A stretch of DNA of 64,000 bases from Georhizobium profundi (GTDB lineage Bacteria > Pseudomonadota > Alphaproteobacteria > Rhizobiales > Rhizobiaceae). The stretch's first letter is position 1. Each line of letters begins with the position of its first letter. The stretch is from the NCBI RefSeq assembly GCF_003952725.1, contig NZ_CP032509.1:496001-560000 (forward strand), in the 5' to 3' direction. The position numbers and the translations under genes are program-made. Below, in pieces: positions 1 through 64,000 of the stretch. Below the pieces are notes generated by a model. It was not told where the DNA came from. It made no database searches and saw nothing but the letters and a program-made list of their open reading frames with translations.

Positions 1-606
1 TTGAAGGTCACCGTGCCGCCGGGCGTCCCGGCGAGCGAGATCGACCGCTTCATCGAACGCCAGCAAGGGTGGCTGATGACGCGGCTTGCCCGATATCCGG
101 CTGGGTCATCGATCGTCGACGGCGGTCAGATCAGCCTGCGCGGCGTGGACCATGTGATCCGCGCAACCGGAAAGGTGCGAGGCCGCACCGCATCTGTCGT
201 CGAAAATGGCCGGGCCTTTCTCGATGTCGGCGGTGAGCCCGAACATCTGTCGCGCCGCATCCGCGATTTTCTCAAGAAGGAAGCACGGCAAGATCTAACC
301 GACGCGGTCGCTCGCCATGCCGGAACACTGAAAAAGCGCCCAGGAAGGATCACGATCAAGGACACCCGCTCGCGCTGGGGTTCGTGTACGTCTGACGGCA
401 ACCTCGCCTTTTCCTGGCGCATCGTCATGGCGCCGCCCCATGTCATCGACTATCTCGCAGCTCACGAAGTGGCGCATCTCGCCGAGATGAACCACGGTCC
501 GCAATTCTGGTCGACCTGTCGCGCGCTCTGCGCCGAAACCGATGCTGCTCGGGCCTGGCTGAAACGGCATGGCACGCTTCTGCACGCGGTCGACTTCGGC
601 GCGTGA
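1..606 (+). CDS. YgjP-like (DUF45) zinc metallohydrolase, 5' end cut by window
   Basis: The reading frame is open from the first base and the window probably starts inside the gene, so the true start is not visible (201 codons seen; the family is usually about 230-250). The C-terminal half has the YgjP/DUF45 signature: RWGSCTSDGNLAFSWR followed by an HEVAH zinc-binding motif (H155, E156, H159) and a further His in MNHGPQFW. The family is related to SprT/M48 metallopeptidases; a UTP-hydrolysing activity has been proposed for some members, so the substrate here is left open. It lies just upstream of trpF in the same direction. Confidence 0.8.
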   Translation: MKVTVPPGVPASEIDRFIERQQGWLMTRLARYPAGSSIVDGGQISLRGVDHVIRATGKVRGRTASVVENGRAFLDVGGEPEHLSRRIRDFLKKEARQDLTDAVARHAGTLKKRPGRITIKDTRSRWGSCTSDGNLAFSWRIVMAPPHVIDYLAAHEVAHLAEMNHGPQFWSTCRALCAETDAARAWLKRHGTLLHAVDFGA

Positions 607-658
607 ACGACACCCCGCCGGCCTCGACTCCGGCGTCTTTTCGTGGCACCTGACCGCG

Positions 659-1348
659 ATGGACATCCAGGTCAAAATCTGTGGCCTTTCCGACGACACC
701 GCGGTCAGGGCAGCGCTCGACGGCGGCGCAAGCCATATCGGCTTCATTTTCTTTCCGCCTAGCCCGCGGCATGTGAGCATCGAAGCGGCTCGCGCGTTAC
801 GGGCCCCGGCGCGCGGCCGCGCGCTTGCGGTTGCCGTCACGGTCGATGCCGACGACGCTCAGCTGGACGAGATCGTGTCGGTCATGGAGCCGGACGTTCT
901 CCAGCTTCACGGCAAGGAAGGCCCCGAGCGCGTGCGCGCGGTCAAGGCCCGATACGGTCTGCCCGTGATCAAGGCCTGCTCGATCCGCGACGCCGGTGAC
1001 GTCGATGCAGCGCTCGCCTACCGCTCGGTGGCCGACCGGCTGCTCCTCGACGCCAAGGCGCCGGCAGGATCGAAACTCCCGGGCGGCAACGGCGTCAGCT
1101 TCGATTGGGGGCTTCTTGCCACGCTTGACGAAGGCGTCGATTACATGCTTTCCGGTGGGATCACGATCGGCAATGTCGACAATGCGCTGAGCGTGACACA
1201 TGCCCGCGCGCTCGACGTCTCCTCTGGTGTCGAAAGCGCTCCGGGCGTAAAGGACGCTCAACTGATCTCGCAGTTTCTCCGAACGGTCGATGAGCGCGGA
1301 CATGGCGCGCGCAGTCCGGCTGAGGTCGGGCAAGGGAGTTTCTCATGA
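659..1348 (+). CDS. trpF: Phosphoribosylanthranilate isomerase TrpF
   Basis: Catalyses the Amadori rearrangement of phosphoribosylanthranilate in tryptophan synthesis. The protein is 229 residues, normal for a monofunctional TrpF. It begins [10 protein letters not shown] with the catalytic Cys at position 8, and has the later LLLDAK segment (general acid Asp), a glycine-rich GSKLPGGNG loop and a phosphate-binding SGGI motif. The frame extends further upstream to 569, but the ATG at 659 matches the family N-terminus. Its TGA overlaps the trpB ATG as ATGA, so translation is probably coupled. First gene of a trpF-trpB-trpA-accD-folC series. Confidence 0.96.
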
Positions 1349-2565
1349 ACCAGCTTCTGAAGCCGAATTCCTTCCGGGCCGGCCCGGACGAGGACGGTCG
1401 TTTCGGCATCTTCGGCGGGCGCTTCGTCGCCGAAACGCTGATGCCTCTGATCCTGGACCTGCAGGACCACTGGACCAATGCCAAGACCGATCCAGCCTTC
1501 AAGCAGGAGCTCGACTGGCTGAACACCCATTATATCGGTCGTCCGAGCCCGCTTTATTTCGCCGAGCGGATGACGGAAGAACTCGGCGGCGCGAAGATCT
1601 ATTTCAAGCGCGACGAGCTGAACCACACGGGCAGCCACAAGATCAACAATTGCGTTGGACAGATCCTGCTCGCCAAGCGCATGGGTAAGACCCGCATCAT
1701 CGCCGAGACCGGTGCCGGCCAGCACGGTGTGGCAACGGCAACGGTTGCCGCACGCTTTAACCTGCCCTGCATTGTCTATATGGGCGCAACCGACATCGAG
1801 CGGCAGGCACCGAACGTCTTCCGCATGAAGCTTCTCGGCGCCGAAGTCCGCCCCGTCACGTCGGGCAACGGCACGCTCAAGGATGCGATGAACGAGGCGT
1901 TGCGTGACTGGGTCACCAATGTCGACAGCACCTATTACCTCATCGGAACCGCGGCCGGACCGCACCCCTACCCGGAAATGGTGCGCGACTTCCAATCGGT
2001 GATCGGGCGCGAAACGCGCGAACAGATGCAGGAGCGCGAAGGTCGCCTTCCCGACATGCTGGTCGCTGCCGTCGGCGGCGGATCGAACGCGATCGGCCTG
2101 TTCCACCCGTTCCTCGACGATCCGACGGTTCAGATCGTCGGTGTCGAAGCGGGCGGCAAGGGCCTCGACACGAACGAGCACTGCGCTTCGCTGACGGCCG
2201 GTGCGCCGGGCGTGCTGCACGGCAACCGCACCTATCTGCTGCAGGACAATGACGGGCAGATCGAGGAAGGTCATTCGATTTCCGCCGGCCTCGATTATCC
2301 CGGCATTGGCCCGGAGCATTCCTGGCTGAAGGACAGCGGCCGCGTCGAGTACGTTGCCATCACGGACCGCGAGGCGCTGGATGCGTTCCAGTTCCTCACC
2401 CGCGTCGAAGGCATCATCCCGGCGCTGGAACCCTCCCACGCGCTGGCCGAAGTGATGAAGCGGGCGCCGAAGATGGACAAGGAGCAGATCATCGTCATGA
2501 ATCTGTGCGGGCGCGGCGACAAGGACGTATTCACCGCCGCCAAGGCCCTTGGCGTGGAGCTTTGA
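1345..2565 (+). CDS. trpB: Tryptophan synthase beta chain TrpB
   Basis: PLP-dependent subunit that condenses indole with serine to give tryptophan. It has 406 residues, the usual length. The PLP lysine is K99 in HTGSHKINN, and the phosphate-binding glycine run GGGSNA and the [14 protein letters not shown] segment are present. The ATG overlaps the trpF stop; trpA starts 7 nt after the stop, consistent with equal synthesis of the two subunits of the alpha2beta2 complex. Confidence 0.98.
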
Positions 2566-2572
2566 GGACGCA

Positions 2573-3412
2573 ATGACCGCACGCATGGACCAACGGTTTG
2601 CCGATTTGAAGGCTGAGGGGCGCCCGGCGCTCGTCACCTATTTCATGGGCGGTGACCCGGACTACCAGACTTCGCTCGACATCATGAAGGCGCTGCCGCG
2701 CGCCGGTGCGGACATCATCGAGCTCGGCATGCCGTTTTCCGATCCGATGGCGGATGGCCCAGCAATCCAGATGGCCGGACGCCGTGCGCTCGATGCTGGC
2801 CAGACGTTGGCGAAGACGATCGATCTCGCCCGCGCCTTTCGCGAAACCGACCAGAAGACGCCGATCGTGCTGATGGGCTATTATAATCCGATCTACCGCT
2901 ACGGCGTCGAGCGCTTCCTGGACGATGCGCTGGAAGCGGGCATCGACGGGTTGATCGTGGTCGATCTGCCGCCGGAAATGGACGACGAGCTTTGCCTGCC
3001 GGCGCTCGCCAAGGACGTCAATTTCATTCGCCTGGCCACACCGACGACGGATGCCAAGCGCCTGCCTATGGTGCTGCGCAACACGTCAGGCTTCGTCTAT
3101 TACGTGTCGATGAACGGCATCACCGGCTCAGCGTTGCCCGATCCCTCGGGCATCGGTGAGGCTGTCACCCGCATCAAGCAGCATACGAATCTGCCCGTTT
3201 GCGTCGGCTTCGGCGTGAAAACGGCCGAGCATGCGCGCCGGATCGGCATGGCGGCCGACGGCGTCGTCGTCGGCACGGCGATCGTCAACCAGATTGCGAA
3301 CACATTGGACGCGCAAGGTCGCGCAAGTGCAGACACCGTCGAGAGCGTCGCCACACTGGTGCGCGGTCTCTCGACCGGCGTGCGCACCGCGCGTCTGGAC
3401 GCGGCCGAATAG
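2573..3412 (+). CDS. trpA: Tryptophan synthase alpha chain TrpA
   Basis: TIM-barrel subunit that cleaves indole-3-glycerol phosphate to indole and glyceraldehyde 3-phosphate. 279 residues from the ATG at 2573; a second ATG at 2585 is also possible. The catalytic residues are visible as E50 ([11 protein letters not shown]) and D61 (PMADGP), matching E49/D60 of the enteric enzyme. The phosphate-binding VGFGVKT and VVGTAIV segments are intact. It directly follows trpB. A short dispersed repeat separates it from accD. Confidence 0.97.
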
Positions 3413-3444
3413 GCTTCCCATATCGGAAGCGACTTCGCGTAATT

Positions 3445-3496
3445 TGTCGCGTTTCCGACGGTGAACCGATATCCACTTCACCTGGAAACGCTCTAG
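3445..3496. repeat. Dispersed short intergenic repeat, copy 1
   Basis: The trpA-accD gap contains a sequence sharing ordered blocks with 29195-29240: GTCGCGTTT, AACCG, TATCCACT and a terminal AACGCTCTAG. The copy here is slightly longer. It ends a few bases before the accD ribosome-binding site. Elements ending in a CTCTAG-like tail between genes are common in rhizobial chromosomes, but no mobility function is evident. Confidence 0.6.
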
Positions 3497-3514
3497 ACTT
3501 CAGGAGCCATTCGC

Positions 3515-4522
3515 TTGAACTGGATCACCAACTACGTCCGGCCGAAGATCAACTCCATGTTCGGTCGCCGCGAGGTCGCCGAGAACCTCTGGATCAAGTG
3601 TCCGGAAACCGGCGAGATGGTCTTTCACAAGGATCTCGAGAGCAATCAGTGGGTCATCCCGTCCTCGGGATACCACATGAAGATCTCGGCCAAGGCCAGG
3701 CTCGGCTATTTCTTCGACGATGGCGCGTATGAGCTTATTCCGGCGCCCAAGGTGCCACAGGACCCGCTCAAATTCCGCGACACGAAGAAGTATGTCGACC
3801 GGCTGCGCGAGCATCGGACGAAGACCGAGCTCGACGACGCGATCGTCGCAGGCATCGGTAAGGTCAGCGGTATCGAGACCGTCGCCTGCGTGCACGATTT
3901 CAACTTCATCGCAGGCTCGCTCGGCGTCGCCGCCGGTGAGGCGATCATCGCCGCCTTCGAGACGGCCGTGAAGCGGCACTGCCCGCTGGTGATGTTCCCG
4001 GCCTCCGGCGGCGCCCGCATGCAGGAAGGCATCCTGTCGCTGATGCAGCTGCCCCGCACGACGGTTGCTGTCGAAATGCTGAAAGAGGCAGGCCTTCCCT
4101 ACATCGTCGTTCTCACGAACCCGACGACGGGTGGCGTTTCTGCCTCCTACGCCATGCTCGGAGACGTGCATCTTGCCGAGCCGGGTGCCGAGATCGGTTT
4201 CGCCGGCCGCCGCGTCATTCTGCAGACCATTCGCGAGCAGCTGCCGGAAGGCTTCCAGACTTCGGAGTACCTGCTCGAACACGGCATGGTCGACATGGTT
4301 ACCCACCGCCACGACATCCCGTCGACCGTCGGACGGCTCTTGCGCATGATGCTCAACCAACCGGCGCTCGAAAAGCCGGAGGCCTCGGCGACCGGTAACG
4401 GCATCACGCTCAACGGCACCGGCGGCAGCGACCCGATCGTGCAGATCCTGGATGATCCCGGCACACGGGCGAAGCCCCCGTTGGTCGACGCGCGCCGTGA
4501 GGCCACGCCGGCGGCAAACTGA
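3515..4522 (+). CDS. accD: Acetyl-CoA carboxylase carboxyltransferase beta subunit AccD, zinc ribbon degenerate
   Basis: Beta half of the carboxyltransferase that moves the carboxyl group from biotin to acetyl-CoA, first committed step of fatty acid synthesis. It has 335 residues and starts at TTG ([10 protein letters not shown]) with AGGAG about 8 nt upstream. The crotonase-like core is intact ([29 protein letters not shown]). The N-terminal zinc ribbon seen in E. coli AccD is mostly lost: only C29 remains, and the other three cysteine positions are T32, I48 and S51. From memory, rhizobial AccD proteins share this loss. Followed by folC in the same operon. Confidence 0.97.
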
Positions 4523-4553
4523 GCCGCCCGCCGGACGCCCGAGGAGTGCATTC

Positions 4554-5897
4554 ATGACGACGGCACCGGCTGAGACCGCAGCCCAGGAAATCGACAAGCT
4601 TCTCAGCCTTCATCCCAAGGGCTTCGATCTGTCGCTCGACCGCATTCGCGCGTTGCTCGACAAGCTCGACAACCCGCAAGACAGGCTGCCGCCGGTCATC
4701 CATATCGCCGGCACCAACGGCAAGGGCTCGGCATCCGCCTTCTGCCGCGCGATCCTCGAAGCCGCTGGGCTTCGCGTTCATGTCCATACATCGCCGCATC
4801 TTGTGCGCTGGCACGAGCGCTACCGCATGGCCGGACAGGACGGCGAACCCGGCGCGCTGGTCGATGACGCCGTTCTCGCCGATGCGGTGCGCCGCGTTGC
4901 CGAAGCCAATGGCGGCGCGACGATCACGGTATTCGAGATCCTCACGGCCGTGACCTTCGTTCTTTTCTCCGAACATCCGGCCGATGTGGCTATCATCGAG
5001 GTCGGTCTCGGTGGCCGCTTCGATGCGACGAATGTGATCGCCAAGCCCGCCGTTTCGCTGATCATGCCGATCTCGCTCGACCATCAGGCCTATCTCGGCG
5101 ACCGCGTGGAACTCATTGCCGCGGAAAAGGCGGGCATCATGAAGCGCGGCTGCGCCGTCGTCATCGGACATCAGGAAGAGGATGCGGCACGCGAGACGCT
5201 CGTCGCGATTGCCGAGCGGCAAGGCTGCCCGACCACGATCTTCGGGCAGGATTTCTTTGCCCATGAGGAGCATGGCCGGCTCGTCTACCAGGATGAATTC
5301 GGCCTTGTCGACCTGCCGCTGCCGCGGCTCGTCGGCCGGCATCAATATGCCAATGCCGGGGCCGCCATTCGCGCGGTGAAGGCCGCCGGGTTCCTCGTCG
5401 ACAACGACGCGATCGAAAAAGGGCTGACAGGCGTCAAATGGGCCGGGCGCATGCAGCGGCTGACCGAGGGCCATCTGCTCGACCCGCTCCCGAAGGGCAG
5501 CGAGCTTTGGCTGGACGGCGGACACAATCCCGGTGCCGGCCAAGTGATTGCCGAAGCCTTTGCCACGCTGGAAGAACGCAACCCCAGGCCGCTTTATCTC
5601 GTCGTCGGAATGCTTTCGACGAAGGACCCGATCGGCTATTTCAGTGCTTTCAAGGGCCTGGCGAAGTCGGTCTTCACCGTCGCGATCGCCAATTCGGACG
5701 CGGCTCTCGATCCGCTGGTGCTCGCCGACGACGCGATCGATGCGGGCCTCACGGCAGAGCCGGTTTCGGACATCGTCGATGCGCTCGACCGAATCGGTGG
5801 TCTCGCAGGTGGAGAGATCGCGCCGCGCGTGCTGATCGGTGGCTCCCTCTATCTTGTTGGCGAAGCGCTTGAACTCAACGGCACGCTTCCGGACTGA
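4554..5897 (+). CDS. folC: Bifunctional folylpolyglutamate/dihydrofolate synthase FolC
   Basis: Mur-ligase-family enzyme that adds glutamate to dihydropteroate and to folates. 447 residues from the ATG at 4554, preceded by GAGGAG; the open frame extends upstream into accD but that part lacks family sequence. The ATP-binding loop GTNGKGS lies at residues 53-59. The C-terminal domain carries the Mur-ligase LDGGHNPGA motif. It lies 31 nt after accD in the same direction, an accD-folC pair common in proteobacteria. Converges on trxA. Confidence 0.96.
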   Translation: MTTAPAETAAQEIDKLLSLHPKGFDLSLDRIRALLDKLDNPQDRLPPVIHIAGTNGKGSASAFCRAILEAAGLRVHVHTSPHLVRWHERYRMAGQDGEPGALVDDAVLADAVRRVAEANGGATITVFEILTAVTFVLFSEHPADVAIIEVGLGGRFDATNVIAKPAVSLIMPISLDHQAYLGDRVELIAAEKAGIMKRGCAVVIGHQEEDAARETLVAIAERQGCPTTIFGQDFFAHEEHGRLVYQDEFGLVDLPLPRLVGRHQYANAGAAIRAVKAAGFLVDNDAIEKGLTGVKWAGRMQRLTEGHLLDPLPKGSELWLDGGHNPGAGQVIAEAFATLEERNPRPLYLVVGMLSTKDPIGYFSAFKGLAKSVFTVAIANSDAALDPLVLADDAIDAGLTAEPVSDIVDALDRIGGLAGGEIAPRVLIGGSLYLVGEALELNGTLPD

Positions 5898-5903
5898 TGA
5901 CAC

Positions 5904-5934
5904 GAAAAATGCCCGGCTCTTTCGAACCGGGCAT
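5904..5934 (-). terminator. Intrinsic terminator of trxA
   Basis: The inverted repeat ATGCCCGG (5909-5916) / CCGGGCAT (5927-5934) has a 10-nt loop. On the minus strand it is followed by a run of T (5904-5908 read as A on plus), 20-50 nt after the trxA stop. It could also act weakly for the convergent folC. Confidence 0.85.
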
Positions 5935-5956
5935 CGAGACTTCAATATTCCTGAGA

Positions 5957-6280
5957 TCAGGAAACGGCGCCGGAAATCCAGGATGACAGGGCCGTCTTCG
6001 GCGATGCGCCAACCTTGATGTCGGCAACTTCGCCGCCCTTGAACATGGCGAGCGTCGGGATCGAGCGCACGCCGTACTGGGCTGCCAGTTCCGGATTGTC
6101 GTCGATGTTCAGCTTGGCGACCTTCACGCGGCCGGCCATCTCATTGGAGATCTCTTCCAGGCTCGGTGCGATCATCTTGCAGGGGCCGCACCATTCGGCC
6201 CAGAAATCGACCACGACCGGCTCTGCGCTGTCGAGAACCTCGGCCTGGAAATTCGTCTTGTCGACTGTGACGGTTGCCAT
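5957..6280 (-). CDS. trxA: Thioredoxin TrxA
   Basis: Cytoplasmic dithiol-disulfide oxidoreductase. 107 residues, standard length. The active site WCGPCK has cysteines at 31 and 34, and the cis-proline segment reads RSIPT. A TTG at 6283 could serve as start, but AAGGAG lies 7 nt before the ATG at 6280, which is chosen. Downstream of addA in the same direction with a 74-nt gap, and followed by a clear terminator. Confidence 0.98.
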
Positions 6281-6354
6281 CAAGGCACTCCTTCATCGCG
6301 TTTTCGTTGAGCTCAATGTGCGCATCGGCGCCCAAGCTTTCAACGTGCGGTATC

Positions 6355-9300
6355 TCATTTTGTCGTGAGTTCGGCAATCGCCGCTTCAAGCACGCTGTTC
6401 GGAAGGGCGATGATGGACGGCGCCTGCGTGTATACCAATGCGGCGGAGATGTGCCGGCCTGGATAAAGCGGCGCGATCAGGTCGCGATAAAGCGCCATCT
6501 GCGCGCGATGAGCGAAAGACACATCCTCAAGGCGCTCGATTGCCGGCCTGTTCGTCTTGTAGTCGACGATCAGAACCCGATCGGGAAGCACCACCATGCG
6601 GTCAAGCCGCCCGGATACGACGTGATCGCGCCCACTCAGGCGCATGGTGCCCATGACGGAGACCTCGGCCCTGCTGCCCGGCGCGAATACCTCGGCAAAC
6701 TGCGGATCATCCAGGATCGAGAGCGCCTCGGCAGCCAACCCACTCGCTGCTTCCTCGTCCAGATGCGGCGCGGCACGCTCGATATAGCGATAGGCTGCGG
6801 CTTCGCGGTCTTCCGCCTCGATCGCCGGCAGCATCTGCAGCATGCGGTGCATCATGCGGCCGCGCTCAAGTCCTTCGGCTGCGCCCTTGCCGGCGCTGTC
6901 CGAGCGATCGAAGAGCGGCGAGCGCACGGATCCGCCCTCGCTGGCGCCGTCGATGATGGCACTGGCACCGGATGGAACGAGCGGTCGCGGCGGGCGTGCG
7001 GGCAGCGGTAGGGGCCGCTGTAGCACCAGAGGCAGGTCGCGCAAGGCGTCCGAAGCAGACGATTGCTCCGCATCCTTATGGGTCACCGGCTCCAATTCGC
7101 CGCCGAAACTCAGTCCGGCCCACTGCTGATCGCCGGCTGAGAACTCGATCTGTCGCGCCTTTTCGCTCTTCGATAGCGCGCTCGCGACCATCGAATGCCA
7201 GTGCGCTCCGCTTGGCGCGTTGATGCCGTGATAGCCGCACACGACCAGACGGTCGGCGGCGCGGGTCAACCCGACATAGAGCAGGCGGCGATATTCTTCT
7301 TCGGCGGAGGCTTCGAGCGACTGCCTGATCGCCCGCGTTACGCTGTTTTCGTAGTCCTTGCCGGGCACCCAGAGGATCGGCTCCGGCCCCTCGCCCACCA
7401 TTTCGCGCAGTTTCGGGACATGCGTTGCCTGCACCGCCGCACCGCCGGAATCGACCAGAAACACGATCGGCGCTTCGAGACCCTTGGAGGCGTGCACGGT
7501 CATCACGCGCACCTCGTCGCGTCCCTGCTCCATCTCCCGCTTGATCTCAGGCGACTGAGCCTGCAGCACGGCAAGAAAAGCCTCGAGGCCGGGCAGGCCG
7601 GTACGTTCATGGTCCAGCGCAAAGGACAGGAACTCATCCAGCAGATCCGCTGCTTCGTGGCCGAGCCGCGCCAAGAAATCCGCTCGCACGCCGCCGGGAC
7701 CGAGCAGTTCGGCATAGAAATCATGCACCGACAGGTCGCGCGCGGTCTGCCGCCAATGCTCAAGTCGCGCAAATGCGCGATCAAACGGCGAGACCTGCCG
7801 GTCGGCGTGCTCGCGCAGGGCATCGAAGACACCACGGTTGCCGGGCCGGCCGTGGCAAAGCGCAAACAGATCGTCTTCCGAGAGGCCGAACAGCGGCGAT
7901 TTCAGCGCTGCCGCAAGGGCGAGATCGTCGTCCGGCAACACGATCGCACGACCGAGCGCGACCAGATCCTTCACCGCAATATGATCGGCGAGCTTCAGCC
8001 GATCGGCGCCGGCAATCGGCACTGTCGGGCTCTTCTTCAACTCCCGCGACAGTGCGTTGACGAAGCCGTCACGCTTGCGGACCAGGACGAGGATGTCACC
8101 CGCAGCGATGGGGCGTCGCCCCTTCTTGGTCATGATCGTTTCGCGCCCGACCCACTGGCGGATCGTCCCAGCGACACGGCGAGCGAGCTGCGCCTTCGGG
8201 TCGCTTTCCGGCGTGTCGTCGAAGGGTGCGGTCCAGTCCTCGTCGTCGAGGCGCTTTTCCTTGCCGATCATCTCCCAGAGATCGACCCGTCCGATATCAC
8301 CGCCCCGCGCCGTGCTGTGCTTGATCAGCTCGTCGTCGGCGCCGAGCCCGCGCTTGTGATCGGCTTCGGCGAAAACAGCGTCCACCGCATCCAGAACATC
8401 CGCCGTGGATCGGAATGATTGACGCAGCGCCACGGTCTCGAATTGCCGGGCCGACGCCGTCGCTCGGCTTGCCGCATGCCGTCCCTCTTCGCGGAACCGC
8501 TCGGGCCGCGCGCCTTGAAAGGAATAGATCGACTGCTTCTCGTCGCCCACGGCAAAGAGGGTACGCGGGACCCGCTGCTGTTCTTCGCCGGCAAAGAATT
8601 CCTCGGCCAGTCGCCCAACGATAGCCCACTGCCGAGGGCTCGTATCTTGCGCCTCGTCCACCAGAATGTGGTCGATACCCTGGTCCAACTTGTAATGGAC
8701 CCAGGCGCTCGCCCCCTTTTCGCTGAGAAGCGCGGTCGCGCGCTCGACCAGATCGTCGAAATCCAGCCGGCCGCGCTGGCGCTTCAGCCGGTCGTAGTCC
8801 GAGAGCAGACGCGCGGCCAGAACATGCGCAGCTTTGGTCAATTCGAGCATGCGCCAAAGGGCGAGGCGATCCTTCACCGCCAAGACCTGCGCTGCGGCGG
8901 ACGCCAGTCGCTCTTCGATGTCGGGGATCGCGGCGGTGATGTCCGCGCTCGCGATATTGCGGGTGGAACGCGGCGAGCCGTCCTTGGTCAGGAAACACTG
9001 GACCAGAGCCGCATAACGCTCGGTGGGCGCCTGTAGTGCTGCGGACTTCAAATTCTCGACGAACTTCTTCGGCGAAGCGGCCTTACCGGAGCGGGCGACG
9101 CTGTCGAACAGATCAAGCAGATGGGCAGGAAAGGCTTCCAGCGGCCAGGCGTGCCCCGCGATCGCCTCTTCCGTCTCGTGGGGATCGATTCCGGTTCGCC
9201 TGTACAGTTCCGTGTCGATGCCCGCGCCGGCACGGGCCGCATCGTGGAAACGGCCGACCAGCGTTCGCTGGCGGATCAGGCTGTCCAGCAATTCATCCAG

Positions 9301-9888
9301 CCCGAACTCGCCGACGGCTTCCAGGATGCGCTGGAAGCCAGCGGCGAGATGCTCCTCGGTCTCGATCGTCGTTGCGCTCAGCAGGGAGCGGCGGGCCTCG
9401 GCAAGAAGCGTGGCGGATTCGCCGTCATCCATCACCTCGAAATGCGCGGCAACGTTGGCTTCCAGCGGAAACTGGTGCAGTAGCGCCTCGCAGAATGCGT
9501 GGATGGTCTGGATTTTCAGGCCGCCGGGGGTCTCAAGCGCTCTTGCAAAGAGACGGCGTGCCGCGCCGAGCTTGATCGCATCGGGCATCTGCCCTTCCAG
9601 CTTGTGCAACTCCGTTGCCAACGCTTCGTCGGATAAGGACGTCCATTTCGACAGGCGCGAAAAGACGCGGTTCGACATCTCGGCAGCCGCAGCCTTGGTA
9701 TAGGTGAGGCACAGAATGCCCGAGGGACGTGCGCCGGCGAGAAGCAGCCGGATCACGCGCTCGGCCAGCACATGTGTTTTGCCCGAGCCGGCATTCGCCG
9801 CCACCCAGGCGGACGCGCGAGGATCGGAGGCGCGCGCCTGCTGCCGTGAGGTCCAATTGAGATCGTAGAGGGTCTCCGGCTCGCTCAT
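6355..9888 (-). CDS. addA: Double-strand break repair helicase-nuclease AddA
   Basis: UvrD-type helicase plus nuclease subunit of AddAB, which resects double-strand ends for RecA loading; the alphaproteobacterial counterpart of RecBCD. 1177 residues. Walker A AGSGKT sits at about residues 33-38, Walker B with the DEAQD motif near 400, and a late helicase motif reads VMTVHASKGLEAP. The C-terminal RecB-like nuclease motif is VDYKTNRP near residue 1120. Its start overlaps the addB stop by 4 nt (ATGA), so the two subunits are translationally coupled. Confidence 0.96.
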   Translation of the reverse strand: MSEPETLYDLNWTSRQQARASDPRASAWVAANAGSGKTHVLAERVIRLLLAGARPSGILCLTYTKAAAAEMSNRVFSRLSKWTSLSDEALATELHKLEGQMPDAIKLGAARRLFARALETPGGLKIQTIHAFCEALLHQFPLEANVAAHFEVMDDGESATLLAEARRSLLSATTIETEEHLAAGFQRILEAVGEFGLDELLDSLIRQRTLVGRFHDAARAGAGIDTELYRRTGIDPHETEEAIAGHAWPLEAFPAHLLDLFDSVARSGKAASPKKFVENLKSAALQAPTERYAALVQCFLTKDGSPRSTRNIASADITAAIPDIEERLASAAAQVLAVKDRLALWRMLELTKAAHVLAARLLSDYDRLKRQRGRLDFDDLVERATALLSEKGASAWVHYKLDQGIDHILVDEAQDTSPRQWAIVGRLAEEFFAGEEQQRVPRTLFAVGDEKQSIYSFQGARPERFREEGRHAASRATASARQFETVALRQSFRSTADVLDAVDAVFAEADHKRGLGADDELIKHSTARGGDIGRVDLWEMIGKEKRLDDEDWTAPFDDTPESDPKAQLARRVAGTIRQWVGRETIMTKKGRRPIAAGDILVLVRKRDGFVNALSRELKKSPTVPIAGADRLKLADHIAVKDLVALGRAIVLPDDDLALAAALKSPLFGLSEDDLFALCHGRPGNRGVFDALREHADRQVSPFDRAFARLEHWRQTARDLSVHDFYAELLGPGGVRADFLARLGHEAADLLDEFLSFALDHERTGLPGLEAFLAVLQAQSPEIKREMEQGRDEVRVMTVHASKGLEAPIVFLVDSGGAAVQATHVPKLREMVGEGPEPILWVPGKDYENSVTRAIRQSLEASAEEEYRRLLYVGLTRAADRLVVCGYHGINAPSGAHWHSMVASALSKSEKARQIEFSAGDQQWAGLSFGGELEPVTHKDAEQSSASDALRDLPLVLQRPLPLPARPPRPLVPSGASAIIDGASEGGSVRSPLFDRSDSAGKGAAEGLERGRMMHRMLQMLPAIEAEDREAAAYRYIERAAPHLDEEAASGLAAEALSILDDPQFAEVFAPGSRAEVSVMGTMRLSGRDHVVSGRLDRMVVLPDRVLIVDYKTNRPAIERLEDVSFAHRAQMALYRDLIAPLYPGRHISAALVYTQAPSIIALPNSVLEAAIAELTTK

Positions 9889-12800
9889 GCTTCACCTCCC
9901 TCTTCATCGTCCGCGTCGCCATTGGCCCACTCGGCGACACGCGCGAGATGGTCGTACTCGCCTCCATAGTCGCGGGCCTTGGCGGGAATGATGCGTGAAG
10001 CGAACCCACGCCGGCCGGTTTGGAGCACAGCTATGAAGCCGGCTAACCGATCGAGCGACTGCATGCCGAGATCGGCCGCGCTCATATGGGTCCCGTCATC
10101 GGCGGAATTGGCACTGCGGCGGTCCTTGCCCTCCAACTCATCGACCAGCAATCGGTCGGAAGGCTTGAGGCGCACATATTTCAGTGAGTTCGGGGTTCGT
10201 GGGCCGACGCGCTTGAAGCCACCATCGAGAAGGGCTGCGGCTTCAAGCGGCAATTGCGGATCGAGAAGACTGCGCGCCTGCTTGCGCGACGGCTCCGTGC
10301 CCGACTTGAAATCGATGATATCGACGGTGCCATCTTCGCGCAGATCCACGCGGTCGGCTATGCCGGACAAAAGCACGCCGGTCTGCCGAACCGGGATCTC
10401 CGCGTGCAGCTCCGTATGGCGCTCGGCAATCTCTCCGTTTCGCTGCCGCTCCCATTCGAGCCAGTGGCGCGCCACGTGATCGAAGCGCGGGCGCCACAGG
10501 ACCTCGACATGATGCGGCAGGCGCTGGGCGGCGAAGCACTCGTCGGCAATGCTTTCCAGCAGCAGATCGGCATCGGGATGATCGATGTCGGGGCAGCGGC
10601 TGATGAAGGTTTCCAGAACCTCGTGATAAAGCGTTCCCCGCTCGGCCACGCCCGGATCGCGAATGAGCTCGGCCAGGGGGTCGAGACGGAGCACCTTGCG
10701 GGCATAGATTGCGTAGGGATCACGCCGCAGCGTCTTCACTTCGCTGAAGGAGTAGCGCTTGGGCTGGGCTTCCAGGGGCGGACGCGGTTCTGGCCGTGAT
10801 GCCTGCGGCACGGGCTCGCGGTGATCGAGAAGCGCTGCCTGCGCAAGTATCTGGGCTCCGCGCAGGCGCATCGCAGCCGCCTCGGTCTCACCCGCAACCG
10901 CAAGCAGCCGTTGCAGCCAGCGCGAAGCGACGGTCGGCGCGCCGCCGGAGCGGGTCGATCGGCTGAGAACGACGTTTTTTGCCCCGAGCGCCATCTGAAA
11001 ATCATGGGCAGCCAAGCCGATCCGGCGTTCGGGCGGCTCAAGCCCGATCGACGCCTTCATCGGTCGCGACAGAAACGGATCCTGGCCCGGCCGCTGCGGC
11101 CAGGAGCCTTCGTTCAAGCCAGCAAGCAGCAGCGTGTCGACATCCTGCAGCCGCGCCTCGAGCGCGCCCCAGATGAAGATGCGCGGGTGAGCCGTCACAT
11201 CCGGCTTCACGATCTCGCCGGCGAGAAACGCGGCTGCAATATCAGCCCAGTCGGTGCCGTCCGCAGAGATTTCAGCACGCGCCGCGATGAGATCGGCAAA
11301 AAGTCCTGCCAGTTTGCTCCCCGCCTCGCCGCCCCAGAGATTGCCGAGTTCGCCCCGATCATCGGCAGCGACGCCTTCCAGCACCCGCGCGGTCAACTCC
11401 GCCCATTGCGCAATCGTCAGCCGTCCAGGAGCGGCATCGGCGCGGCGGCTGGTCAAGAAGCGTGCGAAGCGGCCGGCAAGCGGCGCCACCGCCGCTTCCA
11501 CGCGCAGCGTCATCACGCGGGCGGCCGCAACGTCCTCATCGGAGATGCGACGTCGCCATGCAGGCTGGTGTCGGCGCTCCGACCGGGTCGTAGCCTCAGC
11601 ATCCAGCAGTGCCGTCAACGCAGTGACATCGACATCGCCAAGCGTGCCACGCAGGGCAATGCGCTCGAAGATGCTGGCTGCCCGGCGCTTTTCATCAGGC
11701 TCCATGCCGAAGCGGGCCAGCGGATGGCCGAGCAGCGCCGTCAGCGCGACCGGATCGCCGGGTTCCATGACGGTATCGAGCAAGAGCCGCAGCAACGTGC
11801 CTTGGGGCGTCGAGGACAGCGGCAAGCCGCCGGAATCGTTCGCTTCGATACCGAAACGGCGAAGCTCGATCGACACGCGGCGGGCGAGATTGCGATCCGG
11901 GGTGACGAGCGCCACGCGCTGTTTCGGATTTTCCGCCGCCAGCCGCATCGCCACGGCCAGCGCCGTCGCTTCTTCGCGTTCGCCGCCTGCTTCGATGACC
12001 GTCACGCCTGCGAAGGCGGCAGGATCGACCGCGCCGACCCCGTGCCAGTGATCGGTGGCCTGGGCGGGCAGAAGCGCCGTTGAAACCAGCCGGTTCCGCG
12101 CGGCGATCGTGTCGGATATATCGCCGAGCGGCGTCACCATCTCACGCGCAGCGTCGAGCCGGTCGAGGAGACGGCTGAGACCAAATTGAGGATGCGCTGC
12201 GACCGCCGGGTCGGACAACAGCCCGGCCTCTCCGCCGACCAGCGGCCAGATGTCATCCGCAATGCCGAGATCGAGGCCGGGAAAGATGACGGCGCCGTGC
12301 TCCAGCGTCGCAATGGCGGCAATGAGGTCTGCCGTCGCCGGGATCGAGCCGGTCGACCCGGCGACGATGACGGGCCCGTCTGGCGGATTGGCAAGCATGC
12401 GCGCGATTTCGGCCGACATCGCTGCGTTGCGGTGCAGCGCCGGATCGGAACGGCTGAGTTCTCCAAGCCGCGCTGGCCAGAAGCTGCGGGCGATCTTCAT
12501 GAATTCGAGCGTGAGCTGCCACCAGGTGCCGAAATCCGCCGCCTCCAGCGCATCGAGCGCCGCCCAGTCGCCGCCATGCGTGCCCATTGCATCGATGAGA
12601 TCGCGCAGATCGCGCGCCAACCACACCGCATCGGCGGGCGTTGCCGGCACGACCAGCGAATCGAAGCGGCCGTCGCCAAGGGCTGCCGGCAGTGCCGCTT
12701 TCCAGCGTTCAACGAGGCTTGCGAGCTCCAACACCGCCTCGACGGAGCCGATCGGGGGCGCGAGATCGAGTGTCGCGGGCATCTCGGCATCGAAAAAGCC

Positions 12801-13067
12801 GCCATCCTCATCCAGTTCGCCGAGCGCCTTCAACGTCGGCAGGATGGCGCTGCCCGTTCCGACGACATCTACGAATTCGGAGCGCAACGACCGCACGGCG
12901 CGCCTTGTGGGGAGGTAAATCGTCGCGCGCGCCAGCGACAGCGGATCGTTCGGGTCATAGCGGAAACCCGGCACGAGATCGCCGGCACAAAGGCTCTCGG
13001 CGAGGATGCGCAGGAGCGGCGCACCGGGGGGAATCGTGAAGAGACGCTTCTGCATGGTTGCAGCCAT
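9885..13067 (-). CDS. addB: Double-strand break repair protein AddB
   Basis: Partner of AddA. About 1060 residues from the ATG at 13067, which overlaps the upstream stop as TGATATG; starts at 13094 or 13055 are possible. It begins with the FTIPPGAPLL segment usual for alphaproteobacterial AddB. The C-terminal RecB-type nuclease motif is visible as DIIDFKSG. I see no GxxxxGKT Walker A in the N-terminal part and no C-terminal cysteine cluster like the Fe-S site of Bacillus AddB. This suggests the subunit contributes a nuclease and recognition rather than ATP-driven unwinding. Confidence 0.94.
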   Translation of the reverse strand: MAATMQKRLFTIPPGAPLLRILAESLCAGDLVPGFRYDPNDPLSLARATIYLPTRRAVRSLRSEFVDVVGTGSAILPTLKALGELDEDGGFFDAEMPATLDLAPPIGSVEAVLELASLVERWKAALPAALGDGRFDSLVVPATPADAVWLARDLRDLIDAMGTHGGDWAALDALEAADFGTWWQLTLEFMKIARSFWPARLGELSRSDPALHRNAAMSAEIARMLANPPDGPVIVAGSTGSIPATADLIAAIATLEHGAVIFPGLDLGIADDIWPLVGGEAGLLSDPAVAAHPQFGLSRLLDRLDAAREMVTPLGDISDTIAARNRLVSTALLPAQATDHWHGVGAVDPAAFAGVTVIEAGGEREEATALAVAMRLAAENPKQRVALVTPDRNLARRVSIELRRFGIEANDSGGLPLSSTPQGTLLRLLLDTVMEPGDPVALTALLGHPLARFGMEPDEKRRAASIFERIALRGTLGDVDVTALTALLDAEATTRSERRHQPAWRRRISDEDVAAARVMTLRVEAAVAPLAGRFARFLTSRRADAAPGRLTIAQWAELTARVLEGVAADDRGELGNLWGGEAGSKLAGLFADLIAARAEISADGTDWADIAAAFLAGEIVKPDVTAHPRIFIWGALEARLQDVDTLLLAGLNEGSWPQRPGQDPFLSRPMKASIGLEPPERRIGLAAHDFQMALGAKNVVLSRSTRSGGAPTVASRWLQRLLAVAGETEAAAMRLRGAQILAQAALLDHREPVPQASRPEPRPPLEAQPKRYSFSEVKTLRRDPYAIYARKVLRLDPLAELIRDPGVAERGTLYHEVLETFISRCPDIDHPDADLLLESIADECFAAQRLPHHVEVLWRPRFDHVARHWLEWERQRNGEIAERHTELHAEIPVRQTGVLLSGIADRVDLREDGTVDIIDFKSGTEPSRKQARSLLDPQLPLEAAALLDGGFKRVGPRTPNSLKYVRLKPSDRLLVDELEGKDRRSANSADDGTHMSAADLGMQSLDRLAGFIAVLQTGRRGFASRIIPAKARDYGGEYDHLARVAEWANGDADDEEGGEA

Positions 13068-13068
13068 A

Positions 13069-13809
13069 TCAGCGGGTGGCAGAAAAATCCGCAATGACGG
13101 CTTCGGCCGCGCCGATTGCTTCGGGTGTGCCCACCGTCAACCAGTGACCCTTTAGCCGGATTCCATGCAGCCGGCCCGCTGCTATCGCCGCGTCGAAAAA
13201 CCGGTTCAACGAGAACGGTTCGCGCGGAGCATCGCCTAGCAATCGCGGATGCAGGATCATTGCGCCGCAATAGATCAGCGGATCGGCCAGTCCCTCGCGG
13301 TAGCGGGACAGCCGGCCATTGGCCTGCATAACGAAATCGCCGCCGGCCTTTTCGTGACCGGTGCTCTGGCTCGGTTCGGCCGTGAGCATCAGCATGTCCA
13401 TCGTGTCCGGGTCGAAGGCAGACCAGAGACGGGCGATGTTGGTGTCGTTCGCATCGCTCGGCTCGAGCCAGAAACTGTCGGCATTGAGAAGAAGGACGGG
13501 CGCCTTGCCGAGCAGGTGGGCAGCCTTCACCACGCCGCCACCGGAATCCATCAGGTGGTCTCGCTCGTCTGAAATCGACACCCAAGGCGTGAGCGGCGCA
13601 AGATGCGCTTCCATTTGATCGGCGAGATGATGGACGTTGACGACGACCTGGTCGACGCCATCAGCCTTGAGGAGATCGATGAGATAGTCGATCATCGGCC
13701 GCCCAGCGACAGGCACGAGCGGCTTCGGCGTGCTCAATGTCAGCGGACGCAGGCGCGTGCCGAGCCCTGCGGCCAGGATCATCGCGCGCTTTTCAAGCCT
13801 GTCGGTCAT
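13069..13809 (-). CDS. murU: MurU-like sugar-phosphate nucleotidyltransferase (N-acetylmuramate-1-P uridylyltransferase family)
   Basis: 246 residues from the ATG at 13809; the longer upstream frame is antisense-like sequence inside the previous gene. The N-terminus carries the nucleotidyltransferase signature LAAGLGTRLRPLT (about residues 12-24) with the following KPLVPVAGRPMIDY. The upstream gene encodes an AmgK-type sugar kinase, and its end overlaps this start by 17 nt. In Pseudomonas, AmgK and MurU act in turn on MurNAc to make UDP-MurNAc. That pairing is the main reason for preferring MurU over a generic glucose-1-phosphate enzyme. Substrate is inferred. Confidence 0.8.
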   Translation of the reverse strand: MTDRLEKRAMILAAGLGTRLRPLTLSTPKPLVPVAGRPMIDYLIDLLKADGVDQVVVNVHHLADQMEAHLAPLTPWVSISDERDHLMDSGGGVVKAAHLLGKAPVLLLNADSFWLEPSDANDTNIARLWSAFDPDTMDMLMLTAEPSQSTGHEKAGGDFVMQANGRLSRYREGLADPLIYCGAMILHPRLLGDAPREPFSLNRFFDAAIAAGRLHGIRLKGHWLTVGTPEAIGAAEAVIADFSATR

Positions 13810-15316
13810 CGCCAGCACCTGAACCGAAAACGCCTGCGGTCTCGTACCACGACCGCAGTTCCGCCAGATCGGGGTGGCGCAGCGCTTCGGCCACATAGCT
13901 GCGCATGCGCGGCAGATGGCGAAGATAGCCCGGCTTGCCGTCCCGCTGCTTGAGGCGAACGAAGATGCCAAGGATCTTAGAGCCGCGCTGCGCCTGCATC
14001 AGGGCAAGCGCCCTGCGGAATGCGGGCTCATCGAATGGTCCCAGGCCGTGCCGCGCCGCGACATAGGCAGCGACCAGCCGATCCGCCATCGGCTGTTCGA
14101 TCGTGACGCGGGCATCCTGCACGATCGACGCCACATCATAGGCCGTCGGTCCCAGCATCGCGTCCTGAAAATCGATGATGCCGAGCCTGTCGACCCGTTC
14201 GCGATCGCCGCGCCAGATTAGGTTGGGCGAATGGTAATCGCGCAGGACGACATGAGCTTCGCTGCCCTCCAGCGAGGCAACCGCTTGGCGCCAGAGGGTG
14301 ATGTAGTCCTCCCGCTCGGTGGCAGAGGGCGGCGTTCCGCGCTCATGCGCCAGATACCAGTCCACCAGAAGCTCGACTTCGATCTGCATCGCGCCAAGAT
14401 CATAAGCCGGCAAATGGTATGTCTCGCTGCCGACGGGCAGGGCACCGGGAACGGGGGTAACGTGCAGCTGCGCGAGGGCCTCGACGGCGGCAGTGTAGCG
14501 TTCCTCGATCGGAGCGCCCGACGGGTCCAGCAAACCTTCCGATCCAAGGTTCTCGACGATGAGGAAACCCTGCTCCAGGTCGTCAGCTCGGATGTCGGGC
14601 GCGCTGAAACCTTTGCTCTTCAGCCATTTCGCCATGGCGACGAAGGGTCGAACGTCCTCAGCGAGATGCGCAATGCGCGAATAAGGCTTGCCATCGCGGA
14701 TGATGGGTCCATCGGGCTGGGCGGGGGCGTTCATCAGGATGAACGGTGAGGCGCCATCGGCGACCAGACGTTCATAGGCCCGGCTCGAAGCGTCTCCGAG
14801 CAGGAAGCGTCGCTGAACCCCTTTAAAGCCCGATGCATCGAGGAAGGCCCGCGCCGCCAGCGTCCGATCGATCCGTGCGATAGTCTGGTCGGGAGCCCGG
14901 ATGTGCACGGTTCGCGCGTCGGCCGTTTCGCCTTCCGCGATCGTCAGATGGATGGCACGTTCCGGAAGCATATTTCCTGCGCGCTCAGGCCACTCGACCA
15001 GCACGACACCGGTCGCGACGGCTTCGTCGAAACCGAGTTCGGCGAGTTCATCGGGGTCCGTGATGCGGTAGAGATCGAAATGCGCGATCGTCAGGCGCAG
15101 CTCGTAGGATTGAACCAGCGTAAAGGTCGGGCTCGGCACGTCGAGATCAGGATCGTCCGCAACCGCGCGGATCAGGGCGCGCGCGAAGGTGGATTTGCCG
15201 GCGCCCAGTTCGCCCGACAGCGCAAGTACGTCGCCGTTTCGCAGCATGACCGCGATGTCTTCGGCGAGCCGCTCGGTCGCCCGTTGGTCGGCGAGATGAA
15301 GGAGCCTTTCGCCCAT
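13793..15316 (-). CDS. tsaE: TsaE (tRNA t6A) - AmgK-like sugar kinase fusion
   Basis: 507 residues in two domains. Residues 1 to about 150 are TsaE/YjeE, the ATPase needed for t6A37 tRNA modification: P-loop GELGAGKST at 35-43, then PSPTFTLV and HFDLYR. From about 165 to the end it is an APH/choline-kinase-fold phosphotransferase with LRDYHSPNLIW (catalytic Asp and Asn, near 360) and IIDFQDAMLGP (metal-binding Asp). This second half resembles AmgK, the anomeric kinase for MurNAc/GlcNAc. The gene follows divL by 12 nt and overlaps murU. Whether the two halves act together is unknown. Confidence 0.9.
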   Translation of the reverse strand: MGERLLHLADQRATERLAEDIAVMLRNGDVLALSGELGAGKSTFARALIRAVADDPDLDVPSPTFTLVQSYELRLTIAHFDLYRITDPDELAELGFDEAVATGVVLVEWPERAGNMLPERAIHLTIAEGETADARTVHIRAPDQTIARIDRTLAARAFLDASGFKGVQRRFLLGDASSRAYERLVADGASPFILMNAPAQPDGPIIRDGKPYSRIAHLAEDVRPFVAMAKWLKSKGFSAPDIRADDLEQGFLIVENLGSEGLLDPSGAPIEERYTAAVEALAQLHVTPVPGALPVGSETYHLPAYDLGAMQIEVELLVDWYLAHERGTPPSATEREDYITLWRQAVASLEGSEAHVVLRDYHSPNLIWRGDRERVDRLGIIDFQDAMLGPTAYDVASIVQDARVTIEQPMADRLVAAYVAARHGLGPFDEPAFRRALALMQAQRGSKILGIFVRLKQRDGKPGYLRHLPRMRSYVAEALRHPDLAELRSWYETAGVFGSGAGDDRQA

Positions 15317-15328
15317 GCGCCTGCTTCT

Positions 15329-17875
15329 CTATTCCGCTGCCACGGTTTCGAGCCGGCTTCCGGCGGGCAGGCGGCAGATGATCGTCGTGCCGCGTCCTTC
15401 GACGCTGTCCACCTCGACGCGGCCGTCATGCAGGCTGACGAAGCTGTCGACGATGGAGAGACCGAGGCCGGCGCCACGACGACGACCGCCCGAGCCATGG
15501 CTCTCGAACCGCGAAAAGATCGTCTGCAGCATGTGCGCTGGGATGCCGGGACCCTGGTCAGACACCGAGAAAACGATGTCGCCGGCCTCGCGGCGGCAAC
15601 GCAACTGGATCTGCGATCCCTCCGGCGCGAAATTCGCGGCGTTGCTCAGGAGCTTGGAGAGGATCTGGCGCACCCTCTGCCGATCGGCGACGAAGGTGCC
15701 CGGATGGGCGGGGGCGTCGACGGCGAGCGTCAGATCGCCCTCCTTCAGCCGATCGCTCATCAGGCTCGCCGCCTCGTCGAGAAGTTCGGCAATGTCGATC
15801 TCGCTGCGCTCCAGCGTCATGATGCCGGCATCGACCGTGGCGAGATCCAGGATGTCGTTGACGATCATCAAAAGCACGGAGGAGGACGTCGCGATGTGCT
15901 CCACATACTCGGCCTGCTTCGGATTGAGCGGCCCCGTCGTTTCGGTACGAAGCAGGTCGGCGAAACCGATGATGTTGGTAAGAGGGGTGCGCAACTCGTA
16001 GGAGACGTGCTTGACGAAGTCGTTCTTCAGCGCGTCCGCCTTGCGCAGCGCGTCGTTCTTCTCGGTCAACGCCTTTTCGACGCGCGCGCCATCCGTCACG
16101 TTAACGAAGGTGAGCATGGTCTGCGCGTTTGGCAGCGGCACGACGGCGTAATCGAGGATCAGCCCTGTCTTGAGATCGAAGCGGCCGGAATAGCTGCGGC
16201 GCTCTTCATCCAGACTGGTGATGATGGCCGAGAAATTGCGCCAGCCATCGTCTTCAGGATAAGCCGGCTCACAAACACGCGTGATGGTGCTGATATGCGT
16301 GCCGGGCTGCGCCTCGGCTTCGCCGATGCCCCAGAGAACGCGGAAGGCGGGGTTCGACAGCTTCAGCCGGCCATCGGCACCGAACACACACACCGCTTCG
16401 GCAAGATGATCGATGGTCTCGCCCTGCACCTTCACGAGCGTGTTGTAGCGCTGCTCCAGATCGACCTGCTCGGTGAGATTTTCGAAGACCCAGGTGGCTC
16501 CGCCCTGTGGGTGCGCCGTCGCGAACACGTTCAGCGTGCGGCCATCCGGCAGGTACCAGAAGTTCTGCTGCGGCTCGACGCTCTGATAGACGGCGAGCAT
16601 CTGGTCCTTCCAGTCGCGCCAGGAGTGCTGCTCCGGCAACTTCCCGTCGACCCGCAGACGCTCCAGGAATTCCGCGTTGCCCGGCCGCGTCTCCAAGAAG
16701 GGCGTTTCGAGCCCAAACAGCTTCTGGAACGCCTGGTTGTAGAACTGCAGGCGCTGTTCGCGATCGAAGATCGCAACGGCTGTGGCCAAATGGTCGAGCG
16801 TCTCGGAATGGCTGCGCAGCGTGCGGGCAAGTTCCTCGCGCACGGCCTCGACATCGCTGATGTCGCTCGCCATGCCGGCCACGCCCATCGTCGAGCGCGC
16901 TTCCACCACGTCGTAGATCGTCCGGTTGCCGCGCACTACCGTCGACAGCTTGTCGGCAAAGGGGCGATCGGGCGTCGCTGCCATTCGGATGCGCTCGCGC
17001 TGGTGCGTGCCGATCAATTCGAGTTCGCGGCGCACCGCGTCTTCGCCATCCACGGCCTCGACAGCATGTGCATAGGCGCTGTTCACCCACAGAAGCCGGC
17101 CATCGGCCTGGCGGACCCAGAAGGGTTGGTCGATCGCATCCAGCACGTTCTGGATCGTTTCCATCGTCGTGGCCAAGCGGTCACGCTCGGCCTTCAGCGA
17201 TGCGAGTTCTGCCCGCAGGTCTCCCAGCGCGAGGAACCGCACGAAGGCGCGGCCACCGGAAACGCGGCCTTGCGCCTCGAGCAGCTGGCCGCGCTGCGTC
17301 TCGATCACCACGTCGAAGGTCTCGCCACGAGCGCGCAAGAGATCAACCGCGTTTTCAAGCAAGGCGGCGGACTTCGCCTCCAGCCAGCGCCCGAAGGCGA
17401 GGAACGCGGCACGGGTTTCAGGCGCGCCTGCCTCGGTCGGCAGGTCTCCAAGAAGAACGGCGGAATTGTCATCGCCGTCCCAGACGATGATCCGGCGATC
17501 CTTGTCGACGATCAGCGCGTCGTAGCGGTCGATCTGTGTGGTGGCATCGCCGAGCCGGACCTTCAGCTCGACATTCTCGGCTTCGATCTTTGCCTTTTCG
17601 CGGATGAGCCAGATGGCAGACAGAAGCGCGGCCGAGACCGCGCCGATGACCGTTGCGCCACCGACGACGTCGATGGATGACAGCGCCCAACCGAAGGGGA
17701 GCGGGATCGCTTCCGCCGCAAACGCCAGATCCGGCGCCACGATCAATGCGGAGCTACCGGCGAAAGAGCTTGTCCAGATCGGTTTGCGCAAGTATCCGCG
17801 CGATGCGGCCGGTCGTGTTCCGTCATCCGCACTCCCATCGTCAGGCGCACTTTGTGTCCCGTCAGACCCCGACAT
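15329..17875 (-). CDS. divL: DivL, PAS-rich sensor-kinase homologue with Tyr instead of the acceptor His
   Basis: About 848 residues from the ATG at 17875 (GAGAGGA 6 nt upstream; a GTG at 17914 is possible). One hydrophobic segment near residues 60-80, a coiled coil, then several PAS-like modules. The DHp motif reads HVSYELRTPL, so the usual phospho-acceptor histidine is Y626. The ATP-binding boxes are intact (SNAANFAPEG, DQGPGIP, GAGLGLSIV). This Tyr is the hallmark of DivL, which in Caulobacter and rhizobia binds DivK and modulates CckA and hence CtrA. Upstream of tsaE-amgK and downstream of ahcY. Confidence 0.95.
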   Translation of the reverse strand: MSGSDGTQSAPDDGSADDGTRPAASRGYLRKPIWTSSFAGSSALIVAPDLAFAAEAIPLPFGWALSSIDVVGGATVIGAVSAALLSAIWLIREKAKIEAENVELKVRLGDATTQIDRYDALIVDKDRRIIVWDGDDNSAVLLGDLPTEAGAPETRAAFLAFGRWLEAKSAALLENAVDLLRARGETFDVVIETQRGQLLEAQGRVSGGRAFVRFLALGDLRAELASLKAERDRLATTMETIQNVLDAIDQPFWVRQADGRLLWVNSAYAHAVEAVDGEDAVRRELELIGTHQRERIRMAATPDRPFADKLSTVVRGNRTIYDVVEARSTMGVAGMASDISDVEAVREELARTLRSHSETLDHLATAVAIFDREQRLQFYNQAFQKLFGLETPFLETRPGNAEFLERLRVDGKLPEQHSWRDWKDQMLAVYQSVEPQQNFWYLPDGRTLNVFATAHPQGGATWVFENLTEQVDLEQRYNTLVKVQGETIDHLAEAVCVFGADGRLKLSNPAFRVLWGIGEAEAQPGTHISTITRVCEPAYPEDDGWRNFSAIITSLDEERRSYSGRFDLKTGLILDYAVVPLPNAQTMLTFVNVTDGARVEKALTEKNDALRKADALKNDFVKHVSYELRTPLTNIIGFADLLRTETTGPLNPKQAEYVEHIATSSSVLLMIVNDILDLATVDAGIMTLERSEIDIAELLDEAASLMSDRLKEGDLTLAVDAPAHPGTFVADRQRVRQILSKLLSNAANFAPEGSQIQLRCRREAGDIVFSVSDQGPGIPAHMLQTIFSRFESHGSGGRRRGAGLGLSIVDSFVSLHDGRVEVDSVEGRGTTIICRLPAGSRLETVAAE

Positions 17876-17981
17876 TCGTCGTCCTCTCCGCAGCCCGGTG
17901 GACCGGCCTTCCACTGAAATGAAAGAGCCCCATCACGCGGGACCCGTCGCGGCGCCCCAGTTGTCCCCATGAAGCGCGCGC

Positions 17982-17996
17982 GAATCGTATGGTTAA
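17982..17996 (-). promoter_or_regulatory. Candidate CtrA half-site plus CcrM GANTC site upstream of divL
   Basis: On the minus strand, TTAACCAT (17989-17996) matches the short CtrA recognition motif, and a GANTC methylation site (17982-17986) follows three bases later. Both lie about 110-120 nt upstream of the divL ATG. Motif match only; no promoter boxes are resolved. Confidence 0.4.
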
Positions 17997-18034
17997 GGGT
18001 ACCTTTTCGCTGAATCGCCGAAAAGGCCGGAGCA

Positions 18035-18072
18035 CCAAAAAGTAAGGCCGCGCCCTTTGGAAGGCGCGGCCT
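18035..18072 (-). terminator. Intrinsic terminator of ahcY
   Basis: A strong hairpin with arms AAGGCCGCGCC and its complement GGCGCGGCCTT lies directly downstream of the ahcY stop. On the minus strand it is followed by ACTTTTTGG, a short U-tract. Confidence 0.88.
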
Positions 18073-18100
18073 TGATCGGCTCAGGTCGGGAGACTGAGGA

Positions 18101-19525
18101 TCAGTAGCGGTAGTGTTCCGGCTTGAACGGGCCGGTCTGCGACACGCCGATATAGTCGGCCTGCTCGGATGACAGCTCCGAAAGCGTCGCGCCGAGCTTG
18201 GCGAGATGGAGCTTGGCGACCTTCTCGTCGAGGTGCTTGGGCAGAACGTAGACTTCGTTCTGATACTGCTCGCCACGCGCGTAGAGTTCGATCTGTGCCA
18301 AGACCTGGTTGGTGAACGAGGCCGACATGACGAAGGACGGGTGACCCGTCGCGTTGCCGAGGTTGAGCAGGCGGCCTTCCGACAAAAGGATCATCCGCTT
18401 GCCGCCCGGGAACTCGATCATGTCGACCTGGGGCTTGATGTTGTCCCACTTGAAGTTCTTGAGCGCAGTGACCTGAATTTCGTTGTCGAAATGGCCAATG
18501 TTGCCGACGATCGCCATGTCCTTCATCTCGCGCATATGCTCGAGGCGAATGACGTCCTTGTTGCCGGTGGTCGTGATGAAGATGTCGGCCGTCGAGGCGA
18601 CATCCTCGAGCGTGACGACCTCGAAGCCGTCCATGGCAGCCTGCAGTGCGCAGATCGGGTCGACTTCCGTAACCTTGACGCGAGCGCCGGCGCCTTTGAG
18701 CGAGGCAGCCGAGCCTTTGCCCACATCGCCATAGCCGCAGACGACGGCAACCTTGCCGGCCATCATGACGTCGGTGGCGCGGCGGATGCCGTCGACCAGC
18801 GATTCCTTGCAGCCGTACTTGTTGTCGAATTTCGACTTGGTGACGCTGTCGTTGACGTTGATCGCGGGGAAGGGCAGCAGGCCCTTCTTCTGCAGCTGGT
18901 AGAGGCGGTTCACGCCGGTGGTGGTCTCTTCCGTCACGCCCTTGATGGCGTCGCGCTGGCGGGCAAAGAAACCCGGCGTGGCGGCGAGGCGCTTCTTGAT
19001 CTGCGCGAACAGGATCTCTTCTTCTTCCGAACCCGGGTTTGAAAGCACGTCCTCGCCGGCTTCAGCGCGGGCGCCGAGCAGGATGTACATGGTCGCATCG
19101 CCGCCATCGTCGAGGATCATGTTGGAGGTGCCGCCATCGGTCCACTGGAAGATGCGGTCGGTGTAGTTCCAGTAGTCTTCGAGCGTTTCACCCTTGACGG
19201 CGAAGACCGGCACGCCGGTTGCGGCGATCGCCGCTGCGGCATGATCCTGCGTCGAGAAGATGTTGCACGATGCCCAGCGGACTTCGGCGCCGAGAGCCGT
19301 GAGCGTCTCGATCAGCACCGCAGTCTGGATCGTCATGTGAAGCGAACCCGTGATACGGGCGCCCTTCAAAGGCTTGCTCTCGCCGAATTCCTCGCGGCAA
19401 GCCATCAGGCCCGGCATCTCGGTTTCGGCAATGGTGATTTCCTTGCGGCCGTAGGCTGCAAGCGACATGTCGGCAACGAGGAAATCGTCACCCTGGGCAG
19501 ACTGCGTCTTGATGGCTGTGCTCAT
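18101..19525 (-). CDS. ahcY: S-adenosylhomocysteine hydrolase AhcY
   Basis: NAD-dependent enzyme that splits S-adenosylhomocysteine into adenosine and homocysteine, clearing the product inhibitor of methyltransferases. 474 residues from the ATG at 19525, which has GGAG 6 nt upstream; the ATG at 19531 directly abuts that GGAG and is less likely. The Rossmann motif [15 protein letters not shown] and the C-terminal HYRY end typical of the family are present. Monocistronic: its own terminator follows and a palindromic operator candidate precedes it. Confidence 0.97.
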
Positions 19526-19630
19526 CGTCATCTCCGAAAGCGCGTCGAAGGCTCGCATGCGTGCAAGCCCAGTGACGGCAAAATAGCGTCATGGGCGCCC
19601 CATATCAGGGATCGGCGCCCCCATCAACTC

Positions 19631-19652
19631 ACATATAAAGATTTCTTTATGT
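19631..19652. promoter_or_regulatory. Palindromic operator candidate upstream of ahcY (SahR/ArsR type)
   Basis: ATAAAGA-TT-TCTTTAT (19635-19650) is a perfect inverted repeat around a 2-nt centre, extended to 19631-19652 with one mismatch. It lies 106-127 nt upstream of the ahcY start. AT-rich ATAAAGA-type palindromes are what I recall for SahR, the ArsR-family repressor that senses S-adenosylhomocysteine in proteobacteria; no regulator gene is in the window. Assignment is inference. Confidence 0.5.
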
Positions 19653-19672
19653 CGTTATGCGCTGAAAAGGGA

Positions 19673-19960
19673 TCAGCACTCTTCGCCAAAGCGGTCGGCG
19701 ACGAGATCCGCCAGAGCTTCCAGAGCCTGTGCGGCTTCGGGGCCGCTGGCTTCGACCGCGATTTCACAGCCGGGGCTGGCCGCCAGCATCATCAGGCCCA
19801 TGATCGAGGTTCCGCCGACGCTGACGCCGTCCTTGCTGACGACGATCTCGGCGTCGAAACGCTCGACGGTCTGGACGAATTTTGCGGAGGCGCGCGCATG
19901 CAGGCCGCGCTTGTTCACGATCGACAGCGTTCGCTTCAACGGCTGGTCGATGGTGCTCAT
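19673..19960 (-). CDS. ptsH: Phosphocarrier protein HPr
   Basis: 95 residues, from the ATG at 19960. The phospho-acceptor H21 lies in KRGLHARAS. The serine that HPr kinase modifies in Gram-positive HPr is also present, as S52 in GGTSIMGL. With the EIIA-Man protein and HprK beside it and no sugar permease nearby, this belongs to the regulatory, non-transport PTS of alphaproteobacteria. It starts 2 nt after the EIIA stop, so the two are co-translated. Confidence 0.96.
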   Translation of the reverse strand: MSTIDQPLKRTLSIVNKRGLHARASAKFVQTVERFDAEIVVSKDGVSVGGTSIMGLMMLAASPGCEIAVEASGPEAAQALEALADLVADRFGEEC

Positions 19961-19961
19961 A

Positions 19962-20363
19962 TCATTTGCCACTGAGGATACGGCTCGCGACATTGATGTA
20001 TTTCCGGCCCGCATCCTGCGCCTCTTCGAGCGCCCTTTCCATGTTGCCATCGACCCGAACGCCGGCAAGCTTGATCAGCATCGGCAGGTTGACCCCGGCG
20101 ATGACTTCGATCCGTCCGCCATCCATGACCGAAATCGAGAGATTGGAAGGCGTTCCACCGAACATGTCGGTCAAAATGATGACGCCCGACCCATTGTCTG
20201 CTCGGCCGACGGCGTCGACGATATCGAGGCGGCGCTGATCCATATCGTCGTCAGGACCGATACAGACGGTCTCCACCGACGCTTGCGGGCCGACAACATG
20301 CTCGAGCGCATGCTTGAACTCTTCCGCAAGCTTGCCGTGGGTGACAAGCACCAAACCGATCAT
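19962..20363 (-). CDS. manX: PTS EIIA component, mannose family (ManX-like)
   Basis: 133 residues, a single EIIA-Man domain. The start MIGLVLVTHGKLAEE places the phosphorylated histidine at H9. The later LTDMFGGTPSN segment is also characteristic. A TTG one codon upstream (20366) could be used. No IIB, IIC or IID partners are encoded nearby, so the protein probably acts as a phosphorylation-dependent signal rather than in sugar uptake. Between hprK and ptsH. Confidence 0.92.
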   Translation of the reverse strand: MIGLVLVTHGKLAEEFKHALEHVVGPQASVETVCIGPDDDMDQRRLDIVDAVGRADNGSGVIILTDMFGGTPSNLSISVMDGGRIEVIAGVNLPMLIKLAGVRVDGNMERALEEAQDAGRKYINVASRILSGK

Positions 20364-20509
20364 CAAATGAGGGCTCCCGTCATTCTTTCATTATCGCGGC
20401 ACGCATCACATGCCCCGGAGCGTCGGCGCAAATCTTGTCGAGCGACGGCGTGAGTGCAAGCGCAAAAAAGTCACATAAAGCCGTCGAATGGCTGAATCGT
20501 TACCGGCTA

Positions 20510-20956
20510 CTACCCAAATAGGCCCAAAGATGTCGCAAGGGTTGCAATCGCAACGGCCGGCTCGCCGTATCTGAGAGGATGGATCGGGAGCGAGACGCCG
20601 TCCTGGAACGTCATTCGGGCCTCTTCCGGCACCCGCTCGGGGCCCAGCGGCGCCAGCACATGGTGCAGGACGGCACTTTGAATATGCGGAAGCGGAACGA
20701 CGCCCGTTCCGCGTATCTCGATCAGTCCGGCGATCGGTGCGGGCGCGCTCGCGATCACGCGGCCGGCCTTCACGGTGATCCAGAGCCGATCATCGGCGAC
20801 CAGCCTCGCGAATGTGCCGTTTGAGGAACAGGCATGGATGATTGCCAGCGCCAATGCGCTCTTGCCGGAGCCTGAAGGGCCGGTGATGAGCAGGCCGACT
20901 TCTCCCACGACGACAGCCGTTGCATGAATGTTGACGGCGGCGTCCACTGCGCTCAA
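20510..20956 (-). CDS. hprK: Short-form HPr kinase/phosphorylase HprK
   Basis: 148 residues, about half the length of the Firmicutes enzyme; it keeps only the C-terminal kinase domain, as is usual in alphaproteobacteria. The P-loop GPSGSGKS is at 26-33, and a conserved IEIRGTGV-type segment follows. It would phosphorylate S52 of the HPr encoded downstream. The start is TTG, overlapping the chvG stop as TTGA, which couples it to the ChvG-ChvI sensory operon. Confidence 0.93.
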   Translation of the reverse strand: MSAVDAAVNIHATAVVVGEVGLLITGPSGSGKSALALAIIHACSSNGTFARLVADDRLWITVKAGRVIASAPAPIAGLIEIRGTGVVPLPHIQSAVLHHVLAPLGPERVPEEARMTFQDGVSLPIHPLRYGEPAVAIATLATSLGLFG

Positions 20957-22743
20957 CGCGGTTCGGCAGGCAGTCGGATCAGGAAGCGGGCGCCCTTGAT
21001 CGGACCGTCCTCGGTGTCACGCATGTTCTCGGCCGTCAGCGATCCGCCATGGACTTCGACGATCTGGCGGCTGATCGACAATCCCAGGCCGGAATTCTGG
21101 CCGAAATCCTCGCCTGCCGGGCGGTCCGTATAGAAGCGCTCGAAGATCCGGTCGATATCTTCGGCCTGGATGCCGGGCCCGTTGTCTTCCACGGTCACCC
21201 GATACCAGTCGCCCTTGCGGTCGATGGTCACCAAGATCCTGCCATCCTGATCGGGCACGAACGACCGGGCATTCTCGATGAGGTTCGTGACCACCTGACC
21301 GAGCCGCAGATCGTGACCGTGAACGATCGCCGCATTGCGCTGGGCCTGATCGAGTTTGACCGCAAGATCGATGCTGACCTGCTTGGCATTGGCATGGGCA
21401 TGGCGGGCGAGCTCGACCAGTTCGGTCAACAGCTTCACCAAATCCACCCGTGATGCGTCCTGGCGCGTAAGTTCGGCATCCAGCCGCGAAGCATCCGAAA
21501 TGTCGCTGATCAGGCGATCCAACCGGCGCACGTCGTGCTGGATGATTTCCAGGAGACGTTTCTTGTTCTCGTCCGTGCGGGCGAGCGGCAATGTTTCAAC
21601 CGCGCTGCGCAACGAGGTCAGCGGGTTTTTGAGCTCGTGGCTGACATCGGCGGCGAAGCGCTCGATGGCGTCCATACGGTCGTAAAGGGCATTCGTCATG
21701 TCGCGGAGCGCGACCGACAGGTTGCCGATCTCGTCCTGCCGATCGGAAAAATCCGGGATCTCCTCGCGTGCCCGGGCACCACGCTTGACGCGCACAGCTG
21801 CAGCGGAAAGACGGCGGAGCGGATTGCCGATGGTGCTGGCGAGCAGCAGGGAAAGGACAATGGATACGGTGGCCGCCACCGCGAAAATGCGCACGATCGC
21901 CAGCCGCTCGGCATGCACGATCTTGTCGATATCGCCGGCCTGCGTGGACAGAAGCAGCACGCCAAGGACCGCACGGAAGCGCTGCACCGGCACGGCGACG
22001 GACACGATCAACTCGCCCTGGTCGGTGACGCGCACCACGGCGCCGCGCCCACCGGTCAACGCATTGACGACTTCGGGATAGATAGATCCGTCACCGCCCG
22101 GCTCTTCGCGATAGGTCGGCAGATTGCGCTGCTGGAGGAGACGGTTCACGCCATTGCCGATGCGGCCGAAAAAGCCTCCATCATCGGGCGAAACCGGTGG
22201 CAGGTCGTAGCGCAGCACCTGACCGCTCGAATAGAGGAAGCGGGAATCCAGGATGAGGTTGGCTTCGCCGTCATAGATGCGCGCACGGGTGCGCGTCGGC
22301 GAAATCAGCCGTCGAAGCACCGGTGCCACGCGTTCTGGATTGATGGGAAAATCGAGGTTCTCATCCAGCGAATTGGGCGCAATGCTTTCGCCGGCCTGCA
22401 ATTCGAGCAGCTTCTCCGGATCGATGGTGATCGAATTGGTCTCGACCGTTGCCGAACCGGCAATCGCGCCGGCGATGATCTCACCCTGTGTTAGAAGACT
22501 TTCGACACGCGCGTCGATCAGGCCTTCGCGGAACTGGTTGAGATAAAGAATGCCGAAGACGAGGACGAGCAGACCGGCGAGGTTCAGAAAGAGGATGCGC
22601 CTGGTGAGGCTCGAAAAGACGATATTGCCAAAAACGCGCCGGATCAGCGTGAAGGGCAGGCTGAATGGTCGCGGGGCAGCGCGGCGCGGCCTGGCGGTCG
22701 CCCCGGACGGTCTGGTGCCGCCTTGCTGCGTTTCAGCGACCAT
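20953..22743 (-). CDS. chvG: Membrane sensor histidine kinase ChvG (ExoS)
   Basis: 596 residues. A cytoplasmic N-terminus is followed by a membrane segment near 47-70, a periplasmic domain to about 280, a second membrane segment near 280-303, a HAMP linker, then DHp with H369 in FAADVSHELKNPL and an HATPase domain (DNGPGIQ, SGLGLSISRQIVE). In Agrobacterium and Sinorhizobium, ChvG/ExoS responds to acidity and envelope conditions and controls exopolysaccharide and virulence or symbiosis genes through ChvI. 47 nt after chvI and overlapping hprK. Confidence 0.96.
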   Translation of the reverse strand: MVAETQQGGTRPSGATARPRRAAPRPFSLPFTLIRRVFGNIVFSSLTRRILFLNLAGLLVLVFGILYLNQFREGLIDARVESLLTQGEIIAGAIAGSATVETNSITIDPEKLLELQAGESIAPNSLDENLDFPINPERVAPVLRRLISPTRTRARIYDGEANLILDSRFLYSSGQVLRYDLPPVSPDDGGFFGRIGNGVNRLLQQRNLPTYREEPGGDGSIYPEVVNALTGGRGAVVRVTDQGELIVSVAVPVQRFRAVLGVLLLSTQAGDIDKIVHAERLAIVRIFAVAATVSIVLSLLLASTIGNPLRRLSAAAVRVKRGARAREEIPDFSDRQDEIGNLSVALRDMTNALYDRMDAIERFAADVSHELKNPLTSLRSAVETLPLARTDENKKRLLEIIQHDVRRLDRLISDISDASRLDAELTRQDASRVDLVKLLTELVELARHAHANAKQVSIDLAVKLDQAQRNAAIVHGHDLRLGQVVTNLIENARSFVPDQDGRILVTIDRKGDWYRVTVEDNGPGIQAEDIDRIFERFYTDRPAGEDFGQNSGLGLSISRQIVEVHGGSLTAENMRDTEDGPIKGARFLIRLPAEPR

Positions 22744-22790
22744 GGCCGGTCGTCGTGCCTTTCATCCTCGCCCCCCAGATCTCAACGATG

Positions 22791-23504
22791 TCAGGCAGGC
22801 GTTTCGCGGAAGCGGTAGCCGACGCCGTAAAGCGTTTCGATCATGTCGAAACCGTCATCGACCATTTTGAACTTCTTGCGCAAGCGCTTGATGTGGCTGT
22901 CGATGGTGCGATCATCCACATAGACCTGCTCATCATAGGCGGCATCCATCAATGCGTCGCGACTTTTCACAACGCCGGGGCGCTGGGCGAGCGACTGGAG
23001 GATCAGAAACTCCGTGACGGTCAGCGTTACGGGCTCGTTCTTCCACGTGCAGGTATGCCGTTCCTGATCCATGATTAGCGAGCCGCGCTCCAGCGTCTTC
23101 GACGTGACTTGTCCGGGCTTTGCGGCGGCGGCGAGCTCGCGGCTGCTTGCGCGGCGCAAAACTGCGCGGACGCGCTCGACCAGAAGCCTCTGGGAGAAGG
23201 GCTTGGTGATGAAATCGTCGGCGCCCATCTTCAAGCCGAAGAGCTCGTCGATTTCCTCATCCTTGGAAGTGAGAAAGATGACGGGGATGTCGGACTTCTG
23301 GCGCAGGCGGCGCAGCAGCTCCATGCCATCCATGCGCGGCATCTTGATATCGAAGATCGCAAGCTGCGGTGGCCGGGCCAATAGTCCATCCAGCGCGGAT
23401 GCCCCGTCGGTATAGGTCTCGACGCGGTATCCTTCCGATTCGAGCGCGATCGATACGGAGGTCAAGATATTCCGGTCATCATCGACAAGCGCGATGGTCT
23501 GCAT
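22791..23504 (-). CDS. chvI: OmpR-family response regulator ChvI
   Basis: 237 residues from the ATG at 23504 (GGAG 9 nt upstream); an in-frame ATG at 23525 would add 7 residues. The receiver domain starts [10 protein letters not shown] with the phospho-acceptor D52 in [10 protein letters not shown]; the conserved Lys lies in [10 protein letters not shown] winged-helix DNA-binding domain follows and ends near [18 protein letters not shown]. Partner of the ChvG kinase, whose gene follows by 47 nt. Divergent from pckA, as in other rhizobia. Confidence 0.97.
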
Positions 23505-23525
23505 TGGCAAAGTCTCCGTTGACAT

Positions 23526-23885
23526 CCGGCGCGTCCCTTAGGCTGATTTCAGGTTGCTCGAAGCCCCACCCGCCCCGCGGCTCGCCGCGCGCCACACACG
23601 CGCAAACCAACCGTCTGCGCTACATGGGTATGAAGTAAGAACAAAGTGTGGCACGCCCGCACTCGCATGTCACCCGCGGCTTTTCATGCGGGCAGTGCCG
23701 CACTGCAGATCGTGGGGATGAACAACGAGCGATACAAACGATTTAAACTGTGGGTGACAATTTTAAATCGATTAATACTCTGATATTATTGCGAAATTAC
23801 TGTTTCTTCGTGTTGCGTTGTCTCAGTGCTGACACTATGGTCCGGCTCCATTCAATCCGCCCCGCAAGCCAGGAGCAGGTGACAT
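23526..23885. promoter_or_regulatory. Divergent chvI-pckA intergenic region with LacI-type operator candidate
   Basis: About 360 nt without a convincing gene. The pckA-proximal 130 nt are AT-rich. They contain TTAAATCGATTAAT (23763-23776), an imperfect palindrome centred on CG as in LacI-family operators. An overlapping inverted repeat pairs CGATTTAAA (23739-23747) with TTTAAATCG (23762-23770). In Sinorhizobium, pckA is controlled by the LacI-family protein PckR, so this is a candidate PckR site. The chvI-proximal half shows only a weak long-loop inverted repeat (GCCCGCA 23655-23661 / TGCGGGC 23687-23693). Confidence 0.45.
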
Positions 23886-25496
<1,611 letters not shown>

Positions 25497-25517
25497 GCCA
25501 CGCTTCTCTTGCTACGG

Positions 25518-25556
25518 AAGGCCCGCGACCCGGAATGGTCGCGGGCCTTTGTTTTT
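25518..25556 (+). terminator. Intrinsic terminator of pckA
   Basis: AAGGCCCGCGACC (25518-25530) pairs with GGTCGCGGGCCTT (25537-25549) over a 6-nt loop and is followed by TTGTTTTT. It starts 21 nt after the pckA stop. Confidence 0.93.
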
Positions 25557-25602
25557 GCGGTCGCCATCTTTTCTTTTTCTTGGCCGCAGCGCACATGAGG
25601 AC

Positions 25603-26034
25603 ATGGCCAGCGACGACCTCATCATCACACGTTCGATCACCATCAAAGGGTGGGAGCTGACGGAGCAGTTCATCACCTCCGCCGGCCCTGGCGGACAGAA
25701 CGTCAACAAGGTCGCCACCGCGGTTCAGTTACGGTTTAATGCCGCAAACTCGCCCTCGCTCACGGACCGGGTGAAGGAAAACGCGCTGAAGCTCGCCGGG
25801 CGCCGCGCGACCAAGGATGGCGATATCGTGCTGGAAGCAAACCGCTTCCGGACCCAGGAGCGGAACAGGGAAGATGCCCGGGACAGGTTGCGGGAGCTCA
25901 TTGCCAAGGCAGCCGAACCGCCCCCACCACCGCGCAAGAAGACGCGACCTGGGCGCGGCGCCATCGAGCGCCGCCTGAAAGCGAAGTCGGAGCGCGGCTC
26001 GATCAAGAAGATGCGCGGCAAAGTGGATGATTGA
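25603..26034 (+). CDS. arfB: Alternative ribosome-rescue peptidyl-tRNA hydrolase ArfB
   Basis: 143 residues. It has the release-factor catalytic motif GGQ (G30-Q32 in SAGPGGQNVNK) but none of the codon-recognition domains of RF1/RF2. A basic C-terminal tail (KKTRPGRGAIERRLKAK) is of the kind that inserts into the mRNA channel. These are the hallmarks of ArfB/YaeJ, which frees ribosomes stalled on mRNAs without stop codons. The long open frame upstream belongs to the pckA region and lacks family sequence. Overlaps the AlkB-like gene by 8 nt. Confidence 0.93.
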   Translation: MASDDLIITRSITIKGWELTEQFITSAGPGGQNVNKVATAVQLRFNAANSPSLTDRVKENALKLAGRRATKDGDIVLEANRFRTQERNREDARDRLRELIAKAAEPPPPPRKKTRPGRGAIERRLKAKSERGSIKKMRGKVDD

Positions 26035-26683
26035 GGCATCGTCGGAACGGGATCGCATTCCGGAAGGCTTCCGCTACCTCCCTGCCTATCTGACATTGGA
26101 CGATCAGCGGGCGCTTCTGGAAGACATTCGACGCGTCGTGGCACAGGCACCGCTCTACGTGCCGCGCATGCCACGCACCGGCAAGGCGCTGAGCGTGCGG
26201 ATGACGAACTGCGGCGACCTTGGCTGGATGACGGACCAGGCCGGTGGCTATCGCTATCAACCCAACCATCCTGCGACTGGCAAGCCGTGGCCGGCGATCC
26301 CTGAGGTGCTTCTGGATCTGTGGCGTGATCTCTCAGGCGCCGATTTTCCGCCGGAAGCCTGTCTCGTCAATTTCTACGACGCGGATGCGCGGATGGGATT
26401 GCACCAGGACAAGGACGAGCAGAATCTCGAAGCACCAGTCCTTTCCATCTCTCTCGGCGACGATTGCCGCTTCCGGATCGGTGGACCAGTACGCGGCGGC
26501 CCTACGGCGTCTCTCAAGCTGAACAGCGGTGACATCGTCGTGCTCGGCGGACGCGCCCGCCTCGCCTATCACGGCGTCGACCGCATCTACGCCGGCACCT
26601 CGACGCTCCTGAAGAACGGCGGGCGGATCAATCTGACGCTGCGGCGGGTGACGGCAGCAGAGGCTTCCGGAACCGGGAGTTAA
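26027..26683 (+). CDS. alkB: AlkB-family Fe(II)/2-oxoglutarate-dependent dioxygenase
   Basis: 218 residues. The iron ligands are H126 and D128 (MGLHQDKDE) and H182 (LAYHGVDR), and the 2-oxoglutarate-binding arginines lie in GGRINLTLRR near the C-terminus. The sequence before them resembles the nucleotide-recognition region of E. coli AlkB (YRYQPNHP). Members reverse 1-methyladenine and 3-methylcytosine damage in DNA or RNA. The gene overlaps arfB by 8 nt, so the two are co-translated. The exact substrate is not shown by the sequence. Confidence 0.92.
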   Translation: MIEASSERDRIPEGFRYLPAYLTLDDQRALLEDIRRVVAQAPLYVPRMPRTGKALSVRMTNCGDLGWMTDQAGGYRYQPNHPATGKPWPAIPEVLLDLWRDLSGADFPPEACLVNFYDADARMGLHQDKDEQNLEAPVLSISLGDDCRFRIGGPVRGGPTASLKLNSGDIVVLGGRARLAYHGVDRIYAGTSTLLKNGGRINLTLRRVTAAEASGTGS

Positions 26684-26727
26684 CGCTTGGGCTGTAATCT
26701 CGCGGGCAGACCCAGCGCGAGCCTTCC

Positions 26728-27804
26728 ATGTCCACGATCGAGAGCCTAGCGACCAAGACGCCTTTGCGAATGCCGGCACGGTTTCTGATCGGCGAGAACG
26801 CCCCGATCCTGCTGATCATCGCACTGCATGGGGCGGCGGTTCTCGCCGTTCGGGACTGGATCGGATACGACGGGCTCGCGCACCCGCTTTATTTCCAACA
26901 GTGGACCACGCTCTACCTCGTGATGTGCCCGATCCTGATGATCGCCGGCATCCTGTTCATGATCGTCCACCGCACGAACGACTGGCACGAGAGGCGGCTT
27001 CTGCTGCAGCAGGCGACGTCTGCAAATCGTATCGCGACATTCACGTCCGGCCTCGTGCTGTTGATGGCACTCATGCTCTTCATGGGCAGCTTCACGACGT
27101 TCAAGACGATGATGCCGACGCTTCGTGGCGGCTTCCTCTATGATCGCGCGCAAGCCGATTGGGATGCCTGGCTGCATTTCGGGCATGAGCCGTGGACGTT
27201 GATGCAGGGATGGCTCGCGAGCGACTGGATTCGCCAGGCGATCGAATTCAACTACAACGTCGTCTGGTTTCTGGTGTGCTTTCTGCCGTTGTTCTGGATC
27301 GCGGTTTCGCCGCGCGCTTCGGCCATTCGCACACGCTATTTTGTCTGTTTCACCCTCAGCTGGATCGTGATCGGCAATCTGCTGGCGCTCGCGTGGATTT
27401 CGGCAGGGCCTGCTTTCTACCACCACGTGACCGGCGATATGGAGCGCTTCGCCGGCCTCTTGGCCTTCATTGCCCAAGGCGAAGGGTCCGCTCATTCAGC
27501 CGCACGTTTCCAGGACTATCTCTGGTCGACCTATACGCGCGGAGATATGGCGTTCGGAACGGGCATTTCCGCCTTTCCCAGCATGCATGTCGGGCTTGCT
27601 GCGCTGAACGCGGTCTTTCTCTTCGACTACAGCCGCAGACTTGGCGCCATTGCCTTCGCCTATCTTGGGCTGGTTCTGGCAAGTTCGGTCTATCTCGGAT
27701 GGCACTACGCCATCGACGGGTATGTCTCGATCCTCGTCGTTGTCGCGCTCCATCTCGCCCTCAAGGGGATCGAGGGGCGCTCCTCCCGGATCAAAGCTTC
27801 CTGA
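26728..27804 (+). CDS. PAP2-superfamily integral membrane phosphatase/phosphotransferase
   Basis: 358 residues with about six hydrophobic membrane segments. The C-terminal third holds PAP2 motifs: a reduced second motif FPSMH (H287), in place of the usual SGH, and a third motif [11 protein letters not shown] (H326, D330). The sequence pattern is closest to the Aur1/inositol-phosphotransferase branch, whose members work on phospholipid or sphingolipid head groups. Substrate unknown. The gene follows alkB by 44 nt; its 3' end overlaps the convergent coaA stop by 14 nt. Confidence 0.8.
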
Positions 27805-28783
27805 GCGCCACCTGTTCGATCAGGTGGTTCTCGCCCTTCTTGAGGATCAGGTCCGCGCGGGGGCGGGTGGGCAGGATGTTTTCGCGCAGGTTCTTCAGAT
27901 TGATGTTTTGCCAAAGGCCTTCCGCCACGGCGCGTGCGGCGTCTTCGGAAATCGTGACATAACGGTTGAAGAATGACTCGGGGTTTTTGAACGCCGTTTC
28001 CCGCAGGCGCATGAAGCGTTCCACATACCATTTGTGGATCAGCTCTTCAGGCGCATCGATATAGATCGAGAAATCGAAGAAATCGGAGACGAAGGGCACG
28101 ATCTTCCCGTCTTCCGGCAAGGCGCGCACCTGCAGCACGTTGATGCCCTCGAAGATCAGGATGTCCGGGCGGTCGACCGTCTGGAACTCGCCCGGCAGTA
28201 CATCGTAGGTTAGGTGCGAATAGAGCGGCGCCTGGACGTTTGGTTGTCCCGCCTTGATCGCCGACAGGAACCGCAGCACCTGGCCGATATCGTAGCTTTC
28301 TGGAAAGCCCTTGCGGTCCATCATGCTGTCGCGCCGTAGCGTCGCGTTCGGGTAAAGAAAGCCGTCTGTCGTCACCAGATCGACCTTGGGGCTCGACGGC
28401 CAGCGTTTCAGAAGCTCTTGGAGCACGCGGGCCGTGGTGGATTTGCCCACCGCAACCGATCCCGCAATGCCTATGACGAAGGGTGTCTTGGTCGTGTTCT
28501 GCGCGTTGAGGAAGTGCGTTCGCTGCTTGAACAGCAGTTGTGTCGCCTCGACATGCGCAGACAGAAGCCGCGATACAGCAAGATAGATGCGGCTGACTTC
28601 ATCGACGTCGATCGGATCGTTGAGGGATCGAAGCCGGCCGATCTCGTCGGCTGTCAACGTCAGCGGCGTGTCGGCCCTGAAACGCGACCATTCCTCGGCG
28701 GAGAAGATGCGATAGGGCGAATAGGTGCCCGGTCTGAAATGATCGAGGCCGATATCCTCGCCAAAGCCCGTATCGCGCTTCAT
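27791..28783 (-). CDS. coaA: Type I pantothenate kinase CoaA
   Basis: Phosphorylates pantothenate, the first and regulated step of coenzyme A synthesis. 330 residues, typical of the prokaryotic type I enzyme. The P-loop GSVAVGKST lies near residue 107-116, and the [10 protein letters not shown] and SYD segments are conserved. Its start overlaps the hisE stop (ATGA), putting it at the end of the his gene run. Convergent with the PAP2 gene. Confidence 0.97.
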
Positions 28784-29115
28784 CGCGGCGAGGCGCTCCC
28801 GGCGCGATCGGCCTTCTCCTGAAGGCCGGATTTTCCGGTGCGGCGCTCGAGTTCCGCCATGATCTCGGCGAGCGGAATATCGGCAATTTTCAGGACGACG
28901 AGCAGATGGTAGAGTAGATCCGCGCTTTCCCCGACCAGTTCCGCCCGATCCTGGCCAACGGCCGCAATCACCGTTTCAACCGCTTCCTCGCCAAGCTTCT
29001 GGGCGGCCTTTTCACGTCCTTTAGACACCAGTCGGGCCGTCCAGGATTCGTCAGGCGAGGCTGCTGCGCGTTCCGCCACGATCGCTTCCAGCCGGGAAAG
29101 ATCGAAACCACTCAT
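28780..29115 (-). CDS. hisE: Phosphoribosyl-ATP pyrophosphatase HisE
   Basis: Removes pyrophosphate from phosphoribosyl-ATP, the second step of histidine synthesis. 111 residues, a stand-alone MazG-like fold. The metal-binding motif [11 protein letters not shown] and the [11 protein letters not shown] helix are present. Separated from hisF by about 120 nt that contain copy 2 of the dispersed repeat; overlaps coaA by 4 nt. Confidence 0.97.
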
Positions 29116-29194
29116 ACGTCACTGTCCCTGCCCAAAAGCCGCCTCGGGTCATGTCGCGTTTCCTGAAAACGCGCAATCACTCTCGGATCTTCGT

Positions 29195-29240
29195 TCGTCG
29201 CGTTTTCAAACCGTATCCACTCCATTTGGCAACGCTCTAG
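29195..29240. repeat. Dispersed short intergenic repeat, copy 2
   Basis: Matches 3445-3496 in ordered blocks (GTCGCGTTT, AACCG, TATCCACT, AACGCTCTAG) with two short gaps. Its terminal CTAG overlaps the hisF stop codon. A partial extra block with GTCGCGTTTCC is seen about 40 nt upstream. Confidence 0.6.
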
Positions 29241-30013
29241 TCAAGCCGCACCGCGATGCCGGCGGCGGCCATGTGGCGCTTGGCTTCATCGATGGTAAAC
29301 GTGCCGAAATGGAAGATCGAAGCCGCGAGCACCGCCGTTGCATGTCCGTCGCGGATCCCTTCGACCAGATGGTCAAGCGTTCCGACCCCGCCCGACGCGA
29401 TGACGGGTGCCCGCACGGCGTCCGCTATGCTTCGGGTCAAGGCGATATCGAAGCCGCTCTTGGTGCCATCCCGGTCCATGGAGGTCAGTAGCAGTTCGCC
29501 CGCGCCACGGTCGACCATGTCGATGGCGAATTCGATGGCGTCGATGCCGGTTTCCTTGCGCCCACCGTGGGTGAAGATTTCCCAGCGCGCTTTCTCGTCA
29601 GGCCCAGAGACCTTCTTGGCATCGATCGCGACGACGATGCACTGATTTCCGAACTTGTCGGCCGCTTCGTTGACGAAGGCGCGGTTGTTCACCGCTGCCG
29701 TGTTGATCGACACCTTGTCGGCGCCGGCGAGCAGCAATTTCCGGATATCGGCGACAGCGCGAACGCCGCCGCCGACCGTCAACGGCATGAAGCATTGCTC
29801 GGCCGTGCGGGCGACGACGTCGAAGATCGTCTCGCGGTTGTCGGAGGATGCAGTGATATCGAGAAAGCAAAGCTCATCGGCACCCGCCGCGTCGTAGGCC
29901 TTTGCCGCTTCCACTGGATCGCCCGCGTCGATCAGATCGACGAAATTGACGCCTTTGACGACGCGGCCGTCCTTCACGTCGAGGCAGGGGATGACGCGAG
30001 ACTTGAGGCTCAT
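29237..30013 (-). CDS. hisF: Imidazole glycerol phosphate synthase cyclase subunit HisF
   Basis: TIM-barrel cyclase that, with ammonia from HisH, forms imidazole glycerol phosphate and AICAR. 258 residues. The N-terminal catalytic Asp is in [12 protein letters not shown], and the phosphate-binding segments TVGGGVR and IASGGVG are intact. Its ATG overlaps the hisA stop (ATGA). Confidence 0.97.
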
Positions 30014-30753
30014 TTGCCGGATTCCTTAGCCGACTTCAAAACGTCGAGGGCCTCGGCTGGATCGAGCCTTCCATCGTAGAGTGCCCGTCCCGTGATCGCA
30101 CCTTCAAGGCGCGCCGCGTCCGGCATTGTCATGCGGACGACATCGGCGATGGAAGCGAGCCCACCGGATGCGATGACCGGAATGGAGACCGCGTCGGCCA
30201 GTTCCAGCGTGCTGTCCCAATTGATGCCGGTCAGAATGCCGTCCCGGTCGATATCGGTGTAGATGATCGCCGCGACGCCGGCGCCTTCGAACTTGCGGGC
30301 AAGCTCGATCACGCCGAGTTCGGAGGCTTCCGCCCACCCTTCAACGGCAACCTTTCCGCCCTTGGCATCAATGCCGACGGCGATCTTGCCGGGGAAGCGC
30401 TTGCAGGCTTCAATCACGAGTGCCGGATCACGCACGGCAACTGTGCCGAGGATGACGCGGGCGAGTCCCTTGTCGAGCCAGGCCTCGATCTGCTCGATCG
30501 TGCGAATGCCGCCGCCAAGCTGCACCGGATTGTCGGTGGCCTTCAGAATGGCTTCCACAGCAGCACCATTGACGCTCGATCCGGCGAAAGCGCCGTCGAG
30601 ATCTACCACATGGAGCCACTCGAAGCCCTGGTCCTGGAATGCCCGGGCCTGTGCGGCCGGGTCGGTGTTGTAGACCGTCGCCTGCGCCATATCGCCAAGC
30701 TTCAGACGCACGCACTGACCCTCTTTCAGGTCGATGGCAGGAAAAAGGATCAT
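30010..30753 (-). CDS. hisA: ProFAR isomerase HisA
   Basis: Catalyses the Amadori isomerisation of ProFAR to PRFAR. 247 residues from the ATG at 30753. The frame is open far upstream through hisH, but the family N-terminus is [17 protein letters not shown]. Catalytic Asp residues are in AIDLKEG and in the IYTDIDRDG segment. The start overlaps the hisH stop as ATGA and the stop overlaps hisF. Confidence 0.97.
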
Positions 30754-31400
30754 GGGGCCCAACGCAGGAAATTGGCGATGAGAGCGAGGCCGAGTGTCTG
30801 GCTCTTTTCGGGGTGAAACTGGGTGCCGGCACGATTGTCGCGCGCGACGATCGCAGTCATCGCGCCTCCATAGTCGGTGGTCGCGACGACGTCTTCCGGA
30901 CGGCTGGCGGCAAGGTGATAGGAGTGCACGAAATAGGCGTGCAGCCCGTCGCGCCCGGTCGGGATGCCGGCGAGCAGCGGGTGGTCGCTGCGCTGATCGA
31001 TGGTGTTCCAACCGATCTGCGGGATCTTCAGAGCGGGATCGCTGGGGCTCATCTCGACGACGTCGCCCGCAATCCAATCGAGGCCGTGCGTCACGGTCTT
31101 TTCCAGCCCGCGGGTCGACATGAGCTGCATGCCGACGCAAATGCCGAGGAACGGTCGGCCGTTTGCGATGACAGCTTCGTCCAGCGCGTCGCACATGCCG
31201 TCGACGGCAGCGAGACCGGCCGCACAGTCGGCGTAGGCACCGACGCCGGGCAGCACGATGCGATCTGCGTGCCGAACGATGTCCGGATCGGCCGTGAGGT
31301 GGATGTCAGCGGCAAGTCCTGCCTCACGAGCGGCGCGCTCGAAAGCCTTCGTGGCCGAACGCAGATTGCCGGAGCCATAATCGATGATCGCGACCTGCAT
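30750..31400 (-). CDS. hisH: Imidazole glycerol phosphate synthase glutaminase subunit HisH
   Basis: Class I glutamine amidotransferase that feeds ammonia to HisF. 216 residues from the ATG at 31400 ([15 protein letters not shown]). The nucleophile Cys is in [11 protein letters not shown] and the catalytic His-Glu pair in QFHPEKSQ. Its start lies 2 nt after the stop of the DUF2628 gene and its end overlaps hisA. Confidence 0.97.
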
Positions 31401-31402
31401 GG

Positions 31403-31888
31403 TCAGCGCACTCCATTCCATTCAAACATGCCGAAGCTCTCCTCTGGCCTCTGAAAGCCGGGTTTCGTGCCAACGGGCCTTTTCTCACGCACATCCGGTT
31501 CAGTTTTGTCCACGGAACCAGTCGCTGCGGGCCTGGCGAAGAAAACTTCTTCGGCCTCATCAAGCGAAGTTGCGTCGACCAGGGCATCCATCGTCCAGCC
31601 ACGCGCTTCCAGCTTCGATGCACGCAGCCGGTTGCCCTCGAGACCGGCATAAAGCGATGTCGCAACCGACAGCGCAAAGCCAGTGGCGAAGGTATCGCCT
31701 GTTGCCATGAGCCAGTTGGTGACGGCAGTGACAAGAAAAAAGACCCCTGCCCACAACCACATGCGGTGCCAGAGGAACCAGAAGACCGGGAAGATGAAGG
31801 CGAGCGGCGCAAAGCCATCGCGAATGAAGCGCGTCTCGATCCCGTCCGGGTCGCCGCCCGGCGGCGTCATCACCACGAAGGTTTTCAT
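31403..31888 (-). CDS. DUF2628 small membrane protein between hisB and hisH
   Basis: 161 residues. A hydrophobic stretch at about 27-80 contains two or three membrane segments ([27 protein letters not shown]). A soluble C-terminal tail follows that is rich in charged residues and of low complexity. The N-terminal pattern is that of DUF2628, whose function is not known. It stands in the same direction as the his genes, 32 nt after hisB and 2 nt before hisH, so it is probably co-transcribed. No histidine-pathway motif is visible. Confidence 0.75.
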
Positions 31889-31920
31889 TCGGTCATCTCT
31901 CTTCGTCGAGCAGCGATCGC

Positions 31921-32541
31921 TTAGACGAGAATGCCCTTGGTGGACGGGATGCGGTCGGCCGCGCGCGGATCGATCTCCATCGCAGTCCGCAACACGCGCG
32001 CAACCGCCTTGAAGCAGGTTTCAGCGATATGATGGCTGTTGGCGCCCGCGAGATTGGTGACATGCAGCGTGATGCCGGCATGCTGGCTGAACGCCTGGAA
32101 GAACTCTCGCACCAGCTCGGTGTCGAAGTTGCCGATCTTTTCGGTCGGAAAGGTTACGTTCCAGACGAGAAACGGGCGGCCGGAAACGTCGATCGCGGCG
32201 CGGGTGAGCGCTTCGTCCATGGCAAGATCGAGCGAGGCATAGCGCGTGATGCCCTTGCGGTCGCCGAGCGCTTTCGAAAACGCCTGGCCGAGCGTGATGC
32301 CGGTATCCTCGACGGTGTGGTGATCGTCGATGTGCAGATCGCCTTTCGCCCGCACTTCGATATCGCTCATGGAGTGTCGCGCCAGCTGGTCCAGCATGTG
32401 ATCGAAGAAGCCGACGCCGGTCTCCATCGAGGCCCGTCCGGTCCCGTCGATGGCGACACTCACCGAAATGTCGGTTTCGTTCGTCTTGCGTGCGATGCGG
32501 GCGCTGCGACCTTCGCTCACGCCCCTGTCCTTCGATGCCAT
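31921..32541 (-). CDS. hisB: Imidazoleglycerol-phosphate dehydratase HisB
   Basis: Monofunctional dehydratase of histidine synthesis. 206 residues from the ATG at 32541. The frame extends to 32574, but the ATG gives the usual N-terminus before [16 protein letters not shown]. The metal-binding histidine clusters [10 protein letters not shown] and [10 protein letters not shown] are both intact. First gene of the his run; divergent from hslV over a 197-nt gap. Confidence 0.96.
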
Positions 32542-32738
32542 GCTCAAGCTCCGCCGGGAATATGCGCGCTGCATATCAGGCCACTTGTAAAGAATCCAGA
32601 ACAGGCCGCCGTTCCGGCCCCAATTGCAAAGGCTTCAGCGCTTCTTACATAAGACCTCGAATTCCATTGGCGGCTCGCGGCCGATGTTCTCCGGACCGGT
32701 CGAGCCCATTTCTCCCGACGTTCAAGGACTGAATTTTC
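32542..32738. promoter_or_regulatory. Divergent hisB-hslV promoter region
   Basis: 197 nt that must hold promoters for both directions. hslVU is usually heat-inducible through RpoH in alphaproteobacteria, but I could not find a convincing CTTG / CCCCAT-type pair at correct spacing. A small inverted repeat GGCC-N8-GGCC occurs near 32610. No ORF is supported. Confidence 0.4.
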
Positions 32739-33299
32739 ATGAGCGATCACGATCCCTACGGCACGATGCATGCCACCACGATCATCACCGTGCGCAAGGG
32801 CGGACAGGTGGTGATGGCCGGCGACGGCCAGGTCAGCCTCGGCCAGACCATCATGAAAGGCAATGCGCGCAAGGTGCGCCGGCTCGGCAAGGGCGATGTC
32901 ATCGCCGGATTCGCCGGTGCCACGGCCGACGCCTTTACCCTTCTGGAACGCCTCGAAGCGAAGCTCGAGCAATATCCCGACCAGCTGATGCGCGCCGCAG
33001 TCGAGCTCGCCAAGGACTGGCGCACCGACCGCTATCTGCGCCGGCTGGAGGCGATGATGCTCGTCGCCGACCGATCCGTAACCCTTGCGATTACCGGCAA
33101 TGGCGACGTTCTCGAGCCGGAGCACGGCACGATCGCGATCGGATCAGGCGGCAACTATGCCTTCGCGGCCGCACGGGCGCTTATGGACACGGACCTTGGC
33201 GCCGAAGAGATCGCGCGCAAGGCGATGAGCATCGCCGGTGATATCTGCGTCTACACCAATGGCAATGTGGTGGTGGAGCTTCTGGACGACGCGGCCTGA
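32739..33299 (+). CDS. hslV: ATP-dependent protease proteolytic subunit HslV
   Basis: Threonine protease core of the HslUV (ClpQY) machine. 186 residues. By alignment with the E. coli N-terminus, the catalytic nucleophile is the first Thr of [10 protein letters not shown], at residue 13. The first 12 residues must therefore be removed as a propeptide, unlike E. coli where only Met is lost. The GSGGNYA and DICVYTNGN segments are conserved. 56 nt before hslU. Confidence 0.97.
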
Positions 33300-33355
33300 G
33301 ATCTCTCGGCCACTCACCCCGCTCCACGCATTGCACAGCACAGGACATATTCTCA

Positions 33356-34660
33356 ATGACCGTTTTTTCTCCGCGCGAGATCGTTTCCGAGCTCGACCGG
33401 TTCATCATCGGACAGAACGATGCGAAGCGCGCCGTTGCCATTGCACTGCGCAACCGCTGGCGCCGCCAGCAGCTCGATGAGAGCCTGCGCGACGAGGTGA
33501 TGCCGAAGAACATCCTGATGATCGGACCGACAGGCGTCGGCAAGACCGAGATCTCGCGCCGTCTGGCGAAGCTCGCCGGCGCGCCCTTCATCAAGGTCGA
33601 GGCGACGAAATTCACCGAAGTCGGCTATGTCGGCCGTGACGTGGAGCAGATCATCCGCGATCTGGTCGAGGTCGGCATCGGCCTTGGTCGCGAGCGCAAG
33701 CGTCAGGAAGTGAAAGCAAAAGCCCACCTTTCCGCCGAAGACCGGGTTCTCGACGCACTTGTCGGCTCGACAGCTTCGCCGGCGACGCGCGACTCGTTCC
33801 GCAAGAAGCTGCGTGAAGGCCTGCTCGACGACAAGGAAATCGAGATCGAGGTGGCCGATACCGGGTCGGGCATGCCGCTCGATATCCCTGGCATGCCGGG
33901 CGCCAACATTGGCGTGCTCAACCTGTCCGACATGCTCGGCAAGGCGATGGGCAAGCGCACCAAGAAGATCAAGACAACCGTCAAGCAGTCCTACCAGCAA
34001 CTGATCGAAGACGAGGCCGACAAGCTGATCGACGACGAGCAGATCGCGCGTGAAGCGGTGCGGGCCGTGGAGAATGACGGCATCGTCTTCCTCGATGAAA
34101 TCGACAAGATCGCCGCCAAGAACGGTGGGATGGGTGCGGGCGTGTCCCGCGAAGGCGTGCAGCGCGACCTTCTTCCGCTGGTCGAAGGCACGACGGTCGC
34201 CACCAAATACGGGCCGGTCAAGACTGACCACGTGCTCTTCATCGCGTCCGGCGCCTTCCACGTCTCGAAACCCTCGGACCTCTTGCCGGAATTGCAGGGG
34301 CGTCTGCCGATCCGCGTCGAGCTGCGGGCACTGACGAAGGAAGATTTCCGCCGTATCCTGACCGAGACGGAAGCCAGCCTGATCAAGCAATATGTTGCGC
34401 TGATGGGCACCGAGCAGGTGGAACTCAGCTTCACCGACGATGCCATCGATGCGCTGGCAGGCGTCGCGGTCGATCTCAATGCAAGCGTCGAGAACATCGG
34501 CGCCCGGCGGCTGCAGACGGTGATGGAACGCGTGCTCGACACGATCTCGTTCGAGGCACCCGACCAGTCCGGCACAACGTATGTGATCGATGCCGACTAT
34601 GTTCGCAAGCATGTGGGCGATCTGGCGAAGAACACCGATCTGTCGCGCTACGTTCTCTAG
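33356..34660 (+). CDS. hslU: HslUV protease ATPase subunit HslU
   Basis: AAA+ unfoldase that feeds substrates into HslV. 434 residues. Walker [10 protein letters not shown] follows the [11 protein letters not shown] segment; Walker B is VFLDEIDKI. The C-terminal tail DLSRYVL is the segment that docks into HslV pockets. The central I-domain is present. Same operon as hslV. A 10-bp hairpin follows the stop. Confidence 0.98.
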
Positions 34661-34685
34661 CCCAGCTGGCCATTGTGGCGATTCG

Positions 34686-34717
34686 GCACCGCGTGGATAC
34701 TTTCGTTCACGCGGTGC
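34686..34717 (+). terminator. Stem-loop after hslU, possible terminator
   Basis: GCACCGCGTG (34686-34695) pairs perfectly with CACGCGGTGC (34708-34717) over a 12-nt loop, 25 nt after the hslU stop. The following bases (TCTATTCGG) are not a true U-tract, so it may be a weak terminator or an mRNA 3'-end stabiliser. Confidence 0.5.
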
Positions 34718-34795
34718 TCTATTCGGCTGCGATCCATCTCGACATCAAGGATCGCTCGTCGCTATTCATCGCCTATTCTATGAGGGCTGAAAGCG

Positions 34796-35761
34796 ATGAT
34801 TCCCGGCGGCTGGACACATGTCTTCTGCTTGACGGTGGGGCTTCTTGTTGCTGCGCTTCCGGCGCAAGCGGCCGGACGGCCGGTGCCTGAAGGAAACCGC
34901 TTCGCCGAACAACCGGCCGTGCCGGGCGCATCGAGCCGCCGGACATCCGGGCTCAACACGACGTTCGAAGCAAAATACCGTCGGATTTACGATCTGCTCG
35001 CTTCTGACGAGGGTCTGCGCACAAAAATCCGCTCGGCAGGCCGTGCTTACGGCATCGACCCGATCCACATTGTCGGTGCGCTGGTTGGCGAACACACCTA
35101 CAATGTCGACGCCTATGATCGGCTCCAATCTTATTACGTAAAGGCCGTCGCTTACGCCGGCGAACGCTTCTCATTCGGCTACAAGGGCGAAAACGTCCTC
35201 ACCTTCGTCGCCCGCGAGCCTTTTGCCCATTGCGGCGAGCTGACCGGCTCCTACGCGCTCTGGTCCTGCCGCGAACGCGTCTGGGACAACGTCTTTCGCG
35301 GCCGCACAGTTGAAGGCGCCCGCTACCCGAACGATCGGTTCTCGGCCGTCTTCTTCCAGCCTTTCTTTGCCGGCCAGACCTTCGGCCTCGGTCAGATCAA
35401 TCCGCTGACGGCGCTGAAGATGTCGGATCGCGTCAACAAGGTTTCGGGCTATCCGAAACTTCAGGCGGATGATCCCATCGGGGTCTACCAGGCGATCATG
35501 GATCCCGACCGGTCGCTCGCCTACATGGCTGCAATCCTCGCCTCGTCCATCGAGGTCTATAAGCGCGTCGCCAATTTCGACATTTCGACCAATCCAGGCA
35601 TCACCGCCACGCTCTACAATGTCGGCGATCCCGATCTGCGCGCTGCCGTTCTTGCCCGCCGCAATGGCGGTGGCGGTCGTCATCTGCCTGAAGAGAATTA
35701 TTACGGCTGGCTGGTGAACGATCGGCTGGAAGAACTGCGGACGTTGTTCCCCGAAAGCTGA
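34796..35761 (+). CDS. DUF1402 exported protein with lysozyme-like motif pattern
   Basis: 321 residues with a clear signal peptide (FCLTVGLLVAALPAQAAG). The body matches DUF1402, a family without assigned function. Three blocks recall lytic transglycosylases in order and spacing: a Glu in GALVGEHTYN (E99), FGLGQINP (196-203, like the GxxQ motif) and TLYNVGD (Y274-N275, like the AYNxG motif). This suggests a periplasmic murein hydrolase fold; it is inference. Stand-alone gene, 135 nt after hslU and convergent with the XRE gene. Confidence 0.72.
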   Translation: MIPGGWTHVFCLTVGLLVAALPAQAAGRPVPEGNRFAEQPAVPGASSRRTSGLNTTFEAKYRRIYDLLASDEGLRTKIRSAGRAYGIDPIHIVGALVGEHTYNVDAYDRLQSYYVKAVAYAGERFSFGYKGENVLTFVAREPFAHCGELTGSYALWSCRERVWDNVFRGRTVEGARYPNDRFSAVFFQPFFAGQTFGLGQINPLTALKMSDRVNKVSGYPKLQADDPIGVYQAIMDPDRSLAYMAAILASSIEVYKRVANFDISTNPGITATLYNVGDPDLRAAVLARRNGGGGRHLPEENYYGWLVNDRLEELRTLFPES

Positions 35762-35766
35762 GCCTA

Positions 35767-36126
35767 TCAGCGTTCGATCTGGTCCAGCAGTGCACTCAAG
35801 GTGGCGAGCTCCTTCTCGCTCATCTGCGGCAGCAGATGCGCCAGACGGTTGGCGATCTCGGTTTTCTGCTGAGACAGACCGCTCGTTTCGAGCTTTATCT
35901 TCGGATCCGACAGGTAGGCGAGGCGCTGCAGTTCTTCGGCCTCGTCCCAGATGATGTTGAAGAAGCCGATCACCTTCTGCACGAATTCCCAGCTCGGGCG
36001 ACCCCGGTGGCCGTGCTCGAGCGCCGACAGGTAGGCCGGAGAGACGCCGATCGCTTCCGCCATCGCACGCTGTGTGATGCCGCGCTCGGTGCGCATCCGC
36101 CGCATGGCGGCGCCGAACGGCGTCAT
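35767..36126 (-). CDS. XRE-family helix-turn-helix regulator
   Basis: 119 residues. A Cro/C1-type HTH lies at about residues 13-40 (GITQRAMAEAIGVSPAYLSALEHG). A short helical C-terminal part follows, with no visible ligand-binding domain. Its ATG overlaps the stop of the Smr gene (ATGA), making it the last gene of the timA-mltA-smr-xre run. Target genes unknown; autoregulation of this run is possible but not shown. Confidence 0.88.
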   Translation of the reverse strand: MTPFGAAMRRMRTERGITQRAMAEAIGVSPAYLSALEHGHRGRPSWEFVQKVIGFFNIIWDEAEELQRLAYLSDPKIKLETSGLSQQKTEIANRLAHLLPQMSEKELATLSALLDQIER

Positions 36127-36716
36127 GGCGCAGGCCTGCGCTTCTTCAGGCGGAGATAGATGGCGCCCTCGCCGCCATGGCCGCGCGCCGCCTGCTCATA
36201 GCCGGACACATAGGGGCGAAAATCCGGCTGGGTCAGCCAGTGGGGCACAGCACGCTTCAGCGCGCCTTCACTGCCGAACGACGCACCCTTGCCGGTGATG
36301 ACGAGCACATGGCGCAGGCCATCCGCATAGGCCCGCCCGAGAAAGCCGAGCAGCCTCATATGCGCGGCCGATTGATCGAGCCCATGCAGGTCGATCGTCG
36401 CGTCGATCGGCAGTCGCCCGCGCGCGATCTTGCGATGAACGGGGCGCTCGATCGGGTGCAGCGAGGCGGCAGGCTGTTTCGCCTTTCGGGTCTCTTCGAC
36501 CGGTGATTCGCGGAACGACGCTGCCAACGCCTTGCGCATACCTTCCGTCACTTTGGCAGGCTCAGGCGGCTGTACGCTATTTTCCGAGACTTTCGGCGCG
36601 AGATCGGCGCTGCTGCCGAGCAGGCTCTCCATCCGACCGGGCATGGGACGCGCGGTATTCGCCACCTTGTTCCAGAGCGCGTTTTCACCGCGTGTCAGCT
36701 TGCGCCCCTTGCTCAT
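36123..36716 (-). CDS. Smr-domain protein (SmrA-like)
   Basis: 197 residues. The C-terminal half is an Smr (MutS2 C-terminal) domain with the conserved DLHG motif (ATIDLHGLDQ) and LVITGKG loop, followed by a basic KKRRPAP tail. The N-terminal 80 residues are low-complexity and charged. Smr domains are nicking or RNA endonucleases; stand-alone members are linked to ribosome-collision mRNA cleavage or DNA processing. Overlaps both mltA and the XRE gene by 4 nt. Confidence 0.88.
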   Translation of the reverse strand: MSKGRKLTRGENALWNKVANTARPMPGRMESLLGSSADLAPKVSENSVQPPEPAKVTEGMRKALAASFRESPVEETRKAKQPAASLHPIERPVHRKIARGRLPIDATIDLHGLDQSAAHMRLLGFLGRAYADGLRHVLVITGKGASFGSEGALKRAVPHWLTQPDFRPYVSGYEQAARGHGGEGAIYLRLKKRRPAP

Positions 36717-37813
36717 AGGCCGAGCCTCGTCGCAGCCGGGCGTGGAACGAGGATGTGGAAAGTCGCGGCGTGCTTGATGGCTCCTGCTTCACTGCCTGCA
36801 ACTGAGCCCGAGCCTGTGAAGATGTCGGCGCGCGCAGGACCGATGATCGCTGAGCCCGTATCCTGCCCAATCATCAATCGACAGAACGGCTTAGGGCCAT
36901 CCACGTGGGTCAGGTTCTCGGCATTGATGAAGAAAGGCGTGCCGAAAGTATGAATTTCTCGATCCACGGCGATCGACCGACCCGCCGTCAAAGGCACCTT
37001 GGCAGCGCCGATCGGGCCACGGGTCGGATCGATCTCGGGCTCCTCCCGGAAGAAGATGAACGACCGATTCTGCCAGAGGATTTCATCCAAGCGCTCGGGA
37101 TTTGCGGCCAGCCACTGCCGGATCGTATCCATCGTCACCGATTTGGCGTCGATTTCACCGAGGTCGATCAGGACGCGACCGATGGCCGTGAAGGGATGAC
37201 CGGACTTGCCGTCGAAGGTGATGCGCGTAACCGTGCCGTCCAGAAAGACAAGCCGGGCCGATCCCTGGATATGCGTGAAAAAGACATCCACGCGGGAACG
37301 GGCCCAGGCGATTTCGAGATGTCGCCCCGACAGCGCACCACATTCGATCGATTTACGATCGGCGAATTCTTTGAGACCCTCGGGATTCTGCTTTGCCCAG
37401 GTGATACCGGCAGCCTGCAGTGAGGGCGCTTCGCCAGCTTCCAGCTGCCGCAGTTCGGGTGGGCGCTTCAGGAAGGGAAACCGGAACTGGGCATCCGGGC
37501 GGCGCGAAACCTCGACCTCGGGCTCGTAATAGCCCGTCAGAAAGCCGCTGTTCTGGTTGCCGATCCGGCAGGGAAGGAAATGCTGCTCGAAGAAATGGCG
37601 TGACGCGCAGGGCTCATCGGAGAGATGATCGAGTGCTGCGATGGCCGGCATGAAATCCGTGGTTTCGATGCCGAGCGATCCGGTCCGATACGGCTTTTGA
37701 GAGGATTTCAGGTGGCGAGCGCATGCTCGAAACGCCGAGAGGGCGGCACGATGATCATCGGCCGCCCACCCTGCAATGTCCTCGAAGCGAGCCGGATGAA
37801 GAACCGCCGGCAT
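36713..37813 (-). CDS. mltA: MltA-type membrane-bound lytic transglycosylase, no signal peptide seen
   Basis: 366 residues from the ATG at 37813. MltA-domain features include GYYEPEVEVSR, YRTGS and the C-terminal 3D domain with the aspartates of RLMIGQDTGSAIIGPARADIFTGSG. MltA cleaves peptidoglycan glycans with 1,6-anhydro ring formation. E. coli MltA is an outer membrane lipoprotein; here neither a signal peptide nor a lipobox is visible at this start or upstream in frame. It follows the Tim44-like gene by 7 nt and overlaps the Smr gene. Confidence 0.9.
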   Translation of the reverse strand: MPAVLHPARFEDIAGWAADDHRAALSAFRACARHLKSSQKPYRTGSLGIETTDFMPAIAALDHLSDEPCASRHFFEQHFLPCRIGNQNSGFLTGYYEPEVEVSRRPDAQFRFPFLKRPPELRQLEAGEAPSLQAAGITWAKQNPEGLKEFADRKSIECGALSGRHLEIAWARSRVDVFFTHIQGSARLVFLDGTVTRITFDGKSGHPFTAIGRVLIDLGEIDAKSVTMDTIRQWLAANPERLDEILWQNRSFIFFREEPEIDPTRGPIGAAKVPLTAGRSIAVDREIHTFGTPFFINAENLTHVDGPKPFCRLMIGQDTGSAIIGPARADIFTGSGSVAGSEAGAIKHAATFHILVPRPAATRLGL

Positions 37814-37820
37814 GGCGCCG

Positions 37821-38531
37821 TTAGGCGTCGGCTTCGGTGGCGATGAGCTTCCAATTGGGGTCGCGCGACCGCGTATCACGGGCAAAGGTCCAGACATCAT
37901 TGACCTCACCGACGCTCTCGGCGTCACCATCGACGACCTTGCCATCCTTATCATGGGTCACGGAGATGAGCTGGCTGACGAGGCGCAGCGTCACCGCCGA
38001 CTCAGAGCCTTTCAGCTCCGCCTGGACGATTTCAGCCTTTTCGACGCCGACGAAGGAGGATTTCACCGTTTCGCCGCGCGATTCGCGCTCGTTGATCGCA
38101 GCGACGAAGCCTTCATAGACTTCGCGGGACAGGAGGTTCTTCAGCGTCTTGCGGTCGCCGTCGGCGAAGGCCGTGACGATCATTTCATAGGCGATCTTGG
38201 CGCCTTCGACGAATTGCTTTGGATTGAAGGCAGGATCGGCTGCGGCGATCTCACGCAGGCCGGCATTCAAATCCGTGCCGGGCTTCGCATAAGCATCCAC
38301 CGCCTCGAATCCGCCTTCGGCGCGCGGCGTGTCGCGGCGCGGCAGGCTGACGACCTTGCCATCGTCTGCGATGTCCGTGCCAGCGGGCGCCTTGGCACCT
38401 TCGCGCTTGGTGTAGGGATCGAATGGCTGGCGCTCATTGCCCGTTCGACGACCGAGCACACTGCGCAGCTGCAGAAATATGATGACTGCCGCCACGAAAA
38501 AGAAAAATGTCACGAAATCAAAGGAGCCCAT
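37821..38531 (-). CDS. Tim44-like domain inner-membrane protein (TimA type)
   Basis: 236 residues from the ATG at 38531. One N-terminal membrane anchor (FDFVTFFFFVAAVIIFLQL) is followed by a charged linker and a Tim44/MRPL45-like domain of about 150 residues. Bacterial Tim44 homologues (TimA in Caulobacter) are membrane-bound and their role is unclear; mitochondrial Tim44 tethers Hsp70 to the import channel. First gene of a four-gene run with mltA, smr and xre, and divergent from fxsA-secB. Confidence 0.87.
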   Translation of the reverse strand: MGSFDFVTFFFFVAAVIIFLQLRSVLGRRTGNERQPFDPYTKREGAKAPAGTDIADDGKVVSLPRRDTPRAEGGFEAVDAYAKPGTDLNAGLREIAAADPAFNPKQFVEGAKIAYEMIVTAFADGDRKTLKNLLSREVYEGFVAAINERESRGETVKSSFVGVEKAEIVQAELKGSESAVTLRLVSQLISVTHDKDGKVVDGDAESVGEVNDVWTFARDTRSRDPNWKLIATEADA

Positions 38532-38720
38532 TGCGCCTGCTGCCGATCGGGTGTGTGCCTGCCGCCCCATATAAGGCCCAGGCGGGGATCATTCAAACTC
38601 CGTACATTCAAATTGCGACATGGGGCCACCATATTGGGGCCGATTGTTGCGACGGTCGATGTATGAGGCCTGTCGAAACTGTAGTGTATCGGTGTCCACT
38701 CAAGGATCAATGGCTGTCAC
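38532..38720. promoter_or_regulatory. Divergent timA-fxsA promoter region
   Basis: 189 nt with comparatively AT-rich stretches. CATTCAAA is directly repeated at 38590-38597 and 38605-38612 (15-nt period). No terminator or convincing sigma-70 box pair was identified. No ORF supported. Confidence 0.35.
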
Positions 38721-39281
38721 ATGGCGTTCTCTCTCGTGCCTTTCATGCTTTTGGCCATGCCGATCGCGGAAATCTCCGTCTTCATCCTCGTCGGAAGCCA
38801 GATCGGGCTCTTGCCGACGCTTGGCCTGATCCTCGTCACCGCCATCATCGGATCGGTTCTGTTGCGCGTCCAAGGGTTCGGGATCGTGCGTCGCATCTCG
38901 GAAGAAGCGCGCGCTGGTCGCGTGCCGGGCCGGGAGCTCATTCACGGCGTCATGATCGTCGTTGCCGGCGTGCTTTTGCTCACGCCCGGCTTCATCAGCG
39001 ACACGATCGGCTTCCTGCTCTTCGTTCCAGCGGTTCGGGATTTCGGTTGGCGTCTCGTCAAGGACCGGATTGTTGTGGTGGGTGCGGGTCTCGGAGCGGG
39101 CATGGCCGCCGGGATGCGTGGCCAGGCGAGGCATTCGGGCGATGAGCAGAGGCCTTATGGTGCGCAGCCGCGTGGCCGCACCGTCATCGATCTGGACGAG
39201 GACGATTTCAGCCGCGAGCCATCACCGGATTCCCCGTGGCGGGACGATCAGGACGGTCGTGGCGGCCCGAAAAGCCACTGA
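38721..39281 (+). CDS. fxsA: FxsA-family membrane protein
   Basis: 186 residues. Three to four hydrophobic segments in the first 110 residues match FxsA (SLVPFMLLAMPIAEISVFILVG, LGLILVTAIIGSVLLRVQG, VAGVLLLTPGFISDTIGFLL). The PGFISD motif is a family signature. A charged, cytoplasmic C-terminal tail follows. In E. coli, excess FxsA relieves F-plasmid exclusion of phage T7; its normal function is not known. 100 nt before secB in the same direction. Confidence 0.92.
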   Translation: MAFSLVPFMLLAMPIAEISVFILVGSQIGLLPTLGLILVTAIIGSVLLRVQGFGIVRRISEEARAGRVPGRELIHGVMIVVAGVLLLTPGFISDTIGFLLFVPAVRDFGWRLVKDRIVVVGAGLGAGMAAGMRGQARHSGDEQRPYGAQPRGRTVIDLDEDDFSREPSPDSPWRDDQDGRGGPKSH

Positions 39282-39381
39282 TTGTGCGCTTTGAGTTGTC
39301 ACCCGGCGGTTGAAGTGATAGCCACGCCGGGATTTTTAAGGGCTGCCGTCGGGCAGTTCGACGGACAAACGGGGAAGAACG

Positions 39382-39906
39382 ATGGCCGAGGAAACAAAGA
39401 ATTCCGATGGAGCCGCAGCACCAGCGGCAGCCGACAAGGCAAACGGCGCAACGCCGACCTTGAACGTGGTTTCGCAGTACATGAAGGACCTTTCCTTCGA
39501 AAATCCGTCCGCGCCGCGCAATGCGGGTCAGCGCGGCAAGGCGCCGTCCATCAACATCAATGTCAACGTCAACGCCAATCCGCTCTCGGAAACCGAGTAT
39601 GACGTCGTGCTAACGCTGAATGCGACGGCAAAGGATGGCGACACGGTCGTCTTCAACGCCGAACTCGTCTATGGCGGCATCTTCCGCCTGCAGGGCTTCG
39701 CCAAGGAGCACATGTTGCCGCTGCTCTTCATCGAGTGCCCGCGCATGCTGTTCCCGTTCGCCCGCCAGATCATTGCGGACGCAACGCGCAATGGTGGTTT
39801 CCCGCCGCTGATGATCGACCCGATCGATTTCGCGCAGATGTTCCAGCAGCGTATGGCCGCCGAGCGGACCCGTGCGGCGAGCGCTCCGGCGCCTCAGGTT
39901 AACTGA
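39382..39906 (+). CDS. secB: Protein-export chaperone SecB
   Basis: Tetrameric chaperone that keeps presecretory proteins unfolded and hands them to SecA. 174 residues; the core from [18 protein letters not shown] to [15 protein letters not shown] matches the family. An Ala-rich N-terminal extension of about 25 residues is present. GGGGAAG precedes the ATG. Converges with dnaQ across a symmetrical hairpin. Confidence 0.97.
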
Positions 39907-39920
39907 CCGCAACGATGATC

Positions 39921-39953
39921 AGCCTTCCCCGATCGGCCTGATGGGGGAAGGCT
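39921..39953. terminator. Hairpin between convergent secB and dnaQ
   Basis: AGCCTTCCCC (39921-39930) pairs with GGGGAAGGCT (39944-39953), 14 nt after the secB stop. No long T-run follows on either strand, so it is a probable but not certain bidirectional terminator. Confidence 0.6.
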
Positions 39954-39978
39954 TTCAGACTGATTTCCGGAACACAAT

Positions 39979-40674
39979 CTATCGCAGAACGCGCCACAAC
40001 GCGTTCTTGCCGAGCCTTTCGACCAGGCGTGCATGCGCTGCCTGCTCCATCTCTGTCAGCCGTGACGGCAGCGGGCGCTCGCGCACCATGACGGAGATGT
40101 CGATCTCGACGGATCTCCCTCCACCATTGTTGCCAAACTCGATTTCCAGACCAAGCGCCGTCTGACGGCCGCCGATCATCTCGATATAGACTTCGGCCAG
40201 GAGCTCAGCGTCGAGCAATGCGCCGTGCTTGGTGCGGTGGCCGTTGTCGATGTTGTAGCGCCGGCACAGTGCATCCAGCGAGTTCGGACCCATCGGATGG
40301 CGTCGGCGCGCGAGCACCAGCGTATCGAGGATCTGTTCGCGCCCGATGGGAGCGATCCCGATGCGCTCGAATTCGGCGTTGATGAAGCTGATGTCGAATG
40401 TCGCGTTGTGGGCGATCAGCGTCGCATCGCCGAAGAATTCCTGCAGTTCACCCGCGATCTGGGCGAAAGTCGGTTTGCCCGCCAGGAATTCGTCGGTGAT
40501 CCCGTGCACCTGCAGCGCATCCGGATGGACGGGGCGTCCCTGCGCATTTATGTAGACGTGGAAACTCCGGCCTGTCGGAAAATGGTCGATGAGCTCGAGA
40601 CATCCGATCTCGATGATGCGATCGAGCCTGAAATCGAGGCCGGTCGTTTCCGTATCGAAAATGATCTCGCGCAT
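39979..40674 (-). CDS. dnaQ: DNA polymerase III epsilon subunit (proofreading exonuclease) DnaQ
   Basis: 231 residues from the ATG at 40674 (MREIIFDTETTGLD); an ATG four codons upstream is possible. DEDDh exonuclease motifs are visible: DTETTG, LIAHNATFDISF and the HGALLDAELLA with the catalytic His-Asp. It proofreads within the Pol III core. Last gene of the ppsR-maf-aroE-coaE-dnaQ series, 19 nt after coaE. Confidence 0.96.
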   Translation of the reverse strand: MREIIFDTETTGLDFRLDRIIEIGCLELIDHFPTGRSFHVYINAQGRPVHPDALQVHGITDEFLAGKPTFAQIAGELQEFFGDATLIAHNATFDISFINAEFERIGIAPIGREQILDTLVLARRRHPMGPNSLDALCRRYNIDNGHRTKHGALLDAELLAEVYIEMIGGRQTALGLEIEFGNNGGGRSVEIDISVMVRERPLPSRLTEMEQAAHARLVERLGKNALWRVLR

Positions 40675-40693
40675 CACGCTCTCCATCCGCGTC

Positions 40694-41287
40694 TCATGCG
40701 GGTTGTCCGGTCAGTTCAAGAATGATCGCCTCGACCCGCTGCTCCGTCGCGGCCAGGCCTTCGCCGGTCTCGATGATGAAATCGGCACGGGCGCGCTTTT
40801 CGGCATCCGGCACCTGCCGCGCGAGAATAGAGGCGAACTTCTCCTCCGTCATGCCGGGCCGGGCCATGACGCGCGCCTTTTGCACATCTTCCGGACAGGA
40901 CACCACGGCAATGCGATCGACATCAGCATCGCCGCCACTTTCGAAGAGCAGCGGCACATCCAGAAGGACGAGCGAATGGCCCGCGGCTTTCTGCTCGCTG
41001 AGAAACGCTTCCCGCTCGCGTCGGACAAGCGGATGGACGATCGCTTCCAGTTTTTGCAGCGCCTCGCGGTTGCCGAGAACCTTCTGCGCCAGGACAGTCC
41101 TGTCGATGACCCCGTCAGCGCTCGTTATGCCTGGGAACGCGGCTTCCAGCATGGGCACGGCCTGGCCGGCATAAAGCTCGTGAACGACAGCGTCGGAATC
41201 GAAGACAGGTACGCCGCGTGCGGCAAACATTGCCGCGGTCGTCGATTTCCCCATGCCGATCGAGCCTGTTAGACCCAGCTTGATCAA
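40694..41287 (-). CDS. coaE: Dephospho-CoA kinase CoaE
   Basis: Last step of coenzyme A synthesis. 197 residues. P-loop GSIGMGKST at about residues 8-16, then [11 protein letters not shown] and the [10 protein letters not shown] lid region. Starts at TTG, whose TTGA overlaps the aroE stop. Between aroE and dnaQ, an order widely conserved in alphaproteobacteria. Confidence 0.96.
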
Positions 41288-42129
41288 TGTTTCGACTCCA
41301 GATCTGCGATCACCAGATCCCGGACCTCTTCGGTCACGTCGGGGCGCAGTCCGAACCAGCGTTCAAAGCCCGGAACAGCCTGGTGCAGCAGCATGCCGAG
41401 CCCATCGACGATCGGCAGTCCCTGGGCTTTCGCCTCCTTCAGAAACGGCGTCATCAGCGGCGCATAGACGATATCGGTGACCACGGCGCCGGGACGCATG
41501 CTGGTGAAATCAATGGATGGGACGTCCGAACCGTCGAGACCCAGAGCGCTGGTGTTGACGAAAAAATCCGCGCTCCGGACGAGCGAGGAAAGCTCTTCCA
41601 TCCCGTGGGCAGCTGCTTCGGGACCGAACAGGCCAGCGATCTCCCTTGCCCTTTCGACCGTGCGGTTGACGATATCGACCCGGTCGAACCCGCGTTCGAC
41701 CAGCGCGTCGATCACCGCGCGACTTGCGCCGCCCGCGCCGAGCACCACGGCTCGCTCACCGCGATCCCAGCCCGGCGCGCGCTGATCGAGATTTGCCAGA
41801 AACCCATAACCGTCGGTGTTCGTGAGATGCAGGCGCCCATCGACGCGCCAGAGCGTGTTTCCGGCACCGAGCCGTGCCGCGACCGGATCGATCTCATCGG
41901 CACCCCGCATGGCGGCTTCCTTGTGGGGCATCGTCACATTGCCGCCGACGAAACCCGCTTCGCCGCTTCGCAAGCGGTCCAGGAATCCCGAGAAATCATG
42001 CTGAGCGACGTCGAGCGCTTCATAGGAGCCGGCGATGCCATGCTTCTTGAGCCAGTGGCCATGGATGATCGGCGAGCGGGAATGCCCGATCGGGTGTCCG
42101 ACGACGAAGGCGGCAGGCGGCGTGGTCAT
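41284..42129 (-). CDS. aroE: Shikimate 5-dehydrogenase AroE
   Basis: NADP-dependent reduction of 3-dehydroshikimate in the aromatic amino acid pathway. 281 residues. The substrate-binding SRSPIIHG, the catalytic Lys in [10 protein letters not shown], the TNTDGYGF Asp and the nucleotide-binding GAGGASRAV are all present. Overlaps maf (ATGA) upstream and coaE downstream. Confidence 0.97.
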
Positions 42130-42725
42130 CCGTCGATCGCCCCGACCCGGCGCAGCTCTGCCAGAAGCGGCAGCAAGGGTAAACCGACGATGGTGAAGTA
42201 ATCACCCTCGATCTTTTCGAAGAGCTGGATGCCCCTGCCCTCCAGCTGATAGGCGCCGACGCTTTTCAAAGCGATATCGCCGACAGCAGCAAGATGCCGT
42301 CCGATGAAGCCGGGATCGAGGTCGCGCATCGTCATGGCTGCCGTCGACATATGACGCCACACCGCCTCGCCATCTCGCGCCAGCACAATCGCGGAATTCA
42401 AGAAGTGCGTCTTGCCGGAGAGTTTCAGCAGATGCCGGCGCGCCCCCTCCATGTCGTCGGGCTTGTGAAAGACTTCATCGCCCAGCGACAAGGTCTGGTC
42501 GGAACCGATGACCCATGCGCTCGGCGAACGCTCGCTCACATCTACGGCCTTGGCTTCGGCAAGCACCAGTGCGACATCTTCCGGCGACGCACCGCTATCG
42601 GCAAGTGGCGCTTCCAGCGCGCGCTCATCGACCTCGGCAGGCTTGATATCGAAAGTAACGCCGGCGTTTTCCAGCAATTGGCGGCGAAATGGGCTCGAAG
42701 ACGCCAGAATTATGGGTGCAGCCAT
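42126..42725 (-). CDS. maf: Maf-family nucleoside triphosphate pyrophosphatase
   Basis: 199 residues. N-terminal signature [17 protein letters not shown], then [15 protein letters not shown] and the C-terminal [16 protein letters not shown]. Maf proteins hydrolyse non-canonical or pyrimidine NTPs and can affect division. The subclass (dTTP/UTP or m7GTP) is not decided here. Overlaps aroE by 4 nt; 39 nt after ppsR. Confidence 0.93.
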
Positions 42726-42764
42726 GGCCGAGACAATCCTTGCAAATGATCGATGGTTCGAGCG

Positions 42765-43586
42765 CTAACGCGCCTTGCCGCGCAAGGCAAGAATCGCGGC
42801 GGCCGTCTCCTCGATCGACTTTCGAGTCACGTCGATCATCGGCCAGTTCCTGCGCAGGCAAAGGGAGCGGGCGTGTTTCAGTTCTTCGGCGATCGTCGCG
42901 CGGTCGGTGTATATTTCTGAGTTGTATCCTTGCGCGTTGCCGAGCATGCGGTTTAGCCGCACCTGCGCGATGCGTTCGGTGGACGCAATGAGCCCGACGA
43001 TCAGCGGCTTGCGCGCCTGGTCGAGCGCCGGCGGCAAGGGATTGCCCGGCACGATCGGGAAGTTGGCGGTTTTCACGCCGCGGTTGGCCAAATAGATGCT
43101 CGTCGGCGTTTTGGACGTGCGGCTGATCCCCACGAGAACCACATCGGCTTCTTCGTAATCGGTGATGATCTGACCGTCGTCATGATCCATCGTGTAGTTC
43201 AGCGCATCGATCCGGCGAAAATATTCCGCGTTCATCACATGCTGGGCACCGACGCGGCGCCGCGACGGAGCTCCCAGATAGGACTGGAACACCGTCATGA
43301 TCGGCTCGAGCACGGAAACGCTCGGAACGCCCATTTCCCGGCACCTTGTGTCGATCATGGAGGACAGGTCCTGATCGACGATCGTGTAGAGCACGATGCC
43401 CGGCGCACCATCGATCGCGTCAAGCACAGCACCCAGCTGCTTGCGGTTCCGAATCAGCGGATAAACGTGCTCCAGCACCTGAGCGTCCTGGAACTGCGCA
43501 GACGCAGCTCTGCCGGCCGCCATTAGGGTTTCACCGGTCGAGTCCGAAATCAGATGGAGGTGAAAGTAATTTTTCGGCTGATCCAC
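42765..43586 (-). CDS. ppsR: PEP synthase regulatory protein-type kinase/pyrophosphorylase (DUF299)
   Basis: 273 residues from a GTG at 43586, chosen because [10 protein letters not shown] aligns residue for residue with the start of rhizobial homologues; the frame stays open to 43757. The P-loop [11 protein letters not shown] and the N-terminal LISDSTGET are family hallmarks. The family uses ADP to phosphorylate and phosphate to dephosphorylate PEP synthase or pyruvate phosphate dikinase; which one here is unknown. It borders the candidate replication origin. Confidence 0.92.
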
Positions 43587-43987
43587 ACGATTCACTGAGG
43601 GCTGTTGATGACTGTTGATGACTTTCGGAATGATGATCGCGGTGTTCTCAGGCCGGTATGAACTGCCGACTTGTCCACAATGAGCACTGCGGGGACGGCC
43701 TTTCACGGTCAATGTCACGCTGCGGGGAATCGGGGGACGCGTCAACACACCATCCACAGCTTAACCAAAAGGGATCAAGGCTGTGTTTCGCCGCAAAATG
43801 CTGAAATGTCATCGCTTTTTGGGGTGTCCACATTGCAAAGCGAATCAAGTGATTCCAGTGTGCGGCACAGATGGCTTCCACGCTTCTTGTGGAGAAGATG
43901 TTGACCAAAACTAATCCCTGGAACACACCGACTCTAAGAAGAAGAATCCATTTCAAAGAATCCTTTATTTAAGGAAGAGGAGACGCC
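43566..43987. other. Candidate chromosomal replication origin (oriC) between ppsR and hemE
   Basis: A 400-nt gene-free stretch upstream of hemE, the position of the origin in Caulobacter and several rhizobia. DnaA-box-like 9-mers: TTGTCCACA (43671-43679), TGATCCACA (43579-43587) and, on the minus strand, TTCTCCACA (43888-43896), each one base from TTATCCACA; weaker ones lie near 43750 and 43824. Seven GANTC sites start at 43589, 43727, 43842, 43851, 43930, 43944 and 43958, against about 1.6 expected by chance. A CtrA-like TTAACC is at 43761-43766. Genes diverge from it. Confidence 0.72.
43602..43621. repeat. Tandem 10-bp repeat in the candidate origin
   Basis: CTGTTGATGA occurs twice in perfect head-to-tail array, just inside the ppsR edge of the gene-free region. 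It could be an iteron-like element or chance. Confidence 0.6.
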
Positions 43988-45013
43988 GTGACCGACCGAA
44001 AGGTGCTGCGCGTTCTGGCAGGAGAGACTATCAGCCCACCGCCGATCTGGCTGATGAGACAAGCGGGACGCTATCTTCCGGAATATCGGGAGACACGGCT
44101 GAAGGCGGGAAGCTTCCTCGATCTTTGCTACACGCCCGAATACGCTGTCGAAGTGACGCTGCAGCCGATCAGGCGGTACGCATTCGATGCTGCGATCCTG
44201 TTCTCGGACATTCTCGTCATTCCCGATGCCTTGAAACGTGGTGTGCGCTTTGAAGAAGGGCGAGGGCCCTTGATGGAGCCGATCGATGCCGATGGCATTG
44301 CCGCGCTTACTCCGGAAGGCGTGATCGACCACCTGGCCCCGGTATTCGAAACGGTACGGCGTTTGAGAGCCGAGTTGCCGGCCGAGACGACCCTGCTCGG
44401 TTTCTGCGGTGCGCCTTGGACGGTTGCGACCTACATGATCGCGGGGCATGGAACGCCTGACCAGGCACCGGCACGATTGTTCGCCTACCGCGAACCTGCC
44501 GCATTCGCGCGACTTCTGGACCTGCTGGCCGACATATCTGCCGACTATCTGTGTGCACAGATCGAAGCTGGCGCCGACGCGGTTCAGATCTTCGACTCCT
44601 GGGCCGGTGTTCTGGGAGAAGCCGAATTCGAAGCCTTTGCGGCTCGCCCCGTCCGCCGCATCGTCGACCAAGTTCGGGCACGTCATCCGCAGGCGCGTAT
44701 CATCGCTTTCGCAAAAGGTGCCGGCGCCCTTCTGGAGGGTTACCGCAAGCGCACCGATGCGGACGCGATCGGTCTCGACTGGTCGGTGCCGCTGTCTTTC
44801 GCCAAGCGGCTTCAGGAAGAAGGTCCGGTTCAGGGCAATCTCGATCCGATGCGCGTCGTTGCGGGCGGGAAGGCTCTGGATGAGGGGATCGATGCCATTC
44901 TCGATGTTCTCGGCAATGGGCCGCTGATCTTCAATCTCGGTCATGGCATCACGCCGCAGGCCGATCCTGCACATGTGACGCAGCTGGTGGAGCGGGTGCG
45001 TGGTCGGACCTGA
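43988..45013 (+). CDS. hemE: Uroporphyrinogen decarboxylase HemE
   Basis: Decarboxylates uroporphyrinogen III to coproporphyrinogen III in haem synthesis. 341 residues with a GTG start behind a strong AGGAAGAGGAG. The N-terminal signature [19 protein letters not shown] carries the catalytic arginines, and the catalytic Asp is in [13 protein letters not shown]. Its end overlaps hemJ by 14 nt. First gene rightward of the candidate origin. Confidence 0.97.
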
Positions 45014-45539
45014 GGCTTCAGCCGCCGCCGGTCGTAAAGCGCGCCGCAGAGCCTACACGGCCATCGCTGTGCTTCTTTTGAGCGTGGTTCTCGTCTTCTG
45101 GTGGCGGCCGGCCAGTCTCGATCTCTGGATCAAGGCGGCGCATGTGGTGGCGGTAATATCCTGGATGGCCGGGCTGCTCTATCTGCCGCGGCTCTTCATC
45201 TACCATACCGATGCCGAGATCGGATCTGTCCAGTCGGAAACCTTCAAGATCATGGAGGAGCGGCTTCTCAAGGTGATCATGCGTCCTGCGATGATGATCT
45301 CCTGGGTGCTTGGGCTGTGGCTTGCCTATTCAAGCTTCGCCTTCTCGGGTGGATGGTTGTGGGCGAAGATTGCCGCGGTCGTCGCACTGACTGCCATTCA
45401 CGTTCGCTTCCTCAAGGCCTGGAAGAGCTTTGCTGCCGACCGACGGGAACACACGGCACGCTATTGGCGGATCATGAACGAGGGCCCGACGCTCCTGATG
45501 ATCGCCATCGTCATTCTCGTAATCGTGAAGCCTTTCTAA
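45000..45539 (+). CDS. hemJ: HemJ-type protoporphyrinogen IX oxidase
   Basis: 179 residues with four hydrophobic segments (about 20-36, 45-66, 95-115, 160-177). HemJ's conserved residues are seen in [25 protein letters not shown] (H48) and in the later KAWKSFA region. HemJ oxidises protoporphyrinogen to protoporphyrin in bacteria that lack HemG and HemY. The GTG start overlaps hemE, so the two haem-pathway genes are translationally linked. Confidence 0.94.
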
Positions 45540-45760
45540 GCCTCAAGAGCGGTTTCCGAGCTTCCCATTCGCGTCTCAATTGACGTGCGGCGACAAGCCG
45601 CTTGCGTGGGGGCAGGGGAATCGCTATTTTCGCGTCAACTTCTCCTCGGCATCGCGTTGACGTCCCCGGCGACAGGCTCCACGGAGCGCACACGCCTCTT
45701 CATTCCCGACGCGCCGCCCCCTCCATCATTTTTTAGTTTTCCAGTCATCCCGGATACTCC
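45540..45760. promoter_or_regulatory. rho leader region
   Basis: 221 nt before rho. No ORF is supported. The last 50 nt are C/T-rich (CCGCCCCCTCC followed by ATTTTTTAG), the kind of C-rich, poorly structured leader that would suit Rho autoregulation. No clear terminator follows hemJ. Confidence 0.35.
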
Positions 45761-47026
45761 ATGCAAGAAATGAAGCTGCAAGAGCTCAAGAGCAAATCAC
45801 CGACCGATCTTCTCGCTTTCGCGGAAACGCATGAAGTCGAGAACGCGAACGTCATGCGCAAGCAGGAGCTGATGTTCGCCATCCTGAAGAAGCTTGCGGC
45901 GCAGGATGTCGAGATCATCGGCCAGGGTGTGGTCGAGGTTCTGCAGGACGGGTTCGGCTTCTTGCGCTCGGCCAACGCCAATTATTTGCCCGGTCCGGAC
46001 GACATCTATATTTCGCCCTCGCAGCTGCGTCGCTTCGCGCTCAAGACCGGCGATACGGTAGAAGGGCCGATCCGTGGACCCAAAGAAGGCGAGCGCTATT
46101 TCGCGCTGCTCAAGGTCAACACGATCAATTTCGAGGATCCCGAAAAGATCCGCCACAAGATCCACTTCGACAATCTGACGCCGCTTTATCCCGACGAGCG
46201 GTTCAAGATGGAGCTCGATGTTCCGACCTCGAAGGATCTGTCGCCGCGCGTGATCGATCTCGTCGCGCCGCTCGGCAAGGGCCAGCGCGGGTTGATCGTT
46301 GCGCCGCCGCGCACGGGTAAGACCGTGCTTCTGCAGAACATCGCACATTCGATCACGGCCAACCATCCCGAATGCTACCTGATCGTTCTCCTGATCGACG
46401 AGCGGCCGGAAGAAGTGACCGACATGCAGCGCTCGGTGAAGGGTGAAGTCGTTTCGTCAACCTTTGACGAGCCGGCAACCCGCCACGTGCAAGTGGCTGA
46501 AATGGTTATTGAAAAGGCCAAGCGCCTCGTAGAGCATGGGCGCGATGTCGTCATTCTGCTCGATTCGATCACGCGCCTTGGCCGTGCCTACAACACCGTC
46601 GTTCCGTCCTCGGGCAAGGTGTTGACCGGTGGTGTGGACGCGAACGCCCTCCAGCGGCCGAAGCGCTTCTTCGGCGCCGCCCGTAACATCGAGGAGGGCG
46701 GGTCGCTCACGATCATCGCCACTGCGCTGATCGACACCGGCAGCCGCATGGACGAAGTGATCTTCGAAGAGTTCAAGGGCACCGGTAACTCGGAAATTGT
46801 TCTGGACCGCAAGGTGGCCGACAAGCGCATCTACCCGTCCATGGATATCCTGAAGTCCGGTACGCGTAAGGAAGACCTCCTTGTGTCGCGCCAAGACCTC
46901 CAGAAGATCTTCGTGCTTCGCCGTATCCTGGCCCCTATGGGCACGACGGATGCGATCGAGTTCCTGATCGACAAGTTGAAGCAGACTAAGAACAACGCGG
47001 ACTTCTTCGATTCCATGAACACGTAG
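45761..47026 (+). CDS. rho: Transcription termination factor Rho
   Basis: Hexameric RNA-dependent ATPase that ends transcription of untranslated RNA. 421 residues, normal length. The Rho_N helical domain (residues 1-45) is followed by the OB-fold RNA-binding segment [13 protein letters not shown], Walker [10 protein letters not shown] (K187) and the Q/R-loop region around [11 protein letters not shown]. No insertion domain. Same direction as mnmE, 42 nt upstream of it. Confidence 0.98.
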
Positions 47027-47068
47027 TCGGCTTACGTCCGATACGCGCTTGGCGATGTGGAGCGGTAA

Positions 47069-48385
47069 TTGACCGATCCCACCACAGACACGATCGTAGC
47101 TTTGGCGAGCGGCGCACTCCCCGCGGGTGTCGCCGTTCTTCGCGTTTCAGGACCACATGTTCGATTCGTTCTCGAAACGATGTGTGGTGGCGTGCCCGAG
47201 CCGCGAATTGCCCATCTTCGATCGATTCGGAACCGAAACGGAGAGCTCCTGGACAAGGGCATCGTTCTACATTTCCAAGGGCCTAAGTCCTTTACTGGTG
47301 AGGACTGCGCCGAATTTCAGGTCCATGGAGGAAGGGCAATTGTTTCTGCAATTCTGGCGGAATTGGCTAGTCTCCCGAGAGTTCGTCTCGCGGAACCGGG
47401 CGAGTTCACCCGTCGGGCATTTGAAAACGGCAGGATGGACCTCACTGAAGCCGAGGGCCTCGCCGATCTCATTGCGGCGCAGACGGAAATGCAGCGGCGC
47501 CTTGCCGTTACTCAATCTGAAGGGGGCCTGACGCGGCTTTATGCTGGCTGGGCGCGTCGACTCCTGCATGCGCGAGCGTTGGTTGAGGCCGATCTTGATT
47601 TTGCCGACGAGGACGACGTCCCTGGATCAGTTGCGGATCGCGTCTGGAGCGACATGGCGGAACTTCGTGTTGAGATGGAGCGCCACCTCGCAGAAGCCAG
47701 CATTGGCGAACGCATTCGCGATGGTTTTAAGGTTGTGATCGTCGGCCCACCGAACGTAGGGAAATCAAGCTTGCTGAACGCGTTGGCGGCGCGTGATGTC
47801 GCAATCGTGTCTTCCGAGGCGGGAACAACGCGCGATCTCATTTCTGTTGATGTCGATTTGGGCGGATACGCCGCGACGATTACCGACACGGCGGGTATCA
47901 GAGAGACAGATCATGGCGTCGAGCAGGAAGGCATTGCCCGCGCGCGAAGGGCCCTGGCAACGGCTGACCTTGTCTTGAACCTCTCCGATTGCGGAGTGTA
48001 TGTGACTGATGCCCCGGCAGCAGTGCCGGAAATCCGCGTCCGAACGAAATCTGACTTGAACACGGGCGTCCCTTTTCTCAGCGACGTAGCAATTTCGGTA
48101 GCTACAGGTGATGGCGTTGACGCTTTGATTGAGTTGTGTAGATCAAGACTGAGCAGCTTAGCGAATTTTTCCTCCTTTGCTCTTCCGACACGACTTCGTC
48201 ATCGACAACATCTAAGGCAGGCACTCGAGTGCCTGACTTTCGCCGTGAGCGAGTCTCACATGCCGATAGAGCTTCGGTCTGAGGAGCTTCGGCTGGCGAG
48301 TGATGCGCTCGGTCGCATCACGGGCCGTGTGGACGTGGAAGACGTGCTGGATGTCATCTTCAGCTCGTTCTGCATCGGGAAATAA
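47069..48385 (+). CDS. mnmE: tRNA uridine-5-carboxymethylaminomethyl GTPase MnmE (TrmE)
   Basis: 438 residues from a TTG with GGAG 6 nt upstream. N-terminal folate-binding domain, helical domain and inserted G domain: GPPNVGKSS, GTTRD and DTAGIRET. The C-terminal tetrapeptide CIGK provides the Cys essential for modification. With MnmG it makes cmnm5U34 in tRNA wobble positions. Codon use is less GC-biased than in the flanking blocks. Confidence 0.97.
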   Translation: MTDPTTDTIVALASGALPAGVAVLRVSGPHVRFVLETMCGGVPEPRIAHLRSIRNRNGELLDKGIVLHFQGPKSFTGEDCAEFQVHGGRAIVSAILAELASLPRVRLAEPGEFTRRAFENGRMDLTEAEGLADLIAAQTEMQRRLAVTQSEGGLTRLYAGWARRLLHARALVEADLDFADEDDVPGSVADRVWSDMAELRVEMERHLAEASIGERIRDGFKVVIVGPPNVGKSSLLNALAARDVAIVSSEAGTTRDLISVDVDLGGYAATITDTAGIRETDHGVEQEGIARARRALATADLVLNLSDCGVYVTDAPAAVPEIRVRTKSDLNTGVPFLSDVAISVATGDGVDALIELCRSRLSSLANFSSFALPTRLRHRQHLRQALECLTFAVSESHMPIELRSEELRLASDALGRITGRVDVEDVLDVIFSSFCIGK

Positions 48386-48388
48386 TCG

Positions 48389-48404
48389 TGACTCACGTGA
48401 AACA
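48389..48404. other. parS-like site between mnmE and mnmG
   Basis: TGACTCACGTGAAACA matches the ParB-binding consensus TGTTTCACGTGAAACA at 14 of 16 positions, with one full half-site intact. It lies 2.5 kb from parA. Confidence 0.7.
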
Positions 48405-48420
48405 CTGAGGACTGGTGGAG

Positions 48421-50301
48421 ATGGATCGACTTTCCGCGTTCGACGTCGTCGTCATTGGCGGGGGGCATGCCGGTTGCGAAGCTGCCGCGGCCTCGGCGCG
48501 CTTGGGCGCCGTTACGGCGCTGCTCACTCTGGCAGCTGACAAGATCGGCGTTATGTCTTGCAATCCTGCGATCGGCGGCCTGGGCAAAGGACATCTCGTT
48601 CGCGAGGTCGATGCTTTGGACGGCTTAATGGGTCGCGTGGCGGACCAGGCCGGCATTCAGTTTCGCATGCTCAACCGCAAGAAGGGGCCGGCGGTGCGCG
48701 GACCTCGCACGCAAGCCGATCGCAAGCTCTATCGCGAAGGGATGCAGCGAGCCCTCAAGGATCAGAGCAACCTATTTGTTGTTGAGGGAGAAGCTGACGA
48801 TCTTCTGGTCGCCGACGGACATGTGACCGGAGTCGTCTTGGCTGATGGCCGGACGATCCGCTGTCGGGCTGTCGTCTTGACGACGGGGACCTTCCTGCGT
48901 GGCGTCATTCATATTGGCGATCGCCAGTTTGCAGCGGGACGAATGAACGAGCAGCCCTCACTCGGTCTCTCTAAGACGTTGTCGATATTTGGCTTTAAGC
49001 TCGGAAGGCTCAAGACGGGGACGCCGGCGCGCCTTGATGGGCGCACGATCGACTGGGCCAGCATTGATCGTCAGGAAGCTGATGCTGATCCCGTGCCGTT
49101 TTCCTTCATGACAGATCGGATTACGATTCGCCAGATTGCATGCGGCGTCACGCGGACCACAAAGCAGACGCATGACATCATCGAGACGAACATCAAGCGC
49201 TCAGCGATGTATTCGGGGAACATTTCCTCGGTCGGGCCCCGATATTGCCCGTCCGTCGAAGACAAGATCGTCCGCTTCGCTGACCGGGAAAGCCATCAGA
49301 TCTTCTTGGAGCCCGAGGGTCTCGATGACCACACGGTCTACCCCAATGGAATTTCGACGTCTCTCCCAGAGGATGTCCAGGCGGCTTTCATAGCCACCAT
49401 TCCAGGCCTGGAAAAAGCGAAGATACTGCAGCCGGGTTATGCGATCGAGTATGACCATATAGATCCGCGCGAGCTTCATCAGACGCTCGAGACCAAGCGT
49501 TTATGTGGGCTGTTTCTCGCCGGACAAATCAACGGAACAACGGGCTACGAGGAAGCCGCCGCTCAGGGTTTGGTAGCCGGACTGAACGCGGCGCGAACCT
49601 CGGGAGGGACCGACGGGGTGACGTTCAGCCGCGCGGACTCATACATTGGTGTACTTATCGATGATCTGACGACACGAGGCGTTTCGGAGCCCTACCGTAT
49701 GTTTACTTCGAGAGCGGAGTTCAGGCTGTCTTTGCGAGCTGATAATGCCGATGCACGGCTGACGCCAATGGGCTTGCAGCTAGGATGTGTATCGCCCAAC
49801 CGTCGGGACCGATTTGATCAGTGGACGAACCGTCTGGATAAGGCGCGTGACCTTTTGAAGCGAACAGTGCCCAGCAGGTCACAGTTGGAAGCGATGTCGA
49901 TTTCACCCCGGCGCGACGGAGCGCAGAAGTCGGTGTTCGATCTGCTTTCGCATCCAGAGACAAAACTCGAGGCTTTTGAAAAGGCGATTCCATCCCTGGC
50001 CGCCATTCCTGGCGAGCTGCGCGAAACTCTGGAGATTGAAGCCGTCTACTCAGTCTATCTTGAACGACAAGCGTTGTCGGCTTCTCAGCTTCGTCGGGAA
50101 GAGGAACGCGCCATACCGACCGATTTTGACTACGCCTCGTTGCCCGGCTTGTCGAACGAGCTGAAGCGCAAGCTGTCAATGTCAAAGCCTCTGAGCATCG
50201 CGCATGCTAGCAAGATTGAAGGCATGACACCTGCAGCCATCGCGCTCATACTCTCCAAGCTCAAGCGTCGAACGACCGCAGAAGAGGCTTTATCAGCGTG
50301 A
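48421..50301 (+). CDS. mnmG: tRNA uridine-5-carboxymethylaminomethyl modification enzyme MnmG (GidA)
   Basis: FAD-dependent partner of MnmE. 626 residues from the ATG at 48421 (a GTG at 48415 is in frame). Dinucleotide-binding [10 protein letters not shown] at the N-terminus; the [19 protein letters not shown] block and the C-terminal helical domain are present. A parS-like site precedes it, and its stop overlaps the rsmG GTG as GTGA. Confidence 0.97.
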
Positions 50302-50912
50302 AAGTCGATCATAGTGATCTTCGTGTTTCACGTGAAACAGTGGACAGGCTAGCGATTCTTGTTGACTTGCTACAGCGCTGGCAATCGCGGATCAATCTTA
50401 TTGGCCCGTCTACGGTGGATGATATTTGGTCCCGTCACATCCGTGATTCGATCCACGTATATCATACGCAGCCCGCATCGTTTCGGTGGGCTGATCTTGG
50501 TTCGGGCGCCGGCTTCCCTGGACTTGTGACGGCTATCTGCCTTGCGGAACAGGATCGTGGCCACGTACACCTCATTGAAAGCAACTCCAAGAAAGCTGCG
50601 TTTTTACGGGCAGCCATACAGGCCACTGGGGCGCGCGCAACCGTGCACGCTGACCGTATCGAAGCTGCATCGCTCAAGATCGAGCGGCCTGATGCCGTTT
50701 CGGCGCGTGCACTGGCTTCGCTGTCGGACCTATTGCAGCTGACGGAGGCCTGGATTTCGGAAGGAACAGTTGCCTACTTCCACAAAGGTCGGGATTACCG
50801 CAACGAGGTCGAGGCAGCTCGTGGCGCTTGGGAATTTGATCTGGTAGAACATAAGCAAGACCGGAACGATGAATCGGTCTTGCTGGAGATCAGTGGCCTC
50901 CGTCGCCGCTGA
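50298..50912 (+). CDS. rsmG: 16S rRNA m7G527 methyltransferase RsmG (GidB)
   Basis: 204 residues with a GTG start overlapping mnmG. The SAM-binding motif [12 protein letters not shown] and the RALASL segment match the family. RsmG methylates G527 of 16S rRNA with SAM. Codons 13-18 carry a perfect parS. Codon use is clearly AT-shifted: 12 of its first 30 codons end in G or C. Confidence 0.95.
50334..50349. other. Perfect parS site inside rsmG
   Basis: TGTTTCACGTGAAACA, a 16/16 match to the universal chromosomal parS palindrome, lies within codons 13-18 of rsmG and about 600 bp upstream of parA. It would be the main ParB nucleation site of this chromosome. Confidence 0.95.
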
Positions 50913-50932
50913 GCGGCACTTGCGGAGCTGAC

Positions 50933-51718
50933 ATGCTGAATCGGATCATCACCATTGCGAACCAGAAGGGTGGCGTCGGCAAAACGACGACCGCCATCAA
51001 TTTAGCGACGGCCCTAGCGGCGATCGGCGAGAATGTCCTTGTGATCGATCTTGATCCCCAAGGCAATGCGAGCACGGGACTTGGCATCGAGCGGAAGGAG
51101 CGTCGGCTCTCAAGCTATGACCTGCTGACGAATTCTGCGACGTTAGAAGAGATCGTCGTACCGACGGCTGTTCCCAATCTGTCGATCGTGCCATCGACAA
51201 TGGACCTGCTCGGTGTTGAGATGGAAATCTCGTCAGCCTCCGACCGTGTGCTGCGCGTAAAGAAGGCGCTGCAGACCGATGCCGCTCGCCGCTACAGTTA
51301 TGTCCTGATCGATTGCCCGCCGTCGCTGAACCTTCTGACCATCAATGCCATGGTTGCCGCTCACTCTATCTTGGTTCCGCTGCAATGCGAGTTCTTTGCG
51401 CTGGAAGGTTTGAGCCAGTTGCTCGAAACCGTCGGCCAAGTCAGACAGACACTCAATCCAGCGCTTGATATCCAGGGGATAGTGCTGACCATGTATGATG
51501 CGCGCAACAACCTCGCCCAACAGGTGGTGGCCGACGTGCGCGAGCATCTGGGGGACAAGGTTTACACCACACTCATCCCTCGCAATGTGCGTGTTTCTGA
51601 AGCGCCGTCCTATGGTAAGCCGGCTATCATTTACGACCTCAAATGCGCTGGTAGCCAGGCTTACTTGCAACTGGCCTCTGAGGTTATCCAGCGCGAGCGT
51701 CGGCGGCGGGCCGCTTGA
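50933..51718 (+). CDS. parA: Chromosome-partitioning ATPase ParA
   Basis: 261 residues. The deviant Walker A KGGVGKTT (K12-T19) is at the N-terminus, with the switch region VLIDCPPSL. Its length and lack of an N-terminal HTH mark it as the chromosomal type (ParA/Soj). It works with ParB to segregate the origin region. 20 nt after rsmG; parB follows. Confidence 0.97.
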   Translation: MLNRIITIANQKGGVGKTTTAINLATALAAIGENVLVIDLDPQGNASTGLGIERKERRLSSYDLLTNSATLEEIVVPTAVPNLSIVPSTMDLLGVEMEISSASDRVLRVKKALQTDAARRYSYVLIDCPPSLNLLTINAMVAAHSILVPLQCEFFALEGLSQLLETVGQVRQTLNPALDIQGIVLTMYDARNNLAQQVVADVREHLGDKVYTTLIPRNVRVSEAPSYGKPAIIYDLKCAGSQAYLQLASEVIQRERRRRAA

Positions 51719-51745
51719 TTGTCCGGATTGTCCAAGGAAGACATG

Positions 51746-52627
51746 ATGAGTGAAGACACTTCAAAGAGACGCCTCGGCCGCGGATTGGCCGCCTTGATTG
51801 GCGAGATGGATCAGCCTGAAACAACGGCACCATCGCGTGCGAAAGCCGACAGTTTCGTTCCGATCGAGCATGTAACGCCGAATCCTAATAACCCTCGCCG
51901 CCAGTTTGATCCGGACGATCTCAAGGACCTCGCGGCGTCGATCAGCCAGCATGGTGTCGTGCAGCCTGTCGTCGTGCGCACGCGCGGGGCAGGGCGCTAC
52001 GAGATCATTGCTGGTGAGCGGCGTTGGCGCGCATCGCAGCAGGCTGGGCTGGTCGAGATCCCAGTCATCGTTCGCGATGTGGACGACCGTACAGCGCTTG
52101 AGTTGGCGATCGTCGAGAACGTTCAGCGCGCCGATCTTAATCCATTGGAAGAAGCGCAGGGATATCAGCAGCTTATCGCGGAACACGGCTATACGCAGAA
52201 CGATCTCGGCGACATCATCGGCAAAAGCCGCAGCCATGTTGCCAACAGTCTTCGGCTGTTGAAGCTGCCTGAAATCGTGCGGTCGATGCTTGCCGGTGGT
52301 CAGCTGTCATCGGGGCATGCGCGCGCCATCGCGGCGACGTCGGATCCAACCAAGCTGGCGCGCGAAATCGTCAGCAAGGGCCTGTCCGTTCGAGATGCAG
52401 AGCGCCTGGCCCAGAAAGATGCCGAAATCGGTGGTGCCGAAAGCGAGCCAACAAGAGCGGCTGCATCGAAGGACGCCGATACTCTGGCGCTCGAGCAGTC
52501 CTTGTCCAACGTGCTCGGTTTGAAGGTCGAAGTCAGCCACAAGTCACGCGGCGGCCATATCCGCATCGATTACAAGTCGCTGGATCAACTAGATGAGCTT
52601 TGCCGGCTGCTGGGCGCCAGAAGCTAA
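51746..52627 (+). CDS. parB: Chromosome-partitioning protein ParB
   Basis: 293 residues from the ATG at 51746 (AAGGA 7 nt upstream). The frame also has TTG 51719 and ATG 51743. The N-terminus MSEDTSKRRLGRGLAALIGE carries the basic LGRGL patch that stimulates ParA. The CTPase signature GERRWRAS is at 90-97, followed by an HTH near GKSRSHVANSLRLLKLP and a C-terminal dimer domain. Converges with holA. Confidence 0.97.
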   Translation: MSEDTSKRRLGRGLAALIGEMDQPETTAPSRAKADSFVPIEHVTPNPNNPRRQFDPDDLKDLAASISQHGVVQPVVVRTRGAGRYEIIAGERRWRASQQAGLVEIPVIVRDVDDRTALELAIVENVQRADLNPLEEAQGYQQLIAEHGYTQNDLGDIIGKSRSHVANSLRLLKLPEIVRSMLAGGQLSSGHARAIAATSDPTKLAREIVSKGLSVRDAERLAQKDAEIGGAESEPTRAAASKDADTLALEQSLSNVLGLKVEVSHKSRGGHIRIDYKSLDQLDELCRLLGARS

Positions 52628-52653
52628 TTTGCCGGCAAACTGACTAAGGATGA

Positions 52654-53705
52654 TTAAGCGCGTTGCAAGCGAGCGGCGCGGGCCGATCGCACTGCCAGCG
52701 CTAGAAGTGCCTGCCTCGCGATCGCGTCCTCCAGCGCTGGCCGGCGCCGCGTTTCAAGGATAGCGGCCTGCAGGTGCGTGAGAGCCTGGCCGATCGCATC
52801 CATTCGCCAAGCGGCAAGCGCCTTCTCCAGGGCCGGCTTTCGCCGGAAATGCACGCGCCGACCTTGTTCTGCAACCACATTGCCGACGGGTTTGCCGTCC
52901 TGCTCGACCGAGGCCCGCATCGTTTCGAGAGCCTGGAACTGGCGTAGACAGCTTTGCAGGGCGAGGAAGACCGATGTCTTCGATGCCATGATCCGCCGCA
53001 GCGAAAGATCGAGCGCTTCGACGTCTCCCAACAACACTGCATCCACGGCTGCATCCACTGATAAAGCGGAGGCATCCCCTATCACCGCAAGGACGTCCTC
53101 TTCCTGGACGACGTCCTTGCCTTGGGCGTAGAGGGCAAGCTTCTGGATCTCGCCACGCGAGGCCAGGCGGTCACCGCCGATGAGGCTCGCGAGGAGTTCT
53201 CGTGCGGCCGAGGTCAGGCGTAGTCCTGCCGCCGACATCTCGCTGTCGATCAGCTCGTTTACGCTCCGCCCTTCATCGGCGTAGCAAGGCACGGCAAGCC
53301 CGGATTTCGCCTCCTCAACGAGTTTTCGAAGTCCTGTGCCCTTCTTGAGATCGCCGGCTTCGATGAGAACGAGGCAATCGTTGGGGGATTGTTTGCCAGC
53401 TCTCCGACCGCTTCCAGAACGCCGCGGTCGTTACCGGCACCCAGCAGCCGGACGAGCCGCAACCCGCCGAAGAGGCCGATGGCGCGCGCCTCGTCGACCA
53501 AACGGCCGGGATCGGAATTCACCGTACCCGCGTCTAGCCTCACGGCCGAAAAGGGATCGTCGGCATCAACTTTGCTCGCCGCAACCAGATTGCCCGCACG
53601 TTCAGCCACCAGTCCGCGATCGGGCCCATAAATCAGCACGATTGGCTGCGGGGGGAGGCCCTTGGCAATCAGGCGTTCGAATTCATGCGCCTTGATTTGA
53701 GCCAC
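52654..53705 (-). pseudogene. holA: DNA polymerase III delta subunit HolA, interrupted by an apparent frameshift
   Basis: Clamp-loader subunit that opens the beta clamp. The gene reads in two frames: residues 1 to about 107 (GTG at 53705, [16 protein letters not shown] onward) and the rest from SPNDCLVLIEAGDLKKG to the stop at 52654. They meet at a C5 run on the coding strand (G5 at 53383-53387). Inserting one C restores ...NNPPNDCLVLIEAG..., the expected family sequence, and a protein of about 350 residues. As holA is essential, a sequencing error in the homopolymer is the simplest explanation. Overlaps lptE by 23 nt. Confidence 0.88.
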
Positions 53706-54252
53706 GGGCTGCCTCTGTCGTCAGGAACAGCGCGAGATCGGCTCTGAGGCGCTCTGCCAGCTCCCGCGCAGCACGATTTTCCGCATCCCGCGCGGCGCGT
53801 ATATCGGCAAAGCCCTGCTCAAAACGGTCGTAGCTCGTTGTGACCGCTTGCCGGCGAAGAGCCACGACGTCCCCGGTTGCCGAATCCGTGATCTGGTATT
53901 CGGCGCGCACGGTCAGGTTCTGACCTGTTGCCCGACCATCGATCGGGTTGCGCAGAATCCCAACGTCGCTGCGGGTAACCGTGAGGTCAACGCGGTAGCG
54001 CGCGTCGGCTGGCTGCCCAGCGCCGCCGTGAAGCAGGAAGATCAGTTCGTTGCGAAGCTCCTGGCCGACCCGATCGTCAGCTGCCTCGATGATGATGTCT
54101 GCTGCCGGGCGGGCGGCCATGTCGTAACCGGGCGTCGACCGATCAGCATAAAGCGGCGTGACCTGGCAAGCGGAAAGCCCGAGGCACAGCGCCCCAGCTG
54201 TGAGGCGAAGAACAGGCCGGCCGATCGCACGGCGGATGTCAGACAACGACAT
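53683..54252 (-). CDS. lptE: LPS-assembly lipoprotein LptE
   Basis: 189 residues with a lipoprotein signal ending in the lipobox LGLSAC. The remainder (VTPLY start, RNELIFLL segment, repeated Ala-rich C-terminal helix) fits the alphaproteobacterial LptE family, the plug of the LptD outer-membrane translocon. Its start overlaps the leuS end by 14 nt and its end overlaps holA. The leuS-lptE-holA order is shared by many alpha- and gammaproteobacteria. Confidence 0.9.
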
Positions 54253-56857
54253 TCACGATCCTCTGGGGAACGATGATGATTTTCCTAGGCTCGTTTCCAG
54301 CCATGGCTGCTTGTACGAAATCGAGCGCCAGCACGGCGGCTTTCACGTCATCTTGCGAGGCTTCTCGCGCGATTGTCAAATCGCCCCGCTTCTTGCCGTT
54401 GATCTGGACAGGCAGGAGGATTTCATCCTCCACCACCAGTGCAGGGTCGAAGTCCGGCCAAGCCGCCATGGAAACCATGCCGTCGTTTCCAAGCGCTGAC
54501 CAGCACTCTTCGGCGAGGTGAGGGGTCATCGGTGCAATCAGGTGGACCAGGATTTCAACGGCCTCACGGCAGGCAGCCAGCATCTCAGGCTCCGCACCGC
54601 CCTTGGCGACCGACTGCAGCGGGACGGACAGAGCATTGGTCAGCTCGTAAATGCGCGCAACAGCCTTATTGAAGCTGAGACGTTCAAGATCTTCACCAAC
54701 GGCTTTCAGCGCCTTGTGCGCGGCACGCGATACTTCGAGAGCAGGGCCAGAGGCGCCAGCGGTAGGCGCAATGCCCGATAGTGCCGGTGCCGATTCCTGC
54801 ACCAGTCTCCAGACACGCTGGACAAACCGATGGGCGCCCTCGACGCCTGATTCGGTCCAGATGACATCGCGCTCAGGTGGTGAGTCCGACAGCATAAAGA
54901 AGCGCGCGGTGTCGGCGCCGAACGAGGCGATGATGTCGTCCGGATCGACGACGTTCTTTTTCGACTTCGACATCTTCTCGATCGAGCCGATCGTCAGCGC
55001 TTCGCCCGTTTCGAGATGGGTTGCGCGGCGGCTGCCCTCGACATCCTCGATCCGAACATCGGCAGGGGCCACCCAGCCGGCTTCACCCTTGTAGGTTTCG
55101 TGCACGACCATGCCTTGTGTGAACAAGCCCTTGAACGGCTCGTCCAGATCGAGATGGCCTGTCGCCTTCATCGCGCGGGTGAAGAAGCGCGAATAGAGAA
55201 GGTGCAAGATCGCGTGCTCAATGCCGCCAATATATTGGTCGACAGGCAGCCAGGCATTCGCCGTCTGGGGCTCGGTCGGCGCATCGGCGCGGGGCGCGGT
55301 GAAGCGGGCGAAATACCAGGAGGAATCGACGAAGGTGTCCATCGTGTCGGTTTCGCGACGCGCATCGGCACCGCATTGCGGGCAGGACACGTGGCGCCAT
55401 GTGGGATGGCGGTCGAGCGGGTTGCCCGGCTTGTCGAAATTGATGTCGTCCGGCAGCTGCACCGGAAGGTCCGCCTTCGGCACCGGCACGACGCCGCACG
55501 CTTCGCAGTGGATCACGGGAATCGGGCATCCCCAGTAGCGCTGGCGCGAAATGCCCCAGTCGCGCAGGCGGTAGTTCAGCTTGCGTTCCGCCTGCGGCCG
55601 GCCGTTGATCTCCCTCTCGGCCAGTCGCTGTGCGACCTCCTCGAATGCTTCGTCAGGCGTCATGCCGTCGAGGAAGCAGGAGTTGATCATCACACCTTCG
55701 CCCGTGTAGGCCGTTTCGGTGATCTGGAACGACGCGGCGTCCGCATCCTTCGGCATCACCACCGGGGTTACCGGCAGACCGTAGCGATTGGCGAAATCGA
55801 GGTCGCGCTGGTCGCCGGACGGGCAGCCGAAGATCGCACCGGTGCCGTAATCCATCAGCACGAAGTTGGCGACATAGACCGGCAGCGTCCACGACGCGTC
55901 GAAGGGATGTTTCACGTGAATCCCTGTCGGGAAGCCCTTCTTCTCCGCAGTCTCAAGCGCAGCCAGCGAAGTGCCCGCACGTCGGCACTCCTCGCAGAAG
56001 GCTTCAAGTTCGGGGTTCGACGCAGCAGCCTGGCGCGCAAGCGGGTGATCCGGCGAGATCGCCATGAAGGACGCACCAAACAGCGTGTCGGGTCGCGTCG
56101 TATAGACTTCGAGCTCCGTCGCGCCTGCGGGCGCCGTTGCAGGGTCGATCTCCCAGCGGATGACGAGACCTTCGGACTTGCCGATCCAGTTCTTCTGCAT
56201 GGTCCGGACCTTTTCCGGCCAGCGATCGAGACCGTCGAGCGCCGTCAGCAGGTCCTCGCTGAAATCGGTGATGCGGAAGAACCACTGCGTCAGCTCGCGC
56301 TGCTCGACGAGGGCGCCCGAACGCCAGCCACGGCCGTCGATCACCTGCTCATTGGCCAGAACCGTCTGGTCGATCGGATCCCAGTTGACCTTGGACTCGC
56401 GGCGATAGACGAGGCCCTTCTCCAGAAAGTCGAGGAAGAGATGCTGCTGGCGCTGATAATATTCCACGTCGCAGGTCGCAAATTCGCGGCTCCAGTCAAG
56501 CGACAGGCCCATCGATTTCAGCTGGCGCCGCATCGTGTCGATGTTCTGGTAGGTCCATTCCTTGGGATGAACCTTGTTCTGTATGGCAGCGTTCTCGGCC
56601 GGCATGCCAAACGCGTCCCAGCCCATCGGGTGCAGCACGTTGAAGCCGCGCGCTCTTTTATAGCGGGCAACGACATCGCCCATGGCGTAGTTGCGCACGT
56701 GACCCATGTGGATGCGCCCAGAGGGATAGGGAAACATCTCAAGCACGTAGTATTTCTCGCCGGCAGCATCATCCTTCGTTTCGAAGACCTGATCTTCGGC
56801 CCAGCGCGCCTGCCATTTCGGCTCGGTTTCGCGTGGATTGTATCGTTCGATCGCCAT
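54239..56857 (-). CDS. leuS: Leucyl-tRNA synthetase LeuS
   Basis: Class I synthetase charging tRNA-Leu. 872 residues from the ATG at 56857; the frame is open to 56914. The HIGH-type motif is [15 protein letters not shown] and the KMSKS motif is [16 protein letters not shown] connective editing domain (about residues 220-420) is present. It contains a 14/16 parS-like sequence at 55908-55923. Divergent from yggS. Confidence 0.98.
55908..55923. other. parS-like site inside leuS
   Basis: TGTTTCACGTGAATCC matches the parS consensus at 14 of 16 positions, within the leuS reading frame and about 3.3 kb beyond parB. Confidence 0.65.
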
Positions 56858-57018
56858 GGCTGCCTTGGAATTCCGGAACTGTCGGGAGTTGGGTGTGGGC
56901 GGGACCTTCACCATGAAACCCCATGATCGTCAACCATTCCAGCGCTCTCCACGCGCGCGGCGGCATTGCCGTGGTCGGCGCGCCGCGCTAGGTGCTGGTC
57001 GCAATCAGGGAGAGAGAT

Positions 57019-57678
57019 GTGAGCGCAGTCGATAATCTGGCCGCCATCAAGCAGAAGATCAGCCGCGCTGAACGCAAGGCGGAGCGAGAAGCTGGCGACG
57101 TTGAGCTGGTGGCCGTCAGCAAGACATTCGAGGCGGAGGCCATTCGCCCGGTGATCGAAGCAGGACAGCGGGTGTTCGGCGAAAACCGTGTTCAGGAAGC
57201 GCAAGCCAAGTGGCCTGCGCTGCGAGCAGAGTTTCCCGATCTGGAACTGCATCTCATCGGGCCGCTGCAATCCAACAAGGCGGCCGATGCTGTGGCGCTG
57301 TTCGACGTGATCGAGACGGTGGATCGTGAAAAGATCGCGGCGGCTCTGGCTTCAGAATGCGCCAAGCAAAACCGGCAGCTTCAGTTCTACGTCCAGGTCA
57401 ATATCGGCGAGGAGGAGCAGAAGGCGGGCATCTCCCCGATCGAGACGCTGGCGTTTGTCGAGCGCTGTCGCGACGTCCACAAGCTCGACGTGGTCGGGCT
57501 CATGTGCATTCCGCCGGTGGACGAAGCACCAGGCCCTCATTTCGCGCTGCTGCGAAAGCTGGCGCGGGAAGCCGGGGTCGAGAAGCTTTCCATGGGCATG
57601 TCCGCGGACTTCGAGATTGCGATCGGTTTCGGCGCAACCAGCGTGCGGGTTGGTTCAGCGATCTTCGGGACCCGCTGA
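57019..57678 (+). CDS. yggS: YggS/PROSC-family PLP homeostasis protein
   Basis: 219 residues from the GTG at 57019, preceded by GGGAGAGAG. A PLP-binding TIM-barrel with VAVSKTF (PLP lysine), FGENRVQEAQ and HLIGPLQSNK; the C-terminal phosphate-binding segment is LSMGMSADFE. The family buffers and delivers pyridoxal phosphate and has no known catalytic reaction. Divergent from leuS over 161 nt. Confidence 0.95.
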   Translation: MSAVDNLAAIKQKISRAERKAEREAGDVELVAVSKTFEAEAIRPVIEAGQRVFGENRVQEAQAKWPALRAEFPDLELHLIGPLQSNKAADAVALFDVIETVDREKIAAALASECAKQNRQLQFYVQVNIGEEEQKAGISPIETLAFVERCRDVHKLDVVGLMCIPPVDEAPGPHFALLRKLAREAGVEKLSMGMSADFEIAIGFGATSVRVGSAIFGTR

Positions 57679-57808
57679 ACCCGGAAAAATCCTGTGATGC
57701 CTCCGACACCGTTGCATGCCATAAACGGGCAAAGCGATTGGATTGGGGGAAATCGATGGGTCGTTTGCGGGAAGGTCTGTCGCTTCATGCTCGCGCGGGC
57801 GCACTGTC

Positions 57809-59209
57809 GTGAGCGTTGTTTCTGAGGCAGTCTCGGAGAGCGAGCGCAAGCGCGGCATCTATGGCTGGATGGGATTCGACTGGGCGGCGCAGCCCTTCTT
57901 CACCGTCGTCATCACCTTCATCTTCGGCCCCTATTTCGTCTCGCAACTCGCGGACGACCCCGTGCGCGGGCAGGCATGGTGGGGCTACGCGATTGCGTTC
58001 TCGGGCTTGCTGATCGCCGTTCTCTCGCCGGTGCTCGGTGCCATTGCGGACCAGACGGGTGCGCGCAAGCGATGGATCGCAGCTTTTGCCTGCGTGAAGA
58101 TCGTGGCGCTGGTTCTGCTATGGAACGCGGAGCCAGGCTCCGCCCTGATCTATCCGTTCCTGCTGATCGTCATCGCTTCGATCGCCGCGGAATTCTCGAT
58201 CGTCTTCAACGATGCGATGATCCCGAGCCTCATGACCAGTCGGGAGATCGGGCGTTATTCCAATATCGCCTGGGGCCTCGGTTATCTGGGCGGCATGCTC
58301 GTTCTCATCTGCGTCGTCGCTCTCATGGCGGCGTCCGAGGAAACCGGGCTGACGCTGATCGGCCTGCCGCCGATCTTCGGGCTTGATCCTGCTGCAGGCG
58401 AAGCCGCCCGCGCTACCGGTCCGCTTGCCGCTGTCTGGTACCTCGTTTTCATCCTGCCGATGTTCCTGCTGACGCCGGACACGCCGCAAGTCAAACCACT
58501 GGGCGGCGCCGTCCGCGACGGATGGAGCGATCTCAAGGCAACTTGGGGGGAACTGCGCGAGCGCAAGGCGATCCTGAGGTTTCTGGTTGCCCGCATGATC
58601 TATCAGGACGGCGTCAACGGGCTCATCGCGCTTGGCGGGACCTTTGCTGCGGCGATGTTTGCGTGGCAGACGACAGAGATCGGCGTTTTCGGCATCATCC
58701 TCAACGTCGTCGCGATCTTCGGTTGCCTGGCGGCAAGCCGTCTCGATCGAACCGTCGGTTCGAAGGTGCTGGTGATCATCTCGCTGGTCTGCCTGACGAT
58801 CGCCTGTATCGGCATCGTCTCGACCGGACCCGGCTTTACGCTTTTCGGCTGGTGGCAGCTCGGGCTGGAGGATTCCGGCGGGCTCTTCGGCACGCCGGCG
58901 GAGAAGGCTTACATCTTCTTCGGCCTGCTGATCGGCGTCGCCTTCGGTCCGGTGCAGGCCTCGTCGCGCTCGTTCTTCGCCCGATCGGTGACGCCCGAGG
59001 AAGCAGGGCGCTATTTCGGGCTCTACGCTCTTGCGGGCCGCGCGACGTCGTTCCTTGCGCCCTTCACCGTGGCGACGGTCACCGCACTCAGCGGCTCGGC
59101 GAGGCTCGGCATGGCGACGCTGGTGCTGTTCCTCGTGGTCGGGCTCGCGATCTTGGTCGCGACGCCCTATCCCGCCAACAAGCCGGTGCCGCCATCCCGT
59201 CCCCTGTGA
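57809..59209 (+). CDS. UMF1/Atg22-type major facilitator transporter
   Basis: 466 residues from a GTG at 57809; a TTG at 57743 would add 22 residues lacking family character, and neither has a strong ribosome-binding site. About 11-12 membrane segments. The N-terminal motif GFDWAAQPFFTVVITFIFGPYF and DQTGARKRWI (MFS loop 2-3) match UMF1 (Atg22-like) transporters, for which amino-acid export has been proposed in fungi. Substrate in bacteria unknown. Converges with purH, 6 nt apart. Confidence 0.87.
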   Translation: MSVVSEAVSESERKRGIYGWMGFDWAAQPFFTVVITFIFGPYFVSQLADDPVRGQAWWGYAIAFSGLLIAVLSPVLGAIADQTGARKRWIAAFACVKIVALVLLWNAEPGSALIYPFLLIVIASIAAEFSIVFNDAMIPSLMTSREIGRYSNIAWGLGYLGGMLVLICVVALMAASEETGLTLIGLPPIFGLDPAAGEAARATGPLAAVWYLVFILPMFLLTPDTPQVKPLGGAVRDGWSDLKATWGELRERKAILRFLVARMIYQDGVNGLIALGGTFAAAMFAWQTTEIGVFGIILNVVAIFGCLAASRLDRTVGSKVLVIISLVCLTIACIGIVSTGPGFTLFGWWQLGLEDSGGLFGTPAEKAYIFFGLLIGVAFGPVQASSRSFFARSVTPEEAGRYFGLYALAGRATSFLAPFTVATVTALSGSARLGMATLVLFLVVGLAILVATPYPANKPVPPSRPL

Positions 59210-59215
59210 CGGGGG

Positions 59216-60832
59216 TTAGTGCCGGAAGTGGCGCACACCGGTGAAGACCATAGCGATGCCGGCCTCGTCGGCTGCGGCAATCACCTCGTCGTCGCGCATG
59301 GAGCCGCCCGGCTGGATCACGGCCGTTGCACCGGCTTCGATCGCCGTCAGCAGACCATCGGCGAAGGGGAAGAAGGCATCTGACGCCACTACCGAACCAC
59401 GGGTCAGCGGCTCGGGCAGGCCAAGCACTTCGGCGGCATCAATGGCTTTGCGAGCGGCGATGCGCGCGGAGTCGACGCGGCTCATCTGACCCGCACCGAT
59501 GCCGACGGTCGCGCCGTGCTTTGCATAGACGATTGCATTCGATTTCACGTGCTTGGCCACCCGGAAGGCGAAGCGCAGATCGGCCAATTCGGTTTCGCTC
59601 GGTGCCCGCTTGGTGACGATCTTGAGGTCCATTTGATCGACAAGCGCATTGTCGCGGTTCTGGACGAGCAGACCACCGGCTACGGATCGAACCGTCATGC
59701 CGGCAGCGGCAGGATCGGCCAGCGCGCCGGTTGTCATGAGCCGCAGGTTCTTCTTTGCGGCGACGATCGCCATCGCTTCTTCCGTGGCGGATGGCGCGAT
59801 GATCACCTCGATGAAGATCTCCGTAATCGCGCGGGCAGCTTCCGCATCGAGCTCGGTGTTGAGCGCGACGATGCCGCCGAATGCCGATGTCTGGTCGCAG
59901 ACGAGCGCCTTTCGGTAGGCTTCCAGCGCTGACGGACCGACGGCCACGCCGCACGGGTTGGCGTGCTTGATGATCGCGCAGGCCGGGCCGGACGCAGCGG
60001 CGAACTCGCTGACGAGCTCGAAGGCAGCATCGGTATCGTTGATGTTGTTGTAGGAGAGCGCCTTGCCCTGGTGCAGCGTCGCGGTAGCAACGCCGGGGCG
60101 GTGCTCGCCGGTGACGTAGAAGCCAGCCTGCTGGTGCGGGTTCTCGCCGTAGCGCATGACGGTCTTCAACTTCCCGGCAAACGACCGGTGGCGCGGGGCA
60201 GGGAGGTCGAGGGCCTCAGCGAACCAGCCCGAGATCGCCGCATCATAGGCGGCGGTGCGGGCATAGGCCTTGGCTGCGAGTTCCTTGCGGGCAGCAAGCG
60301 GCAGCGCGCCGGAGTGTGCCTCCAGGCCTTCCAGAACTGCGCCATAGTCTTCCGGGTCGGTGACGATCGTCACATAGGCATGGTTCTTCGCCGCGGCGCG
60401 GATCATGGCGGGGCCGCCGATGTCGATGTTCTCGACGCTCGTCTCGTAATCGGCGCCCTTCGCGCGCACCTCTTCGAACGGATAGAGGTTGATCACGGCC
60501 AGATCGATCGGAACGATGCCATGCTTTTGCATCGCCTCGGCGTGCTCGGCGTCGTCACGGATCGCCAGAAGTCCGCCATGCACGCCGGGATGCAGCGTCT
60601 TCACGCGGCCGTCCATGATTTCCGGAAAGCCGGTGACATCGGACACGTCGCGCACGGGCAGACCAGCCTCTGCGATCGCACGGGCCGTTCCCCCCGTCGA
60701 CAGCAGTTCGACGCCGAGTTTCGAGAGCGCGGTCGCAAATTCGATCAGGCCCTGCTTGTCGGAGACCGACAGCAATGCGCGACGAATGGTGACGAGGTCC
60801 GGCGCCGGAACGCGCTTCGATGAAACGGCCAT
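59216..60832 (-). CDS. purH: Bifunctional AICAR transformylase/IMP cyclohydrolase PurH
   Basis: Last two steps of IMP synthesis. 538 residues from the ATG at 60832. The N-terminal MGS-like cyclohydrolase domain ([28 protein letters not shown]) is followed by the transformylase domain with KHANPCGVA, whose Lys-His are catalytic, and YGENPHQ. C-terminal FPFADG and IQPGGS segments are intact. Confidence 0.98.
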
Positions 60833-60939
60833 TTTGATCAATCCCCTTGGAGCCGGAACGCGGGAGGGTCTTCCGGCGAATTCGGGGGTCGCCTAGCACA
60901 GCATGGCGCGAGAGGAAACGCTTTGGCGGCAGCCGGCGG

Positions 60940-62631
60940 TCAAACCAGCCGGGTCATCGTCCATTGAACTTCAGGTGTTTGGCCAAGCCGCATCGTGACA
61001 GTGATCTGGGACGAGCGTCGCGGACCGGTGATGTCGGCGAGATAGATGCTGTCTTCGACCGCAGGTTTCGTTTCCACGCATTCGAACGTCCAGCGTTCTC
61101 CGTCGGGTGCCGTCAGGAGAACGTTGCCGCTCGACGCCTGGTTGATCGCAATCTTCGGATGGATGTGGAAGCGTGCGACCGCTACACGCTTGTCGGACGG
61201 CTCCGGATCCTTGTCGCCGCGCCGCAGAATACGATCGCGGCCGACAATCCGCGCGCCGTCCGGCGAGAGGCGGATTTCCCGCTCGTGATAAAGGCCGAAC
61301 CGGGCGAGATAGCCATCATGCCGGGCAACGAAGCCCTGGTTGCCCGTGTCGCTGTCGATGCGCTCCAGCGAGACGGTGCGGATGCCGCCGATCATGATGG
61401 GTCCAAGAAAGCGCGACTGCGACTGCCGGCTGGAGGAGGTGTCCTGAACGACAACAGTCGAATGCGCAGCGGTGGAGCGCGCCAGCGACTGGAATTCGCG
61501 GCTTGCCGCAACGGGCATGCCGGAATTGACGATGAAGCGGTTGCGGCCGGATGACATTTCGAAGGCGAGACAGCCCGCGTGCGCCCGTGTCGACAGGATG
61601 CCGGGCGGTGGGCTGCCCGTATCGGCGATGACGACCGTCGGTCCGCATTCGAGACGCTGGTAACCGAGATGCGGCGCGGCCTTGAAGGTACGGCCGGTGC
61701 TTTCGTCATAGCGCAATACGCACAGCAATCGGTCGGCGGACACCGATGTCGCGCCGTTGAAGAGTGCCAGCTCGCCATTCGAGTGCCGGAAAAAACGCAG
61801 TGCCGGAAACATGCGGTCGATCGCGGGGATCAGCTTCTTCGGCAAAGTCTGGCCGAGATTGATGTAGGTCTGGCGCAGCGGCAGCAGGTCGCACAGCAGG
61901 TCGAGCGCGACTTCGGGCGAGCGCGAGACATGCCCGCCATCGGCGAGGATCTGCCAGTCGAGTTCGAGGTCGAGGTTTTTTGCCGCTGTCCGGATGGCGG
62001 CGGGGCTTGCCGGCATCGCGAGTGTCGCCATCGCCAGGGCGATGCGCACCTTCAGGCGCGTTTCGCCATTCGGCGTGGTCGGCGCGATATGGCGCAGATA
62101 GCGGACCTGGAACGCGAGGCTTTTCAGGAAGCGCCGGTAGAAGCCGTGATCGGACCCTTTGAGAACCACGGTGGAATGGGACATCCAGGCGAGCACACGC
62201 TCGGCCATGATCTCCGGCCGCCAGCCGGCGCCATCGACCCGCCGTCCATGGATCGTGATCCACTCGTCGACCAACGCGCGCGCGTTGGAGAAGGCAAGCT
62301 CGGTGTTGGCGGCACGCAGATGCCGAAGCCAGCGGAACGAATGCAGCCGCTCGGCGAATTCTTCCGACGGAAGGTCCACGATAAAGGGGGAGTCGCCGTA
62401 GGTCTCGAAGACCTGACCTGCCAAGGGGAACCGGCCTGCGTAAATTTCGTCTGCGATGTGGCGGTCTGCCATGCGCAGATCGGTCGGCGCAACGATCAGC
62501 CGATCGGGAGTCATGCCGGCAAAACGGAATGCGGTCACCCTGCCGAGGGCGACGCGCCGGTAAAAGCGACGCCAGACCTCCTCAGCGTAGAGACGCAGCG
62601 AACGCCGCGTGTCTGAAAGTGCCAATGTCAA
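60940..62631 (-). CDS. Heparinase II/III-family protein
   Basis: 563 residues. The N-terminal alpha/alpha toroid region is followed by the heparinase II/III domain (GYQRLECGPTVVIADTGSPPPG, HAGCLAFEMSSGRNRFIVNSG, AHSTVVVQDTSS). The family cleaves uronic-acid polysaccharides by beta-elimination. No signal peptide is visible, so a periplasmic role is not obvious. It sits between rsmB and purH. I infer a role in processing a self-made polysaccharide, not heparin degradation. Confidence 0.85.
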   Translation of the reverse strand: MTLALSDTRRSLRLYAEEVWRRFYRRVALGRVTAFRFAGMTPDRLIVAPTDLRMADRHIADEIYAGRFPLAGQVFETYGDSPFIVDLPSEEFAERLHSFRWLRHLRAANTELAFSNARALVDEWITIHGRRVDGAGWRPEIMAERVLAWMSHSTVVLKGSDHGFYRRFLKSLAFQVRYLRHIAPTTPNGETRLKVRIALAMATLAMPASPAAIRTAAKNLDLELDWQILADGGHVSRSPEVALDLLCDLLPLRQTYINLGQTLPKKLIPAIDRMFPALRFFRHSNGELALFNGATSVSADRLLCVLRYDESTGRTFKAAPHLGYQRLECGPTVVIADTGSPPPGILSTRAHAGCLAFEMSSGRNRFIVNSGMPVAASREFQSLARSTAAHSTVVVQDTSSSRQSQSRFLGPIMIGGIRTVSLERIDSDTGNQGFVARHDGYLARFGLYHEREIRLSPDGARIVGRDRILRRGDKDPEPSDKRVAVARFHIHPKIAINQASSGNVLLTAPDGERWTFECVETKPAVEDSIYLADITGPRRSSQITVTMRLGQTPEVQWTMTRLV

Positions 62632-62756
62632 ATCGACCCCGTGACCCTTGCATCAGGCCGGATTGGCCAAGTGATTCTCATGCATAGCGAGTCTGAGGGC
62701 AATTCGTTAAAACAAATGACAAAATTGCCGGAGATCGGCGGCGCAGATGGTCAAAT

Positions 62757-64000
62757 TCAGCGACGACGCAGGATTGCGGCGAAAAATCCGTCGAGGCCGG
62801 ACGTTTCCGGCGTGTCGCCCTGCATCATGGCTGGGGTCGTTCGGAAAAAGCCTTCCTTCGTGATCGCTTCCTCGAGACCCGGCCAGTCGGTCGGGTCGAC
62901 CGCGACCAGTTCCACATCGTCGCGCTTGGCGAGGCAGGCCTTCATCAGTGTCTCGCCCTCGGACGGGTCGAGCGAGCAATTGGCGAAGACAAGTTTGCCG
63001 CCGGACTTTACGAGACCGATCGCCGCGTCGAGCAGGTCGGCCTGCAGGGATGCGAGTTTGGCGACGTCTTCGGCCGACTTCGTCCACGGCACGTCGGGAT
63101 GGCGGCGGATCGTGCCGGTGGACGAGCAAGGCGTATCGAGGAGCACTGCATCGAATGTTCGATTGCCGGCTGTCTTGCGAAAATCGCCCACGATCGTTTC
63201 GACCTTCAAGCCTAACCGATCCATGTTTTCGCCAAGACGGCGCAAGCGATTGGCAGAGAGATCGAACGCCGTGACCTTGCCGCCGCCGGCTGCAAGCTGC
63301 GCGGTCTTGCCGCCCGGGGCTGCGCAGAGGTCGGCGACCGCAAGGCCTTCGATATCGCCGAAGAGCCGAGCGGGGATGGATGCGGCCGCATCCTGAACCC
63401 ACCAGGCGCCTTCATCGAAGCCTTCAAGCTCAGGGATCGCACCGTGGGCTGCGGGGAGTCGAACGCTGCCGGTGGCAACGACGATGCCGCCGAGGCGCTC
63501 GGCCCAACCTGCCGCATCGGATTTCACCGTCAGGTCGAGCGGTGGAGCAAACCGGTGCGCGTCCAAAATGCGCCTGGCATGCTCTTTTCCATAGTGGCTT
63601 TGCAGCATGTCGACCAACCAGGGCGGACCGCCCGCCGCCTGGTCCTTGACCTGCTCGAGCACGGCCTGTCCTTCACGCGACAGGCGGCGGAGGACGGCGT
63701 TCGCGAGGTTTGCGAAGCGGCGGCTGCGGGGGTCCGCATGAGTCTGTTCCACCGCGAGATCGACGGCGGCACGATCGGGAATGTCCAGGAAGAGAATCTG
63801 CGTGGCGGCTACGATCAGGATGTGACGCAGCGAGCGCGCACCATCGGGCAGCTTGCGATCGACCATCGCATCGATGGCCGCGTCGAGGACCGGCAGGTTG
63901 CGCAGCGCGGTCAGCAGGATGGCGCGCACAAGCGACTGATCGGCCGGCGGCAGGGCGCGATAGGTCGCGTTGCCGTTTTCAGGCTCGAGCAAACCATCAA
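62757..64000 (-). CDS. rsmB: 16S rRNA m5C967 methyltransferase RsmB, 5' end beyond window
   Basis: The frame is open to the last base, so the start lies outside; the TTG at 63992 is an internal Leu codon (DGLLEPENG). N-terminal NusB-like helical domain (about residues 1-130) followed by the SAM methyltransferase domain: ADLCAAPGGKT, DTPCSSTGT and the second catalytic Cys in ANCSLDPSEGE. This is the Fmu/RsmB arrangement. The final residues AAILRRR are normal. Downstream is a 125-nt gap, then the heparinase-like gene. Confidence 0.94.
   Translation of the reverse strand, partial: DGLLEPENGNATYRALPPADQSLVRAILLTALRNLPVLDAAIDAMVDRKLPDGARSLRHILIVAATQILFLDIPDRAAVDLAVEQTHADPRSRRFANLANAVLRRLSREGQAVLEQVKDQAAGGPPWLVDMLQSHYGKEHARRILDAHRFAPPLDLTVKSDAAGWAERLGGIVVATGSVRLPAAHGAIPELEGFDEGAWWVQDAAASIPARLFGDIEGLAVADLCAAPGGKTAQLAAGGGKVTAFDLSANRLRRLGENMDRLGLKVETIVGDFRKTAGNRTFDAVLLDTPCSSTGTIRRHPDVPWTKSAEDVAKLASLQADLLDAAIGLVKSGGKLVFANCSLDPSEGETLMKACLAKRDDVELVAVDPTDWPGLEEAITKEGFFRTTPAMMQGDTPETSGLDGFFAAILRRR

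Follow-up and report, generated by a model that had tools for sequence, protein, structure and literature searches.

The window, by which we mean the whole 64,000-nucleotide stretch of Georhizobium profundi DNA that was analysed, covers C1:496001-560000 of a single 4,356,607-bp contig that starts at dnaA. Two of its genes, ppsR (minus strand) and hemE (plus strand), diverge, as a sequence-only reading of this DNA had described, from a gap that measures 401 bp (Table 1). That reading had also taken 400 nt within 43566-43987 (C1:539566-539987 on the chromosome) to be gene-free and to have AT-rich ends. We found that 43587-43987 is free of genes, but that 43566-43586 is coding, because the PpsR start kept in relatives is a GTG at 43586 on the minus strand. 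The hemE end is AT-rich (43930-43979), whereas the ppsR-side AT-rich end, with its least stable 30-mer at 43546-43575, lies within ppsR itself. GC content was 49.5% in 43566-43987 versus 62.2% in the window. The sole RNA gene match in the gap was to IMPDH RNA and fell below threshold, scoring 19.2 bits where the gathering cut-off is 95.4.

Partitioning functions are encoded nearby, with parS sites and parAB located 5-12 kb from the gap. Three parS-like palindromes were seen in the window, at 48390 (two mismatches), 50325 (none), and 55909 (one), and parS-like matches on both strands numbered six where 0.97 were expected. Elsewhere on the chromosome, a second, short match to the Bac_DnaA domain (28.5 bits, C1:4144862-4145164, locus L002) is possibly a DnaA regulator of the Hda type.

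Table 1. Features of the ppsR-hemE region; positions are those of the window.
Feature	Position	Strand	Remarks
ppsR (COG1806/DUF299; PEP synthase/PPDK regulator)	42765..43586	-	NCBIfam NF003742, 333 bits; start by comparison
Probable oriC, gap of divergent ppsR/hemE	43587..43987		DnaA cluster, KOPS switch, conserved gene pair
DnaA box TGATCCACA (Caulobacter G-box sequence)	43579..43587	+	One mismatch; overlaps ppsR start codon
Two weak DnaA boxes TCATCAACA, spaced 10 bp	43603..43621	-	Two mismatches each
DnaA box TTGTCCACA, most conserved box	43671..43679	+	One mismatch
Two weak DnaA boxes CCATCCACA and TTAACCAAA	43750..43769	+	Second holds TTAACC at 43761
Weak DnaA box GTGTCCACA	43824..43832	+	Two mismatches; register not conserved in relatives
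DnaA box TTCTCCACA, closest to unwinding end	43888..43896	-	One mismatch
Conserved block adjoining hemE (relatives' consensus TTTTAATCCTTGATAgtCACcGACTCTAAGAAATAGAA)	43909..43950	+	Alignment of relatives
Conserved CcrM-type site GACTC	43930..43934		GANTC in 71/71 aligned relatives
Probable DNA unwinding element (50 bp of lowest stability in gap)	43930..43979		Stability scan
A every third base (AAG AAG AAG AAT)	43936..43947	+	NAN run of four in window
Short direct repeat, 14-bp unit	43942..43966		GAATC in each copy (43944, 43958); register not conserved in relatives
hemE, uroporphyrinogen decarboxylase	43988..45013	+	NCBIfam TIGR01464, 406 bits
parS GTTTCACGTGAAAC	50325..50338		Perfect match; 6.3 kb from origin, adjoins parAB
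parAB	50933-52627		parA/parB gene calls

A motif scan returned exactly the counts given in the sequence-only reading: three 9-mers in 43566-43987 that are each one mismatch from TTATCCACA, weaker copies, seven GANTC sites, and a TTAACC at 43761. The weaker copies comprise five boxes at two mismatches (43603 and 43613 on the minus strand; 43750, 43761, and 43824 on the plus strand), and no perfect DnaA box was found in the gap. To set these counts against a background, we used a non-overlapping sample of 1.14 Mb (26%) of the chromosome that includes 0-740 kb and the contig end. The hemE-ppsR gap holds a DnaA-box cluster above this background. Nowhere else in the sample were three boxes with one mismatch or fewer packed into 401 bp as they are in 43566-43987, and its count of boxes with up to two mismatches was reached by 0.02% of the sampled intervals.

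We evaluated conservation among hemE loci, taking the best 80 of 583 confirmed loci (protein identity 68-83%), of which the closest are Rhizobium-named or Rhizobiales records. In 72 of these 80, ppsR lies upstream of hemE. Alignment was possible for 71 relatives, leaving out the eight loci lacking a ppsR match and one partial locus (L103). Gaps in the relatives measured 390-527 bp to the hemE match, with a median of 416, against 401 bp in the window. The most conserved box is that at 43671, which has at most one mismatch in 68 of the 71 relatives and is perfect in 25. The 9-mer aligned with 43579 has up to two mismatches in 59/71 but up to one in only 2/71, and the box at 43888 does not keep its register (3/71 relatives have one mismatch or fewer there). 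Among the weaker copies, the first of the pair at 43603..43621 reads TTATCAACA in 22/71 relatives, while 12/71 have a box with no more than one mismatch at the position of CCATCCACA, 6 of these being perfect, and 38/71 have one at the position of TTAACCAAA, with 14 perfect. The boxes of the window are degenerate where many relatives have perfect ones, and two boxes of at most one mismatch fall inside 43587-43987 versus a median of three in relatives.

The same alignment bears on the TTAACC, which had been called CtrA-like. No Caulobacter-type CtrA site (TTAA-N7-TTAA) was found here, and TTAACCAAA, which contains the TTAACC, aligns with those 38 near-consensus DnaA boxes. It looks like a DnaA box that decayed in the lineage of the window. 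We rejected the CtrA site; the Sinorhizobium meliloti origin, too, is reported to be without CtrA motifs and unbound by CtrA (PMC4433202, in excerpt).

Related origins have been described before. The Caulobacter origin is reportedly compared with others by Shaheen (2009), and the S. meliloti oriC (SMc04880/sra01) is said to be the subject of Sibley et al. (2006). That the Caulobacter origin adjoins hemE, as the sequence-only reading stated, agrees with a report that the Caulobacter and R. prowazekii origins sit between hemE and COG1806, the ppsR family (PMC1914354, in part). Caulobacter crescentus Cori shares with the window gap not only these flanks but also weak DnaA sites, including the G-box TGATCCACA (PMC4285127, in excerpt), and several GANTC sites reported in the origin (PMC3973325, in excerpt). 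The window gap differs from Cori in having no TTAA-N7-TTAA sites and in the form of its most conserved box, whose consensus is TT[AGT]TCCACA and not the G-box.

Nearer comparisons come from Sinorhizobium- and Agrobacterium-named loci, although neither S. meliloti itself nor A. tumefaciens C58 is among them. Three Sinorhizobium-named loci (L054, L061, and L089) share the gene order and the block with GACTC, and have three, one, and three boxes of at most one mismatch, respectively. The block with GACTC is also carried by the Agrobacterium-named loci of A. rubi, A. salinitolerans, and A. vitis (L082, L091, and L098). In A. tumefaciens, ori1 is likewise a main origin and DnaA-dependent (PMC11514494, in part); the genome of the window is one contig.

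On the wider scale of the class, hemE was found in 103 of 124 genomes (our own included), of which we fetched 80, omitting weak matches and several near contig ends. The divergent ppsR-hemE gap is kept in 60 of these 80, and in 53 of the 60 the least stable 40 bp begins in the hemE-side third of the gap. Among the best 80 loci, seven (L077, L113-L116, L119, and L121) have no ppsR match in the sequence of up to 3 kb upstream of hemE and yet carry the GANTC block; six of these seven are Aurantimonadaceae-type records, and the neighbours of the origin may have changed in them. A further locus of note, L122 (JAHREI010000001.1), is titled Bacillus subtilis SK6B4 but has a hemE-ppsR region of alphaproteobacterial type, and is probably a mislabelled or mixed assembly.

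Strand polarity provided an approach independent of the gap itself. We mapped GGGNAGGG, which we take to be KOPS, the FtsK-orienting motif, and sought the best single change point by maximum likelihood in the contiguous 0-740 kb. It falls at C1:538233-541610, which brackets C1:539566-539987, with 10 of 41 matches forward before the break and 12 of 15 after it (label permutation P=0.005). The break is not sharp, since placing it at 497966-510435 costs only 1.0 log unit and at 189723-196767 only 1.6. Of the first 100 forward matches, out of 233, 10 are located below 540 kb and the other 90 at 541.6-1685 kb. The reverse switch lies at 2681399-2681429, where KOPS are forward in 20/20 cases before and reverse in 46/48 after. 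We then looked for dif with a consensus that we assume to be correct. A strict pattern had zero matches genome-wide. A looser scan of 2.52-2.96 Mb identified a dif-like 24-mer at 2,680,850-2,680,873, a near-palindrome with two mismatches on either strand, 0.5 kb from the KOPS reverse switch; the best single match of this looser scan was elsewhere (2671980, one mismatch).

GC skew had been proposed as a check on the origin, and gave a divided answer. The cumulative G-C minimum of the contiguous 0-740 kb, in a sample of about a third of the chromosome, was at 306,517 and not at the gap, while 10-kb bins with positive skew made up 18 of 20 from 540 to 740 kb versus 4 of 10 in 440-540 kb. The minimum is where it is because skew is positive at ~320-400 kb. 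The segment C1:306000-400000 (loci L138, L139, and L024-L026) has the skew sign of the opposite arm with its KOPS polarity unchanged, and it displaces the minimum of cumulative skew in 0-740 kb by 233 kb from the origin. Taken at face value, the minimum at 306,517 and the poor localisation of the KOPS break would favour a true origin elsewhere, near 306 kb or at dnaA, with the gap serving only as a DnaA-regulated promoter. This is highly improbable: 19 of the 24 KOPS in 306-540 kb are in left-arm orientation, no other pair of boxes with at most one mismatch lies within 401 bp among the top clusters of the sampled 1.14 Mb, and the replication arms would be divided 54:46 with an origin near 306 kb or 62:38 with one at dnaA. 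From an origin at ~540 kb, the arms would be 2,141,081 and 2,215,526 bp (49:51).

Giving more weight to homology, the DnaA-box cluster, and the switch in polarity than to raw skew, we place the origin at 43587-43987. At a probability of about 0.94, judged from sequence, this gap would be the DnaA-dependent oriC of a Rhizobiaceae-like chromosome, of the alphaproteobacterial hemE-ppsR type. The proposal that the main-chromosome origin lies here is strongly upheld by the gene pair, the DnaA cluster, KOPS polarity, the position of the terminus, and conservation. The location of the least stable 50 bp beside hemE and the proximity of parS and parAB agree with it, whereas the diffuse KOPS break, the skew minimum at 306,517, the lack of a perfect DnaA box, and a box count below the median of relatives speak against it.

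Within the gap, the alignment of the 71 relatives, which is evidence free of motif pre-selection, drew attention to the hemE end. Here an AT-rich segment, the probable unwinding element, has the GACTC at 43930 as its left edge. Measured from the conserved GANTC, the 40 bp of lowest stability has a median start of +5 (between -10 and +40 in 61 of 71 gaps, window included). Of the 80 loci, 79 carry the block and its GANTC ahead of hemE. Past the GANTC, A recurs at every third base. Runs of at least four NAN were present in 72/72 loci scored (9/81 could not be scored), in a scoring that fixed part of the block, including the A's at +7, +9, and +10. The A's at +13 and +16 from the conserved GANTC, which were not fixed by the selection, were present in 78/78 loci, as was A at +10, where A or T was allowed; for this count the GANTC and both A's at +7 and +9 were fixed, either G or A was accepted at +8, and L077, L101, and L110 were missed. 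At the N of the GANTC, 73 of the 78 loci have C and 5 have G, in sites that were selected on GANTC. We considered whether coding could explain the three-base period; this is unlikely, as one frame contains a TAG and the positions of the invariant bases do not match codon positions 1 and 2.

The other strand of the block is T-rich towards the DnaA boxes, and in unwinding of the E. coli style the T-rich strand is directed towards the boxes; a T-rich-strand reading of this kind may apply to the window. The three-base period also recalls the DnaA-trios of the B. subtilis BUS, which call for three or more 3'-NAN-5' trios no further than 16 bp from a DnaA box (PMC8287927, PMC10721633, both in part). 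In our reading of these excerpts, the rule places the box 3' of the trio strand. The window departs from it in two ways, as the nearest box with at most two mismatches ends at 43896, 39 bp off, and the polarity as read is opposite.

The block itself appears to be of narrow distribution. A search with CACCGACTCTAAGAA at one mismatch matched 24 of 385 class genomes, fewer than a reversed-pattern control, and 0 of 4 other genomes of the same order. We also compared a degenerate 14-mer with the sequence ahead of hemE in 80 class genomes, including a single one of the same order; its best match had two mismatches in 1 genome, three in 10, and at least four in 69. By these searches, the block is seen only within the Rhizobiaceae-like group represented by the best 80 of 583 hemE loci.

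The position of the block next to a gene raises the question of whether it belongs to the origin at all. It may instead be a regulatory element of hemE, either a promoter or a promoter sensitive to CcrM and GcrA, with the origin using the rest of the gap; we regard this as possible but rather doubtful. In its favour, 79 of 80 loci have the end of the block 41-168 bp before the hemE match, many relatives have a TTGATA that would make a fair -35 element, and GANTC can act in promoters via GcrA (PMC8725594, in part). The TTGATA is lost, though, in the window and in Brucella-group loci where the GANTC core is kept, and a simple scan of 43500-44100 returned no sigma-70-like promoter (0 versus 0.4 in shuffles, a weak test). 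The core CGACTCT/AGAGTCG does not fit the Caulobacter GcrA motif YGAKTCK, which may differ by species (PMC8725594, in part), and the S. meliloti oriC gap is reported as silent, with no transcript (PMC2245857, in excerpt). Further evidence against a role in hemE regulation comes from one genome (G385, whose L101 record is titled Rhizobium sp. 18055) with two hemE genes. The copy linked to ppsR (L254) retains the block, along with two boxes of at most one mismatch, whereas the second copy (L101) lacks the block and is the single exception among the 80 loci. This second copy encodes a HemE 72% identical to that of the window and is on a 24.8-kb contig with ORFs of 463 aa and 164 aa upstream.

We then asked what the GANTC sites contribute. 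The seven sites in 43566-43987 (43589, 43727, 43842, 43851, 43930, 43944, and 43958) exceed the mean of 2.25 in dinucleotide shuffles of the gap (P=0.005 for at least seven) and the sampled genome rate of 0.47 per 401 bp. The genome-average rate overstates this contrast, because in Ensifer GANTC is scarce genome-wide and roughly twofold enriched between genes (PMC8725594, in part). Seven per 401 bp was the maximum in the 1.14 Mb sampled, equalled only at C1:170241-170941; this second cluster is in locus L131. Six of the seven sites are found at the aligned place in at most 3 of 71 relatives, the exception being the GACTC at 43930.

Although individual sites move, the tendency to carry GANTC at the hemE end is shared. 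Downstream of the conserved site, 76 further GANTC were counted in 72 loci (window included) versus 16.2 +/- 3.9; they are present in 43/72, at positions that shift among loci. Over the hemE-side segment of the 72 related gaps, again including the window, the count was 141 versus 32.4 +/- 5.6, whereas the rest of the gap was not clearly enriched (142 versus 123.8 +/- 9.6). In the hemE-side segment, relatives also had many copies of a matched control palindrome, CTNAG (80 versus 141 for GANTC), because CTAAG belongs to the conserved block. In the unwinding segment of the 60 class genomes, we counted 41 GANTC versus 12.8 +/- 3.7 in shuffles, and seven composition-matched palindromes occurred 1-13 times each. 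All such counts across related genomes are inflated by shared ancestry.

In E. coli, the 13-mers of oriC are headed by GATC. Like that origin, the gap has methylation sites within an AT-rich segment adjoining the DnaA boxes, and the GANTC counts agree with the enrichment of methylation sites that marks origins sequestered in the Dam/SeqA manner. GATC is over-represented in oriC of E. coli (PMC4285127, in excerpt). The methylase and the motif differ, and published CcrM data speak against an equal role. The sequence-only reading had tied initiation to CcrM methylation state through dense GANTC sites; methylation of these sites would then set the time of firing, which would be analogous to Dam/SeqA. 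One RAMA-domain methyltransferase of the CcrM type (382 aa) is encoded in the genome, the GANTC excess in the unwinding segment recurs in both the 60 class genomes and the 72 gaps, and origins of repABC replicons are described as GANTC-rich (PMC6090056, in part). We nonetheless consider a timing role very unlikely. Apart from the poor conservation of six of the seven sites, genomes with and without a RAMA methyltransferase showed no contrast: at least one GANTC was in the unwinding segment of 31/53 RAMA-positive and 3/7 RAMA-negative genomes, an underpowered comparison, and mean GANTC per gap was 2.64 and 2.57, respectively. RAMA absence here means absence in a domain search; 2 of 15 RAMA-negative genomes had a substantial CcrM-like match, and one positive genome (G016) was below the cut-off. 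When the RAMA-positive genomes were divided by whether ppsR adjoins hemE, the last 100 bp held a GANTC in 29/53 of those with the neighbour and in 3/12 of those lacking it (Fisher P=0.11). CcrM is reported to be dispensable for the control of initiation in Caulobacter (PMC3973325, in excerpt), and its depletion in A. tumefaciens delayed ori2, with no obvious change to ori1 noted in the excerpted text (PMC11514494). The GANTC sites probably become hemimethylated once the origin fires, yet it is most likely not they that time initiation.

Since CcrM timing as stated is unlikely, conservation of the GACTC at 43930 needs another reason. It could be a structural component that DnaA reads within the unwinding element, it could regulate hemE, or it could exert a methylation-dependent fine control that bulk experiments do not show. 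A conserved GANTC at the unwinding edge of such origins had no description in the literature searched, which covered few subscription papers and in which the feature may already be in print. As a speculative and on balance unlikely reading of these sequences, origins of the Rhizobiaceae-like group could have a fixed unwinding head, with GA[CG]TC at the edge followed by A:T every third base and mobile GANTC sites, that couples opening to methylation. Fully methylated origins might then open more readily, or a protein might read the hemimethylated edge after firing.

Returning to the gap as oriC, its anatomy and conservation and the strand-polarity switches near both ends are direct observations, and from the sequence we infer DnaA binding, a melting site, and helicase loading. 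DnaA would anchor on TTGTCCACA at 43671 and on the two other near-consensus sites, spread across degenerate sites towards hemE, and melt the AT-rich segment at about 43930-43979, of which the conserved GACTC is the start. Helicases would load at the melted segment, and two forks would travel about 2.14 and 2.22 Mb to the dif-like terminus at C1:2.681 Mb.

The gene pair and the kind of origin are already known from Caulobacter and Rickettsia; the conserved methylation site at the edge is the unexpected detail. For this chromosome, several independent signals place the origin although the contig starts at dnaA, 0.54 Mb off. For its Rhizobiaceae-like relatives, one GANTC is kept at the unwinding edge although published work, in the excerpts cited above, shows no timing role for CcrM. 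If the fixed unwinding head is real, it would be a layer of robustness invisible in the published bulk CcrM experiments.
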